Positions 1 through 64,000 of a stretch of DNA of 64,000 bases are shown here, in pieces. The notes beneath the pieces were generated by a model. That model was not told where the DNA came from. It saw only the letters and a list, made by a program, of their open reading frames with translations, and did not search any database. Each line of letters starts with the position of its first letter. Position 1 is the stretch's first letter. Made by a program: the position numbers and the translations under genes. The stretch covers positions 1 through 64,000 of the forward strand of contig JAJFKF010000017.1 in the NCBI GenBank assembly GCA_021773365.1. The letters are read 5' to 3'. The stretch comes from Gammaproteobacteria bacterium. GTDB taxonomy: Bacteria; Pseudomonadota; Gammaproteobacteria; Steroidobacterales; Steroidobacteraceae.

Positions 1-873
1 CTCCGCCTTGAAGTCCAGGCGGTTGCGCCGCCAGCTGGCCACGGTTCCGATATCCACCGCGGCGTGCCGTTCGATGCGTCCGTCCAGGTTGACGCGCACT
101 TCCTCGCCGGCGCCGAGCCGCGCGGAGGCGGGCGGCAAGGCCGCGTCCGTTGTTTGTTGTGCCGCGCGCGCATTCGTCTCGCCGGAGACCTGCACCAGGC
201 CTTCAATCACCGACACGGTGGTGCCGGACGGATGGCGCCAGACGTTGAACTGCGTGCCCAGCGCCCGGATGACCGTGCCTGCCGCATGCACGCTGAACGG
301 CCGCGTGGGATCCTGTCCCACCTTGAACAGGGCCTCGCCTGCCAGCAGTTCGATCCTGCGCGCCTGTTCGCTCATGCGCACCTTCACCCGCGAGCCCACG
401 TTCAACTGAATCATCGAGCCGTCGCGCAGATGAATGGTGCGCTGCTCGCCCACGCCGGTGACATAGGTCTGCGAACCGGCGTTGAGGTTGGACCAGCCCG
501 ACCATCCCGCCACGGCCGTCACCGCGACAAGCGCCAGTCCGGCGGCCAGCCGCCACGGCATCCGGTTTCGCGGGCGCGCGACCGGTGCCTGTGCGCCGCC
601 GTCGGGCGGCGAGGGCATGTGCACCACCTTGTCTGAATCGGCAGTCATGCGTTCGCGCAGCCCGGGAATGTTCTCGAGGTCGATCCGCCCCAATCCGTGC
701 ACCACCTCGCTGGCCAGCAGAAATTCCTGCAGGTGCTGCGGGGAGGCCTTGATCCACTGCACGAACTCGGCGCGCTCGACAGCGCTGGCCTGCGGCAGCG
801 TGGCCACCCAATCGGCGGCCCGCTCGGCGAGCCGCTGCTCATCTTCGAGCTGACGCGGTGACTTGTGATTCAT
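1..873 (-). CDS. FecR-family sigma regulator, partial (unit 1)
   Basis: Open from an ATG at 873 to the left window edge, so the C-terminus is missing (291 codons visible). The N-terminal DUF4880-like part has the usual AADWVATL and FVQWIKASPQHLQEF pattern. A single hydrophobic segment lies near residues 107-125, followed by a periplasmic FecR domain with GEQRTIHLRDGSMIQLN, GEALFKV, RPFSV and ALGTQFNVW. The family holds an ECF sigma factor at the inner membrane and reads the STN domain of a receptor in the periplasm. Its ATG overlaps the TGA of the sigma gene by 4 bp (ATGA), so the two are translationally coupled. The partner is most likely the divergent receptor at 1543. Confidence 0.93.
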   Translation of the reverse strand, partial: MNHKSPRQLEDEQRLAERAADWVATLPQASAVERAEFVQWIKASPQHLQEFLLASEVVHGLGRIDLENIPGLRERMTADSDKVVHMPSPPDGGAQAPVARPRNRMPWRLAAGLALVAVTAVAGWSGWSNLNAGSQTYVTGVGEQRTIHLRDGSMIQLNVGSRVKVRMSEQARRIELLAGEALFKVGQDPTRPFSVHAAGTVIRALGTQFNVWRHPSGTTVSVIEGLVQVSGETNARAAQQTTDAALPPASARLGAGEEVRVNLDGRIERHAAVDIGTVASWRRNRLDFKAE

Positions 874-1409
874 TGGCAGCCCATCCTGATCATAGCAACG
901 GCCTTCACGGCATACTTCTTCACGGTGTGTGGACTTAAGTTCAGGTGCTGGCCAATGGCCTGGAACGACAAACCATCCCGGCGCCAGTAAACGAGAATGC
1001 GCAGCTGCGTCGGCGTGAGCGTCCGCGCGGCCTGTTCGAGTTGACGTTCCAGCGTCAGCGAATCGGCCAGTTCATCCGGACGCAAGTATGCGGGGCGCTC
1101 GGCGGCCTGTTCGGCGGTCGCGGAGTTGAAGGTGACGCGCTGGCGCTGGCCGCTGCGGCGGCGCTCGAGCACGATGTTGGAGGCGATCCCGTAAAGAAAG
1201 GCCTGCGGATTGTCCACCAGCTGCTGCTGTTCGATGCGCAGGAAGCGCAGGAACACCTCCTGCACCAGGTCGCCAATGTCCTCGCTGCGCCGCAACCGCC
1301 GCGCCAGGTAATCCGCCAGGGCCTGGTGATACTCGGCGAAAAACTGCTCCGCCCGTGCGGGGCCCGGTGGGTGCGCCATGACTGCTGTGCTGTTTCCGTG
1401 GATATCCAT
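870..1409 (-). CDS. ECF sigma factor, FecI type (unit 1)
   Basis: About 179 aa from the ATG at 1409 (MDIHGNST). Region 2 contains DIGDLVQEVFLRFLR, and region 4 carries a helix-turn-helix, GLSFQAIGQHLNLSPHTVKK, typical of FecI-like sigma factors. An in-frame GTG at 1496 would add 29 residues, but they look unlike the family and would cover the divergent promoter, so I prefer the ATG. It overlaps the following fecR by 4 bp and is divergent from the receptor at 1543. Predicted role: directs RNA polymerase to the receptor promoter when released by its FecR partner. Confidence 0.92.
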   Translation of the reverse strand: MDIHGNSTAVMAHPPGPARAEQFFAEYHQALADYLARRLRRSEDIGDLVQEVFLRFLRIEQQQLVDNPQAFLYGIASNIVLERRRSGQRQRVTFNSATAEQAAERPAYLRPDELADSLTLERQLEQAARTLTPTQLRILVYWRRDGLSFQAIGQHLNLSPHTVKKYAVKAVAMIRMGCQ

Positions 1410-1434
1410 GATGGCTCGACAAATCCCCTCCGTA

Positions 1435-1502
1435 CCGTAAGTGACCGTTTTGCGCATTTGGGGTACTCGGTTACCCTTTCCAGCGGAATCGGTCACTTAC
1501 GG
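1435..1502. promoter_or_regulatory. Long-arm dyad in divergent sigma/receptor promoter (unit 1)
   Basis: CCGTAAGTGACCG at 1435-1447 is the perfect reverse complement of 1490-1502, with a 42-bp spacer. A smaller dyad (GGGTA at 1461-1465, TACCC at 1472-1476) lies inside it. A related ACCGTAAG/AACCGTAAG word recurs near 1523. It could be two outward-facing copies of one promoter element, or a regulator site; no direct evidence separates these. Confidence 0.5.
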
Positions 1503-1542
1503 GCAGGCACGAATCGCGAGCCAACCGTAAGAGGCACAAACC

Positions 1543-4500
1543 ATGACACATTTTTCCCGAATCTGCGCCGGCCTGATGTTGCTGTTAAGCAGCTTCCTCG
1601 CCGTGGCGCAACAGAACGAGACCGGACAGGCGGCCAGCGTGCGCCTGCACATTGAGGTGCAACCGTTGTCCGAGGCGCTGCGTCAGTTCGCACACCAGTC
1701 GGGCCTGCAACTGGTCTTCAGGGCCGAGGATGTTGATCCGCAGTTGAGCGCTCCGGCCCTGGTGGGCACCTATCGTCCAGAAGCAGCGCTGAAGCAGCTG
1801 CTGCGCAATTCAGGCCTCGACTACAAGTTCGTCAATCCCGGCACCGTCGCGGTGCGGCCCGCCGGATCGGCGGTACAGCAGGAAAGCGCGGCCGGGCGGG
1901 AAGATGCGAAGGGCAGGGCCGTGCCACTGCGTATGGCGGTGGCAGAAGACCGGTCCGCAGTAGAGGAGGGCGGACCAGGATCGGGCAAGGCCGGTCACGA
2001 AGCCGAGAATGAGTCCCAGAAAGGCGTTCCAGAGATCTTGGTCAAGGGAGCGCGCAGCGCCAGTACCGACATTCAGCGCACCGAGGATGACGTGCAGCCC
2101 TACGTGGTGTTCACCGCCGAGGAGATCAAAAACTCCATGGCCGCGGATATTGAGTCCTTCCTGCGCACCCGTTTGTCCATGAACCAGGCGGCCAGCACCG
2201 AATCAATGACCACCGGCCAGCGCGGCGGGCAGAGCACCATCAACCTGCGCGGGCTGGGGGCCGATGAGACGCTCATCCTGGTCAACGGCCGGCGCCAACC
2301 CTCGATTGGTCAGCCGAACGGTCTGGATAGCTTTCAGCCCGACATTAACGGGATTCCGCTGTCCTCGATCGAACGCATCGAAGTGCTGCCGTCCACGGCC
2401 GGCGGTATTTATGGCGGCGGGGCCACGGGCGGTGTGATCAATGTGATTCTCAAGCGCGGCTACCAGGGACTGGAAATGCGCGGCACCTATGACGGCACCA
2501 CCAACGGTGGTAATCACAAGCGACGCCTGGAGGCGAGCGGCGGTCTGTCGCTGGAGGGCGGACGCACCAGCCTGAGCTTCGCGGCCAGTTATTCGGATTC
2601 CGCGCCGTTGCTGGCGGGGGACCGCGATTTCGAGGCCCGGGCCCGCCAGCAGATCCTGGACAACGATCCGGCAAGCGTCCAGAGGGGTTACTACGGTCCG
2701 GTTATTGGCTATACCACCAACATCGAGAGCGTCAGCGGCGCCCCGCTGGTGCTGGTCTCCACTGGCCAGTCGCTGGGATCGGCGAGCACGCATGTGCCGG
2801 TGGGTTATGCCGGGCCCGATAGCGACGGTGGCGCGGCGTTTCTGGGTACGGCCGGCGGGTTCAATACCGATCTGCCTGACGACGTCAGCGCCAGTGGATT
2901 GAAAAGGCAGGTGCTGGCCGCACCTACGGTCCGCTCGATCAACCTGAGTCTGCGTCGTGAGTTCACCGATCGCATCGAGGTCTTCGTGGACGGGTTGAAT
3001 TACGACAACCGGGCGGTCTCGTACTTCGGTGGCGCGCGCAACGGCAACGACGGCGCGATTATTCCGATCGGACCGGGCAATCCGTTTACCGAGCCGGTGA
3101 GGATTGGCTTGCCACTGACCAGCATCGACCGCAAGTTTGAGACACAGAGTTCCTGGGCGCAGACGCGCAGCCTGACCGGTGGCGTGATCGCCCGCCTGCC
3201 TGCCAACTGGAGCGCGCAGGCGGAGTACAGCTGGAACCGCTCGCGCTCCGGTTATGAGAGCAATTTCTACCAGATCACTGTCGACGGGGAGGCGGCCATC
3301 AAGGATGGACGACTCGATCCGTTCCGCGACGTCAACGCCTATCCACTGGATTTCTCGCCCTACTATGTCCCGCGAGCCCCGCAGACCTTGTCTGGCAGCG
3401 ACTATATTCTGAAAACCGCCACGCTACGCTTGGCCGGACCGGTGTGGCGGCTGCCGGCCGGGCCGCTGATGCTCTCGACCCTGGTCGAGCAGCGGGATGC
3501 ACTGCACGACGCGAACGTGGGGATCTTGTACGCCCGCGACGGCACCCCGACATACCGCTACTCTGCGGGCAATGGCAACACTACGGACAGCGCCTACATC
3601 GAGCTGACCGCCCCGCTGGTCTCGGCGGTCAATGCGCGGCCGGGCATTCTGGGGCTGGAGCTGCAGACCTCTTACCGTTACGACCGGGCCGATATCGCCT
3701 CGCGGAACCTGGCTGACTCCAGCGCCCTCATTCCCTCGCCTGAAGGCCCGTACCCGCCGCAGCCCGATACCATCCATGTCCGCACGGATGCGAACCAGTA
3801 CACATTGGGCTTCCGCTATCAGCCGCTCGAGCAGCTGGCCCTGCGCGCCAGCTACGGCAAGGGCATATTGCCGCCGTCGGCGGTTCAGTTGGCGCCTATC
3901 GTGTACCCGGCGTATCTTGCGGCGCTTCTTGGGGGGCGCACTTCAGATCCAAAGCGCGGGGGTGGAATGGCCACTTCGCTGACCGAGCTGCTAGCTGCCG
4001 GCAGCGCTTCCGTGCTGCCCGAGCAGTCCGAGAGTATTTCCGCGGGATTGATTCTCACGCCGCTGTCCATTCCCGGCCTGCGCGTGTCGATCGACTACAC
4101 ACGTATCGACAAACGGGACGAGATCACGCGGCTCGATTTGCAAACCGTGATCAACCTCGAGGATGCGGGATTCGCGGATCGTGTTGTGCGCGGTGCGCTG
4201 ACCCCGGCCGATCAGGTGCTGGGCTACACCGCCGGCCCCATTCTGAAAGTCGACGGCGGCCTGGTCAATGTGGCCAAGTCCCTAATGGAAGCCTTCGACG
4301 CGCAGATCGACTATACGTGGCAGACCACATACGGGGAATTCAAGGCCAGCATGATGGGCACCCTGCAGCCGCACCTGTTGCAGCAGATTCTGGCCAATCA
4401 ACCCACCGAGGAATACGTGAACACCAATCTCGGTCCGCTGAAGCTGCGCACCAACGCGGGATTGACCTGGACGCACGAGAACTGGGCGCTGGGCTGGAAC

Positions 4501-4827
4501 ATGCAGTACTACGGTTCATATCTCGTTACCAACCCGGGTGCTTTTGATAATGCCGCGCGGGTAGTCAATAATGGCGGTTCGCCGGACATCCCCTCGCAGC
4601 ACTACCATGATCTGTTCGGCCGCTATCGTTTCGGTAATAGCTTCGGCCCGGGATGGTCGGGGCTGCTCAGCAATGTAGAGTTGCTGGTTTCGGTGAAGAA
4701 TGTACTGGACACTGAGCCGCCGATGCTCGTCGGCAATTCGTTCGGCGGCTACTTCAAGGTCAGCCCCTATGGCGACCCGCGCCTGCGCAGCTACGCGATT
4801 ACGCTGAGCAAGAGCTTCGGGCGCTGA
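1543..4827 (+). CDS. TonB-dependent receptor with STN domain (unit 1)
   Basis: 1094 aa. Signal peptide about residues 1-23 (LMLLLSSFLAVAQ). The STN signalling domain spans about 33-106 (PLSEALRQFAHQSGLQLVF, then a TYRPEAALKQLL block). A variable linker is followed by a TonB-box-like segment, PEILVKGAR, near 163-171, then the plug with TEDDVQPYVVF and the ING-like NGRRQ loop, then a long beta-barrel. It ends in DPRLRSYAITLSKSFGR. It should import an unknown ligand across the outer membrane and signal through FecR. It is divergent from sigma/fecR, which run left. The C-terminal third closely resembles the truncated copy at 17849-19089, so this subtype was once present twice. Confidence 0.95.
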   Translation: MTHFSRICAGLMLLLSSFLAVAQQNETGQAASVRLHIEVQPLSEALRQFAHQSGLQLVFRAEDVDPQLSAPALVGTYRPEAALKQLLRNSGLDYKFVNPGTVAVRPAGSAVQQESAAGREDAKGRAVPLRMAVAEDRSAVEEGGPGSGKAGHEAENESQKGVPEILVKGARSASTDIQRTEDDVQPYVVFTAEEIKNSMAADIESFLRTRLSMNQAASTESMTTGQRGGQSTINLRGLGADETLILVNGRRQPSIGQPNGLDSFQPDINGIPLSSIERIEVLPSTAGGIYGGGATGGVINVILKRGYQGLEMRGTYDGTTNGGNHKRRLEASGGLSLEGGRTSLSFAASYSDSAPLLAGDRDFEARARQQILDNDPASVQRGYYGPVIGYTTNIESVSGAPLVLVSTGQSLGSASTHVPVGYAGPDSDGGAAFLGTAGGFNTDLPDDVSASGLKRQVLAAPTVRSINLSLRREFTDRIEVFVDGLNYDNRAVSYFGGARNGNDGAIIPIGPGNPFTEPVRIGLPLTSIDRKFETQSSWAQTRSLTGGVIARLPANWSAQAEYSWNRSRSGYESNFYQITVDGEAAIKDGRLDPFRDVNAYPLDFSPYYVPRAPQTLSGSDYILKTATLRLAGPVWRLPAGPLMLSTLVEQRDALHDANVGILYARDGTPTYRYSAGNGNTTDSAYIELTAPLVSAVNARPGILGLELQTSYRYDRADIASRNLADSSALIPSPEGPYPPQPDTIHVRTDANQYTLGFRYQPLEQLALRASYGKGILPPSAVQLAPIVYPAYLAALLGGRTSDPKRGGGMATSLTELLAAGSASVLPEQSESISAGLILTPLSIPGLRVSIDYTRIDKRDEITRLDLQTVINLEDAGFADRVVRGALTPADQVLGYTAGPILKVDGGLVNVAKSLMEAFDAQIDYTWQTTYGEFKASMMGTLQPHLLQQILANQPTEEYVNTNLGPLKLRTNAGLTWTHENWALGWNMQYYGSYLVTNPGAFDNAARVVNNGGSPDIPSQHYHDLFGRYRFGNSFGPGWSGLLSNVELLVSVKNVLDTEPPMLVGNSFGGYFKVSPYGDPRLRSYAITLSKSFGR

Positions 4828-4843
4828 TGATCGCTATTCGATG

Positions 4844-4877
4844 CGCCATCCCCGCCCTTGTCAGCGCGGGGATGGCG
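4844..4877. terminator. Bidirectional hairpin terminator candidate
   Basis: CGCCATCCCCGC (4844-4855) pairs perfectly with 4866-4877 around a 10-nt loop, between the convergent receptor and HipB-like genes. There is no long T-run. It overlaps the last codons of the minus-strand gene. Confidence 0.55.
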
Positions 4878-5202
4878 AGCGCCCTTCGCCCGAGGCAGCA
4901 GCCCGGCCGAGGTTTGTGTTGTCCATCGGATCGGTCACCACGCCGATGCGGTAACCGAAGGGGTACAGCAGTTTTTCCAAGGTGTCCACGCGCGGATTGC
5001 CGCGGCCGGCTTCCACGTCCGCCAGCACCCGGGGCGCGACGCCGCAGAACCTCGCATACTCCGCCTGCGACTTGCGGGTGATCAGCCGCATCAGTTTCAC
5101 CAGCGAGGCCACCGGCGCCTGTCCCTGTGGAACCCGCGCAGTGAGCTGGTCCCTCAGCGCCTGGATGTCTTCACGCGCGAGATTGCGCCGTACACGTTGC
5201 AC
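4861..5202 (-). CDS. HipB-like XRE-family antitoxin/regulator
   Basis: 113 aa from a GTG at 5202, whose G is the last base of the upstream TAG (overlap TAGTG). An ORF extension further upstream only shadows the kinase gene. The helix-turn-helix is readable in the middle: MRLITRKSQAEYARFCGVAP, then VLADVEAGRGNPRVDTLEKLL, which fits an XRE/Cro fold. In HipBA modules this protein binds the operator and neutralises the HipA kinase. Here it lies downstream of the kinase, the reverse of E. coli hipBA. The C-terminal tail (NLGRAAASGEGRSPSPR) is basic and low-complexity, and the terminator hairpin covers its final codons. Confidence 0.8.
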   Translation of the reverse strand: MQRVRRNLAREDIQALRDQLTARVPQGQAPVASLVKLMRLITRKSQAEYARFCGVAPRVLADVEAGRGNPRVDTLEKLLYPFGYRIGVVTDPMDNTNLGRAAASGEGRSPSPR

Positions 5203-6488
5203 TATTTCACCTCCACAGCGCTCAGTTCCCGGGCCAGCCGGTCGATATCGCCGCGCCGGTGCTCGATGATGGCGTCGTCCATGCCGCACTCGCGCATGAG
5301 CGCGGGCAGGGTTTGCAGCGCCTGACCGAATGCGAGCATGTCAGTTGCGATCCGCTCGCGCGCCAGCGGCGCCATGCCGGCTTCCTCGAAGCGGGTGGCG
5401 AGATTGTCCAGCACGCGGTTCCAGTCGGTTCCCATCGGCTCCTCGCCGTCCCAGCGCATCACGCGTGCGATGGCGCGGGCGTCGAGGAAGCTGGGGCCGA
5501 AATCGAACAGCGGCGCCAGGCGCAGCGTGCCGTCGGTGTCTTTGACGACGGCGGTGTTGCGGCCATGGTTGTCGCGGTTGCCGAGCGCGAGATTGAGCAG
5601 ATCGCGCCGGATGTACTCGAGAATCTGCGTATCGAAGTCGGTCAGGCAGCCGGCCAATGCGATCAGGGCATCATGATGACGCAGATACGTCCCGGCGGAA
5701 TCGAGTACGCCGGCAACCGAGTAGAGGCTTTCCACGCCCAGTTTGACCTCGCGGTCGTTGATGCGGCGGCGATCAAAGCGCGGGATCAGCAATGCGCCGT
5801 CAACATACCGCGGCAGCGGCGCGGTGACATGCAGGCCGAGGCGGGCGGCCACCTGCTGATAGGCTGCTTCGTGACGCAGGATGTCCGCGGCCTTCGGACC
5901 GGCTGCCGGTACCGGGAATTTCAACAAAAAATAGCGCTGCGCGATGTCCTCCAGCAGGCCGCCGTCCGGATGCCAGTGTCCCTGTGCATCCTCGGCCACC
6001 CAGAATTTGGGTGCATCGCCCTGGGTGTCGGTGGCGCCGGCGACGGTCGCGCCGGTTTGTTGGGCATAGTCGATGAACGCATCTCCGCGGGTGGTCATCT
6101 CGCTCAGCTGAAATCCCGGATGCGCGACCTTCGTGCGCGGTTCGCGCGTGGGTATCCGCAGGTTGCCCACGGGATTGACGGCGCCGCGTTCCAGCAGTGC
6201 CCATTCGCTCAGCCCGCTTTGCGCCAGGCGCTCGAGCCTGGCGCGGGCGGCGCCCTGGGGCAGCAGGTCGATCAGGAATGAAGGCCAGTGGGGGAGGGTG
6301 CGGATACCCAGATCAACCGGCGCGCGGACGGTGAGCGCGCGGTGATCGCGGGCGCCGAGGTGTTCTATGGCGTAATCAGCGTCATATTGAAGGCGCACGG
6401 GACCGCGCCGCGAACCCTGCGCCTCGTCGGCCAGCTCTACGCTTGCGCATCGTCGCCAGGCGCCGTCCAGATGGATGTGCAGCTCCAT
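5202..6488 (-). CDS. HipA-like serine/threonine kinase toxin
   Basis: 428 aa, close to full HipA length. It has the N-subdomain PVGNLRI (about 107-113), the nucleotide-loop segment GDAPKFWV with its lysine (about 158-165), IPRFDRRR, a catalytic loop GNRDNHGRN (Asp near 306, Asn near 311) and a DFG-like LAPLFDFGPSF (Asp near 329). All expected kinase residues seem present, so it looks intact. HipA of E. coli phosphorylates glutamyl-tRNA synthetase; the target here is unknown. It is coupled by a one-base overlap to the HipB-like gene, with the toxin first. It sits in a receptor-fecR junction and is unrelated to the signalling cassettes. Confidence 0.88.
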   Translation of the reverse strand: MELHIHLDGAWRRCASVELADEAQGSRRGPVRLQYDADYAIEHLGARDHRALTVRAPVDLGIRTLPHWPSFLIDLLPQGAARARLERLAQSGLSEWALLERGAVNPVGNLRIPTREPRTKVAHPGFQLSEMTTRGDAFIDYAQQTGATVAGATDTQGDAPKFWVAEDAQGHWHPDGGLLEDIAQRYFLLKFPVPAAGPKAADILRHEAAYQQVAARLGLHVTAPLPRYVDGALLIPRFDRRRINDREVKLGVESLYSVAGVLDSAGTYLRHHDALIALAGCLTDFDTQILEYIRRDLLNLALGNRDNHGRNTAVVKDTDGTLRLAPLFDFGPSFLDARAIARVMRWDGEEPMGTDWNRVLDNLATRFEEAGMAPLARERIATDMLAFGQALQTLPALMRECGMDDAIIEHRRGDIDRLARELSAVEVK

Positions 6489-6499
6489 AATGCGCGGAA

Positions 6500-6555
6500 T
6501 AATGTCATATTAACGGCGCGCAAGGCAATTATTAGGCCATTTAGACGCGTATTAG
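6500..6555. promoter_or_regulatory. Possible operator/promoter of the HipA-like operon
   Basis: Just upstream of the kinase ATG is a small dyad, TAAT-GTCAT-ATTA (6500-6512), and TATTAG occurs twice 20 bp apart (6530-6535, 6550-6555). The stretch is AT-rich for this window. This position fits an autoregulatory HipB operator, but the repeats are short. Confidence 0.3.
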
Positions 6556-6622
6556 TGGGAAGGCAGGGGGGTGGCTGCGTCCTGGTTCAGCGGCAAGTGC
6601 ATCCGCGCCTCTTATATATCTG

Positions 6623-6710
6623 CTAGCGGCTGCGAATCAGCGCATCTCCGTCCCGCCGTTCAATCACCAGCTCCGGCACATCGGTGAGGAACAGCAGCAG
6701 TGATTCCGGC
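6623..6710 (-). pseudogene. FecR 3'-end remnant
   Basis: About 29 codons on the minus strand ending at TAG (6623-6625). It is nearly identical to the 3' end of the unit 3 fecR at 12785-12870 (ending VIERRDGDALIRSR). Homology stops abruptly near 6710 at an unrelated AT-rich sequence. It is a leftover of a deleted fecR. It occupies most of the gene-free stretch between the HipA-like gene and the unit 2 sigma gene. Confidence 0.8.
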
Positions 6711-6746
6711 TTATAAATCATGAGATTACAGATTGCAGTGGTCGAT

Positions 6747-6774
6747 TTGACGCAAAGGGACTCTACTCTATGTA
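6747..6774 (+). promoter_or_regulatory. Sigma-70-like promoter of unit 2 operon
   Basis: TTGACG at 6747-6752 and TATGTA at 6769-6774 are separated by 16 bp, about 27 bp before the sigma ATG. A 7-bp inverted repeat, GTCGATT (6741-6747) and AATCGAC (6789-6795), brackets it. Confidence 0.45.
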
Positions 6775-6801
6775 TTGCCCTCTGACCGAATCGACATGTG
6801 A

Positions 6802-7323
6802 ATGCGCATACAATCGGATCAATCAGGCGCCTTTATCGAGGTCTTCCGCAGCCATCGCGGCCGGTTGTACCAGTTCCTGCGCCGCCGGCTGGCGAACGAG
6901 GATGATGCGCGCGAGCTGGCGCAGGAGACCTACCTGCGGCTGCTGCGAGTGACGCGCAACGAGCTGATCAAGGATCCGCAGGCCTATCTCTATCGCGTGG
7001 CGCGCAATCTGGTGTACGAGCAGAACGGCAAGTCGCTGCCGGCCGAGAGTCTGGCGGGCGAGCGTGAGCTGGAAGTGCTGGAAGATCCGCAGCCGTCGCT
7101 GGAGGTGGCGACCGACCGCAGCCGGCGGCTGGAGCTGATCGAACAGGCAGTGGCGGAGTTGCCGCCACGGTTGCAGTCCGTCGTCTTGCTGTTCTGCCGT
7201 GAGGGCCTGAGCCAGAGCGAAATCGCCGCCAGAGTTGGTTTGTCGAAGTCGATGGTGCAGAAATATCTGGCCACCGGCGTCGCCCATTGCCGCAAGCGGT
7301 TGCGCCGCTTCCGGGAGTCCTGA
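6802..7323 (+). CDS. ECF sigma factor, FecI type (unit 2)
   Basis: 173 aa. Region 2: ARELAQETYLRLLR. Region 4: GLSQSEIAARVGLSKSMVQK, a clear helix-turn-helix. It starts MRIQSDQSGAF; no strong ribosome-binding site is seen. The fecR ATG follows 2 bp after its stop. Unlike most units here, sigma, fecR and receptor read in the same direction, so the first promoter may serve the whole set, with an additional receptor promoter possible at 8349-8414. Confidence 0.93.
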   Translation: MRIQSDQSGAFIEVFRSHRGRLYQFLRRRLANEDDARELAQETYLRLLRVTRNELIKDPQAYLYRVARNLVYEQNGKSLPAESLAGERELEVLEDPQPSLEVATDRSRRLELIEQAVAELPPRLQSVVLLFCREGLSQSEIAARVGLSKSMVQKYLATGVAHCRKRLRRFRES

Positions 7324-7325
7324 TC

Positions 7326-8348
7326 ATGCACGGACCTGAAAATTACCGAGACCGGCACGCCGATGGCGTGGTGGAAGAGGCGGCAGAGTGGTTCGCGCGC
7401 GTGAACGACCCGGCGGTCGATGCCGGGCTGCGCGCAGCATTCGCCGACTGGCTGGCGGCTTCTGCCGAACATGTACGCGAGTACCTGCAGTTGGCCGCGT
7501 TGCACACCGATATCTCCGAACTGCCCGGGGACACTTCCACTGATGAACTGGTGCGCGCGTTCCAGTCCACGCCAGCCGGCAACATCGTTCCGCTGGTTTC
7601 TCAGGTCCCCAGGAAGGAGCGGGTAGAGGGGAGGAAGTCCTCCTATCCCGGATTCCTGGCCGTGGCCGCTTCTCTTGTCATTGCAGCGGTCGCCCTGTTC
7701 CTGTGGCAGCAGTCCGCCACAGTCGTCTATCGCACCGCTACCGGCGAGCAGAAGTCCTTTCCGTTACCCGATGGTTCGCTGGTCACGCTCAATGCCGTTT
7801 CCGAGCTGCGGCTGAGTTTCTCGGACGATACGAGGGACCTGGAACTCGTGTCGGGTGAAGCTTTCTTCGACGTCGCGAAAAATCCGCAGCGTCCCTTTCG
7901 GGTGCTCACCGGTGACACGGTGATTCGTGCGCTGGGCACGACGTTCAACGTGTATCACCGCCACGACACTGTATCGGTGACCGTCGTCGAGGGGCTGGTC
8001 GAAGTCAATCAGGGCCCGGCGCCCGTGCGGGTTGCCGGCGGCCAGCGCGCGCAGCTCGATCGTGCTTCCGGCGCCGTCGCCGTCGTTGCCGCCAACGTAC
8101 AGACTGACATGGCCTGGCGTGAACGCCGTCTGGTGTTCGAATCACGTCCGCTGAGTTCCGTCGTGTCAGAGTTCAACCTGTACAACGACACGCGCCTGGT
8201 GCTGGCAGATGCTGCACTGAACGACGTCGAAGTGAGCGGCGCGTTCTTCGCCAACGATCCGCGTTCCTTTGTCCTGTTTCTGCAGGAAGCGAGGCTTGCC
8301 AGGCCCCGTGCCGGGGACGGCAAGGGCATTGAACTCGTGCTGCCTTAA
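7326..8348 (+). CDS. FecR-family sigma regulator (unit 2)
   Basis: 340 aa from ATG 7326 (MHGPENY); the ORF can be extended upstream only inside the sigma gene. DUF4880-like N-terminus (EEAAEWFARV, FADWLAAS), one membrane segment near 107-126 (FLAVAASLVIAAVALFLW), and a FecR domain with TGEQKSFPLPDGSLVTLN, GEAFFDV, RPFRV and ALGTTFNVY. The C-terminal part keeps WRERRLVFESRPLSSVVSEF. It controls the sigma factor encoded just upstream and should contact the STN domain of the receptor at 8415. Confidence 0.93.
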   Translation: MHGPENYRDRHADGVVEEAAEWFARVNDPAVDAGLRAAFADWLAASAEHVREYLQLAALHTDISELPGDTSTDELVRAFQSTPAGNIVPLVSQVPRKERVEGRKSSYPGFLAVAASLVIAAVALFLWQQSATVVYRTATGEQKSFPLPDGSLVTLNAVSELRLSFSDDTRDLELVSGEAFFDVAKNPQRPFRVLTGDTVIRALGTTFNVYHRHDTVSVTVVEGLVEVNQGPAPVRVAGGQRAQLDRASGAVAVVAANVQTDMAWRERRLVFESRPLSSVVSEFNLYNDTRLVLADAALNDVEVSGAFFANDPRSFVLFLQEARLARPRAGDGKGIELVLP

Positions 8349-8414
8349 AAAAAGGTGGTCGATTCCATGCGCGTGCACTCCTAACCGGGGTAACTACCTC
8401 AGAGGACATCCACC

Positions 8415-11400
8415 ATGAAACGCCTCGGCCTCGCACTGCTGCTGTCTTTTCCGCTGTCGCTCCTGGCTGCGAACATCACCATCGCCCCGCAGCCGCTGGC
8501 GAGCGCCCTGCAAGCCTTCTCCGAACAATCGGGACTGCAGGTGGGCTTTGTCTCACGGATTGCAAAAGACCTGCACACGCAGGGCGCCCGGGATGCCAGG
8601 ACACCCGCCGAAGCATTGAACGCGTTGCTGGCGGGCACCACGCTCGAGTATCGGTTCGTCAATGCCCAGACGGTGGTCATTCGCGAGAAGGGGGCAACCA
8701 AGGACACACCGGTCACGATGATGCATCCCTCAGGGTCCCAGAACTCAGCGCCGATGGCCATCCAGCTCGTACGGGCGGATGAGGCTGCGGCCCGGCAGGT
8801 CATGGGCGCAGCCCGGAAGGGCGAAACGATGGCTGCTGCCGAATGGCCAGCCGGCGAGCAAACCGGGAAGGACGTCTCCGAAGTTACTGTCGTGGGCTCC
8901 CGACTGGGCGGCGTGCCCGTCGAATCCGCAATGCCGGTAAAGGTGATCACCCGTGATGACATCGAACGCTCCGGCGCCAGCAACATCGCCCAGGTATTGA
9001 GCCTGTTGCCCGAAGTCTCCATGAACAACAGCGGCGACCGGCCCGACTCCTCCCGTCCCGGTGCTATCGGCGGCACTGGCTCCACCAACAGCACCACCGT
9101 GCAGCTTCGCGGCCTTCCGCTGGGCAGCACCCTGGTGCTGGTGAACGGGCGCCGTGTCGGCAGTTCATCGTCCTTCGCGGGCCTGCAGAGCGAGAGCTTC
9201 TTCGATCTCACCAATGTTCCCCTCTCAATGGTCGAGCGCATCGAAGTGCTGCCCTACGGCGCCTCCGCCGTCTACGGCGGCGATGGTCTGGCCGGTGTCG
9301 TCAATATCGTGCTCAGGCGCGATGCCGGTGGTCTGGAAGTGCGTCTGCGTGAAAGCGCCGCCAGCGGCTACGGTGAATCCCAGGCCAACCTGACCTGGGG
9401 GCAGAGCTGGTCCCGCGGTTCGCTGACGCTCTCCGGAAGTTTCATCAAGAACGGCACGCTCGATGTGGTCGAGCGCGCGCTCACCGCCGATCAGGACTTC
9501 CGCCGCTTCGGCGGCCAGGACCGCCGCTACACCTTCGTCAACAGCCCCGGCACCGTTTACTCCCTGGCCGGCTGCCCCGCCGCGCCCGCCAATTGCTTCT
9601 CCCCCTCCATCGGCTCGCGCGCCAATCTCCCGGGCCTCAATTCTCCCTTCGCCGGCATTCCCGCGAATCAGGACGGCACCGGACTCACACCGGCGGACTT
9701 TGTTGCGACCGCGGGTATCGTGAATACGCAATCCTCTCCCAACCACTTCTTCTCCGCCTCCGAGGCGACCAGCATCACGCTGCGTGGCCGCTTCGATCTC
9801 ACGCCGACGATCGAGCTGTTCGGCGATGTGCTCTATACCCGGCGCAACACGCCGCCGGCCGAAGCGTCCCTCTGGCTGACCAGAGGCACTTCCGGCGGCA
9901 TTTTCACCGTTCCGGCCAGCAATCCCTACAACCCCTTTGGCGTTCCGGTGGGCGTGAATGTGGGCCAGCCCAGGACCGGCAACTACTATTCCTATGAGCC
10001 GGAATACCTGCAGCCCACCCTGGGATTGCGCGGCGGCCGCAGCGAATGGAACTGGGAGGTCACCAGCTCCCTCTCCAGGGACCTCACCCACTCCGTGCGG
10101 TTGTCGACCGACCAGGACGCGATTGCTGCCGCCCTCAACAGCACCGATCCAGCGACCGCCCTGAATCCCTTCATCGGCAACGGCGGCTCCTTTGCCTCGC
10201 AAGCGGTCATCGACGGACTGTTCACCCGCCCTCCCAGCCATTTCCGCGGCGATCTGATACAGACCAATGCCTTCATCCGCGGCCCGCTCGCAACACTCCC
10301 CGCGGGGAAGATGCAGGCGGTCTTCGGCGCGGAGTGGAACCGTGAAAAACTCGAATACTTCGATGCCATTGTTCCCACCCGTCTCGTCGCCGGCACCGAC
10401 GACAGCTACGCCGCCTACACGGAGCTGCGGCTCCCACTCATCGCTGGTCGTGGCGCGGGACAAGCCAATGTTCCCGAGCGCCTCGCCCTTAGCCTCGCCC
10501 TGCGCGCGGACCAGAGCGATCGCTACGATGAAACCGGCATCACCGACACCATCGGTCTGGAGTTCCGCCCGGTGCCCACCCTGTTGCTGCGCACCTCCTA
10601 CAACTCCGCCTTCAAGCCTCTCTCCACCTACGCCGCGTTCCGGCCCCTGGAAACCAGCTCCGGCATCCTGATCTTCGATCGCCTGAACAACGGCTATGCC
10701 ATTACCAGCATGGTTTCGGGCGGCGGCGTCCCGGACGGGATCAAACCCGAAACCAGCACCAGCCGCACGCTCGGCCTGCTCTGGACCCCGCGGTTCCTGC
10801 CGGGCATGCAGCTCTCCCTCACCGGCTGGGACAACCGGCTGCGCGATCGTATTCCCACCGGCGGCGCACAGTTCTTCGTCGATAACGAGGAATTCTTTCC
10901 CGGCCACGTCATCCGCACCTCGAGTGGCTCGATCTCCCAGGTGATCGTGACGCCAGTCAACATTGCCCGCACCGACATGGCGGGCGCGGACTTCGGATTG
11001 AGCTGGACGCTGCAGACCCGTTACGGGGTTTTCTCGCCCATGCTCGCCGCCACCTGGACCAACAAATTCGATGTGCAGGTCACCCCCTCGAGCCCTGTCG
11101 TCAGTCTCGTCGGCAGCCCCGGCACTGACAGCGGCATCAGCTACTCCACCACCTCCTGGTCCCCGCGCTGGAAGGGCGCTGTCAGTCTCGGATGGTTGAA
11201 CGGAGACAATGTGTCGGCGACGATCAATAGCCGCTACGTCGGCGCCTACCTCGACCCCGCGGCCTTCGCCACCGGTCCCAGGGCGGGTACCTACCAGCAG
11301 CTGGGCGACTTCTGGATCGCCGACCTGAACGTCGAGCTGGGTGTCGGCAACTGGCTCGCCCCGCAAAATACCTGGCTCTCGGCCACCCGCCTGTCGCTAG

Positions 11401-11522
11401 GTGCACTGAATGTCTTCAACAAACTTCCGGATTTCTGCAACGCCTGCCTCTCCGGCTACGACGCGCAGCAATACGACATCCGCGGCCGCTTCGCGTATGC
11501 GGAACTGAAGTTCAGTTTCTGA
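8415..11522 (+). CDS. TonB-dependent receptor with STN domain, distinct subfamily (unit 2)
   Basis: 1035 aa. Signal peptide 1-19; STN about 20-91 (PLASALQAFSEQSGLQVGF). A long linker precedes a TonB-box-like EVTVVGSRLGG near 156-166 and a plug with VITRDDIERSG. It lacks the TEDDVQPYVV block found in most receptors of the window and ends in an aromatic residue (LKFSF), the usual barrel terminus. It contains cysteines in pairs (CPAAPANC in an exterior-type region, CNAC close to the C-terminus). A TlpA-like thioredoxin gene follows 11 bp downstream. An AGAGG ribosome-binding site precedes the ATG. Confidence 0.94.
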   Translation: MKRLGLALLLSFPLSLLAANITIAPQPLASALQAFSEQSGLQVGFVSRIAKDLHTQGARDARTPAEALNALLAGTTLEYRFVNAQTVVIREKGATKDTPVTMMHPSGSQNSAPMAIQLVRADEAAARQVMGAARKGETMAAAEWPAGEQTGKDVSEVTVVGSRLGGVPVESAMPVKVITRDDIERSGASNIAQVLSLLPEVSMNNSGDRPDSSRPGAIGGTGSTNSTTVQLRGLPLGSTLVLVNGRRVGSSSSFAGLQSESFFDLTNVPLSMVERIEVLPYGASAVYGGDGLAGVVNIVLRRDAGGLEVRLRESAASGYGESQANLTWGQSWSRGSLTLSGSFIKNGTLDVVERALTADQDFRRFGGQDRRYTFVNSPGTVYSLAGCPAAPANCFSPSIGSRANLPGLNSPFAGIPANQDGTGLTPADFVATAGIVNTQSSPNHFFSASEATSITLRGRFDLTPTIELFGDVLYTRRNTPPAEASLWLTRGTSGGIFTVPASNPYNPFGVPVGVNVGQPRTGNYYSYEPEYLQPTLGLRGGRSEWNWEVTSSLSRDLTHSVRLSTDQDAIAAALNSTDPATALNPFIGNGGSFASQAVIDGLFTRPPSHFRGDLIQTNAFIRGPLATLPAGKMQAVFGAEWNREKLEYFDAIVPTRLVAGTDDSYAAYTELRLPLIAGRGAGQANVPERLALSLALRADQSDRYDETGITDTIGLEFRPVPTLLLRTSYNSAFKPLSTYAAFRPLETSSGILIFDRLNNGYAITSMVSGGGVPDGIKPETSTSRTLGLLWTPRFLPGMQLSLTGWDNRLRDRIPTGGAQFFVDNEEFFPGHVIRTSSGSISQVIVTPVNIARTDMAGADFGLSWTLQTRYGVFSPMLAATWTNKFDVQVTPSSPVVSLVGSPGTDSGISYSTTSWSPRWKGAVSLGWLNGDNVSATINSRYVGAYLDPAAFATGPRAGTYQQLGDFWIADLNVELGVGNWLAPQNTWLSATRLSLGALNVFNKLPDFCNACLSGYDAQQYDIRGRFAYAELKFSF

Positions 11523-11533
11523 GGATCGGGCAG

Positions 11534-12751
11534 ATGAGAGTGACGGTCGGTGGGGCATTGGTGCTCATGTCGGCATTTGCCGGGATGCAGATGATCTGGG
11601 CGCAATCCCCGGTGCCAGGCGATACGCGTCCCGCACAAACGGCGACGCAGAAGGACCTGCTCGCCGCGGAGTTTGAAAAGCTCCGGTTTGACTATGGCAA
11701 TGCGGTCGCGAAATTCGAAGATCGCGATGCGCCCCGTGGACGTCTGCTGGGAGGCGAGATCAAGGTGCGGGATATGACCGGGCATCCGGCTCATGAGTAT
11801 CTGCAGAGGTTCAAGGACATAGCGGGCCGCACCGGAAATCCCGCGTATGGCCTCATCGCCAATCAGGATTTGATTGTCGTGGCCGGTGTCGTGGGCGACA
11901 CCCAGGCGCAGGATGTGGCGGTCACGCGGCTGGTGGAGCACTTTGCGGATACGCCAGGAATGGAGAAGTTCATTTCGAGCCTGCCCGCGAGACCTGAAAA
12001 GGGCTTCATCGTGCCGATCAGCGCCACTCCGCGAGCCGTATATGCCTCCATGGGATTGTTCGACGGATTCTTCATGAACCTGCCTCCCGCGCAGAGGGCG
12101 AAGAAAGTCCTGGATGTGCTTACGCAGATCGACAACGCGACCACGTCGAAGAGCGTCAAAACAGGCATCGTCAACGCCCGCATGCAGATGGCGCGGATGG
12201 GCGGCGATGCGGCGCTGGAGAAAAAATACTACGAGGAGCTGATCGCAAAGTACCCGGACTCACCGCAGGCAAAAGTAGCGAGCGCCGATGTCCATGAGCG
12301 TGACACCCTGAGCGTCGGCAGCACCGTCCCTGACTTCGAGGCGGTGGACGCGCAGGGCACGGTGTTCAAGTTGAGCGACTACCGTGGAAAAGTCGTGCTG
12401 CTGGATTTCTGGGGCTTCTGGTGCGCGCCCTGCACGGCTTTACTGCCCTACAACATCGCGCTGAGCAAAAAATATGAAGGCCAGCCTTTTGCAATGCTCG
12501 GCATCAACAGCGACAAAGACAGGGCGATGTTTGATCGGCAGGCAAGGAAAGTGGGGATCAATTTCCGCAATGCCATGGAAAAGTCCACCACCGGCACGAT
12601 CCCTGCGGCATGGAACGTCAAGTCCTGGCCGACGCTGTATGTCATCGATCCCAATGGGGTGATTGTCGCCAAGTTTGTCGGCGGCGAGCACGAGGACATC
12701 GAGGCGGCGGTGGCGCAGGCGATGGCGGGGATAAAGGCAGCTACGCGATAG
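11534..12751 (+). CDS. TlpA-like periplasmic thioredoxin-fold protein
   Basis: 405 aa. Secretion signal at about 1-23, an uncharacterised helical region to about 255, then a TlpA/ResA thioredoxin domain: VGSTVPDFEAVD, KVVLLDFWGFWCAPC with the CxxC at 297-300, and the cis-proline loop SWPTLYV. It starts 11 bp after the receptor stop and is probably in the same operon. Thiol-disulfide proteins of this shape often accompany outer-membrane receptors; here it could act on disulfides of the receptor (which has paired cysteines) or of the ligand. The N-terminal half gives no recognisable domain. Confidence 0.88.
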   Translation: MRVTVGGALVLMSAFAGMQMIWAQSPVPGDTRPAQTATQKDLLAAEFEKLRFDYGNAVAKFEDRDAPRGRLLGGEIKVRDMTGHPAHEYLQRFKDIAGRTGNPAYGLIANQDLIVVAGVVGDTQAQDVAVTRLVEHFADTPGMEKFISSLPARPEKGFIVPISATPRAVYASMGLFDGFFMNLPPAQRAKKVLDVLTQIDNATTSKSVKTGIVNARMQMARMGGDAALEKKYYEELIAKYPDSPQAKVASADVHERDTLSVGSTVPDFEAVDAQGTVFKLSDYRGKVVLLDFWGFWCAPCTALLPYNIALSKKYEGQPFAMLGINSDKDRAMFDRQARKVGINFRNAMEKSTTGTIPAAWNVKSWPTLYVIDPNGVIVAKFVGGEHEDIEAAVAQAMAGIKAATR

Positions 12752-12784
12752 GTGAAGTGGGAGGGGTCAGCAGCTTGCTGCCTG

Positions 12785-13780
12785 CTAACGGCTGCGAATC
12801 ACCGCATCCCCGTCCCGCCGTTCGATCACCAGCTCCGGCACATCGGTGAGGAACAGCAGCAGCGACTCCGGGTCGCCGGCGTCGAAGATGCCCGTCAGCT
12901 GCGTCTCAGCCGCCGCGTCGTCTTCGACGCGCAGGCGCAGCGCACGGTTGTAGCGATTGAACTCCTCGATCACTTCCGCCAGTGCATCGTTCTTGAACAG
13001 CAACCGCCGGTTCCGCCACGAGATCACCTGGGCGGGATCGGACATCTCAACCGGTGCGCTGAAGTGGCCGGGCAGCACATCGATGCGCTCGCCGGCGCCG
13101 ATCTCGACGGCCTCACCGTTGCCGTCGTGGCGGGACACGCGCACCCGGCCCTCGATGACCGAGACCACCGTGCCCTGAGCCTGGCGGTATACATTGAACT
13201 CCGTGCCCAGGGCCTGGATCGTCACCTGGTCGGTACGCACGCGGAAGGGGCGGCGCAGGTCGCGCGCCACCTTGAACAGCGCTTCGCCCTCACGCAATTC
13301 CACTTCACGCGCCTGCGCGGAGTAGCGCACCGCCATCTCGGAGTGGGTATTCAGGTGCACCACCGAGCGGTCCTGCAGTTCAAAGGAACGGATTTCGCCG
13401 ATGGCGGTGGTGTAGCGTTCCCCGCCCAGCCATCCGGCCGCATAGCTCCAGGCGAGAATGCCGGCGCCGGCACACACCACCGCGGCGGCGGCACCGGTCA
13501 TCCACCTGCGCCGGGATGAACGCGCGCGCGGGCGACCCAGTGAGCCCCGCGCTTCAACGGGTAAGTTGACGACCTCAGCGGTTGGCAGTGCATTTGCGTC
13601 GGTCTTCAGAACCTGGTCCAGCGCCACGCCGTCCAGCGTGCGCCAGGCCGCCGTGACCAGCAGGAATTCCTCCACATGACGTGGCGAGGCGCGCAGCCAG
13701 GCGGCGAATTCTCCCTGGCGATGCGGCTGGGTCTTCAGCGACAAAAACCACTCGGCAGCCTGATCGGCGATCGTATCCAT
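12785..13780 (-). CDS. FecR-family sigma regulator (unit 3)
   Basis: 331 aa from ATG 13780 (MDTIADQAAEWFLSL), 2 bp after the sigma stop; an ATG at 13795 inside the sigma gene would add five residues. The chosen start matches the N-termini of the other FecR proteins. Membrane segment near 100-120 (AAAAVVCAGAGILAWSYAAG). The FecR domain shows IGEIRSFELQDRSVVHLN, GEALFKV, RPFRV, ALGTEFNVY and the C-terminal EEFNRYNRALRL. Its last 30 codons are duplicated as the remnant at 6623-6710. Confidence 0.92.
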   Translation of the reverse strand: MDTIADQAAEWFLSLKTQPHRQGEFAAWLRASPRHVEEFLLVTAAWRTLDGVALDQVLKTDANALPTAEVVNLPVEARGSLGRPRARSSRRRWMTGAAAAVVCAGAGILAWSYAAGWLGGERYTTAIGEIRSFELQDRSVVHLNTHSEMAVRYSAQAREVELREGEALFKVARDLRRPFRVRTDQVTIQALGTEFNVYRQAQGTVVSVIEGRVRVSRHDGNGEAVEIGAGERIDVLPGHFSAPVEMSDPAQVISWRNRRLLFKNDALAEVIEEFNRYNRALRLRVEDDAAAETQLTGIFDAGDPESLLLFLTDVPELVIERRDGDAVIRSR

Positions 13781-13782
13781 AG

Positions 13783-14325
13783 CTACCGGTCCCATTTCGC
13801 GGCGCGCAGCAGGGCCAGCGCGCGGGTCAGATGTTTGTGCACCATGTTCACGGAGATGCCCAGCCTCTGCGCGGTCTCCTCATAGGAGTGTCCCTCCTGT
13901 TTGTGCAGGATCAGCACCGCGCGGCCGGTGGGATGGAGTTTGTCGAGCGCCCGGGCGAGCTGGCGCTCCAGGCCCACCTGTTCGCCCACCGGGTCCTCGA
14001 AGTAGGGCGCCGGCCGCTCGCTCCAGGCGTCGGCCTCCTCGGAGTCGAAGGTGACCAGTTCGCGCCGTGCGCGCAACTTGAATTCGTACACCACATGCGA
14101 GGCGATGCGGTACAGGTAGGCCTGGTAGTTGCGGATGGGCTCGCCCTTCTCCACCCGCAGCAGCCGCAGATAGATCTCCTGCGCCAGGTCGGTGGCATCC
14201 TGCGGGCGCTGGTTGCGCAGGCAGCGGCTCAGGTAGCGGTGCAGCTGCTGACCGTACTGCTTCCACACCGGATCGATCCGGTCGGCGGCGCGCTGGGTCA
14301 TCTTGGCATCGGCATCCGGTTTCAC
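13783..14325 (-). CDS. ECF sigma factor, FecI type (unit 3)
   Basis: 180 aa starting from a GTG at 14325 (an ATG at 14301 is possible). Region 2: DATDLAQEIYLRLLR. Region 4: GHSYEETAQRLGISVNMVHK. It is followed at 2 bp by fecR and divergent from the receptor at 14473. Predicted to transcribe that receptor when its FecR is triggered. Confidence 0.92.
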   Translation of the reverse strand: MKPDADAKMTQRAADRIDPVWKQYGQQLHRYLSRCLRNQRPQDATDLAQEIYLRLLRVEKGEPIRNYQAYLYRIASHVVYEFKLRARRELVTFDSEEADAWSERPAPYFEDPVGEQVGLERQLARALDKLHPTGRAVLILHKQEGHSYEETAQRLGISVNMVHKHLTRALALLRAAKWDR

Positions 14326-14375
14326 GATTCATCCACGCAGGAGGTCCCTAGGTATATTAGGCTGACCGAGCGGCA

Positions 14376-14411
14376 CGAAGTGGGCCCAAATAATTTATTT
14401 GGCCCAGTTCG
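14376..14411. promoter_or_regulatory. Imperfect dyad in divergent promoter (unit 3)
   Basis: TGGGCC-C-AAATAA (14381-14393) mirrors TTATTTGGCCCA (14395-14406) with one bulged C. After a mismatch, CGAA (14376-14379) mirrors TTCG (14408-14411). The AT-rich core lies 61 bp before the receptor ATG. Function unproven. Confidence 0.45.
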
Positions 14412-14472
14412 CCGGCGTTTACCCGCCTATACAGATCACGGGAGTGTCCCGGGCCTGTTGGGAACGAAAACG

Positions 14473-17400
14473 ATGAATACACTGCGATGCTTCATGATGG
14501 GCGGAACGCTGGCCTTGCTGGCGGTGCTCTGCTGCAGTGCGAACGCGGCGGATAAACCGGCCTCCACCGTGACGCTGGATATCAAGGCCCAGCCACTGGA
14601 CGATGCGCTCAATACCTTCGGCGAGCAGTCCGGTCTGCAGGTGGTTTTCCTGTCGCGCATCGGCAAGGGGCTGACCGCGCCACGGCTGTCCGGCTCCTAC
14701 ACTCCTGACAAGGCACTCGAGCAGCTGCTCAAGAATACCGCGCTGCGATTTGAGTTCATCAATGAGCGTACGGTGGCCATAAGTGCCTTGCAGCAGCATG
14801 TCTCCGGTGAACCGCAGGCATTGAACACTGCGGACCGGCCGGCGGACCCGGCGCTGAGGCTGGCTCGGGCCCAAGGCGACACCGAGATTCGCGCCGCGGA
14901 TGAGCCGGTCCGCTCGGGCAGGACCGCCGCCACGGCCGAAGACGTTGCGTTGAAAGGTATTCCGGAAATCCTCGTCAAGGGCGCGCGCACTTCCAACACC
15001 GACATCCGCCGCACCGAGGATGATGTGCAGCCGTATGTGGTATTCGACGCCGAGGAGATCGGGCGCTCCATGGCGCCGGATCTGGATACATTTCTGAGAA
15101 CGCGTCTGCCCATGAATCAGTCCCGTCGCGATGAAAGCCGGCATATGGCGAGTAGCCGAGGCGGTCAGAGCTCGATTGATCTGCGCGGGCTGGGGGCTGA
15201 CCAGACTCTGGTGCTGGTCAACGGTCGGCGCATGCCCAGCGTTGCCGGTCAGTCTGACCTCTGGCAGCCGGACATCAATGGAATTCCTCTGTCGGCGGTA
15301 GAGCGTATCGAGATTCTGCCCTCCACGGCCGGCGGGATCTACGGGGGCGGGGCCACTGGCGGGGTGGTCAACATCATTCTCAAGCGCAACTACTCGAACA
15401 TGGAACTGACCGCCCGCTATGACGGATCATTTGCCGGTGGCGGCGCCGAGCGGCGCCTGGATGCCACGGCGGGATGGACACTGGAGGGTGGGCGCACCAG
15501 CGTAATGCTCATGGGAAGCTATCGGGGCGGCAACCCGCTGTATGTGGGTGACCGGGATTTCACCGCCCGTGCTCTTGCTCTTCAGGAGAAAAACAACCAC
15601 GCAGCATTTCGCGGCCTGCGCGATCCGGTGCACGGCTATACCACCAACATCAGGAGCGTCAGCGGCAATGACCTGGTGCTCGAGGCAGACTTGCGCTCGC
15701 TGAACGCGAACATCGCGCATGTGCCGGTGGGTTATGCAGGGCCGGCCAGTGACAACGGCGCAGCCCTGCTTGGTACGGCAGATCAATACAACCTGATGCT
15801 GGCGGAGGATCCGCTCGGAAATCAGTACTCTCTGGCGAGCACGCCCACGGTGCGTTCACTGCAAATCAGTGTGCGGCGGGAATTCACCGATCGCCTTGAG
15901 GTGTTCGCGGATGCCTCGCGCTACGACAACCGCTCTGAGCGGATGGGTTCGATCAGTGTGAGTAACGAGGTCGTCGTAACATTGCCGGTCGGGCCAAACA
16001 ATCCTTTTACCGAGGCTGTGGAGCTCTCTGTGCCCCTGGCTGGTTACGGGAGCGGTGCATTGCGCAGCCCTTCCAGATCATTGAGTGATCGACTCAGCAG
16101 TGGAGTAATCGTGCGCCTGCCACGGGAGTGGGTGGCGCAGGGCGAATACAACTGGAGCGAGTCGGAGCATATGTACAATTATTCGAGAGATGCCGTACTC
16201 GCGGATTTCGGCGCCGCGCTGATCGACGGACGGCTGAATCCGCTGAGCGATGTCAATGCGTATCCGATCGATTTCTCCGCGTTCTATCCGGGCGAGGATA
16301 GCGAGCGCGTTTCCAGTTCGTTTCCCACAGAGCAGCAGATTGCCACGCTGCGGGTATCCGGCCCGCTGCTTGCGCTGCCTGGAGGGCCGCTGCGGTTAGC
16401 CGCATTGCTCGAGCGTCAGGAGCAATATACGGGTGATCGCATCCTGGCCACCTATCCCAGCGGCGCAGGCACGCCCACCTTCCTTTACTACCCCCAGGTC
16501 GGCTCGAAAATCGACAGCGGATACGTGGAACTGAATGCACCGCTGGTTTCGTCGGCCAACGCCCGGCCCGGATTACTGAGTCTCGATCTGCTCGCCACCT
16601 ATCGTCACGATGCCACCGCGACCCGCACCAGGACTCGTGACATGACCTACATATCCGTGCCATCGGCCGATGGCCCGATACCGGAGGTACCGTTCCAGAC
16701 CAGCAAGGTCACAGGCAACCAGTACACGTTGGGTTTTCGCTATACGCCGGTGGAGAGCCTGGCGCTGCGGGTCAGCTATGGCGAAGGAATACTGCCGCCA
16801 GTGCCGAACCAGCTTGCCGCGAATGACTTCGGGCCTGCATTGCTCGCAATATTTCGCTACTTCGATCCAAAGCGTGGCGATGAGCGGATTTCTCCGGATA
16901 CGGTGGAGGAATTCACGACCCAGGGCTTTCTGGGGCTGTATCCGGAGCTGTCCAGGAGCTGGTCCGGAGGGGCGATATTCACGCCGGCCAGCCTGCCAGG
17001 GTTCAGGCTGTCAGTTGACTATACGCGTATCGAGAAGACCAATGAGATCGGATCGCTATCTTCGCAGGGGCTCATCGATCTGGGAGATGACTTTCCGGAC
17101 AGGATCGTGCGCAATCCGCTCACGCCCGCCGATGAGGCGCTTGGCTTCACCGGCGGAACGATTCGCGCGCTGTATCTGGGGAATGTGAACATTGCCCACA
17201 GTCTGATGGAGGCATTCGATATTCAGGCGGACTACACGTGGGAGACGCGCCTCGGATCGTTTTCCGCGAATCTGATTGCGACCGTGCAGCCGCGGCTCTC
17301 GCAGCAGCCTACGGTGGACAGTGAAGTAATCGAGAGTGTGGGCTACAGCAATGGCCCGATGAAGTGGCGTGGCAACGCGGGTCTGCGCTTCAGTCGTGGC

Positions 17401-17748
17401 GCCCTCGATCTGGGATGGAACATGCAGTACTACGAGACCTCCCGGCTCTATACCAGCACGTCCTCGGAGAGTTTCCGCGCCACGGTGGTACTCAATCAGG
17501 GTTCTGAACAGATACCTACGCAGACCTATCACGATGTGTATGGTCGCTACAGTTTTGGCAGCGTGTCCGGTCTGGCCGGTGGACTGCTGGAGAATTCGGA
17601 GCTGCAGATCTCGGTGCAGAATGTCCTCAACACCAGCCCGCCTATCCTGGCTTCGACCAGTTCCATTCTCTATGGCGGCTATGCCACCGAAGGCGACCCG
17701 CGCCTGCGGCGTTATTCCATCGCCTTCACCAAGCGCTTCGGCCGCTGA
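14473..17748 (+). CDS. TonB-dependent receptor with STN domain (unit 3)
   Basis: 1091 aa from ATG 14473 (MNTLRCFMMGG). The open frame continues far upstream, but only across the antisense of the sigma gene. Signal peptide 1-26, STN 33-105 (PLDDALNTFGEQSGLQVVF), linker motif LRLARAQGD near 128-136, TonB-box-like PEILVKGAR near 164-172, plug with TEDDVQPYVVF, barrel ending in RRYSIAFTKRFGR. Close paralogue of the receptors at 23609, 28748, 34050 and 39812. Ligand unknown. The gene is followed directly by a headless receptor remnant. Confidence 0.95.
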   Translation: MNTLRCFMMGGTLALLAVLCCSANAADKPASTVTLDIKAQPLDDALNTFGEQSGLQVVFLSRIGKGLTAPRLSGSYTPDKALEQLLKNTALRFEFINERTVAISALQQHVSGEPQALNTADRPADPALRLARAQGDTEIRAADEPVRSGRTAATAEDVALKGIPEILVKGARTSNTDIRRTEDDVQPYVVFDAEEIGRSMAPDLDTFLRTRLPMNQSRRDESRHMASSRGGQSSIDLRGLGADQTLVLVNGRRMPSVAGQSDLWQPDINGIPLSAVERIEILPSTAGGIYGGGATGGVVNIILKRNYSNMELTARYDGSFAGGGAERRLDATAGWTLEGGRTSVMLMGSYRGGNPLYVGDRDFTARALALQEKNNHAAFRGLRDPVHGYTTNIRSVSGNDLVLEADLRSLNANIAHVPVGYAGPASDNGAALLGTADQYNLMLAEDPLGNQYSLASTPTVRSLQISVRREFTDRLEVFADASRYDNRSERMGSISVSNEVVVTLPVGPNNPFTEAVELSVPLAGYGSGALRSPSRSLSDRLSSGVIVRLPREWVAQGEYNWSESEHMYNYSRDAVLADFGAALIDGRLNPLSDVNAYPIDFSAFYPGEDSERVSSSFPTEQQIATLRVSGPLLALPGGPLRLAALLERQEQYTGDRILATYPSGAGTPTFLYYPQVGSKIDSGYVELNAPLVSSANARPGLLSLDLLATYRHDATATRTRTRDMTYISVPSADGPIPEVPFQTSKVTGNQYTLGFRYTPVESLALRVSYGEGILPPVPNQLAANDFGPALLAIFRYFDPKRGDERISPDTVEEFTTQGFLGLYPELSRSWSGGAIFTPASLPGFRLSVDYTRIEKTNEIGSLSSQGLIDLGDDFPDRIVRNPLTPADEALGFTGGTIRALYLGNVNIAHSLMEAFDIQADYTWETRLGSFSANLIATVQPRLSQQPTVDSEVIESVGYSNGPMKWRGNAGLRFSRGALDLGWNMQYYETSRLYTSTSSESFRATVVLNQGSEQIPTQTYHDVYGRYSFGSVSGLAGGLLENSELQISVQNVLNTSPPILASTSSILYGGYATEGDPRLRRYSIAFTKRFGR

Positions 17749-17848
17749 GGCGCCGGCTTGCTGAAGGCCCCTGCCAGCGGGAGGGCGGGGAATAGTTTTG
17801 TCCTGGCGTGGTGCCCCGCGCCATGCCGTCATAAGCACTATCCCGAAA

Positions 17849-19089
17849 AGGGCAGCACCACCGGCAGTGCCTATGTGGAGCTCACCGCCCCGCTGGTCGC
17901 CGCGGCGAATGCACGGCCGGGCATCCTGGGACTGGAGTTGCAGGCCTCGTACCGCTATGACACCACCGATATCGTCGGGCGCAGCTGGGCCGGCAGCCGG
18001 ATCGTGATACCTGCGCTCGAGGGGCCGTATCCGCAGGCGGATGTCATTGATGTCAGCGTGGAGGGGAACCAGTACACCCTCGGCCTGCGTTATCAGCCGG
18101 TCGAGCAGCTGGCCCTGCGCGCCAGCTATGGCGAGGGCGTGCTGCCGCCGCCGATCCTCAAGCTGGCGCCGTCCACCTTCCCCGCCAATTTGCTGTTCCT
18201 TATAGCGTCGCGATACACCGATCCGAAGCGCGGCGGCCAGACGCTGACGTCGCTGGCCGAGTTCACCTCTCTCGGCAGTCCTGACCTGCTGCCCGAGCAG
18301 TCGGCGAGCTTCTCCGCCGGGATGATCTTCACGCCGCGATCCCTTCCGGGCCTGCGGCTGTCCGTGGACTACACGAAGATCGACAAGGTAGATGAGATCG
18401 GCAGCATCAATCTGCAGGACCTGATCAATCTGGAAGATCAGGCCTTCGCCAGCCGCATCACCCGCGGCCCGCTGACCCCGGCGGATCAGGCGCTGGGCTA
18501 CACCGGGGGGCCCATCGTCGCACTCGACGGTGGGACGGTCAACGTGGCCAGCTCTTCAATGGAGGCTTTCGATCTGCAGCTCGATTACACCTGGCACACG
18601 GCCCTTGGTGAGTTCCGGGCCAGCGTGATGGGCACCTACCAGCCGCATTTACAGCAACAGATTCTCCGAAGTGAGCCTGTCAAGGAGCGGGTGGGATACA
18701 ACCTCGGTCCGCTGAAGAAGCGCGGCAACGTGGGTCTGACCTGGGCGCGCGATGCCTGGTCCCTGGGCTGGAACATGCAGTACTACGATTCCTACCTGGT
18801 CTACGCGGGCGAACCGATCGATCCCTCGCTCGCAGTGCGGAACGGTTCGCCGGTGATTCCCTCGCAGAACTACCATGATCTATACGGCCGCTACCGCTTC
18901 GGTGATAACCAGCGTTCGCGCTGGGCGGGCCTGCTGAACAATGTCGAGTTGCGGATGTCGGTCAAGAATGTGCTGGACACCTCCCCGCCGATCGTCACCG
19001 ACAACTATCTCGGTTACTTCTCCGTCAGTCCCTACGGCGATCCGCGCCTGCGCAGCTACGCGATTACGTTGAGCAAGAGTTTCCAGTAA
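17849..19089 (+). pseudogene. 5'-truncated TonB receptor remnant (unit 1 subtype)
   Basis: About 413 codons of barrel sequence with no signal peptide, STN or plug. It starts with TGSAYVELTAPL, aligning to about residue 680 of the unit 1 receptor, and ends DPRLRSYAITLSKSF. The frame is open throughout and extends upstream to an ATG at 17758, but the first 30 residues are unrelated to receptors. It could not enter the outer membrane. It keeps ESLG-like features such as PSQNYHDLYGRYRFG, so decay is recent or the reading frame is being preserved, for example by conversion with its relative. Confidence 0.88.
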
Positions 19090-19106
19090 GGGCCGCGGCG
19101 TTTATT

Positions 19107-19142
19107 CGCAGGCGTGGATGGTCAAGCCCATCCGCGCCTGCG
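19107..19142. terminator. Hairpin after receptor remnant
   Basis: CGCAGGCGTGGATGG (19107-19121) pairs with 19128-19142 with a single G-T, 6-nt loop. It lies 18 bp after the remnant stop. No T-run follows. Confidence 0.5.
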
Positions 19143-19271
19143 GTTTCCGGTGGCCGCGCGTCATGCCTACATAAGAGCATGATTTATAAATAAAAAATAA
19201 CAATCTCCGGTTCGCCGGTTCCAGAAAAACCCGCTCACTCGTTACGGCAGCTGTGGGGTCGACCCCCCACG
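19143..19271. other. AT-rich junction between two receptor remnants
   Basis: Non-coding stretch with an AT-rich island (about 19170-19205), a repeated CCGGTTC, and a 12-bp perfect palindrome, GGGGTCGACCCC, ending near 19266. No terminal repeats of an insertion sequence were found. Confidence 0.4.
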
Positions 19272-19912
19272 GTCGCAACCAGTTGACCGCCGCGGACGCG
19301 GCGCTCGGTTACACGGGCGGCACGATCCGGGAAGTGAATGGCCGCACCGTGAATATTGCCAAGAGCCTGATGGAGGCGTTCGACCTCCAGGCCGACTACA
19401 GCTGGGAGACGCGCTTCGGTTCCTTTGCCGCTAACGTGATGGCCACCGTGCAACCACGCCTCTCACAGCAGGCCGCACCGGGCAGCGAGAATATCGACAC
19501 GGTCGGCTACAGCAATGGCCCGTTGAAATGGCGAGCCAATGCAGGCCTGCGCTGGAGTCGTGGCGCCTGGGATCTGAGCTGGAACCTGCAGTACTACGAT
19601 GCCTATCGGGTCTATACCAGCACGGCCTCGGCCACCAGCCGCAACAATCTGGTGCTCGGGCAGGGTACTGAATGGATTCCGACCCAGACCTATCATGATG
19701 TGTACGGCCGCTACCGTTTCGAGAACGCGCCCGGCTTCGCCAGTGGTTTGCTGGAGAACACCGAGCTGCAGATCTCGGTGCAGAACGTGCTCAACACCAG
19801 TCCGCCCATCCTGGCCTCGCCCGCCTACTATGTGGTCAGCGGCTATGCAGCTGAAGGCAACCCGCGCCTGCGGCGCTATTCCATCGCCTTCACCAAGCGC
19901 TTCGGTCGCTGA
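19272..19912 (+). pseudogene. 5'-truncated TonB receptor remnant (unit 4/6 subtype)
   Basis: About 213 codons covering only the last strands of a barrel, from LTAADAALGYTGGTIRE to RRYSIAFTKRFGR, very similar to the C-termini of receptors at 23609 and 34050. The open frame begins upstream at 19253 in unrelated sequence. It cannot be a functional receptor, yet it carries no stop or frameshift. Confidence 0.88.
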
Positions 19913-19926
19913 AGCACGCCTCATGC

Positions 19927-19952
19927 ACCCTCGCCAACCGGATGGCGAGGGT
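19927..19952. terminator. Hairpin terminator candidate
   Basis: ACCCTCGCCA (19927-19936) pairs perfectly with 19943-19952, 6-nt loop. A related hairpin, including flanking sequence, follows the receptor that ends at 31972. Confidence 0.55.
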
Positions 19953-19972
19953 CTTGAGTGCGCAACCGCCAT

Positions 19973-20403
19973 TCAGCTTGAGATTTGTCCAGGCCATCCA
20001 TGCAGCAACGCGGGAAGCCGTTCGACCAGGTACAGCGGCAGCGACATCAGCGGATAATTGACGTCGATAGTGCGGTCACCCTTCCTGACGGAAGTTTCGA
20101 CAGTCTGTACGGACGGCAGATTGCCGTCGAAGCGCACCGCCGGCGATGCGTGTTTCTCGCCGGCGAACTGATGCAAGGACCTGAGGCTTCCCCGGTTGCC
20201 GGCCTTGACCTCCACCGGCACGATCCGTCCCTCCAGCGCCACGACGAAGTCCACTTCCGCGTTGGCCGACCGGCCCTCGCGCAGCCAGTAGGTCACCTCG
20301 CGGTTCGGACTTTCGGCCATCAATGACTGCAGGTGCTGGCCGATGAACTGCTCGGCGTTGGCGCCCTAGTTGACCAGTGCCGAGCTGGACAGGCAGGTTG
20401 ATA
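19973..20403 (-). pseudogene. DUF4143-type AAA ATPase, C-terminal remnant with amber stop
   Basis: The minus frame reads ALVN, stop (TAG at 20366-20368), GANAEQFIGQHLQ, then YWLREGRSANAEVDFVV, PVEVKAG and SLHQFAGEKHAS. This is the C-terminal DUF4143 half of ATP-binding proteins (the AEQFxGQHL and EVDF...EVKxG signatures). The ATPase half is missing, and the TAG probably replaces a glutamine codon. An ATG at 20323 could start a 116-aa fragment, but it is unlikely to be functional. Confidence 0.82.
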
Positions 20404-20405
20404 CT

Positions 20406-20437
20406 CATATAGATTAACAACACTGTTAATCTATATG
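20406..20437. promoter_or_regulatory. Perfect 14-bp inverted repeat, likely operator
   Basis: CATATAGATTAACA (20406-20419) and its exact complement (20424-20437) surround ACAC. It lies between the ATPase remnant and the plus-strand AbiEi-like gene region, 10 bp before a small ORF. It is AT-rich in GC-rich surroundings. Best guess: a binding site of a toxin-antitoxin repressor. Confidence 0.55.
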
Positions 20438-20447
20438 GGCGTTAAGC

Positions 20448-20597
20448 ATGTCTCCCTCAGCCATCCCCCTGACCGCCGAGCTTTCCACCCAGTGGGCCGC
20501 CTCTGCCCAGTACCGGTTTCTGGATGCGCTGATGTCGGATACCCGGCTCGACTGCGCCCACATCGCTAGCGTCGCACTCAATCTGGCGCGTCTTTGA
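20448..20597 (+). CDS. Small ORF of unknown function
   Basis: 49 codons from ATG 20448 (MSPSAIPLTAELSTQWAA) to TGA 20595-20597, directly downstream of the inverted repeat and 13 bp before the AbiEi-like gene. I recognise no family; it may be the head of a truncated gene. The codon usage is high GC3, like the neighbours. Confidence 0.35.
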   Translation: MSPSAIPLTAELSTQWAASAQYRFLDALMSDTRLDCAHIASVALNLARL

Positions 20598-20610
20598 AGA
20601 GAATCCAGTC

Positions 20611-21228
20611 GTGACGGCCGCTCTGACGCGCTTACTGAGCCTGCCCGAGGTGTTTACCTTTGCGGGGTTCTGCAAAATGACCGACCTGTCAGCCGATGCC
20701 GCCGCGGTCTATCTGCGTCGCTGGAAAGTCCGTGGCCTGATCGAGCCGGCGGGCGCGCGCGCCGGTATCTATTTCAACAAGCTGAAACGCGCGCAGATCG
20801 AAAGCTCTGATCGGATTGCCGCGCTGTTGTTTGAATATCCCACCGCCGTCCTGTGCGGGGAATCGGTGCTGCACGCGGCGGGCTGGATTACACAGATTCC
20901 GGCGCGGCTGTCCGTTGCCGTGATGTCGCGGCGCAGTTTCGTGTCGCTGCATGGGTTTGACATCCGCGGCCGGCCACGCACCTGGTTCGGGAAAGTGCAT
21001 GCAGCGGTGAATGCACCCGGAAACGAGCGGATTTACGGCCTCAAGGCCCTGCCGCCTGCTCTGGCGCTGGTCGACCTGTATACGGATGCGAAAGGCTGGC
21101 ATCCGGCGCTGGACGATCTGGACCTCCCGGAGGAAGAAAAGGCAGCGGTGCTGGGCGCAAGCGAACTGTTGCGAGTGAGATTGCCGGCTGCACTCCGCAA
21201 CACATGCGCAGACCGGGAAATAGAATGA
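20611..21228 (+). CDS. AbiEi-like type IV antitoxin / transcriptional regulator
   Basis: 205 aa from GTG 20611 with a GAAGAGA-type ribosome-binding site. The N-terminus resembles the winged-helix AbiEi domain (YLRRWKVRGLIEPAGARAGIYF), and the core shows LCGESVLHAAGWITQIP and SRRSFVSLHGFDIRGRPRTWF, typical of AbiEi antitoxins. In AbiE systems it is followed by abiEii, a nucleotidyltransferase toxin. Here the next sequence is a fecR remnant on the other strand, so the toxin is absent. It may bind the inverted repeat at 20406-20437. Confidence 0.75.
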   Translation: MTAALTRLLSLPEVFTFAGFCKMTDLSADAAAVYLRRWKVRGLIEPAGARAGIYFNKLKRAQIESSDRIAALLFEYPTAVLCGESVLHAAGWITQIPARLSVAVMSRRSFVSLHGFDIRGRPRTWFGKVHAAVNAPGNERIYGLKALPPALALVDLYTDAKGWHPALDDLDLPEEEKAAVLGASELLRVRLPAALRNTCADREIE

Positions 21229-21247
21229 ACAGACGCGGGCTCGTTTC

Positions 21248-21383
21248 TCAACGCACGCGAATGACGATTTCCTTCTCTCCCTGCTCCAGCACCAGATCCG
21301 GCTCACGCGCCGGCAGCGCGGCCAGCGATTCCAGATCGTCGGCGTCGAACACCCTCCCGTAGCGGTAGCGCTCGGTCGCCTCA
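21248..21383 (-). pseudogene. FecR 3'-end remnant
   Basis: About 45 codons ending at TGA (21248-21250), nearly identical to the end of the unit 4 fecR (21899-22040): RYRYGRVFDADD, LESLAAL, EPDLVLEQGEKEIVIRVR. An ATG at 21412 would give a 54-aa hybrid with unrelated N-terminal residues. A direct duplicate lies 650 bp away, with the toxin-antitoxin pair between. Confidence 0.85.
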
Positions 21384-21547
21384 ATCCATAAAAACAGTTG
21401 GTTGCCATTCATCAGGCTGACCTACTTCATGAACATCAATGATTTACAGCGATTCGGTGATGGCTTGGCCAGCCATCCATTGGCTTTCCAATGGTTCCCG
21501 GGCCTTCCGCCTTTACTGGCAATCGGTCAGGGCGGTATTCTCCTCCC

Positions 21548-21763
21548 ATGAGCGCATTAGCCATCAAGGAAATGTCCTGGGACGAGAAGCTGCGGACCAT
21601 GGAGGAGCTGTGGGAATCGCTCAGCTGCGAGGAATCCCGGTTGCAGTCTCCCGCCTGGCACCAGGAGACGCTGCGGAAGACGACCGCACGCCACGAAGCC
21701 GGACAGGAAAAACCGATTGATTGGGCTGCCGCAAAACACGAGCTGCGTAAGCGCGACCAGTGA
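21548..21763 (+). CDS. Addiction-module antitoxin (TIGR02574 / Unstab_antitox family)
   Basis: 71 aa from ATG 21548 (MSALAIKEMSWDEKL). The MEELWESLS...SPAWHQETL...PIDWAAAKHELRKR layout is that of small antitoxins paired with RelE/ParE toxins. Its TGA overlaps the GTG of the truncated toxin (GTGA, 21760-21763), the coupling normal for such pairs. Upstream 21384-21547 has no clear gene. Confidence 0.78.
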   Translation: MSALAIKEMSWDEKLRTMEELWESLSCEESRLQSPAWHQETLRKTTARHEAGQEKPIDWAAAKHELRKRDQ

Positions 21764-21915
21764 AGATCTGGATCCTTCCGTCGGCGCTCGCCGACCTGGA
21801 TCGCGGGCGCAGATTCTACGCCCGGCAAGGTGAGAATCTCGGCCAAATTGGCATGCCCAACTCACAAAGGCGAAGCGCCTTAATTCGCAACGCATGCATC
21901 AACGCACGCGAATGA
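21760..21915 (+). pseudogene. Truncated RelE/ParE toxin
   Basis: Starts VKIWILPSALADLDRGRRFY, then ARQGENLG, matching the first 28 residues of the RelE/ParE toxins that pair with TIGR02574 antitoxins. After about 21845 the sequence is unrelated, and the frame runs into the 3' end of the convergent fecR before a TGA at 21913-21915. A 28-residue head cannot be toxic, so the antitoxin gene is an orphan. Confidence 0.72.
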
Positions 21916-22927
21916 CGATTTCCTTCTCTCCCCGCTCCAGCACTAGATCCGGCTCGCGCGCCAGCAGCGCAGCCAGCGACTCCGGATCGTCCGCGTCAAA
22001 CACCCCGCCGTAGCGGTAGCGCTCGGCCGCCTCGCCCTCCAGCCGCAGCCGCGGCGTGCCGCCGTAGCGGTTGAACTCGCGCACCATCTCGGCCAGCGGG
22101 GTCTCGTTGAATTTCAGTCGCCGCTCGCGCCAGCTCAGCACTTCGCTGAGGTCGGTTGGTGTCTGTTTGTCGATACGGCCATCGCCTGCCACCTGTGCCT
22201 GCTCTCCGGCGCTGAGCAGTTCCTGCGTGGACGGCGTGCCTTCATTGTCCGTGCCGCGTTGGACGCTGACCTGCACCCGGCCCTCCAGCACCGAGACCAC
22301 GGTGTCTTGCGGGCGCTGGTACACGTTGAACTGTGTGCCGACGGCGCGTACCGCCGCCGTGCGGGTGTGGACGGTGAAGGGGCGTGAGGCCTCCTGCGCT
22401 ACCTTGAATACCGCCTCGCCGGCCTCGAGTCTGATATCGCGTGCGTCAGCGGAATAGTCCAGCCGCAGCACGGTGCGGGTATTTAAAGTGACCACCGAAC
22501 CATCCGGCAGCGTGACGGTGCGCTGCTCGCCGGCGACGGTGGTGATCCTTTCGGCCGGCCATAACAGCACAGCCAGGGTGAAGGCGGCCGCAGCCATCGC
22601 GGCGGCCATGGCCGTGTACATGCGCCGCGTGCGGTGGCGGGTGTCTGCTGGTTTGTTTTGTCCGGCGAGCGCCTTGCGGTTCAGTGTCACCACGTTCGGC
22701 GCGGCCTGCGCCAGCAACGCCTCCACGTCGGGGCAGTGCGCGGCATCCAGCGCGCGGATCTCGCGGTCCATCGCCACCAGCTCCAGGTAGTGCTCCACAT
22801 GGAGTTTCGACTCGCGCAGCCACCCGGCGAACGCGGCGCGCTCGGCCGCGCCGCCGTGCCTGAGGGTCTCTATCCACTCGGCGGCGCGCTGCGCCAGCAA
22901 CTGGTCGATCTGTCGTTGTACCTTCAT
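21899..22927 (-). CDS. FecR-family sigma regulator (unit 4)
   Basis: 342 aa. N-terminus RAAEWIETL, FAGWLRESKLHVEHYLEL; alanine-rich membrane segment near 105-122 (AMAAAMAAAAFTLAVLLW). FecR domain with AGEQRTVTLPDGSVVTLN, GEAVFKV, RPFTVHT and AVGTQFNVY, and the C-terminal REFNRYGGTPRL. ATGA overlap with the sigma gene (22924-22927). Its 3' end is the parent or sibling of the remnant at 21248-21383. Confidence 0.94.
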   Translation of the reverse strand: MKVQRQIDQLLAQRAAEWIETLRHGGAAERAAFAGWLRESKLHVEHYLELVAMDREIRALDAAHCPDVEALLAQAAPNVVTLNRKALAGQNKPADTRHRTRRMYTAMAAAMAAAAFTLAVLLWPAERITTVAGEQRTVTLPDGSVVTLNTRTVLRLDYSADARDIRLEAGEAVFKVAQEASRPFTVHTRTAAVRAVGTQFNVYQRPQDTVVSVLEGRVQVSVQRGTDNEGTPSTQELLSAGEQAQVAGDGRIDKQTPTDLSEVLSWRERRLKFNETPLAEMVREFNRYGGTPRLRLEGEAAERYRYGGVFDADDPESLAALLAREPDLVLERGEKEIVIRVR

Positions 22928-23463
22928 GGTTTCTCCAGCACGGTTCGCATGCGCGCGCGGGCTTCGCAGGCATACAGACCCACGGTGCTCACCGACAGGC
23001 CGGTGCGCCGCGCGACTTCCTTGTGAGAGAGTCCGTCGCGTACCGCCAGCAGCAGCACTGCCGCGTGCATGGCGGGCAGCTCGCGCAGGCCCTGCTGGAG
23101 CTGGCGGGCGAAGTCCAGCTGTTCGGCCGCATCGTCCGGCGTGGCATGTTGCAGAGTGCGCTCGGCGGCATCGACGGCGGCAGAGTCATAGGTGAGGGGG
23201 CTTTGTTCCTCTTCCAGCAGGGCATCGGCCACCACATGCGAGGCGATGCGAAACAGGTAGGCCTGGGGGTTGCGCACCGCTTCCGGATGGCCGGTGCGCA
23301 GGAAGCGCTCGAAGACCTCCTGCGTCAGGTCCGATACCTCCGTCGAGCCGCGGATCCGGCGCACCAGGTAGCGATGCAGCCGCGGCGCGTACTGGCGAAA
23401 GGCCAGTGAGACGGCGTGCATCGCCTCGGGTCTGCGGGTGTCGGTTGTGTTCGCCATGGACAT
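22924..23463 (-). CDS. ECF sigma factor, FecI type (unit 4)
   Basis: 179 aa (MSMANTTDTRR; a second ATG lies two codons in). Region 2: EVSDLTQEVFERFLR. Region 4: GLSHKEVARRTGLSVSTVG. Divergent from the receptor at 23609, overlapping fecR by 4 bp. Its sequence groups with the unit 7 sigma factor (same LTQ..FERFL and ASHVV..AL patterns). Confidence 0.93.
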   Translation of the reverse strand: MSMANTTDTRRPEAMHAVSLAFRQYAPRLHRYLVRRIRGSTEVSDLTQEVFERFLRTGHPEAVRNPQAYLFRIASHVVADALLEEEQSPLTYDSAAVDAAERTLQHATPDDAAEQLDFARQLQQGLRELPAMHAAVLLLAVRDGLSHKEVARRTGLSVSTVGLYACEARARMRTVLEKP

Positions 23464-23507
23464 ACAAGAATAGCCCCTGAAACCCTAAGGGGGGCTTTTG
23501 AGCGATT

Positions 23508-23538
23508 TCTTTAGGTTGCAGCGCAAAAGGCCTAAAGA
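23508..23538. promoter_or_regulatory. Nested dyad in divergent promoter (unit 4)
   Basis: TCTTTAGG (23508-23515) and CCTAAAGA (23531-23538) enclose a second small dyad, TTGC-AGC-GCAA. Slightly upstream, AGCCCC and GGGGCT (about 23472-23496) could form a further hairpin ending in TTTT. Function not shown. Confidence 0.42.
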
Positions 23539-23608
23539 TCCGCCGTGGGCGCCCCCCTCAGGGGACAGACCTGCCCGGTTTTCGGGTATAGATTGAGGGG
23601 GAGAACTC

Positions 23609-26600
23609 ATGCGCAGCGTATCGACCATTCTGTCCATCGTCCTGGCCCAGTGCCTGGCACTGCTGCTGTGCGGCGCAACGGCCGCCCAGAGCCCGCGGGT
23701 GTCCCTGGACATCCAGCCGCAGCCGGTGCGCGCTGCCCTGCAGGCCTTCGGCGATCAAACCGGAATGCAGGTGCTCTACCGCATTGGTGATGTGTCCAAG
23801 GATGGCGTGACCTCGGCCGCAGTGAGAGGCGAACTCTCCGCTCGTGAGGCGCTGGAGCGGCTGCTGGCCAACACGGGGCTGAAATACGAATTCATCAATG
23901 AGCGCACGGTGCGTATTTCCGCGCCGGTGAAGTCCGGTGCGGCGGTTGGCACGGCGACTCAATCGATTCAGCTGGCGCGCGTGGAACAGCAGGTCGAGGA
24001 TGAGCCCATCGTCGGTTCAAGCCCGGCCAGTCAAGCGAAAACGGCGGAGCAGGCCGCGCTTGTCAATTCAGCGGGCATTCCCGAAATCCTGGTTAAGGGC
24101 GCGCGCAGCTCCAACACTGACATTCGCCGCACCGAGGATGATGTGCAGCCCTACGTGGTGTTCGATGCGGAGGAGATCGGGCGTTCCATGGCGCCGGACC
24201 TGGAAACCTTCCTGCGAACCCGCCTGCCGATGAATCAGTCGCGCATCAGCGCGGGGCAGTCAATGCTCGGCGCCACGACATCCACTAGCAGCTCCATCGA
24301 TCTTCGCGGCCTGGGGGATGACCAGACTCTGATCCTGGTCAACGGCCGCCGCATGCCGGGCCCGGCCACTTCAAATGGTTTTCTCCAGCCAGACATCAAT
24401 GGCATCCCGCCCTCGGCGGTGGAGCGCATCGAGATCCTGCCCTCCACCGCCGGGGGCATCTACGGCGGCGGGGCCACCGGCGGGGTGGTGAATATCATTC
24501 TGAAGCGCGACTACAACGATCTGGAACTCACTGCCCGTTACGACGGCACCTTTGCCGGCGGTGGCGCGCAGCGGCGCCTGGACGCCACGGCGGGTTTCAC
24601 CCTGGAAGGCGGGCGCACCCATGTCATGCTCACGGCCAGCTACCGCGACGGCAATCCCCTGTACATAGGCGATCGGGATTTTACTGCCCGTGCCCGCGCC
24701 TTGCAGGAGGAGAACAATCATGCCGCCTTTCGCAGCAACTCGATCCCTCTGTGGGGCTACACCACCAACATCAGGAGCAATAACGGCAGCAACCTGGTGC
24801 TGAAGCCAATCTCGCCAGGCGGTGCGGAGCGCCCGCTGAACTCACCCATCGCCTCTGTGCCCGTGGGCTATGCGGGGCCGGGCAGCGACAACGGCGCGGC
24901 GTTTCTGGGCACGGCCGATCAGTACAACCTGGCGGTGGCGGACGATGTGCTGGGCAATCAGTACTCGCTGCTGAACGCCCCCTCGGTGCGCTCGCTGCAG
25001 TTGAGCGTGCGGCGGGAGTTCACCGACCGCATCGAGGCGTTCGTCGATGCCACCCGCTACGACAACCGGTCGGTGCGTATGGGAAGTGGAAGCACGACGA
25101 AAGTTGTTACCCTGCCGGCAGGCCCGAACAATCCCTTCACCCAGGCGGTGCGGCTGTCGGTGCCCCTGGTGGGTTATGAGAACGACAGGATACGCAGCCC
25201 CTCTCAATCCCTGAGCGAGCAGCTCAGCGGGGGAATGATCGTGCGCCTGCCGCGAGATTGGATGGTGCAGGGGGAGTACAGCCTGGGCCGATCAACCAGC
25301 ACCTATGGATTCACGAGAACCCTCCTGAGTGCGGACGGCAATGCCGCACTGATCGATGGGCGGCTGGATCCCTTGAGCGATGTGAATGCCTACCCGCTGG
25401 ATTTCTCCGCCTTCTATCCAGGTGAAACCGGCCGTCGCAACACCGGGGACCATTCCGCTGAACGGGAAAACACTACCCTGCGGGTGTCCGGCCCGCTGCT
25501 GCAGCTCCCCGGCGGCCCTCTGCGCCTGGCCGCGCTGATTGAGCGCCGCGCGCAGTTCACCGGAGATCGAGTGTCAGCCAGCACCTCGCCGACCAGCGAC
25601 ACGACCACCTTCAGCTACTTTCCTGAAGTGGGCTCGAGCACCAACAGCGGATACGCGGAACTGAACGCGCCGCTGGTCTCGGCGGCCAATGCGCGGCCGG
25701 GGCTGCAGGGCCTGGACCTGCGCGCCTCCTACCGCTACGACACCACCGAGACCCGTACCCGGCCGTCTGACGAGAGTTCCGTGCGCGTGCCCTCGCCCGA
25801 CGGTCCATTTCCGCAGGTGCCGTTTCAGACCAACAGCGTGACGGGCAACCAGTACACACTGGGCTTGCGCTACACGCCGGTGGAGAGTGTGATGCTGCGG
25901 GTCAGTTATGGCGAAGGGATATTGCCGCCCGCGCCTGCCCAGCTGTCTGAGTTCGATGCTTCTTTTATCGCATTCGTTTTAGGTAGCTATCTCGATCCCA
26001 AACGCGGCGGGTTACCTGTCAACACCGCAACGATCGAGCAGTATCTTTTCGGCGGCAGCTTGCTGCTGCGCCCGGAGCACTCTGCCAGCTGGTCCGGCGG
26101 TGTGATATTCACGCCGGTCCCTCTGCCGGGCCTGAGGCTGTCAGTGGACTACACCCGGATCGAGAAGATCGACGAGATTGGTGCTCTGGGTAGTCAAGGG
26201 CAGCTGAATCTGGAAGATGATTTTCCGGGTACCATCGTGCGCAATGAGCTGACCGCGGCGGACGCGGCGCTGGGCTACACGGGAGGGACGATTCGGATAT
26301 TCAATGGCGGCAACGTGAATATTGCCAAGAGTCTGGCGGAGGCGTTCGACATCCAGGCCGACTACAGTTGGGAGACGCGCTTCGGGTCCTTTGCCGCCAA
26401 TGTGCTGGCCACCGTGCAGCCGCGCCTGTCGCAGCGGGCCACGCCGGACGGTGCGGATATGGACACGGTGGGCTACAACAACGGCCCGCTGAAATGGCGG
26501 GCCAATGCAGGCCTGCGCTTCAGTCGCGGCGCCTGGGACCTGGCCTGGAACCTGCAGTACTACGATGCTTCCCTGATCTACTTCAGCTCGGACTCTGCAA

Positions 26601-26878
26601 TTTCCCGTAACACTGCAGTGCTCAATCAGGGTTCAGAATTGATTCCGACCCAGACCTATCACGATGTGTACGGCCGCTACCGTTTCGAGAACGCGTCCGG
26701 CTTCGCAGGCGGTTTGCTGCAGAACACCGAGTTGCAGATCTCGGTGCAGAATGTGCTCAACACCAGTCCGCCCATACTGGCTTCCGCTACCAACATCTTC
26801 ACTCAAGGCTACGCCACCGAAGGTGATGCACGTCTGCGACGCTATTCCATCGCCTTCACCAAGCGCTTCGGCCGCTGA
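23609..26878 (+). CDS. TonB-dependent receptor with STN domain (unit 4)
   Basis: 1089 aa. Signal peptide 1-26, STN about 30-105 (PVRAALQAFGDQTGMQVLY), linker motif IQLARVEQ near 120-127, TonB-box-like PEILVKGAR near 158-166, plug with TEDDVQPYVVFDAEE, barrel ending RRYSIAFTKRFGR. Its ribosome-binding site is a GAGGGGGAGA run. From the plug onward it is almost the same protein as the receptor at 34050, with long stretches of identical DNA, whereas the two STN domains differ strongly. Confidence 0.95.
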   Translation: MRSVSTILSIVLAQCLALLLCGATAAQSPRVSLDIQPQPVRAALQAFGDQTGMQVLYRIGDVSKDGVTSAAVRGELSAREALERLLANTGLKYEFINERTVRISAPVKSGAAVGTATQSIQLARVEQQVEDEPIVGSSPASQAKTAEQAALVNSAGIPEILVKGARSSNTDIRRTEDDVQPYVVFDAEEIGRSMAPDLETFLRTRLPMNQSRISAGQSMLGATTSTSSSIDLRGLGDDQTLILVNGRRMPGPATSNGFLQPDINGIPPSAVERIEILPSTAGGIYGGGATGGVVNIILKRDYNDLELTARYDGTFAGGGAQRRLDATAGFTLEGGRTHVMLTASYRDGNPLYIGDRDFTARARALQEENNHAAFRSNSIPLWGYTTNIRSNNGSNLVLKPISPGGAERPLNSPIASVPVGYAGPGSDNGAAFLGTADQYNLAVADDVLGNQYSLLNAPSVRSLQLSVRREFTDRIEAFVDATRYDNRSVRMGSGSTTKVVTLPAGPNNPFTQAVRLSVPLVGYENDRIRSPSQSLSEQLSGGMIVRLPRDWMVQGEYSLGRSTSTYGFTRTLLSADGNAALIDGRLDPLSDVNAYPLDFSAFYPGETGRRNTGDHSAERENTTLRVSGPLLQLPGGPLRLAALIERRAQFTGDRVSASTSPTSDTTTFSYFPEVGSSTNSGYAELNAPLVSAANARPGLQGLDLRASYRYDTTETRTRPSDESSVRVPSPDGPFPQVPFQTNSVTGNQYTLGLRYTPVESVMLRVSYGEGILPPAPAQLSEFDASFIAFVLGSYLDPKRGGLPVNTATIEQYLFGGSLLLRPEHSASWSGGVIFTPVPLPGLRLSVDYTRIEKIDEIGALGSQGQLNLEDDFPGTIVRNELTAADAALGYTGGTIRIFNGGNVNIAKSLAEAFDIQADYSWETRFGSFAANVLATVQPRLSQRATPDGADMDTVGYNNGPLKWRANAGLRFSRGAWDLAWNLQYYDASLIYFSSDSAISRNTAVLNQGSELIPTQTYHDVYGRYRFENASGFAGGLLQNTELQISVQNVLNTSPPILASATNIFTQGYATEGDARLRRYSIAFTKRFGR

Positions 26879-26977
26879 CTTTGTCGGGAGTGCCCTCTCC
26901 GGCCGGCAGTTCCGCTGGTCAGGGAGGCGTCAGGCGAGAGAAATAAGCGGTCTCTTCCAGGCTGTTACGAGCTCACT

Positions 26978-28021
26978 TTATCGGGCCATCGAATTGACGC
27001 GCAAAGTAATCAGCTTCCCGTCCTGCTCATAGGTAGAGGTCAGCTCGCCGTCGCGCTCGAGGAAGGCCAGCAGCGAGGGCAGGTCGTCGACATTGAATAC
27101 GCCGCTGAGCCGGCGTGAGGCCAGCGCCGTGTCGGCAATGCGCAGCTGCACGCGGTTGTACCGATTCACCTCCTTGACCACTTCCTCCAGCGTCTGGGAG
27201 GTGAACACCAGTTGGCGATTGCGCCAGGCGACAGGGCTGTCGCCCTGGGAGGTGGTTTGTTTGGCGATGCGTCGGGCGGTGATGCGTGCCTGCTCGCCCC
27301 TGGCCAAGGGCGTCGCCGTTTCGCTCCCGGCGTCGATCGAGACTTTCACGCGGCCTTCGATCACCGCCACTGTGCTGCTGTCGCCGTCGCGATGGATATT
27401 GAACTGCGTGCCCACCGCCTGAATGGTCGCGCTGCCGGCATCGACCCGGAACGGACGGGCGGGATCGGCGGCGACGACAAACAGGGCCTCGCCATCCAGC
27501 AGGCGCAGGTCGCGGGCCTGAGCTGAATAGCGCACCTGCAGTCGGGAGCGGGTGTTCAGATACACCACCGATCCGTCCTGCAGGCGCCAGGAGCGTTGCT
27601 CGCCAACAGTCGTCGCATATTCCTGGTCGCCAGCGGGCAGCGACGGCAGAAAATACGCGGCGCCGGCGAGGATCATCACTCCGGCGGCGATGGCCGCGGC
27701 CCAACGCGCCCGGCGGTGGCGCGTGTGCCGCGTTTGTTCCACGGGGCAGGACTCGATATCGGGGCTTTCCTGCAAAGGCAGGATTTCAGCCGTACCTTGC
27801 CGCAGCAGCTTGCTGACATCCAGCCGGCGCTGCGGATCGACAGTGTCGAGGCTGTGCAAGGCGGCATCCGTGGCCAGCAGCTCCTGCAGATGCTGGGGCG
27901 AGTGCTTCAGCCATGCCACGAAAGCGCTGCGGGTGGCGGATGTTCTGTCCTGCTCCAGCCGGAGCAGCCACTGGGCGGCTTCCTCGCCGATCTTCAGTTC
28001 ATGGCGCAGGTGGGATTTCAT
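26978..28021 (-). CDS. FecR-family sigma regulator (unit 5)
   Basis: 347 aa. EEAAQWLLRL and FVAWLKHSPQHLQELL at the N-terminus; membrane segment near 108-126 (AAAIAAGVMILAGAAYFL). FecR domain VGEQRSWRLQDGSVVYLN, GEALFVV, RPFRVDAG, AVGTQFNIH; C-terminal KEVNRYNRVQLRI. ATGA overlap with the sigma gene. The only unit boundary (26879-26977) with no foreign insert. Confidence 0.94.
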   Translation of the reverse strand: MKSHLRHELKIGEEAAQWLLRLEQDRTSATRSAFVAWLKHSPQHLQELLATDAALHSLDTVDPQRRLDVSKLLRQGTAEILPLQESPDIESCPVEQTRHTRHRRARWAAAIAAGVMILAGAAYFLPSLPAGDQEYATTVGEQRSWRLQDGSVVYLNTRSRLQVRYSAQARDLRLLDGEALFVVAADPARPFRVDAGSATIQAVGTQFNIHRDGDSSTVAVIEGRVKVSIDAGSETATPLARGEQARITARRIAKQTTSQGDSPVAWRNRQLVFTSQTLEEVVKEVNRYNRVQLRIADTALASRRLSGVFNVDDLPSLLAFLERDGELTSTYEQDGKLITLRVNSMAR

Positions 28022-28572
28022 CTCTGAGCCCCCGGTGAAGCGAGGTGGGCGCGGCGGAAATGCGCGATCGCCCGATACAGATACTTCTCGGCCGTGTGCT
28101 GGGAAATACGCAGCTTCTCGGCGATCTCCGGGCAGGACAAACCATCGCGCTTGTACAGCAGCAGAACCGCCTGGTACGTGCCGGGCAGTTCGGCCAGGCG
28201 GTGCTCGATTTCCTGCCGGGCATTCAGGGACTCGACCAGCTCGTCGCGCAGCACGTCTGCCGGACGCTCCGCCGATTCGTCCGCGGCCTGGGAGTCAAAG
28301 ACCACCGTCTCGCGTTCCTCTCGCCGTCGCCGGTCGTAGAGCAGGTTGGCGGCAATGCGGTACAGGTAGGCCATGGGCTGGCGGATCAGCGCGTGATCCG
28401 GGGTCTGCAGGAAGCGGACATAGACTTCCTGCAGCAAATCCGTGGCCTCGGGGTTGCCGCGCCCCATCCGCCGGAGCAAAAAGCCATGCAGGCGGGCGCG
28501 AGTCTCTTCCAGCTCGGCGCTCGAAGGCATCGGTCCGTTATCTGCTGGTCTTGGTGCGGTGCGATTGCTCAC
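28018..28572 (-). CDS. ECF sigma factor, FecI type (unit 5)
   Basis: 184 aa from GTG 28572 (an ATG at 28530, MPSSAELEETR, is an alternative). Region 2: EATDLLQEVYVRFLQ. Region 4: GLSCPEIAEKLRISQHTAEK. Divergent from the receptor at 28748 and coupled to fecR by a 4-bp overlap. Confidence 0.92.
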   Translation of the reverse strand: MSNRTAPRPADNGPMPSSAELEETRARLHGFLLRRMGRGNPEATDLLQEVYVRFLQTPDHALIRQPMAYLYRIAANLLYDRRRREERETVVFDSQAADESAERPADVLRDELVESLNARQEIEHRLAELPGTYQAVLLLYKRDGLSCPEIAEKLRISQHTAEKYLYRAIAHFRRAHLASPGAQR

Positions 28573-28620
28573 GGCTGGCTCTGAACGCTTCTCTGTTGAT
28601 TATGACTGTCGGGCTTGCGG

Positions 28621-28652
28621 ATTTCGGTACTCGGCGGCCCCGGTACCGAAAT
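28621..28652. promoter_or_regulatory. Perfect dyad in divergent promoter (unit 5)
   Basis: ATTTCGGTAC (28621-28630) and GTACCGAAAT (28643-28652), 12-bp spacer. The right arm with its flank (GTACCGAAATTC) matches 9 of 12 positions of the unit 6 arm GTTACGGAATTC. Confidence 0.5.
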
Positions 28653-28747
28653 TCGCCTTCCCGCCAGTCAACCTGAACGAGGGGACCATAAATCACTTGC
28701 TCCCCGGTGGCCATCCGACCTTCTGGGTATGATCTGCGGAGGAAATC

Positions 28748-31700
28748 ATGACATTGCTTAGAACACTCACGGTTGCGCTTGGTTTGTCGTTGCTTGCAGG
28801 TGCTGCCGCTGCCGAGCAGCCGGCTGAGCAGGCTGTGGCGCTGGATATCCCAGCCTCCACTGTGGAGGAGGCGCTGAAGACCTTTGCCCGCCAGGCGAAG
28901 ATTCAGGTGCTGTTCTATTCGGCAGCGGTGGAGAAGATGAATGCGCCGCGGCTGAGCGGCAGTTTCACTCCTGACGCGGCCCTGGCCCGATTGCTGGCGG
29001 GCACGGACCTGCGCTACGAGTTCATCAATGAGCGCACCATTGCCATTCGTGCGCCGAAGTCGCAGACCTCGGCGCGTCAGCCCATCGAGTCGTTGCGGCT
29101 GGTGCAGGCTGTTGAATCGAATGGACGGCAGTCCAGAGAATCGGCAGCGGTGGTTGATGCGTCGGAGGCTGAAAGCAGCAGAGGCGTGCCGGAAATCCTG
29201 GTCAAGGGCGCGCGCACGTCCAACACCGATATCCGCCGCACCGAGAATGATGTGCAGCCTTACGTGGTGTTCGACTCGGAGGAGCTCAAGCGGTCCATGG
29301 CGCCGGATCTGGAGACTTTCCTGAGAACCCGCCTGCCGATGAACCAGTCGCGCGGCAGTGAGGGGCAGGATGTGGGTAGTATTCGCGGCAATCAAAGTAC
29401 GATTGATCTGCGTGGCCTGGGCACCGATGAGACCCTGATCCTGGTCAACGGCCGGCGCATGCCGGGCGTGGCCAACACCGGCGACTTCGATCAGCCGGAT
29501 ATCAACGGCATTCCGATCTCGGCGGTGGAGCGCATCGAGATCCTGCCCTCCACGGCAGGTGGTATCTATGGTGGCGGGGCCACCGGTGGCGTGGTGAACA
29601 TTATTCTCAAGCGCGATTACTCCGATCTGGAGCTGAGCGCCCGCTACGATGGCACCTTTGCCGGCGGCGGCGCACAGCGGCGCCTGGACGCCACGGCGGG
29701 CTTTACCCTGGAGGGCGGGCGGACCAACGTCATGCTCACAGCCAGCTATCGCGATGGCAATCCCTTGTACATTGGCGATCGCGACTTCACGGCCCGCGCA
29801 CGCGCCTTGCAGGACGGGAACAATCATGCCGCCCTGGTCGCCATGAGTAATCCGCTGCACGGCTATACCACCAATATCAGAAGCGCCAACGGCAGCGACT
29901 TGGTGTTGAAGGAGGGAATGATCTCGCTGGACTCGCCCATCGCGCATGTGCCGGTGGGTTACGCGGGACCGGCGAGCGACAACGGTGTGGCGTTTCTGGG
30001 TACGGCCGATCATTACAACCTGGCGCTGGCCGAGGATGTGCTGGGCAAGCAGTATTCGCTGCTGAACACCCCCTCGGTGCGTTCGCTGCAATTCAGCGCA
30101 CGGCGGGAGTTCACTGACCGTATCGAGGCCTTTGTCGATGCTGCCCGCTACGACAACCGGTCGATACGCATGGGCAGCTCACAGGTACGCAACCGGATCA
30201 ATCTCACATTGGAGGAAGGCCCGAACAATCCGTTTGATCAGGCGGTGAAGATCTCGGTACCCCTGGTGGGCTATGAAACTGATCGATTGCGCGATCATGC
30301 GACATCCCTGAGCGAGCAACTCAGCGGGGGCGTGATCGTGCGCCTGCCGCGGGAGTGGACGGTGCAGGGCGAGTACAGCCTGGGGCGATCGAATTACACC
30401 TTTCAGTATCCGCGAGACCTGCTGAGCGCGGACGGCAACGCCGCGCTGCTCGACGGGCGGCTCGATCCGCTGAGCGATGTGAACGCCTTTCCGCTGGATT
30501 TTTCCGCCTACTATGCGGATGAGGCCATCGGCCGCTACACCGGTGAGCTTCCCGCGGAACGGGACAGCGCCACGCTGCGGGTGTCCGGCCCGCTGCTGAC
30601 CCTGCCGGGCGGGGCGCTGCGCCTGGCCGCTCTGCTGGAGCGGCGCGAGCAGTTCACCGGCGATCGGGTTCTCGCGAGCTATCCGAGCAGCGCCGGTGGC
30701 GACCTCGGCTTTTTCTACTATCCTGAAGTGGGTTGGAACACCGACAGCGGCTACGCGGAGCTGAACGCGCCGCTGGTCTCCGCCGCCAACGCCCGGCCGG
30801 GATTATTGGGCCTGGATCTGCGGGCCTCCTACCGCTACGACACCATCACGATCCGTACCCGACCACTGGATGTGCCCAGTGTGCGTGTACCTTCGATCGA
30901 CGGTCCGTTCCCGGACGTGCCATTTCAGACCAACAGCGTGACGGGCAACCAGTACACGCTGGGCATGCGCTACACTCCGGTGGAGAATGTCGTGCTGCGG
31001 GCCAGTTATGGCGAAGGCATACTGCCGCCGGCACCGACCCAGCTTTCCGAGTTGAATGTTTCTCCGTTTGGACTGATTGGTGTGGCCGACCCCAAGCGCG
31101 GCGCTCTGCCGGTGAATATATTTCTGGTCGAACGATACACATTCATCGGCAGCCTGCTGCTACGCCCGGAACGTTCTGCCAGCTGGTCGGGCGGGCTGAT
31201 CCTCACGCCGGGCACCCTGCCGGGTTTCAGATTGTCGGTGGACTACACTCGGATCGAGAAGATCGATGAGATCGGTTTTCTGTCCGCGCAGGTGCTGCTC
31301 GACCTGGAGGATGATTTTTCGGGCGTTGTGGTGCGCAATGAACTGACAGCGGCGGACGCGGCTCTGGGCTACATGGGCGGGACGATCCGCGAGTTTCATG
31401 CCGGGTTTGTCAACATCGCCAGGACTCGGGTGGAGGCGTTCGATATCCAGGCCGACTACAGTTGGGAGACGCGCCTGGGATCCTTTGCCGCCAACGTGAT
31501 GGCCACCGTGCAGCCGCGCCTCTCGCAGCAGGCCGCTCCGGACAGCGATGACCTCAACACGGTGAGCTACAGCAACGGCCCGTTGAAATGGCGCGCCAAT
31601 GCGGGGCTGCGCTTCAGTCGTGGTGCCCTGGATCTGGGCTGGAACATGCAGTACTACGACGCCTCGCGCGTGTACACCAGCACGGCCTCGGATCTGGTCC

Positions 31701-31972
31701 GTGACAATGTCGTGCTCAGGCAGGGTTCGCCCCGGATTCCCACCCAGACCTATCACGACGTGTACGGTCGCTACCGATTCCAGGATGCGCCCGGTTTTGC
31801 CGGCAGCCTGCTGCGCAACACCGAGTTGCAGGTTTCAGTGAAGAATGTGCTCAACACCAGCCCGCCCATCGTGGCTTCGTCCACCTACTATGCGGTCGCC
31901 GGCTACGCCACCGAGGGAGATCCTCGTCTGCGGCGCTACTCCATCGCCTTTACCAAGCGCTTTGGCCAATGA
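28748..31972 (+). CDS. TonB-dependent receptor with STN domain (unit 5)
   Basis: 1074 aa with a strong GGAGGA ribosome-binding site. Signal peptide 1-22, STN about 30-102 (STVEEALKTFARQAKIQVLF), linker motif LRLVQAVES near 116-124, TonB-box-like PEILVKGAR near 148-156, plug with RRTENDVQPYVVFDSEE, barrel ending RRYSIAFTKRFGQ. A close paralogue of receptors 23609 and 34050. Ligand unknown. Confidence 0.95.
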   Translation: MTLLRTLTVALGLSLLAGAAAAEQPAEQAVALDIPASTVEEALKTFARQAKIQVLFYSAAVEKMNAPRLSGSFTPDAALARLLAGTDLRYEFINERTIAIRAPKSQTSARQPIESLRLVQAVESNGRQSRESAAVVDASEAESSRGVPEILVKGARTSNTDIRRTENDVQPYVVFDSEELKRSMAPDLETFLRTRLPMNQSRGSEGQDVGSIRGNQSTIDLRGLGTDETLILVNGRRMPGVANTGDFDQPDINGIPISAVERIEILPSTAGGIYGGGATGGVVNIILKRDYSDLELSARYDGTFAGGGAQRRLDATAGFTLEGGRTNVMLTASYRDGNPLYIGDRDFTARARALQDGNNHAALVAMSNPLHGYTTNIRSANGSDLVLKEGMISLDSPIAHVPVGYAGPASDNGVAFLGTADHYNLALAEDVLGKQYSLLNTPSVRSLQFSARREFTDRIEAFVDAARYDNRSIRMGSSQVRNRINLTLEEGPNNPFDQAVKISVPLVGYETDRLRDHATSLSEQLSGGVIVRLPREWTVQGEYSLGRSNYTFQYPRDLLSADGNAALLDGRLDPLSDVNAFPLDFSAYYADEAIGRYTGELPAERDSATLRVSGPLLTLPGGALRLAALLERREQFTGDRVLASYPSSAGGDLGFFYYPEVGWNTDSGYAELNAPLVSAANARPGLLGLDLRASYRYDTITIRTRPLDVPSVRVPSIDGPFPDVPFQTNSVTGNQYTLGMRYTPVENVVLRASYGEGILPPAPTQLSELNVSPFGLIGVADPKRGALPVNIFLVERYTFIGSLLLRPERSASWSGGLILTPGTLPGFRLSVDYTRIEKIDEIGFLSAQVLLDLEDDFSGVVVRNELTAADAALGYMGGTIREFHAGFVNIARTRVEAFDIQADYSWETRLGSFAANVMATVQPRLSQQAAPDSDDLNTVSYSNGPLKWRANAGLRFSRGALDLGWNMQYYDASRVYTSTASDLVRDNVVLRQGSPRIPTQTYHDVYGRYRFQDAPGFAGSLLRNTELQVSVKNVLNTSPPIVASSTYYAVAGYATEGDPRLRRYSIAFTKRFGQ

Positions 31973-32000
31973 AACCGATGCACTGTCATTGACCTGGCGG

Positions 32001-32030
32001 GGACCCTCGCCGGCTGGATGGCGAGGGTCC
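32001..32030. terminator. Hairpin terminator after unit 5 receptor
   Basis: GGACCCTCGCC (32001-32011) pairs with 32020-32030 around an 8-nt loop. It is related in sequence and flank to the hairpin at 19927-19952. Confidence 0.6.
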
Positions 32031-32081
32031 ATAAACGCGGGGCTTGCTGCAAGTTGAGGTTTGGCCAAGAATGGACAAACT

Positions 32082-32285
32082 ATGAAACAGGTTCCGGCCG
32101 GCAATGCCAAGAATAATTTCGGTGCCTTACTCGAAGACGTCGCGGCCTTGGGCGTGGTCGAGATCGTCCGCTACGGTCGCCCGGCCCCCGTGAACTGGGG
32201 AGAGAACCATATGATTCCCCCCGAGCTGGCGTGCTCGGCATCCATCGTCAGCCAGCCGCATGACTGCTATGAAGACGAAGCGTAG
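32082..32285 (+). pseudogene. Phd/YefM-like antitoxin, probably decayed
   Basis: 67 codons. The N-terminal MKQVPAGNAKNNFGALLEDV, then VEIVRYGRPAPV, follows the Phd_YefM antitoxin pattern (A+..F..LL+.V....V.I...G+P.A.). After about residue 40 the sequence no longer matches the family, and no toxin gene follows. It sits between the unit 5 receptor and the unit 6 fecR. It could still be expressed as a short DNA-binding protein. Confidence 0.55.
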
Positions 32286-32351
32286 CCGTGCGATGGCAGC
32301 GCAGCTGCCCGGCCGCGCGCCTGATCGATAGTCGATATCGAATAGGAAATA

Positions 32352-33302
32352 TCAATAGTCGATGCGGATCGTATTGCCGTGCTCCACGGCGCGCAGGTCG
32401 AAGCCTTCCTCCAGCAGCCGCACGAAGGCCGCCATATTGGTGGCTTCGAAGCTGCCGCCGATCCGCACCCCGGCGGCCGCCTCGCTGATCTGCAGCCGGC
32501 GGCGGTTGTAGCGGTTGAACTCCGCCGCCGCCTCGCCCAGGGTGGTCTGGTCGAAGGTGAGCATGCCCTGGCGCCAGCTCAGTTCCCGCGCCAGCGCCTG
32601 CGCGTCCCGCGCCTGGAGATGTGTTTGTCCGCCTTGCGAGAGCACCGCATCTCCGCTGGTCATGATCACCGGCGCCGCGGCGGCGCCTCGATCGGCCTGT
32701 TCCAGGCGTACGCGGCCCTCGGTTACCACCACCTGCACGCTATCATCATCGCGTTGTACCGTGAACTTTGTTCCCAGCACGGTGATGCGCTGTGCGCCGG
32801 CATGCACGACAAACGGTCGCGCGGGATCGCTGACGATGTCGAAGTATGCCTCGCCGCGCTCCAGCCACACGGTGCGGGCGGTATCGTCCAGCGCGGCGCG
32901 CACGAGCGTGTCGGTGTTCAGTTCCATATGCGAGCCGTCCGTCAGCGGCACGGTCTGGCGGATGCCCACCGCGGTGGCGTACGTCTCGTAGCCGGATCGG
33001 TGCGCGTACCACAGCGTGGAGGTGACGAGTGCGAGGGAGGCGGCGATGGCAGCGGCCCAGGGTTTCCAGCGCGGCGGGCGTTGCGCCGGCAATGCGGCTG
33101 TTACGGGCGCCGGGTCGCGCAACGCGGCCAGCCGGTCGACCCGGCTCCAGCCGTACTCCAGTCGCAGGTAGGTCACTTCGTGCAGTGTGGAGGTGCGCAG
33201 CCACTCATCCAGCGCCGCCTGGTCCACCGCGCTCCAGTCCGGCGCCTGTCGGCGCGCCAGGAACTGAGCGGCGTGCGCCTCGATCTGTTGTGCGTGGCTC
33301 AT
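32352..33302 (-). CDS. FecR-family sigma regulator (unit 6)
   Basis: 316 aa, shorter than its neighbours. N-terminal AAQFLARRQAPDWSAVDQA and LDEWLRTSTLHEVTYLRLE; membrane segment near 84-101. FecR domain VGIRQTVPLTDGSHMELN, GEAYFDI, RPFVVHAG, VLGTKFTVQ; C-terminal AEFNRYNRRRLQI. More divergent from the unit 4/5/7 FecR proteins, in line with its partner receptor having a divergent STN. 4-bp overlap with sigma. Confidence 0.94.
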   Translation of the reverse strand: MSHAQQIEAHAAQFLARRQAPDWSAVDQAALDEWLRTSTLHEVTYLRLEYGWSRVDRLAALRDPAPVTAALPAQRPPRWKPWAAAIAASLALVTSTLWYAHRSGYETYATAVGIRQTVPLTDGSHMELNTDTLVRAALDDTARTVWLERGEAYFDIVSDPARPFVVHAGAQRITVLGTKFTVQRDDDSVQVVVTEGRVRLEQADRGAAAAPVIMTSGDAVLSQGGQTHLQARDAQALARELSWRQGMLTFDQTTLGEAAAEFNRYNRRRLQISEAAAGVRIGGSFEATNMAAFVRLLEEGFDLRAVEHGNTIRIDY

Positions 33303-33871
33303 GGACGGTGCTCTTCTTTTCCGGAGCGCTTCTTCGGGCCCCGGCGGATACGCCCGGAACCGCCGAGCATGAAGTCCACCAGGGCGCGCATGCCCTGTAC
33401 CATTTGTCTCTCCACAGTGTCTTCGCTTACCCCCATGCGCGCGGCGGCCTCGCGTTGGGACAGGCCTTCGATCTTTCTCAGCATCACCACCTCGCGGCAG
33501 CGCGGCGGCAGCCGCTCCAGGCCGCTCTGTACGCGTCGCAGCTCCTCGCGGGCGCTGGCATAGCGGTCCGGCGTGGCATTGTCGACGGCGATATTCAGCG
33601 ATTCGAGCTGCACGAAGTGCTCGATGGGGACTACCTGCGCGCGCCGGGCGCAGTTGATCAGGTGATTGCGCGCGGAAGTGAACAGGAACGGGCGCGTTTG
33701 TACAGGCAAACGTTTGCGCGCCGCATCATAAACGCGCGCGTAGATCTCCTGGCGCAGGTCCACCAGATCCTCGCGATTGCGCCAGTTGCGGCGCAGAAAA
33801 CGCGTCAGGGCCGGCTCCAGGGGGAGCACTTCCCGGAAAAACCAGCTTTTGAGTGCCTCAGCGTCGGTCAT
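33299..33871 (-). CDS. ECF sigma factor, FecI type (unit 6)
   Basis: 190 aa. Region 2: REDLVDLRQEIYARVYDAA, an unusual form of the region 2 helix. Region 4: GLSQREAAARMGVSEDTVER. The C-terminal extension is basic (GRIRRGPKKRSGKEEHR). Different branch from the other sigma factors here. Divergent from receptor 34050. Confidence 0.92.
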   Translation of the reverse strand: MTDAEALKSWFFREVLPLEPALTRFLRRNWRNREDLVDLRQEIYARVYDAARKRLPVQTRPFLFTSARNHLINCARRAQVVPIEHFVQLESLNIAVDNATPDRYASAREELRRVQSGLERLPPRCREVVMLRKIEGLSQREAAARMGVSEDTVERQMVQGMRALVDFMLGGSGRIRRGPKKRSGKEEHRP

Positions 33872-33927
33872 TTGCCGCTCTCAGAAACCACCATGCCTCA
33901 TCAACCTATCAAGACAAGCCGCGTGAC

Positions 33928-33984
33928 GAATTCCGTAACGCCGGATGAAAAATAATTTCCGGCTCACGTTGTGTTACGGAATTC
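33928..33984. promoter_or_regulatory. Nested perfect dyad in divergent promoter (unit 6)
   Basis: GAATTCCGTAAC (33928-33939) and GTTACGGAATTC (33973-33984) are perfect 12-bp arms 33 bp apart. Inside, GCCGGA (33940-33945) mirrors TCCGGC (33958-33963). It lies between the sigma start (33871) and the receptor start (34050). Confidence 0.55.
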
Positions 33985-34049
33985 CCCGTTCCTGTTGTCC
34001 CAATCCTTCGAGTTCTACTTGATAGCGTATAACATCCCGGGGGTTGCCC

Positions 34050-37000
34050 ATGTGCCGTCTGAATTTCCTTAAATCGATAATTGCCAGCTGTGCCCTGGCA
34101 TTGGCCTCCCTGGCTCATGCTGCCGCGCTGAACTTTCATGTCCCCGGCGGCAACCTCAAATCGGCTCTCGACGCCTATGTCAAACAGGCTGGCGTGCAGC
34201 TGGTCTACAGGGAAGACGATGTGCAGGGCCTGAAAACCGGAGGTGTGAAGGGCGCCCTCTCCGCCGAAGAGGCACTCACCCGCCTTCTGGCGGGTACAAA
34301 ATTGATCGCACATCACGATCCATCCGGCGCCATCGCCATCGTGCAGGCGGCGGCCAGGGGAAAGGAAGTTCTCCTGCGCGATATACCTGTATCGCCGGCT
34401 GGACCGGTTCGCCTGGCCCGGGTTGCCGAGGTCGAGCGGGAGAAGCCGTTGGCGCCGCAAGTGCCGGTGTCGCTGGAGTCCAGTAACGGTATCCCCGAAA
34501 TCCTGGTCAAGGGTGCGCGCAGTTCCAACACTGACATTCGCCGCACTGAGGATGATGTGCAGCCATACGTGGTGTTTGACGCGGAGGAGATCGGACGTTC
34601 CATGGCGCCGGATCTGGAAACATTTCTGAGAACCCGCCTGCCGATGAACCAGTCGCGTGGCAGCGAGGGTCAGAGTATTTCCAGCAATCGAGGCAATCAA
34701 AGCACCATCGATCTGCGCGGACTGGGTGCCGACCAGACTCTGGTTTTGGTCAACGGCCGACGCATGCCGGGCGTGGCCAGCTCAACAGAACTCTACCAGC
34801 CGGACATCAACGGCATCCCGATCTCGGCGGTGGAGCGCATCGAGATCCTGCCCTCCACGGCTGGGGGCATCTACGGCGGCGGGGCCACCGGCGGGGTGGT
34901 GAATATCATCCTCAAGCGCGACTACAACGATGTGGAACTCACCGCCCGCTATGACGGCACCTTTGCCGGCGGCGGCGCGCAGCGGCGCCTGGACGCCACT
35001 GCAGGCTTCACCCTGGAGGGCGGGCGCACCAACGTCATGCTCACGGCCAGCTACCGCGATGGCAATCCCCTGTATATGGGCGATCGGGATTTTGCTGTCC
35101 GCGCTCGCGCGCTGCAGGATGAGAACAATCATGCCGCCTTTCGCAGCGGCGGGACCCCTGTGCGCGGCTACACCACCAACATCAGGAGCGCTAACGGTAG
35201 CATCCTGGTGCTGAAGGATGGGATGCGTTCGCTGAACTCACCCATCGCGTCTGTGCCGATAGGTTATGCGGGGCCGGACAGTGACAACGGCGCGGCGTTT
35301 CTGGGCACGGCCGATCGGTACAACCTGGCGCTGTCCGACGATGTACTGGGCAATCAGTACTCGCTGCTGAACACCCCCTCGGTGCGGTCGCTGCAGTTTA
35401 GTGTGCGGCAGGAGTTCACCGATCACATCGAGGCGTTCGTCGATGCCGCCCGTCACGACAACCGGTCGGTGCGTATGGGAAGTGCAGTCGTGAACAACGT
35501 CGTGAACGATGTTACCCTGCCGGCAGGTCCGAACAGTCCATTCATCCAGGCGGTGAGGTTATCGGTGCCCTTTGTGGGCTATGAGACCGGCAGGATACGC
35601 ACTTCCTCTGCATCCCTGAGTGAGCAAGTCAGCGGGGGGGTGATCGTGCGCCTGCCGCGGGAGTGGACGGCGCAGGGGGAGTACAGCTCGGGCCGATCGA
35701 ACTCCACCTATGAGTATACGAGAGCCGCATTGACTGCAGACGGCGTCGCCGCGCTGATCGACGGGCGGCTCGATCCCTTGAGCGATGTGAATGCCTACCC
35801 GCTTGAATTCGCCGCTTTCTATCCAGGTGAGAGCGGCGGTCGCAACTCGGCAGACTATGCGGGGGAACGGAAGAACGCCATCTTGCGGGTGTCCGGTCCG
35901 CTGCTGCAACTGCCTGGCGGCCCGCTGCGCCTGGCTGCTTTGCTCGAGCGCCGCGAGCAGTTCACCGCAGATCGAGTCCGCGCAAGCTACCCGGCCGGGA
36001 GCAACCCGTCCTTTACCTACTATCCTGAAGTGGGCTCAAGCACCGACAGCGGATACGCGGAGATAAATGCGCCGCTGGTCTCGGCGGCCAAAGCGCGGCC
36101 GGGACTGTTGGGTCTGGACCTGCGTGCCTCGTATCGCTACGACACCACCGAGACCCGTACCCGGCCGTATGATGAGACTTCTATGTCAGTGCCGTCGCCC
36201 GATGGTCCATTTCCGCAGGCGCCGTTTCAGACCAACAGCGTGACGGGTAACCAGTACACACTGGGCTTGCGCTACACTCCAGTGGAGAGTGTGATGCTGC
36301 GGGTCAGTTATGGCGAAGGGATATTGCCGCCCGCGCCATTCCAGCTGTCTGAGGCGGATGCTGCTTCTATCGCATTCGTTCTAGGTGGCAATCTCGATCC
36401 CAAACGCGGCGGGTTGCCTGTCAACACCGCGATGATCGAGCGATTTTCGCTCACCGGCAGCTTGCTGCTGCGTCCGGAGCGCTCTGCCAGCTGGTCCGGC
36501 GGAGTGATTTTCACGCCTGCCCTCCTGCCGCGCCTGAGGCTGTCAGTGGATTACACCCGCATCGAGAAGACCGACGAGATTGGTTCTCTGGATTATCAAA
36601 CGCGACTGGATCTGGAAGATGACTTTCCAGGCGCCATTGTGCGCAATGCGCTGACCCCAGCGGACGCGGCGCTCGGTTACACGGGCGGGACGATTCGGGA
36701 GTTCAATGCCGGGCTTGTCAACATCGCCCACAGTCTGATGGAGGCGCTCGACATCCAGGCCGACTACCGCTGGGAGACGCGCTTCGGCTCCTTTGCCGCA
36801 AATGTGATCGCCACCGTGCAGCCGCGCCTCTCGCAGCAGGCCACGCCGGATAGCGGCGAGGTCGACAGGGTGGGCTACAGCAACGGCCCGCTGAAATGGC
36901 GGGCCAATGCGGGCCTGCGCTGGAATCGTGGCGCCTGGGACCTGGGCTGGAACCTGCAGTACTACGATGCTTCGCTGGTCTATAGCAGCACGGCCTCGAC

Positions 37001-37277
37001 CACTGTCCGCAATAATGCGGTGCTCGGGCAGGGGTCCGAACGGATTCCGACTCAGACCTATCATGATGTATACGGCCGTTATCGTTTCCAGAACGCGTCC
37101 GGCTTCGCCAGCGGTTTGCTGGAGAACACCGAGCTGCAGATCTCGGTGCAGAATGTGCTCAACACCAGCCCGCCCATCCTGGCCTCCACCAGCTCTCTCG
37201 TCGCCGGTTATGCCACCGAGGGCGACCCCCGCCTGCGCCGCTATTCCATCGCCTTCACCAAACGCTTCGGCCAGTAG
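34050..37277 (+). CDS. TonB-dependent receptor with STN domain (unit 6)
   Basis: 1075 aa from ATG 34050, 5 bp after a GGGGG ribosome-binding site; a TTG two codons earlier is in frame. Signal peptide 1-25, STN about 27-100 (NLKSALDAYVKQAGVQLVY), linker motif VRLARVAEV near 120-128, TonB-box-like PEILVKGAR near 149-157, barrel ending RRYSIAFTKRFGQ. Plug and barrel are nearly the same as receptor 23609, but the STN is different and closer to another subtype, so the gene looks like a fusion of a different head with a shared body. Confidence 0.95.
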   Translation: MCRLNFLKSIIASCALALASLAHAAALNFHVPGGNLKSALDAYVKQAGVQLVYREDDVQGLKTGGVKGALSAEEALTRLLAGTKLIAHHDPSGAIAIVQAAARGKEVLLRDIPVSPAGPVRLARVAEVEREKPLAPQVPVSLESSNGIPEILVKGARSSNTDIRRTEDDVQPYVVFDAEEIGRSMAPDLETFLRTRLPMNQSRGSEGQSISSNRGNQSTIDLRGLGADQTLVLVNGRRMPGVASSTELYQPDINGIPISAVERIEILPSTAGGIYGGGATGGVVNIILKRDYNDVELTARYDGTFAGGGAQRRLDATAGFTLEGGRTNVMLTASYRDGNPLYMGDRDFAVRARALQDENNHAAFRSGGTPVRGYTTNIRSANGSILVLKDGMRSLNSPIASVPIGYAGPDSDNGAAFLGTADRYNLALSDDVLGNQYSLLNTPSVRSLQFSVRQEFTDHIEAFVDAARHDNRSVRMGSAVVNNVVNDVTLPAGPNSPFIQAVRLSVPFVGYETGRIRTSSASLSEQVSGGVIVRLPREWTAQGEYSSGRSNSTYEYTRAALTADGVAALIDGRLDPLSDVNAYPLEFAAFYPGESGGRNSADYAGERKNAILRVSGPLLQLPGGPLRLAALLERREQFTADRVRASYPAGSNPSFTYYPEVGSSTDSGYAEINAPLVSAAKARPGLLGLDLRASYRYDTTETRTRPYDETSMSVPSPDGPFPQAPFQTNSVTGNQYTLGLRYTPVESVMLRVSYGEGILPPAPFQLSEADAASIAFVLGGNLDPKRGGLPVNTAMIERFSLTGSLLLRPERSASWSGGVIFTPALLPRLRLSVDYTRIEKTDEIGSLDYQTRLDLEDDFPGAIVRNALTPADAALGYTGGTIREFNAGLVNIAHSLMEALDIQADYRWETRFGSFAANVIATVQPRLSQQATPDSGEVDRVGYSNGPLKWRANAGLRWNRGAWDLGWNLQYYDASLVYSSTASTTVRNNAVLGQGSERIPTQTYHDVYGRYRFQNASGFASGLLENTELQISVQNVLNTSPPILASTSSLVAGYATEGDPRLRRYSIAFTKRFGQ

Positions 37278-37286
37278 CTGCAACCA

Positions 37287-37320
37287 GCGCGGGCGTTCAG
37301 ATCCACCCGAACGCCCGCGC
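37287..37320. terminator. Bidirectional hairpin terminator candidate
   Basis: GCGCGGGCGTTC (37287-37298) pairs perfectly with 37309-37320, 10-nt loop, between a receptor and a convergent small gene. It covers the last codons of the latter. Confidence 0.55.
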
Positions 37321-37683
37321 CATGATGCCCAGCAGCGCGGCGGACATCAGCAGGAACCATATCCGGTCCAGCACCCGGCTGATGGCGAGGCCTGAGAAGG
37401 ACTTCTCCAATCTCAGTCCCAGCGTCGCGAAGGATTGGTCCATCTTTCGTTCCAGTGTCGCGAAGGACCGGTCCGCTTTCCGTTCCAGTATCGCGAAGGA
37501 ATGCTCGGTCTTCAGTTCGAGCGCCGCGACCGAGTCCTTGACGCCGTCCACCTTGTCGTTCAGCCGTCCGATGTCGGTCTTCATGCCGCTGATATCGGAG
37601 CGGATATGCTCGACATTGGCTTCGAGGCGGGCTACACGTTCTTCCACTGGTGTCTCCATCGATTTCATCGCGGGCAGGGCCAT
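37297..37683 (-). CDS. Coiled-coil protein with C-terminal membrane anchor
   Basis: 128 aa. A long heptad-like region (VEERVARLEANVEHIRSDI, LNDKVDGVKDSVAALELK) is followed by three successive 11-residue repeats: HSFAILERKAD, RSFATLERKMD, QSFATLGLRLE. A single hydrophobic helix ends the protein (IWFLLMSAALLGIMARAF). No known domain recognised; similar small tail-anchored coiled-coil proteins are common hypothetical proteins. A later ATG (MKSMETPVEERV) at 37668 is an alternative start. It is isolated between convergent units. Confidence 0.75.
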   Translation of the reverse strand: MALPAMKSMETPVEERVARLEANVEHIRSDISGMKTDIGRLNDKVDGVKDSVAALELKTEHSFAILERKADRSFATLERKMDQSFATLGLRLEKSFSGLAISRVLDRIWFLLMSAALLGIMARAFGWI

Positions 37684-37735
37684 GACGCCGTCCTTCGTAC
37701 GAGAATGGTCACATCCTGATGACTATAGTACTACG

Positions 37736-37942
37736 TTATTTTGTCATGGCAAGCGCCTTAGATGACGCCGCGCGCGCCGCTGCCAGCGTCAACCGCCGGT
37801 TTTTCTTCAGGCGCGTGTCCCAGGCGATCTTCAGTTGCCCGACGAAATCCACATTGCGGGGGGGCATCCACGAAATCTCGTCGAGAAAAATGAGAGTCCG
37901 CTGTACCTCGGTGAGCCGCCCCAGTTCGGTTTCCCGGCCTAT
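37736..37942 (-). pseudogene. AAA ATPase fragment (Walker B region)
   Basis: The minus frame reads ETELGRLTEVQRTLIFLDEI, then SWMPPRNVDFVGQLKIAWDT, RLKKNRRLTL. This matches the Walker B part of AAA-family ATPases (LxFLDEISWM...DFxGxLKxAWDxxxKK). Stops enclose it at 37943-37945 (TGA) and 37736-37738 (TAA). Walker A and the C-terminal half are absent, so it is a remnant. Confidence 0.7.
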
Positions 37943-37982
37943 TCAGGTCTGTCGGTTTGCAGTAATGCGTGTACGCCCGCGC

Positions 37983-38019
37983 GGCGCTGGAGCGTGAGCG
38001 CCGGCCCGCTAGCGCGGGC
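37983..38019. terminator. Two adjacent hairpins after unit 7 fecR
   Basis: GGCGCT/AGCGCC (37983-37988, 37997-38002) and GCCCGC/GCGGGC (38004-38009, 38014-38019) form two consecutive perfect 6-bp stems at the fecR stop. Confidence 0.4.
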
Positions 38020-39076
38020 GTATCCTGATCACGCCCTCGTCGTGTGCAACAGTGAGGTCAGGTTCTCGCGCCAGCAGCGCGGCCAGGGACTGAGGATCAG
38101 AGGCCTCGAAAATGCCGTTGTAGTGATGACTGCCGGGCGGCACGCCCTCGATCACCAGCCGGGTGGTGCGGTTGTAGCGGTTGAATTCGCGCACCACTTC
38201 CTCCAGCGGCGTGTCGCTGAAGATCAGCCGCCGCTCGCGCCAGGCGATGGTGCGGGCAAGGTCGGCGCCGGGGTCATGCCGCAGCGTGCCGTCCGCTTCG
38301 ACCTGTACCTGTTCTCCGGCACCGAGATTTTCCGCCAGCGGCGTATCGGATTCATCCTGGATGGACGGGGGCTGTGCCATGACTTGCACGCGTCCTTCCA
38401 GCACCGACACGTGCGCGCCCTCGGGACGCTCATATACATTGAACCGGGTGCCCACGACCCGGATGACGGCGGTGGGTGTGTGTACGCGGAAGGGACGCGC
38501 GGCATCGCGCGCCACCTCGAACAACGCCTCGCCGCGCAGCAGCTCAACGTGCCGGCTGTCGCGGGCGAAACGGATCACGATGCGGGTATCGGCGTTCAGC
38601 GTGACCACCGAGGCATCGGACAGCTCCAGCGTGCGCTGTTCGCCGATGCCGGTAGTGAAACGCTGCGGGCCGGCGAGCTGCTGATAGAGCAGGGGCGCGG
38701 CAACCGCACACAGCAGCGTGGCGGCCACGGCGAGCCCCATCGTCCGCCGACGGCTTCCTGCTGCCGGTCGCGCATCGGTCGCGCTGTTTGTCATGGGTTC
38801 ATGCGGCCGGACATCACGGGACGCTCCTGCTTCCAGGGCGACCACCGGCGCGGCCCAGGTCAGCAGCGCGGCCACATCCTCCTCGCGCGTCGGATCAAGA
38901 TGCGCGAGCACGCGGTCGGTGTACATCGTTTCCAGATACTCACGCACATGAAGCGGCGATTGCTTGAGCCAGGCCACGAAAGCCTTCCTGTCCTGCTCGC
39001 CGCCGCCCTCCAGCCGCTGATGCCATTCGGAGGCACGCCTGGCTGTCAGCCTGTCGATCTGCTGCTGCAGTTTCAT
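38009..39076 (-). CDS. FecR-family sigma regulator (unit 7)
   Basis: 355 aa. RRASEWHQRL and FVAWLKQSPLHVREYLET; membrane segment near 114-132 (GLAVAATLLCAVAAPLLY). FecR domain IGEQRTLELSDASVVTLN, GEALFEV, RPFRVHT, VVGTRFNVY; C-terminal REFNRYNRTTRLVI. Grouping with the unit 4 FecR (similar start and LLAREPDL end) agrees with their similar sigma factors. 4-bp overlap with sigma. Confidence 0.94.
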   Translation of the reverse strand: MKLQQQIDRLTARRASEWHQRLEGGGEQDRKAFVAWLKQSPLHVREYLETMYTDRVLAHLDPTREEDVAALLTWAAPVVALEAGASRDVRPHEPMTNSATDARPAAGSRRRTMGLAVAATLLCAVAAPLLYQQLAGPQRFTTGIGEQRTLELSDASVVTLNADTRIVIRFARDSRHVELLRGEALFEVARDAARPFRVHTPTAVIRVVGTRFNVYERPEGAHVSVLEGRVQVMAQPPSIQDESDTPLAENLGAGEQVQVEADGTLRHDPGADLARTIAWRERRLIFSDTPLEEVVREFNRYNRTTRLVIEGVPPGSHHYNGIFEASDPQSLAALLAREPDLTVAHDEGVIRIRPR

Positions 39077-39642
39077 GGTGAGGATTCCTCCATGCCGCCG
39101 TGGTTTCCGCCGCGACGTTTCAGCGCCAGTTTCATCTTCGCCCTTGCCTCGAATACATAGCTGTTGACAGTGTTCACGCTCAGTCCGGTCCGGTGCGCCA
39201 CCTCTTCATAGGAGTACCCGTCACGCTTGACCAGCAGCAGCACCGCCCGCTGCATGACCGACAGCTCGGCCAGCCCGCGTGCCAGGTCTTCCTGCAGTGC
39301 CAGCCGTTCGGCCAGATCATCAGGCAGGGCGTGCTCCACGGTTTTGCCCAGCGTGTCCACCGCCTCGGAGTCGTAACTCACCAGGCTGCGGTCCTCGCGG
39401 AACAGCGCCTCGCGCACCACATGAGAGGCGATGCCGTACAGATAGGCCTGCGGATTGCGCACCGCCTCCACATCATTGACCTGCAGGAAGCGCTCGAAGA
39501 TGTCCTGCGTCAGATCAGGCGCGGACGCCGGCCGGCGCACGCGGCGCTCGATGTAGCGGTGCAGCTCCGGGGCGTACTTGCGGAAGGCCAGGGTGGCCAG
39601 TCTTACCGCGGAATTCGCTGTTTTTGGCAACGGATCAGGCAT
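39073..39642 (-). CDS. ECF sigma factor, FecI type (unit 7)
   Basis: 189 aa from ATG 39642 (MPDPLPKTANS); a GTG two codons upstream at 39648 is the alternative. Region 2: SAPDLTQDIFERFLQ. Region 4: GYSYEEVAHRTGLSVNTVN. Divergent from receptor 39812, coupled to fecR. Confidence 0.93.
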   Translation of the reverse strand: MPDPLPKTANSAVRLATLAFRKYAPELHRYIERRVRRPASAPDLTQDIFERFLQVNDVEAVRNPQAYLYGIASHVVREALFREDRSLVSYDSEAVDTLGKTVEHALPDDLAERLALQEDLARGLAELSVMQRAVLLLVKRDGYSYEEVAHRTGLSVNTVNSYVFEARAKMKLALKRRGGNHGGMEESSP

Positions 39643-39697
39643 CGGCACTCACAGATTTCCGCTTCTCCCTGTCGTAGTGGGTTTCGCGGGTGGATTC

Positions 39698-39721
39698 CTT
39701 GGGTCGGATATCGAACCCAAG
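39698..39721. promoter_or_regulatory. 24-bp interrupted palindrome (unit 7)
   Basis: CTTGGGT-cg-GATATC-ga-ACCCAAG: 20 of 24 positions are symmetric. It lies in the divergent promoter region, 90 bp before the receptor ATG. Confidence 0.48.
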
Positions 39722-39811
39722 TTTCCGCCTGCCGGATCGCACTAGGCTCATAACGATGACAGCGACGGGTTTGCCCGGCAAGCCGCATCGCTCTATAACC
39801 TGGAGAGCCCT

Positions 39812-42800
39812 ATGAGTACCTTGTCCATCTTCAAGCGCGCCGCAGTCCTGGCATTGCTGGGTTGCTGTGCCGCCGCAGCGCAGGCCGCCGCGCCGACGGC
39901 CACCGTGCAGCGCACCGTGACTTTCAGTATCGAGTCCCAGCCGGTGCGCGAGGCGCTGATGAAGTTCGGTGAGCAGGCCGGACTGCAGGTGCTGTTCAGA
40001 TCAGAGGGCCTCACGATTCAGGGCGTGACCGCCTCGCCGGTTTCCGGTGAGCTGTCCATGCAGGATGCGTTGCGACGCCTGCTGTCGAAAACCGGGTTGA
40101 CCTATGAGTTCGTCAATGAACGCACGGTGCGGGTGACCGCCGCGGGGTCGGCCGAAACGGCGTCGTCGACGTCTGGAACGCGGGTTGGTCGGGTCAAGGA
40201 CGAACAATTGCAGCTTGCCCGCGCACAGGGTGATTCGCCGACGATTCCCGCTGCCTCCACGGAGGAGCAAGGAAGATCGTCCATTGATGCATATACGAAA
40301 GGCATCCCTGAAATTCTGGTCAAAGGCGCCCGCACCGCCAATACCGATATCCGTCGTACCGAAGATGATGTGCAACCCTACGTGGTGTTTGATGCCGAGG
40401 ATCTTGAGCGCTCCATGGCGCCTGATCTGGAAACCTTTCTGAGAACCAGACTGACGATGAATCAGGTGCGCTCGACCGAGGATCAGAACCTGAGTGGCAA
40501 CAGAGGTAATCAAAGCACGGTCGATCTGCGCGGCCTGGGCGCGGATCAGACTCTGATTTTGGTCAATGGCCGGCGCATGCCGGGTGTGGCGAATGGTCTG
40601 GACCTGTTCCAGCCGGACATCAACGGCATCCCGATGTCGGCCGTGGAGCGCATCGAGATCCTGCCCTCCACGGCGGGCGGCATCTATGGTGGCGGCGCCA
40701 CCGGCGGGGTGGTGAACATCATCCTCAAGCGCGACTACTCGGACCTGGAGCTCAGCGCCCGCTATGACGGTACCTTTGCCGGCGGCGGCACTCAACGACG
40801 CCTGGACGCCACGGGTGGCTTTACCCTGGAGGGCGGGCGCACCAGCGTGATGGTCATGGCCAGCTACCGCGATGGCAATCCGCTGTACGTCGGCGATCGG
40901 GACGCCACTCTCCGGGCCCGCCAGTTGAAGAACCAGAACAATTCCGGTCTTGCCGGTGGCGGCATCGGTGTATTTCCCGGTGTTACGACCACCAACATCA
41001 CCGGTGTCCGCGGCAGGAATCTGGTGCTGGCCGATGGTATGCGCCCGTTGAACTCACCGTATGCCTACGTGCCAGTCGGTTATGCGGGTCCTGCGAGCGA
41101 CAATGGCGCGGTCTTTCTCGAGACGGCAGGACGCCTCAACATAGAACTGCCCGAGGACTTCACCGGTACCGGATATCCCCTGCTCGGCGCCCCCACCGTC
41201 CGTTCTCTCACGCTGAGTTTGCGGCGCGAGTTCTCTGAGCGAGTGGAGGCATTCGTGGATGCTTCCCGGAACGACAATCAATCCGAGCGCATCAACCGCT
41301 CGGCGACCATCCAGATCAGCCGCGTGCGACTTCCGGTGGGTCCGGGAAATCCATTTACCGAGGCGGTGGATCTGTCGGTCCCCTTTGGCGGCTACGATGC
41401 CAGTCGGCTGCTCGCCCGGTACGGATCCTTGAGCGAGCGGCTCACCGGTGGCCTCATCATGCGTCTGCCGCGTGAATGGACCGCGCAGGCTGAGTACAGT
41501 CTGAGTCGCTCAAACTATACCCAGGACTATCCCATAGATCCTCTGACCGTCGATGGACGGGCCGCGCTGACCGATGGGCGACTGAATCTTCTGGGCGATG
41601 TGAATGCCAACCCTCCCGACTATGCAGCCTACTATCCGGACCAGGAGCGCAGAATTTTCGAGGAGCGTCCCCTGACGCGCAGGGGCGCCACGCTGCGTGT
41701 GGCTGGCCCGCTGTGGCAGCTGCCTGGGGGGCCGTTGCGGCTGGCCGCATTGCTGGAGGACCAGCGGCAGTACACAGATGACCAGGTGTCGTACTACTAC
41801 GAAGAGGGCGCTACTGCCCCACTCTATCTCTACAACCCAAGAATCGGCGCGACCACCAGGAGTCTTTATACCGAACTGACAGCGCCGCTGTTCTCGGCAG
41901 CCAATGCCCGGCGTGGACTGCGCGGCCTCGATGTGCAGGCGTCCTACCGCTACGATGTGTCCAGGACCCGCACTGTGAAATTCGGGGATGTCTCCAACAT
42001 TGTCCCCTCGCTGGATGGGCCGTTTCCGGAAGTGCCATTCCAGACCAACGAGGTATCAGGCAACCAGTACACGCTGGGATTGCGCTACATGCCGGCGGAA
42101 GTTCTGGCGCTGCGCGTGAGTTATGGCGAAGGGATCTTTGCGCCTCAGCCCCGTCACCTCGCACAGTACGAGGATCGCTATTTGTTGTTTCTCTCCGGGC
42201 TGATCGATCCGAAGCGCGATGGGGAATCCGTTACCGGTGCCACAGTGGAGAAGCTTGTTCTCCAAGGCAGCCTGCAGCTGCGTCCGGAGATTTCCCAGAG
42301 CTGGTCGGCGGGGGCGATTTTCACGCCGGACAGTCTGCCGGGCCTGAGGTTATCAGTGGACTACACCCGCATCGAGAAAGTCGATGAGATCGGATTCTTG
42401 CCGCCGCAGACGTTGGTTGATCTGGAAGACAGCCTCCCCGGCCGCGTGGTGCGCAATCCGCTGACACCGGCGGATCAGGCGGCGGGTTACACCGGCGGCA
42501 CGATCCGCGATCTGGATGCGGGGTTGATCAACATTGCCCACAGCCTGGTGGAAGCCATCGACATCCAGGCGGACTATTCCTGGCAGACGCGCCTCGGCGC
42601 CTTCGCGGTCAATGTGATGGCCACCGTGCAGCCGCAGATGGCGCAGCAGCCGACACCGACCAGTGTTGAGCGCGACAGGGTCGGCTACAGCGACGGACCG
42701 CTGAAGTGGCGGGCCAATGCCGGCCTGCGCTGGCAGCGCGGCGCCCTGGGTCTGGGGTGGAATCTGCAGTACTACGATGCCGCGCTGGTCTATGGCAGCA

Positions 42801-43093
42801 CGGCGTCGACCACGATCCGCAACGCAGCGATCCTGACTCAGGGAGCGGAATTCATTCCCACGCAGACCTATCATGATGTGTACGGACGTTATCGCTTCGA
42901 CCACGCGCCCGGCTTTGCCCGTGGTCTGCTGGAAAACACCGAACTGCAGTTCTCGGTACAGAATGTGTTCAACACCGAGCCACCCATTGTGGCAAGCATC
43001 AGCGTCACCGCCCTGACCAGCGGCTACGCCGGCGAAGGCGACGCGCGCCTGCGGCGGTATTCGATCTCCTTCACCAAGCGCTTCGGGCAGTAG
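39812..43093 (+). CDS. TonB-dependent receptor with STN domain (unit 7)
   Basis: 1093 aa. Signal peptide 1-27, STN about 34-110 (PVREALMKFGEQAGLQVLF), linker motif LQLARAQGD near 133-141, TonB-box-like PEILVKGAR near 166-174, plug with TEDDVQPYVVFDAED, barrel ending RRYSISFTKRFGQ. Same subfamily as units 3-6. Its linker motif is identical to that of the unit 3 receptor (LARAQGD) although the rest of the two linkers differs. Confidence 0.95.
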   Translation: MSTLSIFKRAAVLALLGCCAAAAQAAAPTATVQRTVTFSIESQPVREALMKFGEQAGLQVLFRSEGLTIQGVTASPVSGELSMQDALRRLLSKTGLTYEFVNERTVRVTAAGSAETASSTSGTRVGRVKDEQLQLARAQGDSPTIPAASTEEQGRSSIDAYTKGIPEILVKGARTANTDIRRTEDDVQPYVVFDAEDLERSMAPDLETFLRTRLTMNQVRSTEDQNLSGNRGNQSTVDLRGLGADQTLILVNGRRMPGVANGLDLFQPDINGIPMSAVERIEILPSTAGGIYGGGATGGVVNIILKRDYSDLELSARYDGTFAGGGTQRRLDATGGFTLEGGRTSVMVMASYRDGNPLYVGDRDATLRARQLKNQNNSGLAGGGIGVFPGVTTTNITGVRGRNLVLADGMRPLNSPYAYVPVGYAGPASDNGAVFLETAGRLNIELPEDFTGTGYPLLGAPTVRSLTLSLRREFSERVEAFVDASRNDNQSERINRSATIQISRVRLPVGPGNPFTEAVDLSVPFGGYDASRLLARYGSLSERLTGGLIMRLPREWTAQAEYSLSRSNYTQDYPIDPLTVDGRAALTDGRLNLLGDVNANPPDYAAYYPDQERRIFEERPLTRRGATLRVAGPLWQLPGGPLRLAALLEDQRQYTDDQVSYYYEEGATAPLYLYNPRIGATTRSLYTELTAPLFSAANARRGLRGLDVQASYRYDVSRTRTVKFGDVSNIVPSLDGPFPEVPFQTNEVSGNQYTLGLRYMPAEVLALRVSYGEGIFAPQPRHLAQYEDRYLLFLSGLIDPKRDGESVTGATVEKLVLQGSLQLRPEISQSWSAGAIFTPDSLPGLRLSVDYTRIEKVDEIGFLPPQTLVDLEDSLPGRVVRNPLTPADQAAGYTGGTIRDLDAGLINIAHSLVEAIDIQADYSWQTRLGAFAVNVMATVQPQMAQQPTPTSVERDRVGYSDGPLKWRANAGLRWQRGALGLGWNLQYYDAALVYGSTASTTIRNAAILTQGAEFIPTQTYHDVYGRYRFDHAPGFARGLLENTELQFSVQNVFNTEPPIVASISVTALTSGYAGEGDARLRRYSISFTKRFGQ

Positions 43094-43122
43094 AGCGGCA
43101 ACTCAAAGATTCGGGTCAGACG

Positions 43123-43150
43123 CCAACGCTTTCGCAATCGAAAGCGCTGG
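43123..43150. terminator. Hairpin terminator after unit 7 receptor
   Basis: CCAACGCTTTCG (43123-43134) pairs with CGAAAGCGCTGG (43139-43150) with one mismatch, 4-nt loop. Confidence 0.6.
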
Positions 43151-43215
43151 CAAAGCCTTTGACGATCACTGCCACAACCCTCTAATCGCTGGTAGGGTTG
43201 ATACGATGTTCTGAA

Positions 43216-43232
43216 CGTTGTAAATTGCAACG
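43216..43232. promoter_or_regulatory. 17-bp palindrome at the ATPase start
   Basis: CGTTGTAAATTGCAACG is symmetric except for one pair and ends 2 bp before the ATG at 43235. GAACGTTG is repeated just inside the gene. It could act as an operator, or as an RNA hairpin covering the ribosome-binding region. Confidence 0.4.
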
Positions 43233-43234
43233 CC

Positions 43235-44545
43235 ATGAACGTTGCATCACGTAATGAACTGTATTTAAAAGGAATTTTGTCAGGAGAGGGGCTTTTCCCT
43301 CATCTGGAAGCCAGCCCTTCCCAGGGATTTTTCACCTGGGATTTCGGCCTGGACGTCTTGCCGCAGGAGCCGGGAATCATTGTCATCCGCGGCCCGCGGC
43401 AGTACGGGAAGAGTACCTGGCTGGAGTATCAGTTACGCGAAACGCTCAAGTCCTTCGGCGCCGGCACGGCGTTGTTCCTCAATGGCGATTACATTGCCGG
43501 GCCCGATGAACTGGAGCGGGAAATCGAATCGCTGTCGGGGCATTTCCCGGCGGATGCGCCGCTGCGGCGCTTATTCATCGATGAGATCACTGCGGTCGAC
43601 GGCTGGCAGAAAGCCATCAAACGGCTGGCGGACCGCGGCGCATTGAGAAAAGTCCTGCTGGTGACCACGGGATCCAAGGCGAGTGATATCCAGCGCGAAG
43701 CAGAGCTGCTGCCCGGCCGCAAGGGGAAGCTGGCACGCACCATCTATTTGTTTGTACAGCTGCCATACCGGATCTTTTACGAGAAGGCTGTGCCGGTGCT
43801 CAAGGAAGACACGCTGTGGGCGTATCTCATTGCCGGAGGTTCGCCGCCGGCCTGCGCGGCGGTGCTCGAAACAGGGTCCGTGCCGGAATATATTTTCCAG
43901 ACCACGGCTGAATGGATTTACGGCGAATGCGCGCTGGCGGGCCGGTCGCGTCCCATGTTGCTGCGGATGCTGGAACAATTGATGCGTCGTGCGTCCTCTC
44001 CCGTGGCGCAAACCACCCTGGCGGCCGAGTCAGGGATGGCGAACAACACGGTGGCGCATGGATACCTCGATCTGCTGGCCGACCTGCTGGTGGTGGGCAC
44101 CACGGAGCCCTGGGACCCGAGCCGCAAAACACGCGTTCCGCGCAAGGCATCGAAGTATCCCTTCGTGAACCTGCTCGCCGCCAACACCTGGTCGAAGAAC
44201 CGGCACACTACCCCGGCATCCCTGCGCTCGGCGTCGGGAGAGGAACGCGGCACATGGTGGGAGTGGGCGGTGGCGGCGGAGTTGTTCCGGCGTGCGGCAC
44301 GGGCAGGTGATCCAGCGCCGCTGCAATCATTGTTCTGGCGCTCCGACAAACATGAGATCGACTTTGTCCGCGAGGAGCGGCCCTGGATCGAGGTGAAAGC
44401 GGGCAAGGCCTCGCCGTTCGAGTTCGACTGGTTCGGCAAAACCTTTCCGAGAGAGCGGTTGCTGGTGGTGAGCGCGGAGCGCTTCGAGACGGGCGCCGTA
44501 CGCGGGGTGACGCTGGAGGATTTTCTCCTGAACGACGCCATTTAG
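43235..44545 (+). CDS. AAA ATPase with DUF4143 C-terminal domain
   Basis: 436 aa. Walker A GPRQYGKST (53-61), Walker B RRLFIDEITAVDGW (about 111-124), then a DUF4143 region ending in a nuclease-like signature, HEIDFVREERPWIEVKAG (Asp 376, Glu 386, Lys 388). Such proteins are widespread in bacteria and of unclear function, often found in mobile or defence-like places. It is intact, unlike the two related fragments at 19973-20403 and 37736-37942. No partner gene is seen. Not connected to the receptor cassettes except by position. Confidence 0.85.
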   Translation: MNVASRNELYLKGILSGEGLFPHLEASPSQGFFTWDFGLDVLPQEPGIIVIRGPRQYGKSTWLEYQLRETLKSFGAGTALFLNGDYIAGPDELEREIESLSGHFPADAPLRRLFIDEITAVDGWQKAIKRLADRGALRKVLLVTTGSKASDIQREAELLPGRKGKLARTIYLFVQLPYRIFYEKAVPVLKEDTLWAYLIAGGSPPACAAVLETGSVPEYIFQTTAEWIYGECALAGRSRPMLLRMLEQLMRRASSPVAQTTLAAESGMANNTVAHGYLDLLADLLVVGTTEPWDPSRKTRVPRKASKYPFVNLLAANTWSKNRHTTPASLRSASGEERGTWWEWAVAAELFRRAARAGDPAPLQSLFWRSDKHEIDFVREERPWIEVKAGKASPFEFDWFGKTFPRERLLVVSAERFETGAVRGVTLEDFLLNDAI

Positions 44546-44588
44546 CTGGCCAGCCGCTGATAGGGCGGGGGATACCAGCCCTGATTTA

Positions 44589-44744
44589 CTACGCGGGTTC
44601 CAGCAGCCGCGCAAGATCCCGTAAAGCCTGCTCCACCGGCAGCACACGATGTCGTCGTGATGGTGCAAACCTCAAAAAGTCGGGAGAAATGAGGTTTACG
44701 ACCGCATAAAGTCGATCTGGCAGCCCCGCGGTCTTTCTGGATCC
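44589..44744 (-). pseudogene. Unidentified C-terminal coding remnant
   Basis: Open frame of 51 residues bounded by stops, reading LPDRLYAVVNLISPDFLRF, then APSRRHRVLPVEQALRDLAR and a final LLEPA. It looks like real protein (amphipathic, no low complexity) but has no start codon near its beginning. I do not recognise the family. Confidence 0.4.
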
Positions 44745-44859
44745 CTATCCAAAGAACTCATGAATGCTCATGCATTGCCGGTCGCCTGACGCCTTCACGC
44801 CAGAGGATGCGGAAGTCGTGAGGCCACGTTGAACCGCGTGCCAGCGCCTCTTCAGAAAG

Positions 44860-44904
44860 CTGCGGTGGTATTCGATCTCCTTCACCAGGCGCTTCGGCCA
44901 TTGA
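44860..44904 (+). pseudogene. TonB receptor 3'-end remnant
   Basis: The last 14 codons of a receptor, LRWYSISFTRRFGH then TGA (44902-44904), match RRYSISFTKRFGQ at the end of the unit 7 receptor. The sequence before it is unrelated. Confidence 0.65.
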
Positions 44905-45066
44905 CGACTGTCTGCGGGGTATTGCAGGCGTTCTGCCGATCGCCCGTCTTGCGGGGCAGGGCGTCGGTGCGTCCAATAACGACCGCCGGGCCGAAATCGG
45001 CGTCTCGATCGTCTTGAGTATCGGGGGTGAGACCCGTGAATCTGATGCCCAGACGAATCGACGCGT

Positions 45067-45624
45067 ATGCGCAGTAAAGAACCCTGTACCCAGGCCGGTC
45101 ACCAGTCGGCGCCGGAGCAGTCCGGCGACGAGCACCGCACTGCGGTCAAGACGTTGTTCCGGGAGCACAATCGCGCGCTGGTGAGTTTCCTGCTTGCCCG
45201 CCTGTCCTCTGAGCAGGAAGCACGTGACGTTGCGCAGGAGGCGTATGTGCGTCTGCTGCAGCTTGACAGTCCCGGAACCATCGGCTTTCTCCGCGGCTAC
45301 CTGTTTCGCATTGCCGCGAACCTCTCGGTGGACCGGGTGCGCATTCGTGCAGTGAGAGAGAGGACGATGGAGGTCTTCGATGAGTTCTCCGAAGTGGAGA
45401 TGGTCGAAGGACAGGCCATGACTCACCAGGAATTTGAACAGGCTTGCGAGGCATTGAACGAATTGGCGCCGCGATGTCGCGAGGCTTTTGTCCGGCATGT
45501 GGTCGAGGGATACAGTACGCCGGAAGTGGCGAGGGAACTGCGCGTGGATGAGCGCACGGTTCGAAAGTACGTCACGCGTGCTCTGGTGCACTGCCGTGCG
45601 CGTTTGCGGGGGAGTGGCAGATGA
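45067..45624 (+). CDS. ECF sigma factor, FecI type (unit 8)
   Basis: 185 aa. Region 2: ARDVAQEAYVRLLQ. Region 4: GYSTPEVARELRVDERTVRK. It is more distant from the other sigma factors and opens a colinear operon: sigma, fecR (4-bp overlap), receptor, esterase. Confidence 0.93.
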   Translation: MRSKEPCTQAGHQSAPEQSGDEHRTAVKTLFREHNRALVSFLLARLSSEQEARDVAQEAYVRLLQLDSPGTIGFLRGYLFRIAANLSVDRVRIRAVRERTMEVFDEFSEVEMVEGQAMTHQEFEQACEALNELAPRCREAFVRHVVEGYSTPEVARELRVDERTVRKYVTRALVHCRARLRGSGR

Positions 45625-46628
45625 GCGGACAACAAACGGTCCATGAGGCGGCCGGAGATTGGCTGCAAAGGCTGGATGACTCCGAGCTGAGCGAGGCGGA
45701 CATTCAGCGGTGGCTGGAGTGGTTCACGGAGGCCGATGCGCATCGGCGCGCCTTTGAAGAACTGCGGCAGCTGCGTGCGCGGCTGCGCGCAACGCCGGCT
45801 TCATGGCGCATCGAAATGCGCCGGAAACTGAATCTGCAGGCCCCGCCGGCTACCCGTTGGTGGACCCCGCCCCGACGCTGGGCGCTGGCTGCTGGCGTGG
45901 CGGTCGCGGTGCTGGCCGGCCTGTGGTGGCGAGGACCGCATCCGGGAGGCGAAACGCTGTACGTGGCGGCAGCCGATCGCCACCGCGTGGTCAGGCTCGA
46001 TGATGGATCTACGGCGGCTCTGGGCGCCGGTGCGGTCCTCGCGGTGTCGTATTCGGGCGAGCGACGTAGTCTGGATGTGCGGCGAGGCGAAGCCTATTTC
46101 GAAGTGCGTCGCGATCCGGGCAGGCCGTTCATGGTGTGGGCCGGCGGCGTGCGGGTGACGGCCATCGGCACGGCATTCAACGTACTGCACAACTCACGGC
46201 AGGTGACCGTAACGGTCACCGAAGGGGTGGTGTGGGTCGATTCGGTGCCGGGAAATGGGCAGGTCGTGGGTAGTCCGCTCGTGGCGTCCTCCGGCGAGAC
46301 GCACCTGGCGGTGGGGCAGCGATTGGTTGTGCCGCTGGCGACCGCCGCGGATGCAGCACCCGCCGCCAACGCCGACGGGCTGTCCGTCTGGCACAACGGC
46401 CGGGCGGATTTCATCAATGCGCCCTTGCACGAAGTGCTGCGGGTGGTCAATCAGCGCGCCGACACGCCATTGGACATCGGCGATCCGCGCGTGGCGTATC
46501 TGACCTACAGCGGTACGATCATGCAAGCGCACCTCGATGAGTGGATTGCTTCGCTGCCGCAGGTGTACGCAGTGCGTACCGTGCCGCTGAATGATGGGCG
46601 CCTGGCGCTGGTGATGCGCGCACAGTGA
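45621..46628 (+). CDS. FecR-family sigma regulator (unit 8)
   Basis: 335 aa. AAGDWLQRL and IQRWLEWFTEADAHRRAFEE at the N-terminus; membrane segment near 89-103 (WALAAGVAVAVLAGLWW). The FecR domain has VVRLDDGSTAALGAG, GEAYFEV, RPFMVWAGG, AIGTAFNVL. The C-terminal NRYN motif common elsewhere is replaced by NQRA, and the end (SLPQVYAVRTVPLNDGRLAL) is different. It is the most divergent FecR in the window. Confidence 0.92.
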   Translation: MSGQQTVHEAAGDWLQRLDDSELSEADIQRWLEWFTEADAHRRAFEELRQLRARLRATPASWRIEMRRKLNLQAPPATRWWTPPRRWALAAGVAVAVLAGLWWRGPHPGGETLYVAAADRHRVVRLDDGSTAALGAGAVLAVSYSGERRSLDVRRGEAYFEVRRDPGRPFMVWAGGVRVTAIGTAFNVLHNSRQVTVTVTEGVVWVDSVPGNGQVVGSPLVASSGETHLAVGQRLVVPLATAADAAPAANADGLSVWHNGRADFINAPLHEVLRVVNQRADTPLDIGDPRVAYLTYSGTIMQAHLDEWIASLPQVYAVRTVPLNDGRLALVMRAQ

Positions 46629-46656
46629 GCGGGGGGCCGTTTATCGTATCTGGCAC

Positions 46657-46701
46657 GTCGTTGAGCTGCGACATTTGAATGTCGCCGGTGTAATCAACGA
46701 C
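46657..46701. promoter_or_regulatory. Nested dyad before unit 8 receptor
   Basis: GTCGTTGA (46657-46664) mirrors TCAACGAC (46694-46701). Inside, GCGACATT (46668-46675) mirrors AATGTCGC (46678-46685). It fills the 88-bp gap between fecR and the receptor, so it may hold a receptor-specific promoter or an RNA hairpin. Confidence 0.48.
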
Positions 46702-46716
46702 CACGGGAGATGCGCA

Positions 46717-49700
46717 ATGTCCGCCACACGTTGCTTTGACAAATTAGCCCTCGGCTGCGCCGCCGTCTGGCTTGCGCTGGCGATGAATTCCGCTCTGGCC
46801 GCCGAGGTGGATCTCACCAGGAAAATCGGCTTCGACATCCCGGCCCAGCCTCTGTCTACGGCGCTGATCGAGTTCTCCAGGCAGGCACGCCTGCAGGTCA
46901 TGTCCTCGGGCGTTGATCTTGCCCGGCAGCGTTCGCCGGGCATTAATGGGCGGCACAGTATTCGTCAGGCGCTGAACCAGCTGCTGTCCGGCAGCGGCCT
47001 GCGTTTCAGTTCCACTGGGCCAAACACCATCGCGGTGCTGGCCACCGAAGCGCCGGAGCCGCAGGAGATGACGAGAGACGTTCGTGAGTTGCAGCTGTCG
47101 CAGGCGCGACACATGCGACTGGCCGAAAACAGCGGCGTATCGGCCACGGAGCAACCGGCCGAACAGCAGGGCGTAGCGGAGGAGGGTAACAAGGGTATCC
47201 CGGAGATTCTGGTCAAGGGCAGTCGCACGTTGAACACCGACATTCAGCGCACTGAGGACGACGTGCAGCCCTACGTGGTGATCGATCGCGAGCAGATCGA
47301 ACGCTCCATGTCCACCAATGTCGAGGAACTGCTCAAGACCCGTCTGCCAATGAATGCCATTCAGCGCACCTCCAGCCAGCTGGCTGGTAGCCAGCTGGGC
47401 AACCAGGGCGCCGTCAGTCTGCGTGGTCTGGGGCCGAACCAGACATTGATTCTCGTCGACGGCCGGCGGATGCCCAGCGTCAACACCGGCGAGCGCTTCG
47501 TGCAACCTGATATCAATGGCATTCCCTTGTCGTCGATCGAGCGTATCGAGATTCTGCCGTCGACGGCATCGGGTATTTATGGTGGTGGAGCTACAGGCGG
47601 CGTGATCAACATCATCACCCGCAAGGACTACGCCGGCCTCGATCTGGGGGCGACCTATGGCAATACCTTTGACACCGATTCCGGCGTCCGGCGTATCGAT
47701 CTCAGCACCGGCCTGGGTCTGGAGGGCGGCCGCACCCAGGTGCTTTTCTCCGCCAGCCATTCCACGAGCAATCCACTGTTGACCCGGGACCGCGACCTGG
47801 CGCGTCGCGCCCGCGAACGACAGTTTCAGAACAATCCGGCCGTGTTCTACACCAGCACCACCCCGCCCCACGGCTACACCAGCAATATTCACAGTCAGGA
47901 TGGCAGCAACCTGGTGCTCGACTCCGGTGCCGCACTGGGATTCCCGAATACCTACGTGCCCGTGGGTTACGCCGGTCCGGCCAGCGACAATGGCGCTGCG
48001 CTGGCGGCCAATGCCGGCAGGTACAACCTCGACCTGCCTGAGGATCAACTGGGCGGTCGCCGCAGCCTGCTGAGCAATCCCACCGTGACGTCGGCCACGC
48101 TGAGTCTGCGTCGTGACCTCGGTTCACGCGTGGAGGCCTATGCGGATGTCTCATCGCTGAGCAACGAAGGCCGCTCGCTGTGGACCGGTCCGAACACCCT
48201 TGCGCTGCCCGCTGACGCACCCGGGAATCCGTTCAGCAACCCCATCAACATCAGCTTTCCGGCCACCACGCTGAACTTCCGCAGCCGATCGACTTCGGAA
48301 ACCGTGCGCGCCACGGGCGGGTTGATCGTACGGCTGCCGCGGGCCTGGACCGCATCGCTGGACTATGTGTGGAGCCGCTCGCGCCACGAGAGCTCGACCA
48401 CCAACCCGGCGGTTGGCGATCCCGACGGACCCGCCGGCGGGGGGCAGTCGGTAACGACGGCTTTTACCAATGGCATTCTCGATCCGCTGCGAGATCTTAA
48501 CGCATTCCCGCTGGACTACTCGGCCTATCTCCTGCCTTCGCCGAATTCAATCTACGGCCCGGCAGATCTGTTCCTCGAGAACCTCGGCGTGCGGCTGTCG
48601 GGTCCGCTGTTTGAACTGCCCGCTGGCAGCGTCACGCTCTCAAGCCTGGTCGAACAACGCACCGAAGAGGCGGACGACACCTTCCAGGACACGCTCAACG
48701 CCAACGCGGTGGGCAGCGCGACGTACTATCCGGGGCGCTCGCAGGATGTGAACTCCTACTATCTGGAGGCGCGCGTGCCGCTGTTCTCCGCCGCCAATGC
48801 GCTGGGCCTGGTGCGCGAACTGGAGTTGCAGGCCTCGGTGCGCCACGATGAGTACGAAACCGCCTCGCCCAGTATCAACTCCACTACCGTGGCCTCGCGC
48901 ATGGGGCCGTTGCCGAGTGTGAGTTATTCCGACAGTCAGATCGAAGCCACCAAGTACACCGTGGGCGTGCGGTTTGCTCCGATGCAGGGTCTGGTGCTGC
49001 GCGCGAGCTTCGGCAGCGGATTTCTGCCGGCGAGCATCGAGCAACTGGTGCCGCCACCGGCGCCGTTCCCCATCCTGCTTCCGGCGATCGACCCAAAGCG
49101 CGGTGGGAACCTGTCTTTCGTCGGACCTTTTGCACTGACTTTCGGCGGCAACCCGGACCTCATGCCCGAGGAGTCGGAAAGCTGGTCCGCCGGGGCGATC
49201 CTCACGCCGCCGGCCTTGCCCGGTCTGCGACTGTCGTTGGACTACACCCGCATCGAAAAGAGCAATGAGATCACCACGTTGTTCATCCAGCCGACACTTG
49301 ATCTGGAAGACTATCTGCCGGGTCGCATCACCCGTCTGCCGCTTACGCCTGCCGAAGAGGCGTTGGGTTACACCGGTGGGGTGATCACCGCCATGGACGT
49401 GTCCTTCGTCAACGTCTCGGTCTCACGGCTGGAGGCCTATGACATCCAGGCGGACTATCGGCTGGAAACAGCCGGCCATGGCGATATCCATTTTTACGCC
49501 CTGGCCACCTGGCAGCCGGAGCTGGAGCGTCGTGCGGTGCCCACTGCCCCCTATGTCAATGAAGCCGGCTATACCTCCGGTCCGCTGAAGTTGCGCGGCA
49601 ATGCCGGACTGGTCTGGGATCGCGGACAGTGGACACTGGGCTGGAACATGCAGTTCTTCGATGACTACCGAGCCTATACGGCAACCCTGGCGCCCAGCTC

Positions 49701-49962
49701 GATTCCCGGTGCGATTCTCAACCAGGGCGCGGCCCGGATTCCCAGTCAGCACTATCACGATGTGCATGCATCATATCGTTTCGATGATGCCGCCAGCTGG
49801 ATGAACGATCTGCTCAAGAATGCCGAGCTGCGCGTGGGCGTGCAGAACCTGTTCGATGCCGCGCCGCCGCTGGTGGCCACGGTGAACCCGTACGAGGGTT
49901 ACAGTACCTACGCCGACCCGCGCCTGCGCCGCTACACCATCACGTTGCGCGCGCGATTCTGA
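46717..49962 (+). CDS. TonB-dependent receptor with STN domain (unit 8)
   Basis: 1081 aa from ATG 46717 (MSATRCFDKLA) with GGGAGA upstream; the ATG at 46675 lies in the dyad and gives a poor signal peptide. Signal peptide to about 29, STN about 36-108 (PLSTALIEFSRQARLQVM), TonB-box-like PEILVKGSR near 162-170, plug with QRTEDDVQPYVVIDREQ, barrel ending RRYTITLRARF with the canonical final Phe. An outlier of the main subfamily. Its TGA overlaps the ATG of the esterase gene by one base (TGATG). Confidence 0.95.
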   Translation: MSATRCFDKLALGCAAVWLALAMNSALAAEVDLTRKIGFDIPAQPLSTALIEFSRQARLQVMSSGVDLARQRSPGINGRHSIRQALNQLLSGSGLRFSSTGPNTIAVLATEAPEPQEMTRDVRELQLSQARHMRLAENSGVSATEQPAEQQGVAEEGNKGIPEILVKGSRTLNTDIQRTEDDVQPYVVIDREQIERSMSTNVEELLKTRLPMNAIQRTSSQLAGSQLGNQGAVSLRGLGPNQTLILVDGRRMPSVNTGERFVQPDINGIPLSSIERIEILPSTASGIYGGGATGGVINIITRKDYAGLDLGATYGNTFDTDSGVRRIDLSTGLGLEGGRTQVLFSASHSTSNPLLTRDRDLARRARERQFQNNPAVFYTSTTPPHGYTSNIHSQDGSNLVLDSGAALGFPNTYVPVGYAGPASDNGAALAANAGRYNLDLPEDQLGGRRSLLSNPTVTSATLSLRRDLGSRVEAYADVSSLSNEGRSLWTGPNTLALPADAPGNPFSNPINISFPATTLNFRSRSTSETVRATGGLIVRLPRAWTASLDYVWSRSRHESSTTNPAVGDPDGPAGGGQSVTTAFTNGILDPLRDLNAFPLDYSAYLLPSPNSIYGPADLFLENLGVRLSGPLFELPAGSVTLSSLVEQRTEEADDTFQDTLNANAVGSATYYPGRSQDVNSYYLEARVPLFSAANALGLVRELELQASVRHDEYETASPSINSTTVASRMGPLPSVSYSDSQIEATKYTVGVRFAPMQGLVLRASFGSGFLPASIEQLVPPPAPFPILLPAIDPKRGGNLSFVGPFALTFGGNPDLMPEESESWSAGAILTPPALPGLRLSLDYTRIEKSNEITTLFIQPTLDLEDYLPGRITRLPLTPAEEALGYTGGVITAMDVSFVNVSVSRLEAYDIQADYRLETAGHGDIHFYALATWQPELERRAVPTAPYVNEAGYTSGPLKLRGNAGLVWDRGQWTLGWNMQFFDDYRAYTATLAPSSIPGAILNQGAARIPSQHYHDVHASYRFDDAASWMNDLLKNAELRVGVQNLFDAAPPLVATVNPYEGYSTYADPRLRRYTITLRARF

Positions 49963-51410
49963 TGCGCGGTTCCTTCATGTCCGCACTGCTCGGTCTGTGC
50001 CTGACTGTCTTTCCGCATGTTCACGCCTGGTCGTCCGATCCATTGCAGGAACGGCTGGCCGCCAATGCGGTGGTGGTACACGACATCGATCCGGCGGCGG
50101 CTGCGCGCGCCGAACGGGTTGACGAGCTGCGGGAGTTGGCGCTGGAGGTGCGTACACTGGACCCGATGGACGAGGCGTTCTCGGATCTACGCCCGTTGGT
50201 CCGGCTCATCGGTGATGCCAGAGTGGTGGCGCTGGGCGAATCCAGTCACGGTGATGGCAACTGCTTCCGTGCGAAGGCCAGGCTGATCAAGTTCCTACAT
50301 CAGGAGATGGGATTCGATGTCATCGCCTGGGAGGCGCCACAGCATGCCACCCGGCTGGCCGACCGACTGCTGTCGGTGGGCGTGGATGCGGCGCTCGAGG
50401 CCGCTGTGCTGCCCGGCTGGATGACCACCAACGAGGCCTTTCCCCTGGTTGAATACGTGCATGCCACACGTAACGGGGCGGATCGCACGCCGATCTCGAT
50501 GGCGGGATTCGACTGCATGTATGACGAGCGCTATCTCGAGGATCTGTTTGCCTTTCTGGATGCGGTGATCGAACCCGAGGGAGACGTGGACGAGTTCCAC
50601 ATCGGTCGGCGGGAGCGGGAGGATATCGCGCTGCTGGTGCGTGCTTGCGCGCGTGCGCGCAGGGTAGACGGTGAGTTTGTTTATGATCTGAAGGAACACT
50701 CGTCCCGCGCGCGGCAAAGACTGTCGTTGGTGCGGACCATCGACACCATCGATGCGCGGCGTACGGCGTTCGCAGCCGTCCACGGCGAACTGGAGGTTGA
50801 ATACTGGCTGCGGACACTTCGTAACGTATTGCTGCGCGAGAGGTCGGCGTTTGCAGCATTGTTGGCGAACAGCGAGGATGGATACGGAGGCTGGAACCTG
50901 GCGTCGCGGAACCTGCGCGACCGCGCGATGGGCGAGACGCTGGTATGGTTGGCAAACGAAGTGTTCCCCGACAGAAAGCTGATCGTATGGGCCGCCACCT
51001 ATCACAGCGCGGTGGCGGCGGGCGAGCTGGAGGACCCGCGGTGGCCAATGCGCGGTACGGTCTCCATGGGCGACGTCGCCAGGCGGGCGCTTGGAGACAG
51101 CTACTACAGCATTGGATGCGTCGCCGGTGAAGGTGCATGGGGACTTGGGAAAGGATATGGACGGATTGAGCCGGCGGGGCCGGATACCCTGGATGGCCTG
51201 CTCATGGCGACGGGAATGGAACACAGTTACCTGCCGCTGCGCGGGCTGCCGCCGGTGCACTGGCTACGCGAAAGACTGGTATCACGGCATCTGCGCTACG
51301 GAGACACTTCGGGCAGCTGGCCGGATCACCTCGACGGCATTTTCTTCACCCGCACGGAACGGCCCGTTAGCCGTTTGACCCGGCCCCGCTCCAGCCCGGG
51401 CTCCAACTAG
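49962..51410 (+). CDS. Secreted erythromycin-esterase family protein
   Basis: 482 aa with an N-terminal signal peptide (about 1-22). The core matches the erythromycin esterase (EreA/EreB) family: VVALGESSHGDGN (GExxHG at 92-97), FLHQEMGFDVIAWEAP and RNLRDRAMGETLVWLAN. Members hydrolyse macrolide lactones or have unknown, possibly other ester, substrates. It is translationally coupled to the receptor, so it probably acts on what the receptor imports, in the periplasm. Alternatively it is a resistance gene; its secretion and coupling argue for the first. Confidence 0.88.
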   Translation: MRGSFMSALLGLCLTVFPHVHAWSSDPLQERLAANAVVVHDIDPAAAARAERVDELRELALEVRTLDPMDEAFSDLRPLVRLIGDARVVALGESSHGDGNCFRAKARLIKFLHQEMGFDVIAWEAPQHATRLADRLLSVGVDAALEAAVLPGWMTTNEAFPLVEYVHATRNGADRTPISMAGFDCMYDERYLEDLFAFLDAVIEPEGDVDEFHIGRREREDIALLVRACARARRVDGEFVYDLKEHSSRARQRLSLVRTIDTIDARRTAFAAVHGELEVEYWLRTLRNVLLRERSAFAALLANSEDGYGGWNLASRNLRDRAMGETLVWLANEVFPDRKLIVWAATYHSAVAAGELEDPRWPMRGTVSMGDVARRALGDSYYSIGCVAGEGAWGLGKGYGRIEPAGPDTLDGLLMATGMEHSYLPLRGLPPVHWLRERLVSRHLRYGDTSGSWPDHLDGIFFTRTERPVSRLTRPRSSPGSN

Positions 51411-51691
51411 GTACAGCCGCCCCTCCGCGCTGCCATCAGGGCGAGGGCAGATCAGCGCTATCCCGTGAACGCAGCATGATCTTGCCGGGCCGCTACTGGC
51501 CCAGCAGCCCACACCGGACACGCAGGAACTCAGCATCGTGGGCTGCAGCAATGCCGATCCTCGCAGGCGCTTCGGCCTCCCAGGCCGGCCGCCATCAGGA
51601 TGCCCCTCCCTGCAATCCGGGGGGATCCACATTCCCCGCCCTGCCACTCATACACCAGGAGACACTCTATATAGTGCCCCTGTAGCAGCAC
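51411..51691. other. Intergenic region before unit 9
   Basis: 281 bp without a supported gene. Contains a short hairpin, CGGCCT-ccc-AGGCCG (51573-51587), and CTCTATATAGTG about 30 bp before the sigma ATG, which could be part of a promoter. No remnant of receptor or fecR recognised. Confidence 0.4.
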
Positions 51692-52213
51692 ATGAAAGAC
51701 AGCACGCCCGACCGTCAGGCCCTGGTCGCCGAGCTCGCCGCCCGGCACGGGCAGACGTTGCGCCGCTACCTGTCCGACCGCATCCGCAACCGTGCCGATG
51801 TGCCTGATCTGGCCCAGGAGGTGTACCTGCGCCTGCTGCGCGTGCAGGACCACGGACACATCCGTAGCGCCGAGGCCTACCTGTTCACCGTGGCCACCAA
51901 CCTGGTCTATGAGCACACCGTTCGCCAGTCGGCCCGACCGACGGTAGTGACCTTTGATGATGCGGCCTCGGAGCTGTACGCCGCCGATGAGGCTGATCCG
52001 GCCGAGCGAGCCGTGGTCGGGCAGCGCTTCGAGGCGCTGGAACGGGTGATCGGCCGGCTTACGCCGAAGACGCGCACCGTGTTGCTGCTGCACCGGCGCG
52101 AGGGCATGACGCTGGAAGAAATCGCCCGGCGGCTGGGCATTTCGCGCAACGTGGTGAAGAAACACATCGCCAAGGCATTGTTGTACTGCCGGAAGAACCT
52201 GAGGAAGGAGTAG
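51692..52213 (+). CDS. ECF sigma factor, FecI type (unit 9)
   Basis: 173 aa. Region 2: DVPDLAQEVYLRLLR. Region 4: GMTLEEIARRLGISRNVVKK. It leads a colinear operon with fecR (7-bp gap) and two receptors. Similar in layout to the unit 2 sigma factor. Confidence 0.93.
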   Translation: MKDSTPDRQALVAELAARHGQTLRRYLSDRIRNRADVPDLAQEVYLRLLRVQDHGHIRSAEAYLFTVATNLVYEHTVRQSARPTVVTFDDAASELYAADEADPAERAVVGQRFEALERVIGRLTPKTRTVLLLHRREGMTLEEIARRLGISRNVVKKHIAKALLYCRKNLRKE

Positions 52214-52220
52214 GCGGGGC

Positions 52221-53249
52221 ATGAACCAGCAAATTCAAGAGGAAGCCTGCGACTGGTTTGTCCGCATGCGCGATGCGCAGGGCGGTACCGGTGGCGCTGC
52301 TGACGCGGCCGCTCAGAGCGCCCTGCTGTCCTGGCTGCGGCGCTCGCCTGACCATGTTGCGGCCTATCTGGACGTTGCGGCAATCTGGCGGGAAGCGGCG
52401 CACGTCGACGTCGATGCCCATCTCGATATGGCCACCCGCCTGGCGGCGGCGCGCAACGATGACGACATTACGGAACTGCGGCCACTGGCATCGCATCTGG
52501 TGTCGGCGCGCTCCACCGGCAGGGCCTATGGGCGCCTGGCTATCGCGGCCACCGTGTTACTGGCGCTGGGCGCTGCCTGGTTTCTGGTGCCGGCGCAGTG
52601 GACGGCTCCCCGCTATGCCACGCAGCTCGGGGAGCTGCGTTCCATCAAGCTCGACGATGGATCCACCATCGAGCTCAACTCCAGTTCGCGGATCAGGGTG
52701 GCGTACACGGAGCGCGAGCGCAGGATTGAATTGCTGGAGGGACAGGCGTTGTTCCGGGCGGCGAAGGATCCCGGCCGACCCTTCATTGTCGATGCCGGCG
52801 CCTCGGTGCGGGCGGTGGGCACGGTGTTTGATGTGTACCGCCGCAGCAAGGATGCGGTGGTGACCGTGGTGGAGGGTTCGGTGGCCATCCTGCCGCCCGA
52901 TGCCGCCGGTGGCGGGGAGGGCGCGACGCTGCTGACCGCCGGCAAGCAGGCCATTGTTGAACGCAGCGCGCCCATTCAGCCGAAGCCCGTCAATGTCTCG
53001 GCGGCGACGGCCTGGACGCAGCGGCAACTCATGTTCGAGTTCACGCCGCTGGCGGAGGTTGTCGGGGAGTTCAATCGCTACAACGCCCGCAAGCTGCAGG
53101 TCGAAGGTGAGGCGCTGCGTGCGTTCAAAGTCAGCGCCATCTTTGTTTCCACCGATCCGGCTGTGCTGGTGAAGTTCCTGCGTGAGCTGCCGGCGGTCGA
53201 GGTGGTCGAGACGGACGCATCAATTCTGATCCGCTCCGGGAATGACTGA
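52221..53249 (+). CDS. FecR-family sigma regulator (unit 9)
   Basis: 342 aa. EEACDWFVRM, LLSWLRRSPDHVAAYLDV; membrane segment near 99-115 (LAIAATVLLALGAAWFL). FecR domain LGELRSIKLDDGSTIELN, GQALFRA, RPFIVDAG, AVGTVFDVY; C-terminal GEFNRYNARKLQV. The ribosome-binding site AAGGAG lies in the sigma stop region. Confidence 0.94.
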   Translation: MNQQIQEEACDWFVRMRDAQGGTGGAADAAAQSALLSWLRRSPDHVAAYLDVAAIWREAAHVDVDAHLDMATRLAAARNDDDITELRPLASHLVSARSTGRAYGRLAIAATVLLALGAAWFLVPAQWTAPRYATQLGELRSIKLDDGSTIELNSSSRIRVAYTERERRIELLEGQALFRAAKDPGRPFIVDAGASVRAVGTVFDVYRRSKDAVVTVVEGSVAILPPDAAGGGEGATLLTAGKQAIVERSAPIQPKPVNVSAATAWTQRQLMFEFTPLAEVVGEFNRYNARKLQVEGEALRAFKVSAIFVSTDPAVLVKFLRELPAVEVVETDASILIRSGND

Positions 53250-53321
53250 GGCGTTGGGGGGATCCATTATTTTGTGCGGCGACTCATACACGGCATAACC
53301 ATGACCCGCGAGGGGATTCTT

Positions 53322-56300
53322 ATGCGCACCGCCATCGTTACTGCCGCTCTTTGTGTCCTTGTAGCGGCCTCCAGTTTCGCCAATGCCCAGGAGGCGGTCC
53401 GCCGCAACACCGTGATTCCGGCGCAGGAGCTGGCGACGGCGCTGCAATCTCTGGTCAAGGCGCGCAAGTTCCAGATCGTGTATTCCTCCGAACTGCTGGC
53501 GAATCGCCGCAGTCGCGGCGCCAGTGGCGAGCTGACCATGGACGAGGCGCTGCGGCAGCTGCTCAGCGGCACCGGGCTGACATTCCGCTATCTCGACGAT
53601 GCGACGGTGACGATTGTGCCGGCGTCCGAGAGTGCGGCCACCAACGCAGATTCCGCCGGAAGCGGAATGCCTGACGCCGCCGGACGGGTGCACACCTCCG
53701 CATTCAGGCTGGCGCGCGCGGCAGCGCAGATCACTGAACAGGCAGAAGAGGTTGCAAAGTCCGCTGACAGCAGGACGCGGGTTGCTGATGAGCGCTCTGA
53801 CAAGGGCATTCCCGAGATCCTGGTCAAAGGTGCCCGCACCTCCAACACCGACATCCGCCGCACCGAGGACGATGTGCAGCCCTACGTGGTGTTTGACGCA
53901 GAGGAAATCAGCAGGTCCATGGTGCCGGACCTGGAGACATTCCTGAAAACCCGCCTGCCGATGAATCAGGTGCGCACGGTTCAAGCCCAGGATCAGGATT
54001 CCCTGCGCGGCAATCAGAGCACCATCAATCTCAGGGGCCTGGGCGCCGAGGAGACATTGGTCCTGGTTGACGGGCGACGCATGCCGGCGGTGGGCGGTGC
54101 GCAGGGTGAGTACTACTACCAGCCGGATATCAACGGTATCCCGCTGTCGGCCGTGGAGCGCATCGAGATTCTGCCGTCCACGGCGGGGGGTATCTACGGT
54201 GGCGGGGCCACCGGCGGCGTGGTCAACATCATCCTCAAGCGCAACTATTCCGACCTTGAAGTCAGTGCCCGCTACGACGGCACTTTCGCCGGAGGCGGTG
54301 CCGAGCGCCGCGTGGATATGACTGCGGGGTTCACCCTGGAGGGCGGGCGCACCAGCGTGATGCTCGTGGCGAGCCACCGCGACGCCAATCCGCTGTACGT
54401 TGGAGACCGGGACTTTGCCGTCCGCTCGCGCAGGCTGCAGGAACACAATGATCCGGACGGGTTTTTGCTGGCCAACAGGCCGCTGCGCGGCTACACCACT
54501 AATATCAAGAGTGTCAGTGGTCGCGATCTGGTGCTGCTCGAAGGCATGCGTTCGCTGGATTCACCCATCGCTCATGTGCCAGTGGGCTATTCTGGTACGG
54601 AGAACGACCGCGGAGCAATTTTCTCCAGCACCGCCGGCCGCTACAACCTCGATCTGGCCGACGACATCGCCGGCAGGGGGTTCTCGCTGACCAGCGCGCC
54701 GACGGTGCGTTCGGCGGTGCTCAGTCTGCGGCGCGACTTCGGCCGCCGGGTTGAAGCTTTTCTGGATGCGTCTCGCTACGACACCCGCTCGCTGCGGTCG
54801 GGCGGCTACACCGCAGCCAACTCCACGATATTCAGGTTGCCTGCCGGGCAGAATAATCCTTTCACCGAGCCGGTGTATCTGAATGTGCCGGTACCCGGCT
54901 ACGATGCCGACCGGCTCCAGACCCGTTCCCGGTCCGTGACCGAGCAGCTCAGTGGCGGGCTCATCGTACGTTTGCCGCGCCAATGGATGGTGCAGGGTGA
55001 GTATGCCTGGGGTCGTTCGACTTTCTCCTACGGAGAGCCGCGCACCTTCCTTTCGCCGGATGGCATGGCCGCCTTTATTGACGGCCGACTCGACCCGTTT
55101 CGCGACGTCAACGACTATCCGTTGGACCTGTCCACCTATTACCCGGATGATCCTGGTGAGCCGGTAATGAGTACGGCGCGCACGCCCACTGTGCATGAAG
55201 ACGCCACCTTGCGGGTGGCCGGTCCGCTGCTGCGCGCGCCGGGCGGGCCGCTGAGACTGGCGGCGTTGATGGAGCGGCGCGAACAAAGTTCAGATGACTC
55301 CGTGCTGGCCTTCTACTCTCCCGGTTTGGTCGAGCCCACGTACTACTATTTCGCCGCCAGGCTGGAGAGCACAGTCAGCGCGTATTCGGAACTGACCGTG
55401 CCTCTGGTTTCTGCGGTCAACGCGCACGCGGGTCTGCGCGGCCTTGACCTGCAGGCATCCTATCGCTATGACCGGACCAGGACGCATACGCTGCCGTCAG
55501 ACTCCCGGCTTGTAGTTGTGCCCTCTCGCGAGGGCCCATTTCCGGAAATCTCTTCGGAAACCACCACGGTTTCCGGGAATCAGTACACGTTCGGATTTCG
55601 CTATTTGCCCGCCGGGAACCTGGCGCTGCGTATGAGTTATGGCGTGGGCATCCTGCCGCCTTCCGCATGGCAGGCCTCGCCCTCGGATCTGCAGCCGTTT
55701 ATTCTGAATTACTTTGGTTTGACAGATCCCAAGCGCGATGGGGAGCTCATTACCGATGCAACCGTGCAGGACCTGACGACCTTTGGCAGCGTGCTGCTGC
55801 GACCAGAGCACTCGCGCAGCTGGTCCGCGGGGATAGTATTGACGCCGGATATGCTGCCGGGCTTCAGGCTGTCGGTCGACTATACGCGTATTGAAAAAAC
55901 CGATGAGATCACCCTGCTGGACAATCAGACTATTGTCGATCTGGAAGACGAGTTTCCAGGTCGCGTGCTGCGTCATCCGTTGACGCCGGAGGACGAGGTA
56001 GCGGGATTTACGGTTGGCGTCATCCGGGCGTTGAGCTTCGGCAACGTCAACCTTGCCAACAGCCTGACCGAGGCCTTCGATGTTCAGGCCGACTATGGCT
56101 GGAGCACGCGCTTCGGAGATTTCGCGGCCAATGTGATTGCTACCGTCCAGCCGCGCTACCGTCAGCAGGCGACGCTCGACAGCGAGACGCTGGACACGGT
56201 CGGGTACAGCGACGGTCCGCTGAAATGGCGGATCAACGCGGGCGTACAGTGGGCTCGTGGGCCGTTGAGCCTGGGCTGGAACATGCAGTACTACGATGCA

Positions 56301-56621
56301 TCACGGATCTATTCCACCACCTCTTTCGAATCCACCCGTACACGGGCGGTCAACGGCCAGGGCTCGGCATGGATACCCACGCAGAGCTATCACGATGTGT
56401 TCGGGCGGTATCGCTTCGGTGACTCGACGGGTTTTGCAGGTGGTTTGCTGGAGAACACCGAGCTGCTGATCTCCGTGCAGAATGTCTTCAACGACAGTCC
56501 GCCCATTCTGGCCAATGGTATTTCCTCCATCTTCAACGGCTACAGTACCGACGGCGATCCGCGCCTGCGGCGCTACTCGATCTCGTTCACCAAGCGATTC
56601 GGTCTGAAGTCGGGCCGGTAG
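53322..56621 (+). CDS. TonB-dependent receptor with STN domain (unit 9, first)
   Basis: 1099 aa from ATG 53322, 6 bp after GAGGGG; upstream ATGs at 53274 and 53301 would spoil the signal peptide. Signal peptide 1-23, STN about 29-100 (ELATALQSLVKARKFQIVY), linker motif FRLARAAAQ near 128-136, TonB-box-like PEILVKGAR near 164-172, barrel ending RRYSISFTKRFGLKSGR. It carries six residues after the usual end. Followed at 24 bp by a second receptor. Confidence 0.95.
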   Translation: MRTAIVTAALCVLVAASSFANAQEAVRRNTVIPAQELATALQSLVKARKFQIVYSSELLANRRSRGASGELTMDEALRQLLSGTGLTFRYLDDATVTIVPASESAATNADSAGSGMPDAAGRVHTSAFRLARAAAQITEQAEEVAKSADSRTRVADERSDKGIPEILVKGARTSNTDIRRTEDDVQPYVVFDAEEISRSMVPDLETFLKTRLPMNQVRTVQAQDQDSLRGNQSTINLRGLGAEETLVLVDGRRMPAVGGAQGEYYYQPDINGIPLSAVERIEILPSTAGGIYGGGATGGVVNIILKRNYSDLEVSARYDGTFAGGGAERRVDMTAGFTLEGGRTSVMLVASHRDANPLYVGDRDFAVRSRRLQEHNDPDGFLLANRPLRGYTTNIKSVSGRDLVLLEGMRSLDSPIAHVPVGYSGTENDRGAIFSSTAGRYNLDLADDIAGRGFSLTSAPTVRSAVLSLRRDFGRRVEAFLDASRYDTRSLRSGGYTAANSTIFRLPAGQNNPFTEPVYLNVPVPGYDADRLQTRSRSVTEQLSGGLIVRLPRQWMVQGEYAWGRSTFSYGEPRTFLSPDGMAAFIDGRLDPFRDVNDYPLDLSTYYPDDPGEPVMSTARTPTVHEDATLRVAGPLLRAPGGPLRLAALMERREQSSDDSVLAFYSPGLVEPTYYYFAARLESTVSAYSELTVPLVSAVNAHAGLRGLDLQASYRYDRTRTHTLPSDSRLVVVPSREGPFPEISSETTTVSGNQYTFGFRYLPAGNLALRMSYGVGILPPSAWQASPSDLQPFILNYFGLTDPKRDGELITDATVQDLTTFGSVLLRPEHSRSWSAGIVLTPDMLPGFRLSVDYTRIEKTDEITLLDNQTIVDLEDEFPGRVLRHPLTPEDEVAGFTVGVIRALSFGNVNLANSLTEAFDVQADYGWSTRFGDFAANVIATVQPRYRQQATLDSETLDTVGYSDGPLKWRINAGVQWARGPLSLGWNMQYYDASRIYSTTSFESTRTRAVNGQGSAWIPTQSYHDVFGRYRFGDSTGFAGGLLENTELLISVQNVFNDSPPILANGISSIFNGYSTDGDPRLRRYSISFTKRFGLKSGR

Positions 56622-56645
56622 CAAGCCGTGTATCGGGGGAGCGTC

Positions 56646-59552
56646 ATGAGTATCCATTCCGTCGTCCGTCGCGCTGTGGCTGGGCTGCTGCTTGCATTGT
56701 GTGCTGTCGGGGTCCAGGCGGCCGAGTCGTCAAGTTCCGGCGTGGATGAGAACCCGAAGGGCACGCCGGAAATGCTTGTCAAAGGCGCGCGCAGTTCCAA
56801 TACCGACATTCGTCGCACCGAAGACGACGTACAGCCCTATGTGGTGTTCGATACCGAGGACATCGAGCTTTCGATGGCGCCGGACCTGCAGACCTTTCTC
56901 AAGACGCGCCTGCCGATGAATCAGGTGACCACCAGCGAATCGCAGAACCTGAGCGGGATACGCAGCACCAGCACCGTCGACCTGCGCGGACTGGGCGAGG
57001 ATCAGACGCTGATCCTGGTAAACGGCCGGCGCATGCCCGGGATCAGCAGTGGCAGCGACTTCAGCCAACCGGATATCAACGGCATCCCGCTGTCGGCCGT
57101 CGAGCGCATTGAGGTATTGCCGTCCACCGCCGGCGGAATCTATGGTGGCGGGGCGACCGGCGGTGTGCTCAATATCATTCTCAAGCGCGACTATTCGGAT
57201 ATGGAACTGACCGTGCGCTACGACGGCACTTTCGCCGGCGGCGGCGCTCAGCGGCGCGTGGATGCTGTTGGCGGGTTCGCCCTGGAGGAGGGGCGCTCCA
57301 CCGTGATGCTCATGGCCAGCTACCAGGATGCCAATCCGCTGTACGTGGGTGACCGTGATTTCGCCGCTCGTGCCCGTGCACTGCAGGATGACAACGACCG
57401 TGGCGCGTTCACCGCACAGGACGATCCGATACACGGCTATACCACCAACATCAGGAGCGTCAGCGGCAATGAGCTGATATTGCGCGAAGGCATGCGCTCA
57501 CTGGGCTGGGCCACCGCGCATGTACCCCTGGGCTACGCGGGTCCGTCCCTGGATGGGGGCGCGGTGTTCGCCGGTACCGCCGGACGCTACAACGTCGATC
57601 TGGCCGATGATCTGATCGGTAATCGGCTTTCCTTGATCGCGGCGCCCACCGTGCGTTCACTGGCCGTCAACATCAGACGCGAGTTCACCGAACGGCTGGA
57701 GCTGTTCGTTGACGCCTCTCGCTATGACAATCGCTCACTGCGGCTGGGCAGCGGGCCCAACGCCGATACGCTGATTACCCTGCCCGAGGGACCGAACAAT
57801 CCATTCACCGAGGCGGTGCAGCTGTCGATACCGTTCCCGAACTACGATGTGACGCGCCTGCCCACCCGCTCGGAGTCGCGCACCGAACAGATCAGTGGCG
57901 GTTTCATTGTCCGCCTGCCGCGCGCATGGACACTGCACGGCGAGTACAGCTGGAGCGAGTCAACCTTCGCCTACAGCCACCCGACCGCGCTGCTGACCGC
58001 AGATGGAAGGGCGTCGCTGACCGATGGCCGGCTCGATCCGTTGAGCGACGTCAATGCCTATCCGCTGGAACTATCGGCGTACTACCCCCAGGCGGCATGG
58101 GAGCGGGCAATCGTCGAGTCGGAGTATCCGACGCAACTGCAAAACACGACACTGCGCGTGGCCGGCCCGTTGCTGCAGCTTCCCGGCGGCGCGCTGCGGC
58201 TGGCGGCCGTGCTGGAGAATCGCGAGCAATATACCGGTGACCAGGTGCAGACCGGCTATGGCGCGGGAAGCACTGAACCGACTTATACCTACCATGCCGA
58301 GATCGGTGCGGCCACTGAGAGCGTGTATACCGAGCTGACCGCGCCACTGGTGTCAGCGGACAACGGCCGGGCTGGACTGCGTGAACTGGATCTGCAGGCT
58401 TCGTATCGTCGTGATGAGATAAAGACCCGCACCCGGCCCCTTGGTGAGGGCACCTTGATCGTGCCATCCGCCGACGGGCCGTTCCCGGATGTGCCCTTTC
58501 AGACAAACAAGGTGACTGGCAATCAGTACACGCTTGGGTTTCGCTACGTTCCGGCAACGGATGTCACACTGCGTCTCAGCTATGGTGAAGGCATACTGCC
58601 ACCCAGGCCAATACAGCTCTCGGAGGTTTCGTATCCGGCATTTTTCGTGAGCTTTCTCGGGTTGACCGATCCCAAGCGTGGTGGAACATTTGTCAGCGGC
58701 GCGACCGTGGAGAGCTTCACATTGCTCGGCAGCTTGCAGCTTCTCCCGGAGCAATCACAAAGCTGGTCCGGCGGGATCATCCTCACGCCGCAGAGTGTGC
58801 CGGGTCTGCGGTTGTCCGTCGACTACACGCGTATCGACAAGACGGATGAAGTCACCGCTCTCGCAAACCAGAGCTACCTGGATCTGGAAGACAGCTTTCC
58901 GGGCTATGTAGTGCGCAATCCGCTGACACCGCAGGATGAGGCGCTGGGCTATACCGGCGGTACGATCCGTGAGCTCAACACCGGCAACGTCAACATCGCA
59001 CACAGTCTGGTGGAGGCCTACGATTTCCAGGTCGACTATGCCTGGGATACGCGCCTCGGTGAATTCGCGGCCCATGCCATTGCAACGTGTCAGACCTCGC
59101 TTCGGCAGCAGGCCACGCCCGGTGCGCAGGAGTTTGACAAGGTCGGCTACGGCGATGGTCCCTTGAAGTGGCGTCTCAATGCCGGTTTGCGCTGGAATCT
59201 CGGCGCTCTGAGCGTCGGCTGGAATATGCAGTACTACGACGCCAGCCGGGTCTATGCATCGACGGCCTCGGCATCGAGCCGTGCCGCCAGTATCCTTGGT
59301 CAGGGGGCTGAGACGATTCCCACGCAGAGCTACCACGACGTATTCGCGCGCTATCGCTTCGGGGCGCTTTCCGGGTTCGGGCGCGGACTGCTGGACAATG
59401 CCGAGCTGCTGATTTCAGTCCAGAATGTCCTCGATGACAGTCCGCCGATTATCGCCAGCGCCAGTTCGTATTTCTTTGGCGGCTACAGCCCGCTTGGGGA
59501 CGCGCGCCTGCGGCGCTATTCGATCGCCTTTACCACGCGCTTCGGTCTCTGA
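56646..59552 (+). CDS. TonB-dependent receptor lacking STN (unit 9, second)
   Basis: 968 aa from ATG 56646 with GGGGAG upstream. Signal peptide 1-26, then only about 13 residues before the TonB-box-like PEMLVKGAR (41-49) and the plug with TEDDVQPYVVFDTED. The whole STN and linker are missing, cleanly and without frameshift. The barrel is complete and ends RRYSIAFTTRFGL. It should transport but cannot signal through FecR; its expression would depend on the STN receptor encoded just upstream. Confidence 0.94.
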   Translation: MSIHSVVRRAVAGLLLALCAVGVQAAESSSSGVDENPKGTPEMLVKGARSSNTDIRRTEDDVQPYVVFDTEDIELSMAPDLQTFLKTRLPMNQVTTSESQNLSGIRSTSTVDLRGLGEDQTLILVNGRRMPGISSGSDFSQPDINGIPLSAVERIEVLPSTAGGIYGGGATGGVLNIILKRDYSDMELTVRYDGTFAGGGAQRRVDAVGGFALEEGRSTVMLMASYQDANPLYVGDRDFAARARALQDDNDRGAFTAQDDPIHGYTTNIRSVSGNELILREGMRSLGWATAHVPLGYAGPSLDGGAVFAGTAGRYNVDLADDLIGNRLSLIAAPTVRSLAVNIRREFTERLELFVDASRYDNRSLRLGSGPNADTLITLPEGPNNPFTEAVQLSIPFPNYDVTRLPTRSESRTEQISGGFIVRLPRAWTLHGEYSWSESTFAYSHPTALLTADGRASLTDGRLDPLSDVNAYPLELSAYYPQAAWERAIVESEYPTQLQNTTLRVAGPLLQLPGGALRLAAVLENREQYTGDQVQTGYGAGSTEPTYTYHAEIGAATESVYTELTAPLVSADNGRAGLRELDLQASYRRDEIKTRTRPLGEGTLIVPSADGPFPDVPFQTNKVTGNQYTLGFRYVPATDVTLRLSYGEGILPPRPIQLSEVSYPAFFVSFLGLTDPKRGGTFVSGATVESFTLLGSLQLLPEQSQSWSGGIILTPQSVPGLRLSVDYTRIDKTDEVTALANQSYLDLEDSFPGYVVRNPLTPQDEALGYTGGTIRELNTGNVNIAHSLVEAYDFQVDYAWDTRLGEFAAHAIATCQTSLRQQATPGAQEFDKVGYGDGPLKWRLNAGLRWNLGALSVGWNMQYYDASRVYASTASASSRAASILGQGAETIPTQSYHDVFARYRFGALSGFGRGLLDNAELLISVQNVLDDSPPIIASASSYFFGGYSPLGDARLRRYSIAFTTRFGL

Positions 59553-59562
59553 AGCCGCTGCG

Positions 59563-60174
59563 CTATGTTTCGTCGGCACGCGCGCCCTCTGCCTCCTGCG
59601 GGCCACGAAGCTCCTGCAGCGGACGGATGCCGTGGAGGCGTCGTTCTTCATCGCTGACGGCCGACTCATCCACCGGCGCCAGTAGCCGCCGGCCGTCCTT
59701 CGACAACGTATACTGCGTTCCATACCATTGCGGCCGTCCACGGTATCTCATGTACCGATCCCAGCTGGCGGCCACCATCCATCGCGCCAGCCTGTGGTCC
59801 GGATCCGCTGCCGCGCTGACCACCGCCAATCCGTGGGCCAGCCGGTAGTCACCGGCATCAGAGCCATGTTGAAAAATCATGGCCGCATGCAGAAAGTCCC
59901 GGGAAGTACGCAGGTCACCGGCGCGCAGTATCTCCAACATCTCCTCGCGCCGATCCGCATCGTTGACACGCAATTGCGCCGCCTGCTCGGCAGGCAAGCT
60001 ATGCAGGCCGTCAGCCGTCAGGGCGTGGCGCTCCGCCTGATCCTGACGGTACAGCTCCGCGGCGCGGGCATTGTCACTACTGCGTGCCTCGCCGGCCCAG
60101 CCATGGATGACTACCATGCTGAACATCACCGCAAGAACCGTCGCCGGCACGATAACTCTTCCACACATGCGCAT
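59563..60174 (-). CDS. DUF6624-like secreted protein
   Basis: 203 aa from ATG 60174 with TAGGAG 7 bp upstream; it starts 10 bp after the stop of the receptor upstream on the same strand. Signal peptide about 1-27. The DQAERHAL, HAAMIFQHGSDAGDYRLAHG, QWYGTQYTLSKDG, and PLQELRG pattern fits the DUF6624 family of uncharacterised proteins. Function unknown; operon position suggests an accessory to the unit 10 receptor. Ends 10 bp from the convergent receptor at 59552. Confidence 0.75.
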   Translation of the reverse strand: MRMCGRVIVPATVLAVMFSMVVIHGWAGEARSSDNARAAELYRQDQAERHALTADGLHSLPAEQAAQLRVNDADRREEMLEILRAGDLRTSRDFLHAAMIFQHGSDAGDYRLAHGLAVVSAAADPDHRLARWMVAASWDRYMRYRGRPQWYGTQYTLSKDGRRLLAPVDESAVSDEERRLHGIRPLQELRGPQEAEGARADET

Positions 60175-60184
60175 ATCGCCGCTC

Positions 60185-63100
60185 CTAGTCGAAGCTGTGC
60201 GCAACCTGGACGCGGAAGTACCGGCCCCGCAGGTCGTGGAAAGAAGTGTTGACGATACGCTGATAGGTCAGATCGAAGGGAGGCTGCTTGTCGAACAGGT
60301 TGCTGATGGCAACATACAGACGCGTCTTGTCGGTGAGCTGAAGGCTGCTGGTCCAGTTAACGGTAGTGAACGACCCGATACGGCAGGCGCTGGGAAAAGC
60401 CTGTTCGTACAGGCACGCAGACAGGGAGCTCTCCGCCTGCTTGAACGAGTCCGTATAGCTGACGCTTAATGTCGTCGACAGGGCGCTGCGGCCCAGCGTG
60501 ATCGCGCTGGTGCTCCGCCAGCGTGGGTTGTTGTAGTACCCTGCCACCGACGATACCGCCGATACATTGGATGCACGTTTGTCATGCTCCGCAATGTGGG
60601 TCGCATCCAGGCTCGCCCGCAGCCATGATTGTCCGCCGATGCGCCACTGGTACTGCAGCCCGAAATCAGCGCCGCGCACCCGCGTATTGCCGATATTCAG
60701 ATAGCGCAGATCCAGAAAAGTGACCGGACCGGGCAGACCGGGAACATCCGGGGGGCCGCGCTCAATACGGCCCGGGTACAACGCCTCATTGGCGAAGAGG
60801 AACGCCGGCGATGGACGACCGATTTCCTCATCGCGCTCAATTTCAAAGAAATCCAGCGACAGTTTCAATCCCTCGGTCGGGCGCAACAGCACCCCAAGAT
60901 AGGTGCTGTTCGAATGCTCTGATTTCAGATCAGGGTTGGCCCCGTTGATCCCGTCCACGCGCAGACAATCGGTCTGGGCGCCGGTTACTGGACAACGTAC
61001 GGGGTCAAACGTACTCACCAATGTCGTGCCGAAAGACTCCAACGAGGTTTCAAACATGGACGGTGCGCGAAACCCCTCGTCATATCCGGCACGCACTGAC
61101 AGCCATTCGGTCGGCTCGAAGCTGATCGCAGCCTTCAGAGTCAGCGCCGATCCAGGGTCGCGCGTAGCCTGCCTGGCCTTGCTGTAGGCGTCATAGCGCG
61201 CGGCGAGCTGCAGTGACGATCTTGTGGTCAACGGAACTCCCACCTCTCCGAATGCGGAGCTGATGGTGCGTGAGTCAACCACGTCGCGCACGATCACGAT
61301 GTCCACGTACTCGCGCGCATCCAGGCCATCGTCTGAGGCCAGATCGATCTCCTCGCGGCGAAATTCAGCGCCGATCGCCACCTCCGCCTGACCGGCAGGA
61401 AGGTCGAACAAGGCTCTGCTGGTACTGAAGTCTGCGCCCAGCAGCGTTGCCCGGCTGGTGTTCTCGAATGGCGGAGCGAGTCGCTCGCGTTGCGCGTTGT
61501 CGAGTACGGAGGGTTTTAGTGGATAGGCAGGCGGGATGAGGCCGAGAACGGAATACAGAAGTTCCTCGGTGCGCACAACATTTTCGTATCGTTGCGTGGC
61601 ATCGCCCTGGTTCCAGGTGCCGGACATATCCCAGGACCATCCCGCCGCTTCTCCGCGTACGCCGGCGACCGCGCGATAGTTGGCAGAGGTCACCTCCAGG
61701 ACTCGCCTGCCGAACTCGGTTGCAACATACATCCCAAAGGCCAGCGGCTCGGTATCCGAACCCGGGAAGGTGTAGGTCGCCGGGTAGACGCCGCTCTGCA
61801 GTTCCGTCGACGCCAGGCCGACAAACATATCCGTTTGTGAGGAACTTACCTGCGTGTCATCTTGCGAATAGCTGAGCTCAGAGTACAGCACCGCCGGTCC
61901 GCGCAGCCATGAGCCGCTGAGAAACATGGAAGTGCTTCCCCGGTCGGCGAGGGCTGCGGTATCCCGGTTCTGATCATGCGTACACGTTCCGTCAGCACGC
62001 AGCGCACCCGGTGGGCAGGGGAATACCGTGCCGAGGTATGCGCCGGTCAATGTTGAAACATTTACGCTGTTGCTGCCCGGCAGGCGGAAATCATCCAGAC
62101 CGAAGCGCCGTAGATCCGAACTTCGGGTGATGTCCCGGTCAGCGAAATCGAAACCGTCCACCGAGCGATGTTCAAGATTCAGCAGCAGATTATAGCCATC
62201 CGCCTCGAGATGCCCCTTCCCGATAAGGCCGGAGAACGTGCCGCCCAGTGAATCTCCATGTCCTGACACACCCGCTTCGGCATGAATGTCCGCCCCGTCA
62301 TAGCTGGCCTTGAGAATCACGTTGATTACCCCGGATATCGCATCCGAGCCGTACATGGCCGACGCGCCGCTCTTCAGCACCTCAATACGCTCGATGGCGC
62401 CGAAGGGCAGACTGTCGAGATTGACGAATGCCGAAGTCGTTCCCGAGGCATAGCCGTAAGTCACCACCCGGCGGCCGTTCAGCAGCACCAGGGTGGAACC
62501 CACGCCAAGTCCCCGCAGGTTCGCCCCGGTGGCACCCACGACGGCGTCTCCGCTACCACCCAAGGCTGTACTGCCAGTCGCCGCACCGCCATTGGCAATA
62601 CCGCTGGATGCCGGAAGGCGCTGCAGGGCCTCCGCAATGGAGCTGATACCGGCTTCGCGCATCTCGTCGGCGGTGATCACCTGCACGGTGGACATGCCTT
62701 CGAAGCGGCTACCCAGCCGCGTGCCAGTCACCACGAGCTCCTGCGAGGATGGTCTGCCGCCGTCAGTCTTCTGTAGCTCCTCGGTTCTTGCTGTTTCGTC
62801 GCCGCTGGCTTGCGCCAGAGACATGTCGTTCGCTGGTTGCAACCGCACCGATGGTGCGCCGGAGGGTTGTTCAGCTGGTGCGGCGGCACGCCTGGGCCGA
62901 ATTGCCACGGTGCTGTCATTCAGAAACTCATAGGCCAGAGATGTACCGATGAGTAGCTTGCGGAGCGCTGCCTGCGGGGTGAACTCACCGGCCACGCGAG
63001 GGGTGATGACATGGACACCGTCGGTCCAGTCGATCACTACCTGCAAGCCTGACTGGCGGGCAAAGACATTCAGCGCATCGCTGATCGGCTGGGCATCGAT

Positions 63101-63199
63101 TTGAAATTCCCGGCTGGCTTCCTCCGCAGAGGCGATACCGCCCAGTCCGCACAGCGCCATCGCGCCAACACACACCATGGTCATATTCAGCAGCTTCAT
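60185..63199 (-). CDS. TonB-dependent receptor with STN domain, distinct subfamily (unit 10)
   Basis: 1004 aa. Signal peptide 1-25, STN about 30-102 (PISDALNVFARQSGLQVVI), linker with MSLAQASGD, TonB-box-like ELVVTGTRLGS, plug with STVQVITADEMREAGI and LRGLGVGSTLVLLNGRRV, barrel ending FRVQVAHSFD. Paired cysteines occur in likely exterior loops (CPPGALRADGTC, CPVTGAQTDC, CLYEQAFPSAC). It belongs to a different, common receptor branch; the last residue is Asp after Phe. Sigma and fecR are divergent on its left-hand 5' side. Confidence 0.95.
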   Translation of the reverse strand: MKLLNMTMVCVGAMALCGLGGIASAEEASREFQIDAQPISDALNVFARQSGLQVVIDWTDGVHVITPRVAGEFTPQAALRKLLIGTSLAYEFLNDSTVAIRPRRAAAPAEQPSGAPSVRLQPANDMSLAQASGDETARTEELQKTDGGRPSSQELVVTGTRLGSRFEGMSTVQVITADEMREAGISSIAEALQRLPASSGIANGGAATGSTALGGSGDAVVGATGANLRGLGVGSTLVLLNGRRVVTYGYASGTTSAFVNLDSLPFGAIERIEVLKSGASAMYGSDAISGVINVILKASYDGADIHAEAGVSGHGDSLGGTFSGLIGKGHLEADGYNLLLNLEHRSVDGFDFADRDITRSSDLRRFGLDDFRLPGSNSVNVSTLTGAYLGTVFPCPPGALRADGTCTHDQNRDTAALADRGSTSMFLSGSWLRGPAVLYSELSYSQDDTQVSSSQTDMFVGLASTELQSGVYPATYTFPGSDTEPLAFGMYVATEFGRRVLEVTSANYRAVAGVRGEAAGWSWDMSGTWNQGDATQRYENVVRTEELLYSVLGLIPPAYPLKPSVLDNAQRERLAPPFENTSRATLLGADFSTSRALFDLPAGQAEVAIGAEFRREEIDLASDDGLDAREYVDIVIVRDVVDSRTISSAFGEVGVPLTTRSSLQLAARYDAYSKARQATRDPGSALTLKAAISFEPTEWLSVRAGYDEGFRAPSMFETSLESFGTTLVSTFDPVRCPVTGAQTDCLRVDGINGANPDLKSEHSNSTYLGVLLRPTEGLKLSLDFFEIERDEEIGRPSPAFLFANEALYPGRIERGPPDVPGLPGPVTFLDLRYLNIGNTRVRGADFGLQYQWRIGGQSWLRASLDATHIAEHDKRASNVSAVSSVAGYYNNPRWRSTSAITLGRSALSTTLSVSYTDSFKQAESSLSACLYEQAFPSACRIGSFTTVNWTSSLQLTDKTRLYVAISNLFDKQPPFDLTYQRIVNTSFHDLRGRYFRVQVAHSFD

Positions 63200-63301
63200 A
63201 TGGCCTATCCTCTTTCATGCTTCGTCGGGTTGCCACCGCGACAGTCGCGGCGGTTGCGCCCGATCAATCGATGCCATATAAGAAGCTGCTGAAGCGCAAA
63301 G

Positions 63302-63328
63302 TGATTACACGCCACTACGCTGTAATCA
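63302..63328. promoter_or_regulatory. Dyad in divergent promoter (unit 10)
   Basis: TGATTACA (63302-63309) mirrors TGTAATCA (63321-63328), 11-bp spacer. It lies in the 159-bp region between the divergent receptor and sigma genes, 30 bp before the sigma ATG. Confidence 0.5.
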
Positions 63329-63358
63329 GTTTTCCTCCTCGGGCGCTCTTATAGAGGT

Positions 63359-63955
63359 ATGCGGGATCGATCATCGATGCGGCAGCATCGCCCCAGACAC
63401 GTGAGCCATGGCGACAGCAGTGGCCTGGCAGCCCTTGCGCTGAAGCAGTTCAGTGCAGGACTGCAGCGCTACCTGCTGCGCCGCACCCGCGGCCGCCAGG
63501 ATGCAGAGGATCTGGCTCAGGAGATATATCTGCGCCTGCTGCGCGTCGGTGACGCCTCCCAGATCAAATGCCCCCAAGCATACGTCTATCGCGTTGCAGT
63601 CAATGTATTGAACGAGTTCAATCTACATCAGCAGCGCGGCGCGGTAGCTTATGACTCGCTCGCCATAGCGGAAACCGACCTGCCGGCCGATGAGATAGAC
63701 TCGCCCGAGGAGGTCTACGAACGCCGCCGCCTGCAGCAGCGACTTGCGGCCATGGTTGAGCAGCTCTCACCCATGCAAAAAGCGGTATTCTTGCTGGCCA
63801 AGCACCGCGACATGTCGCATGCGGATATCGCCGCGCACCTCGGCATCTCCATCAATACGGCCAGAGTGCACCTGCATCGCGCCATCTGTCATTGCCGCCG
63901 GGCGCTCGCTGAAGACGGTGAGCTGCGCCACGACGGTCAACGGGGTCGTTCATGA
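63359..63955 (+). CDS. ECF sigma factor, FecI type (unit 10)
   Basis: 198 aa (MRDRSSMRQHRPRH; an ATG at 63377 is possible). Region 2: DAEDLAQEIYLRLLR. Region 4: DMSHADIAAHLGISINTARV. Divergent from receptor 60185-63199 and coupled by ATGA to the next fecR. Confidence 0.92.
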   Translation: MRDRSSMRQHRPRHVSHGDSSGLAALALKQFSAGLQRYLLRRTRGRQDAEDLAQEIYLRLLRVGDASQIKCPQAYVYRVAVNVLNEFNLHQQRGAVAYDSLAIAETDLPADEIDSPEEVYERRRLQQRLAAMVEQLSPMQKAVFLLAKHRDMSHADIAAHLGISINTARVHLHRAICHCRRALAEDGELRHDGQRGRS

Positions 63956-64000
63956 AGACCTATCGCGAAGAAGCCTCACGACAACTGACCACCGAGCAGG
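63952..64000 (+). CDS. FecR-family sigma regulator, partial (unit 10)
   Basis: Only 16 codons are visible (MKTYREEASRQLTTEQ) before the window ends. The call rests on position: it overlaps the sigma stop by 4 bp exactly as in units 1, 4, 5, 6, 7 and 8. Confidence 0.7.
   Translation, partial: MKTYREEASRQLTTEQ

Follow-up and report, generated by a model that had tools for sequence, protein, structure and literature searches.

Enzymes of the erythromycin-esterase-like (Ere) family are known mainly as macrolide-resistance factors. In the stretch of DNA analysed here (64,000 nucleotides, hereafter the window), the gene for such a protein directly follows the gene for a TonB-dependent receptor (TBDR). 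What is an Ere-fold protein doing behind an uptake receptor, and what kind of compound might it act upon?

Composition of the operon and of its Ere protein

The Ere gene is the last of a four-gene operon on the plus strand (window positions 45067-51410), preceded by the genes for an ECF sigma factor, a FecR protein and an STN-type TBDR (Table 1). The parts that mark Fec-type signalling are present, namely regions 2 and 4 of the ECF sigma factor, FecR and the N-terminal STN domain of the receptor. The sigma factor and FecR reading frames overlap mutually, and 88 bp separate FecR from the TBDR gene. An earlier note on this DNA had read the TGATG overlap as coupling the translation of TBDR and Ere, and the sigma/FecR pair as private to this receptor. 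Both points hold: the sequence and the reading frame coordinates agree on the overlap, and the pair lies directly ahead of the TBDR gene. The note's view of the enzyme as secreted is likewise supported, as a prediction, by an N-terminal export signal judged by eye; a hydrophobic, signal-peptide-like N-terminus is also seen in nearly all Ere paralogues of the genome (by eye and in a hydropathy scan). At 51692, 281 bp past the Ere gene, there is the sigma factor gene of another such system. No S9 or other peptidase gene lies within the window operon, where the hydrolase belongs to PF05139; this absence tells against a peptide-ester ligand.

Table 1. Genes, domains and catalytic positions of the operon (window coordinates)
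Feature	Position	Strand	Evidence and remarks
ECF sigma factor, FecI-like	45067..45624	+	Sigma70_r2 and r4_2 above Pfam cut-offs; best NCBIfam PRK12527, 111 bits
FecR-type anti-sigma/sigma regulator	45621..46628	+	PF04773, 57.5 bits, and PF16220; overlaps sigma stop
TBDR, transducer type, STN and plug	46717..49962	+	1081 aa
STN signalling domain, TBDR residues 68-107	46918..47037	+	PF07660, E=5.2e-8, 33 bits, cut-off 28.4
Plug domain, TBDR residues 184-296	47266..47604	+	PF07715, E=6.7e-20
TGATG stop/start overlap, TBDR stop and Ere ATG	49960..49964	+	sequence; context ...CGATTC TGATG CGC...
Ere-family (erythromycin-esterase-like) protein, predicted exported	49962..51410	+	482 aa; PF05139, 108.7 bits, cut-off 26.4
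Putative Sec signal peptide MRGSFMSALLGLCLTVFPHVHA	49962..50027	+	by eye: hydrophobic N-terminus; model low-confidence to residue 24
Catalytic E93 and H96 (EreC E47, H50)	50238..50249	+	alignment to EreC; residue roles PMC7979712
Catalytic E124 (EreC E78)	50331..50333	+	alignment to EreC; residue roles PMC7979712
R319 (EreC R261, transition-state stabiliser)	50916..50918	+	alignment to EreC; residue roles PMC7979712
Catalytic H348 (EreC H289)	51003..51005	+	alignment to EreC; PDB chain carries H289N

The AF2 model of the Ere protein (mean pLDDT 86) matches Ere structures at Z 33-40. The closest solved structures are Ere-fold proteins of Bacillus cereus, 2qgm (Z 39.8) and 3b55/2rad (BcR135; Z 39.5 for 3b55), whose host, however, is Gram-positive and therefore has no TonB receptor; EreC (6xcs) follows at Z 34.3. 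Beyond the Ere family, the best match is ChaN (2g5g), with Z 13.6 over 206 residues. PF05139 is the sole Pfam match at E<=0.001, with no match to a ChaN-type family.

All five catalytic positions of EreC are kept (Table 1), and these residues are invariant across the 11 canonical Ere paralogues of the genome. In a divergent subgroup of three paralogues (C102, C57), the E, H, E and H are retained and the R is replaced by G. We also considered whether the catalytic histidine had been lost, as the protein reads WAATYH where many relatives read WAHNxH; this was rejected, because the second His is the position mutated in the EreC chain (H289N); the catalytic histidine is thus H348, and it is present. 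Such a full catalytic set, together with the Ere fold of the model, indicates that the protein is probably an active hydrolase. Its identity amounts to ~13% with EreC and to 16-40% with the paralogues in the genome. The NCBIfam EreB model gives 40 bits, far below its cut-off of 750, and by NCBI's model the protein is not an EreB-type resistance enzyme. With EreA, EreB, EreC and EreD it has PF05139, the fold and the catalytic residues in common; unlike them, it has a predicted N-terminal export signal and is encoded in an uptake operon rather than in a resistance cassette.

Recurrence of the receptor-Ere arrangement

The operon belongs to an exceptional expansion: the number of FecI/FecR/TBDR sets in this 3.97 Mb genome is several times the maximum of the genomes sampled. 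FecR (PF04773) scored 150 times among 175 first-look candidates, so that the genome holds at least 150. The next genome among 100 of the family, G073 (7.1 Mb), has 30 FecR matches of 37 candidates, and the top count in the phylum sample of 299 genomes is 28, the phylum figure being one of first-look candidates and not of scored matches, as at most 16 per genome were scored in that sample (~400 genomes in all). In 1.55 Mb of stretches there are 134 full-length receptors, 124 of them with a sigma factor and FecR within four genes. Another genome of the family, from a different genus (G105, 9.4 Mb), has 261 receptor candidates. Since completeness is 98.95% and contamination 0.74%, a mixture of organisms is unlikely to lie behind the expansion.

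Fifteen PF05139 genes were found in the genome, all at FecI/FecR-TBDR systems. Eleven are immediate 3' neighbours of a TBDR gene: nine codirectional (the window gene, C10, C74, two on C152, C102, C57, a fusion on C69 and the C67/C27 gene) and two convergent (C52, C73). Of the remaining four, one is a tandem duplicate, one comes later in such an operon and two abut a sigma factor or FecR gene. About 5% of genes are expected in the position 3' of a TBDR by chance, which would give less than one Ere gene, and the binomial probability is of the order of 1e-11 (computed with n=16 Ere genes, not 15). A count of 16 was set aside, as the C67 fragment and the truncated C27 gene look like one gene split by contig ends. 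Spacings between TBDR and Ere can be tight (-1, 3, 49 and 50 bp). The TBDR-Ere architecture is thus real and recurrent in this genome.

The pairs were not simply inherited together. Ere linkage is scattered on the receptor tree, with 10 changes for 11 linked receptors, and co-divergence of Ere and TBDR was not seen (Mantel r -0.03, 8 pairs). Such a pattern indicates that the cargo has been re-paired with receptors over time, and, given the lack of co-divergence, the ligand class may differ from one TBDR-Ere pair to the next.

Outside this genome, canonical Ere relatives are rare, and a close one occurs in the family only in G073 (42% identical to the C52 copy), where it is not beside a receptor. 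An Ere relative at E<=1e-25 occurs in 28 of the 295 other genomes of the order, and five of the 15 stretches examined carry a receptor near Ere: a run of TBDR, M13, Ere and S9 in another family of the order (L229, genome G184), Ere followed by TBDR (L231), TBDR, S41 and Ere (L237), TBDR, amidohydrolase, DUF1611, a PF00144 hydrolase and Ere (L230), and convergent Ere and TBDR genes with one gene between them (L227). No FecI/FecR genes were found at any of these five neighbourhoods. L229 has two PF00144 genes, with 43% and 53% identity to the one that adjoins a C152 Ere gene. The L229 receptor is nearest to the Ere-linked L018_3 receptor (46%, double the next score). We considered these two loci as an orthologous TBDR-Ere pair and rejected this, as their Ere genes are not mutually nearest; re-pairing rather than inheritance is thus indicated.

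Farther away, 80 wider Ere-relative loci (mostly of Planctomycetota, Bacteroidota and Acidobacteriota) showed no adjoining receptor by a model that would miss many SusC-type proteins, and the class and phylum samples yielded two relatives at E<=1e-40, neither adjoining a receptor. The earlier note had proposed a look for the same pair in other genomes, and the outcome is mixed: receptor-Ere neighbourhoods arise repeatedly and are found in other families of the order, whereas the full FecI/FecR-TBDR-Ere operon is so far seen only in this genome. That the TBDR-Ere pairs beyond this genome come without FecI/FecR counts against the explanation proposed below.

The hydrolase slot and the putative ligand

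What else travels behind these receptors may hint at the ligand. We defined cargo as genes codirectional with a TBDR and no more than 200 bp 3' of it, which gave 61 genes. Thioredoxin-fold proteins (AhpC-TSA/Redoxin or related) make up 31 of them, Ere (PF05139) comes second with seven, and S9, S41 or other hydrolases account for a few more. Glycoside hydrolases are absent from the 25 commonest families in these 61 proteins (48 families matched overall). The most frequent kind of cargo, the thioredoxin-fold proteins, is hardly informative about esters, and in this respect weighs against a peptide-ester reading.

The C69 gene mentioned above, the immediate 3' neighbour of a TBDR, encodes a secreted fusion of an S9 peptidase and Ere (~1,375 residues). 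Among the NCBIfam models, that of the AtxE2 lasso isopeptidase scores best on the S9 part, at 92 bits and below the cut-off of 400. In G105, receptors related to that of the window (42-44% identical in the four best cases) lie in sigma-FecR-TBDR operons with S9, S8 or S41 peptidases, one of these operons having a stop/start overlap (L256, 9163). Behind a more distant G105 receptor (L258), a true AtxE2-type isopeptidase is encoded 4 bp 3' of the TBDR (642 bits against the cut-off of 400). Peptidases and an AtxE2-type enzyme take the same operon place in G105, and on C69 an S9 peptidase and Ere form one protein. By analogy, the Ere gene therefore occupies the place of the hydrolase in a module that is also known in another form, that of the lasso isopeptidase cluster.

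Lasso isopeptidase clusters (astexin AtxE1/AtxE2, sphingopyxin, rubrinodin) are known to contain a TBDR and sigma/anti-sigma genes beside a dedicated hydrolase that acts on a modified peptide (PMC9266682). In contrast to them, the window operon has an Ere fold instead of S9, carries no lasso biosynthesis genes, and begins with sigma-FecR and ends with the hydrolase. The genome itself has a lasso cluster (L246; B2 biosynthesis protein above cut-off and a cyclase-like asparagine synthetase) followed by TBDR-sigma-FecR, and a second B2 gene, that on C82, near a TBDR-sigma-FecR set. These two B2 genes are on C85 and C82, and none is on the contig of the window operon.

Overall, we would give an even chance to the following scenario: the operon is a cell-surface-signalling uptake system, the last gene of which encodes a hydrolase that opens a peptide-like ester or lactone ligand. 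An external ligand would bind the STN-type receptor, which would signal through its STN domain and FecR, freeing the private ECF sigma factor so that the operon is transcribed. By TonB-driven transport via the receptor, the ligand would reach the periplasm and be opened there by the exported Ere-fold hydrolase. The likeliest ligand would be a natural product whose peptide-like scaffold contains an ester (lactone) or similar bond, for example, a depsipeptide, a graspetide or another modified peptide. In modules of this kind, an ester bond would then be the target of Ere, as an isopeptide bond is that of the lasso-peptide isopeptidase. A peptide-type ligand is suggested by the thioredoxin-fold and peptidase cargo, the peptidases in the same slot of a relative and the S9-Ere fusion.

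The earlier note had suggested a macrolide-like lactone or an ester-linked siderophore as a possible ligand. Neither is upheld: the cargo context points to a peptide type and the EreB model is not matched, so that, of the three, a peptide-like ligand that bears an ester is the best fit. A macrolide or related lactone antibiotic, taken up or sensed and then inactivated by periplasmic Ere, would agree with the Ere fold and with the presence of all EreC catalytic residues, macrolides being known Ere substrates (PMC7979712). The low identity to EreC and the EreB score make this quite improbable, however, as do fifteen copies so divergent from the window Ere, which do not look like a matter of one drug class. 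Macrolides are also not known as TBDR ligands. As for a ferric ester siderophore, imported by the receptor and opened by Ere for iron release, we consider it distinctly unlikely: the known siderophore esterases are alpha/beta hydrolases, and 150 iron systems seem excessive for one 4 Mb genome, even though the FecI/FecR/TBDR architecture is classically iron-related (PMC9249621). No Fur-box-like site with at least 14/19 matches was found upstream of 139 sigma factor and 158 TBDR genes. This absence says little about iron, as the whole genome has no site within 3 mismatches and Fur boxes can diverge widely, with 10/19 in Xanthomonas (PMC1790865).

Some other acylated nutrient, such as a plant phenolic ester, a polyester or an acylated sugar, might be imported, and Ere might then be a secreted esterase of general use. 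TBDR over-representation has indeed been tied to carbohydrate scavenging in Xanthomonas and other bacteria (PMC1790865). Yet the cargo consists of thioredoxin-fold proteins, Ere and peptidases, with the glycoside hydrolases missing from its commonest families, and we find this explanation unlikely. The fold superfamily of Ere includes ChaN, which binds haem and is linked to TonB receptors. As it is also the first structural match beyond the Ere family, one could imagine Ere as a ligand- or cofactor-binding protein instead of an enzyme, which is very improbable given that all Ere catalytic residues are kept, PF05139 is the sole family matched and the Ere structures score so much higher. Finally, in a genome so crowded with these systems, cargo genes could have been shuffled randomly beside receptors with no functional link at all, as the scattered linkage and the lack of co-divergence would allow. 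We judge this extremely improbable in view of the 11 of 15 Ere genes in a position where less than one is expected, the tight spacings, the S9-Ere fusion and the TBDR-Ere neighbourhoods in other families.

Relation to known systems and possible role

The FecI/FecR/TBDR module with a dedicated hydrolase is already known; what is new is the Ere cargo. As in FecI-FecR-FecA signalling, an ECF sigma factor, FecR and an STN-type receptor are combined in one operon; here, by contrast, a predicted secreted hydrolase replaces the inner-membrane transporter set, and there are ~150 paralogous copies. The earlier note knew of no Ere-family enzyme as cargo of a FecI-type operon, and we likewise found no description of Ere in this role or with TonB receptors in the openly searchable literature. 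Among the matches listed, most concern clinical resistance. One relevant work records an Ere homologue in graspetide loci of gammaproteobacteria and states its function there as unclear (PMC8939145). These loci also tie the Ere family to ester-cross-linked peptides, whereas they are biosynthetic and lack the receptor-sigma-FecR set.

Recurring at least 11 times among more than 100 sensor-receptor sets, the pairing looks like a general tool for the uptake and breakdown of compounds made by other organisms. It is tempting to go further and suppose that this bacterium lives off the modified peptides and lactones of others by means of more than 100 exchangeable sigma-FecR-receptor-enzyme cassettes. 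Ere would be the periplasmic ester-opener for ester-cross-linked peptides (graspetides, depsipeptides), an ester counterpart of the lasso isopeptidases, and Ere-type resistance could have its origin in this native role. We offer this wider picture as a speculation that is possible, if on the unlikely side.

With its ~150 FecI/FecR/TBDR sets, this 4 Mb genome amounts to a library of receptor-enzyme pairs provided by nature. If our scenario is true, such pairs would offer a direct route to the ligands of orphan receptors, in which the enzyme predicts the bond and the sigma factor supplies the reporter, and Ere-family enzymes would gain a role in the environment, as part of an operon for regulated import and digestion.

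Expansion, probable decay and a conserved linker

At least 150 FecR genes and more than 130 full-length STN-type TonB-dependent receptors are encoded in the 3.97-Mb source genome (G000), numbers far exceeding those of the sampled relatives, and about ten systems lie within the 64-kb window. The receptor gene region window:13888-19912 is apparently split over several frames and likely represents a decaying paralogue. Between the STN and plug domains, the receptor preceding the erythromycin-esterase-like (Ere) gene (window:46717-49962) and many of its paralogues share a conserved stretch, GIPEILVKGxRTxNTDIxRTEDDVQPYVVxD; within the window, the majority of the expanded receptors carry it.

Genes surrounding the receptors

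Among the cargo genes immediately 3' of receptors, those for exported thioredoxin-fold (AhpC-TSA/Redoxin) proteins are the most frequent, their cluster comprising 44 proteins in the fetched stretches. A small coiled-coil-like gene was found in four copies, each convergent to receptors. Elsewhere in the genome, AAA_14/DUF4143-type ATPases and a HigB-like toxin gene are located directly 3' of receptors.

Features in and around the receptor systems (L, fetched stretches with their own coordinates; C, contigs of G000)
Feature	Location	Strand	Context
Lasso-peptide cluster	L246:6011-13704 (C85)		followed by receptor, sigma, FecR
Second lasso B2 gene	L247:505-840 (L247 = C82:1-8271)		
S9 peptidase-Ere fusion, secreted	L010:5315-9514 (C69)	-	directly 3' of receptor
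True AtxE2-family lasso isopeptidase, 642 bits	L258:14136-16229 (genome G105)	-	
Pieces of broken receptor region	window:14479-17739; 17833-19080; 19274-19903		
Thioredoxin-fold examples	window:11534-12751; L106:3316-5409		
Small coiled-coil-like gene	window:37297-37683; L011:18353-18754; L049:6017-6325; L107:3893-4144		
AAA_14/DUF4143 ATPase gene	window:43235-44545		between two systems

Lasso-peptide genes and isopeptidases

In the S9 peptidase-Ere fusion of contig C69, the S9 part has AtxE2 lasso isopeptidases as its nearest match. Lasso-peptide genes also lie near receptor systems in the same genome: the cluster on C85 holds a B2 protein and a cyclase-like asparagine synthetase, with no precursor gene identified for it, and on C82 a receptor-sigma-FecR set lies a few kb from the second B2 gene. 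In G105, the genome of another genus of the family, the AtxE2-family isopeptidase lies 4 bp behind a receptor, upstream of which FecR is found. No lasso biosynthesis genes were recognised in this 20-kb stretch, and the enzyme perhaps serves foreign lasso peptides.
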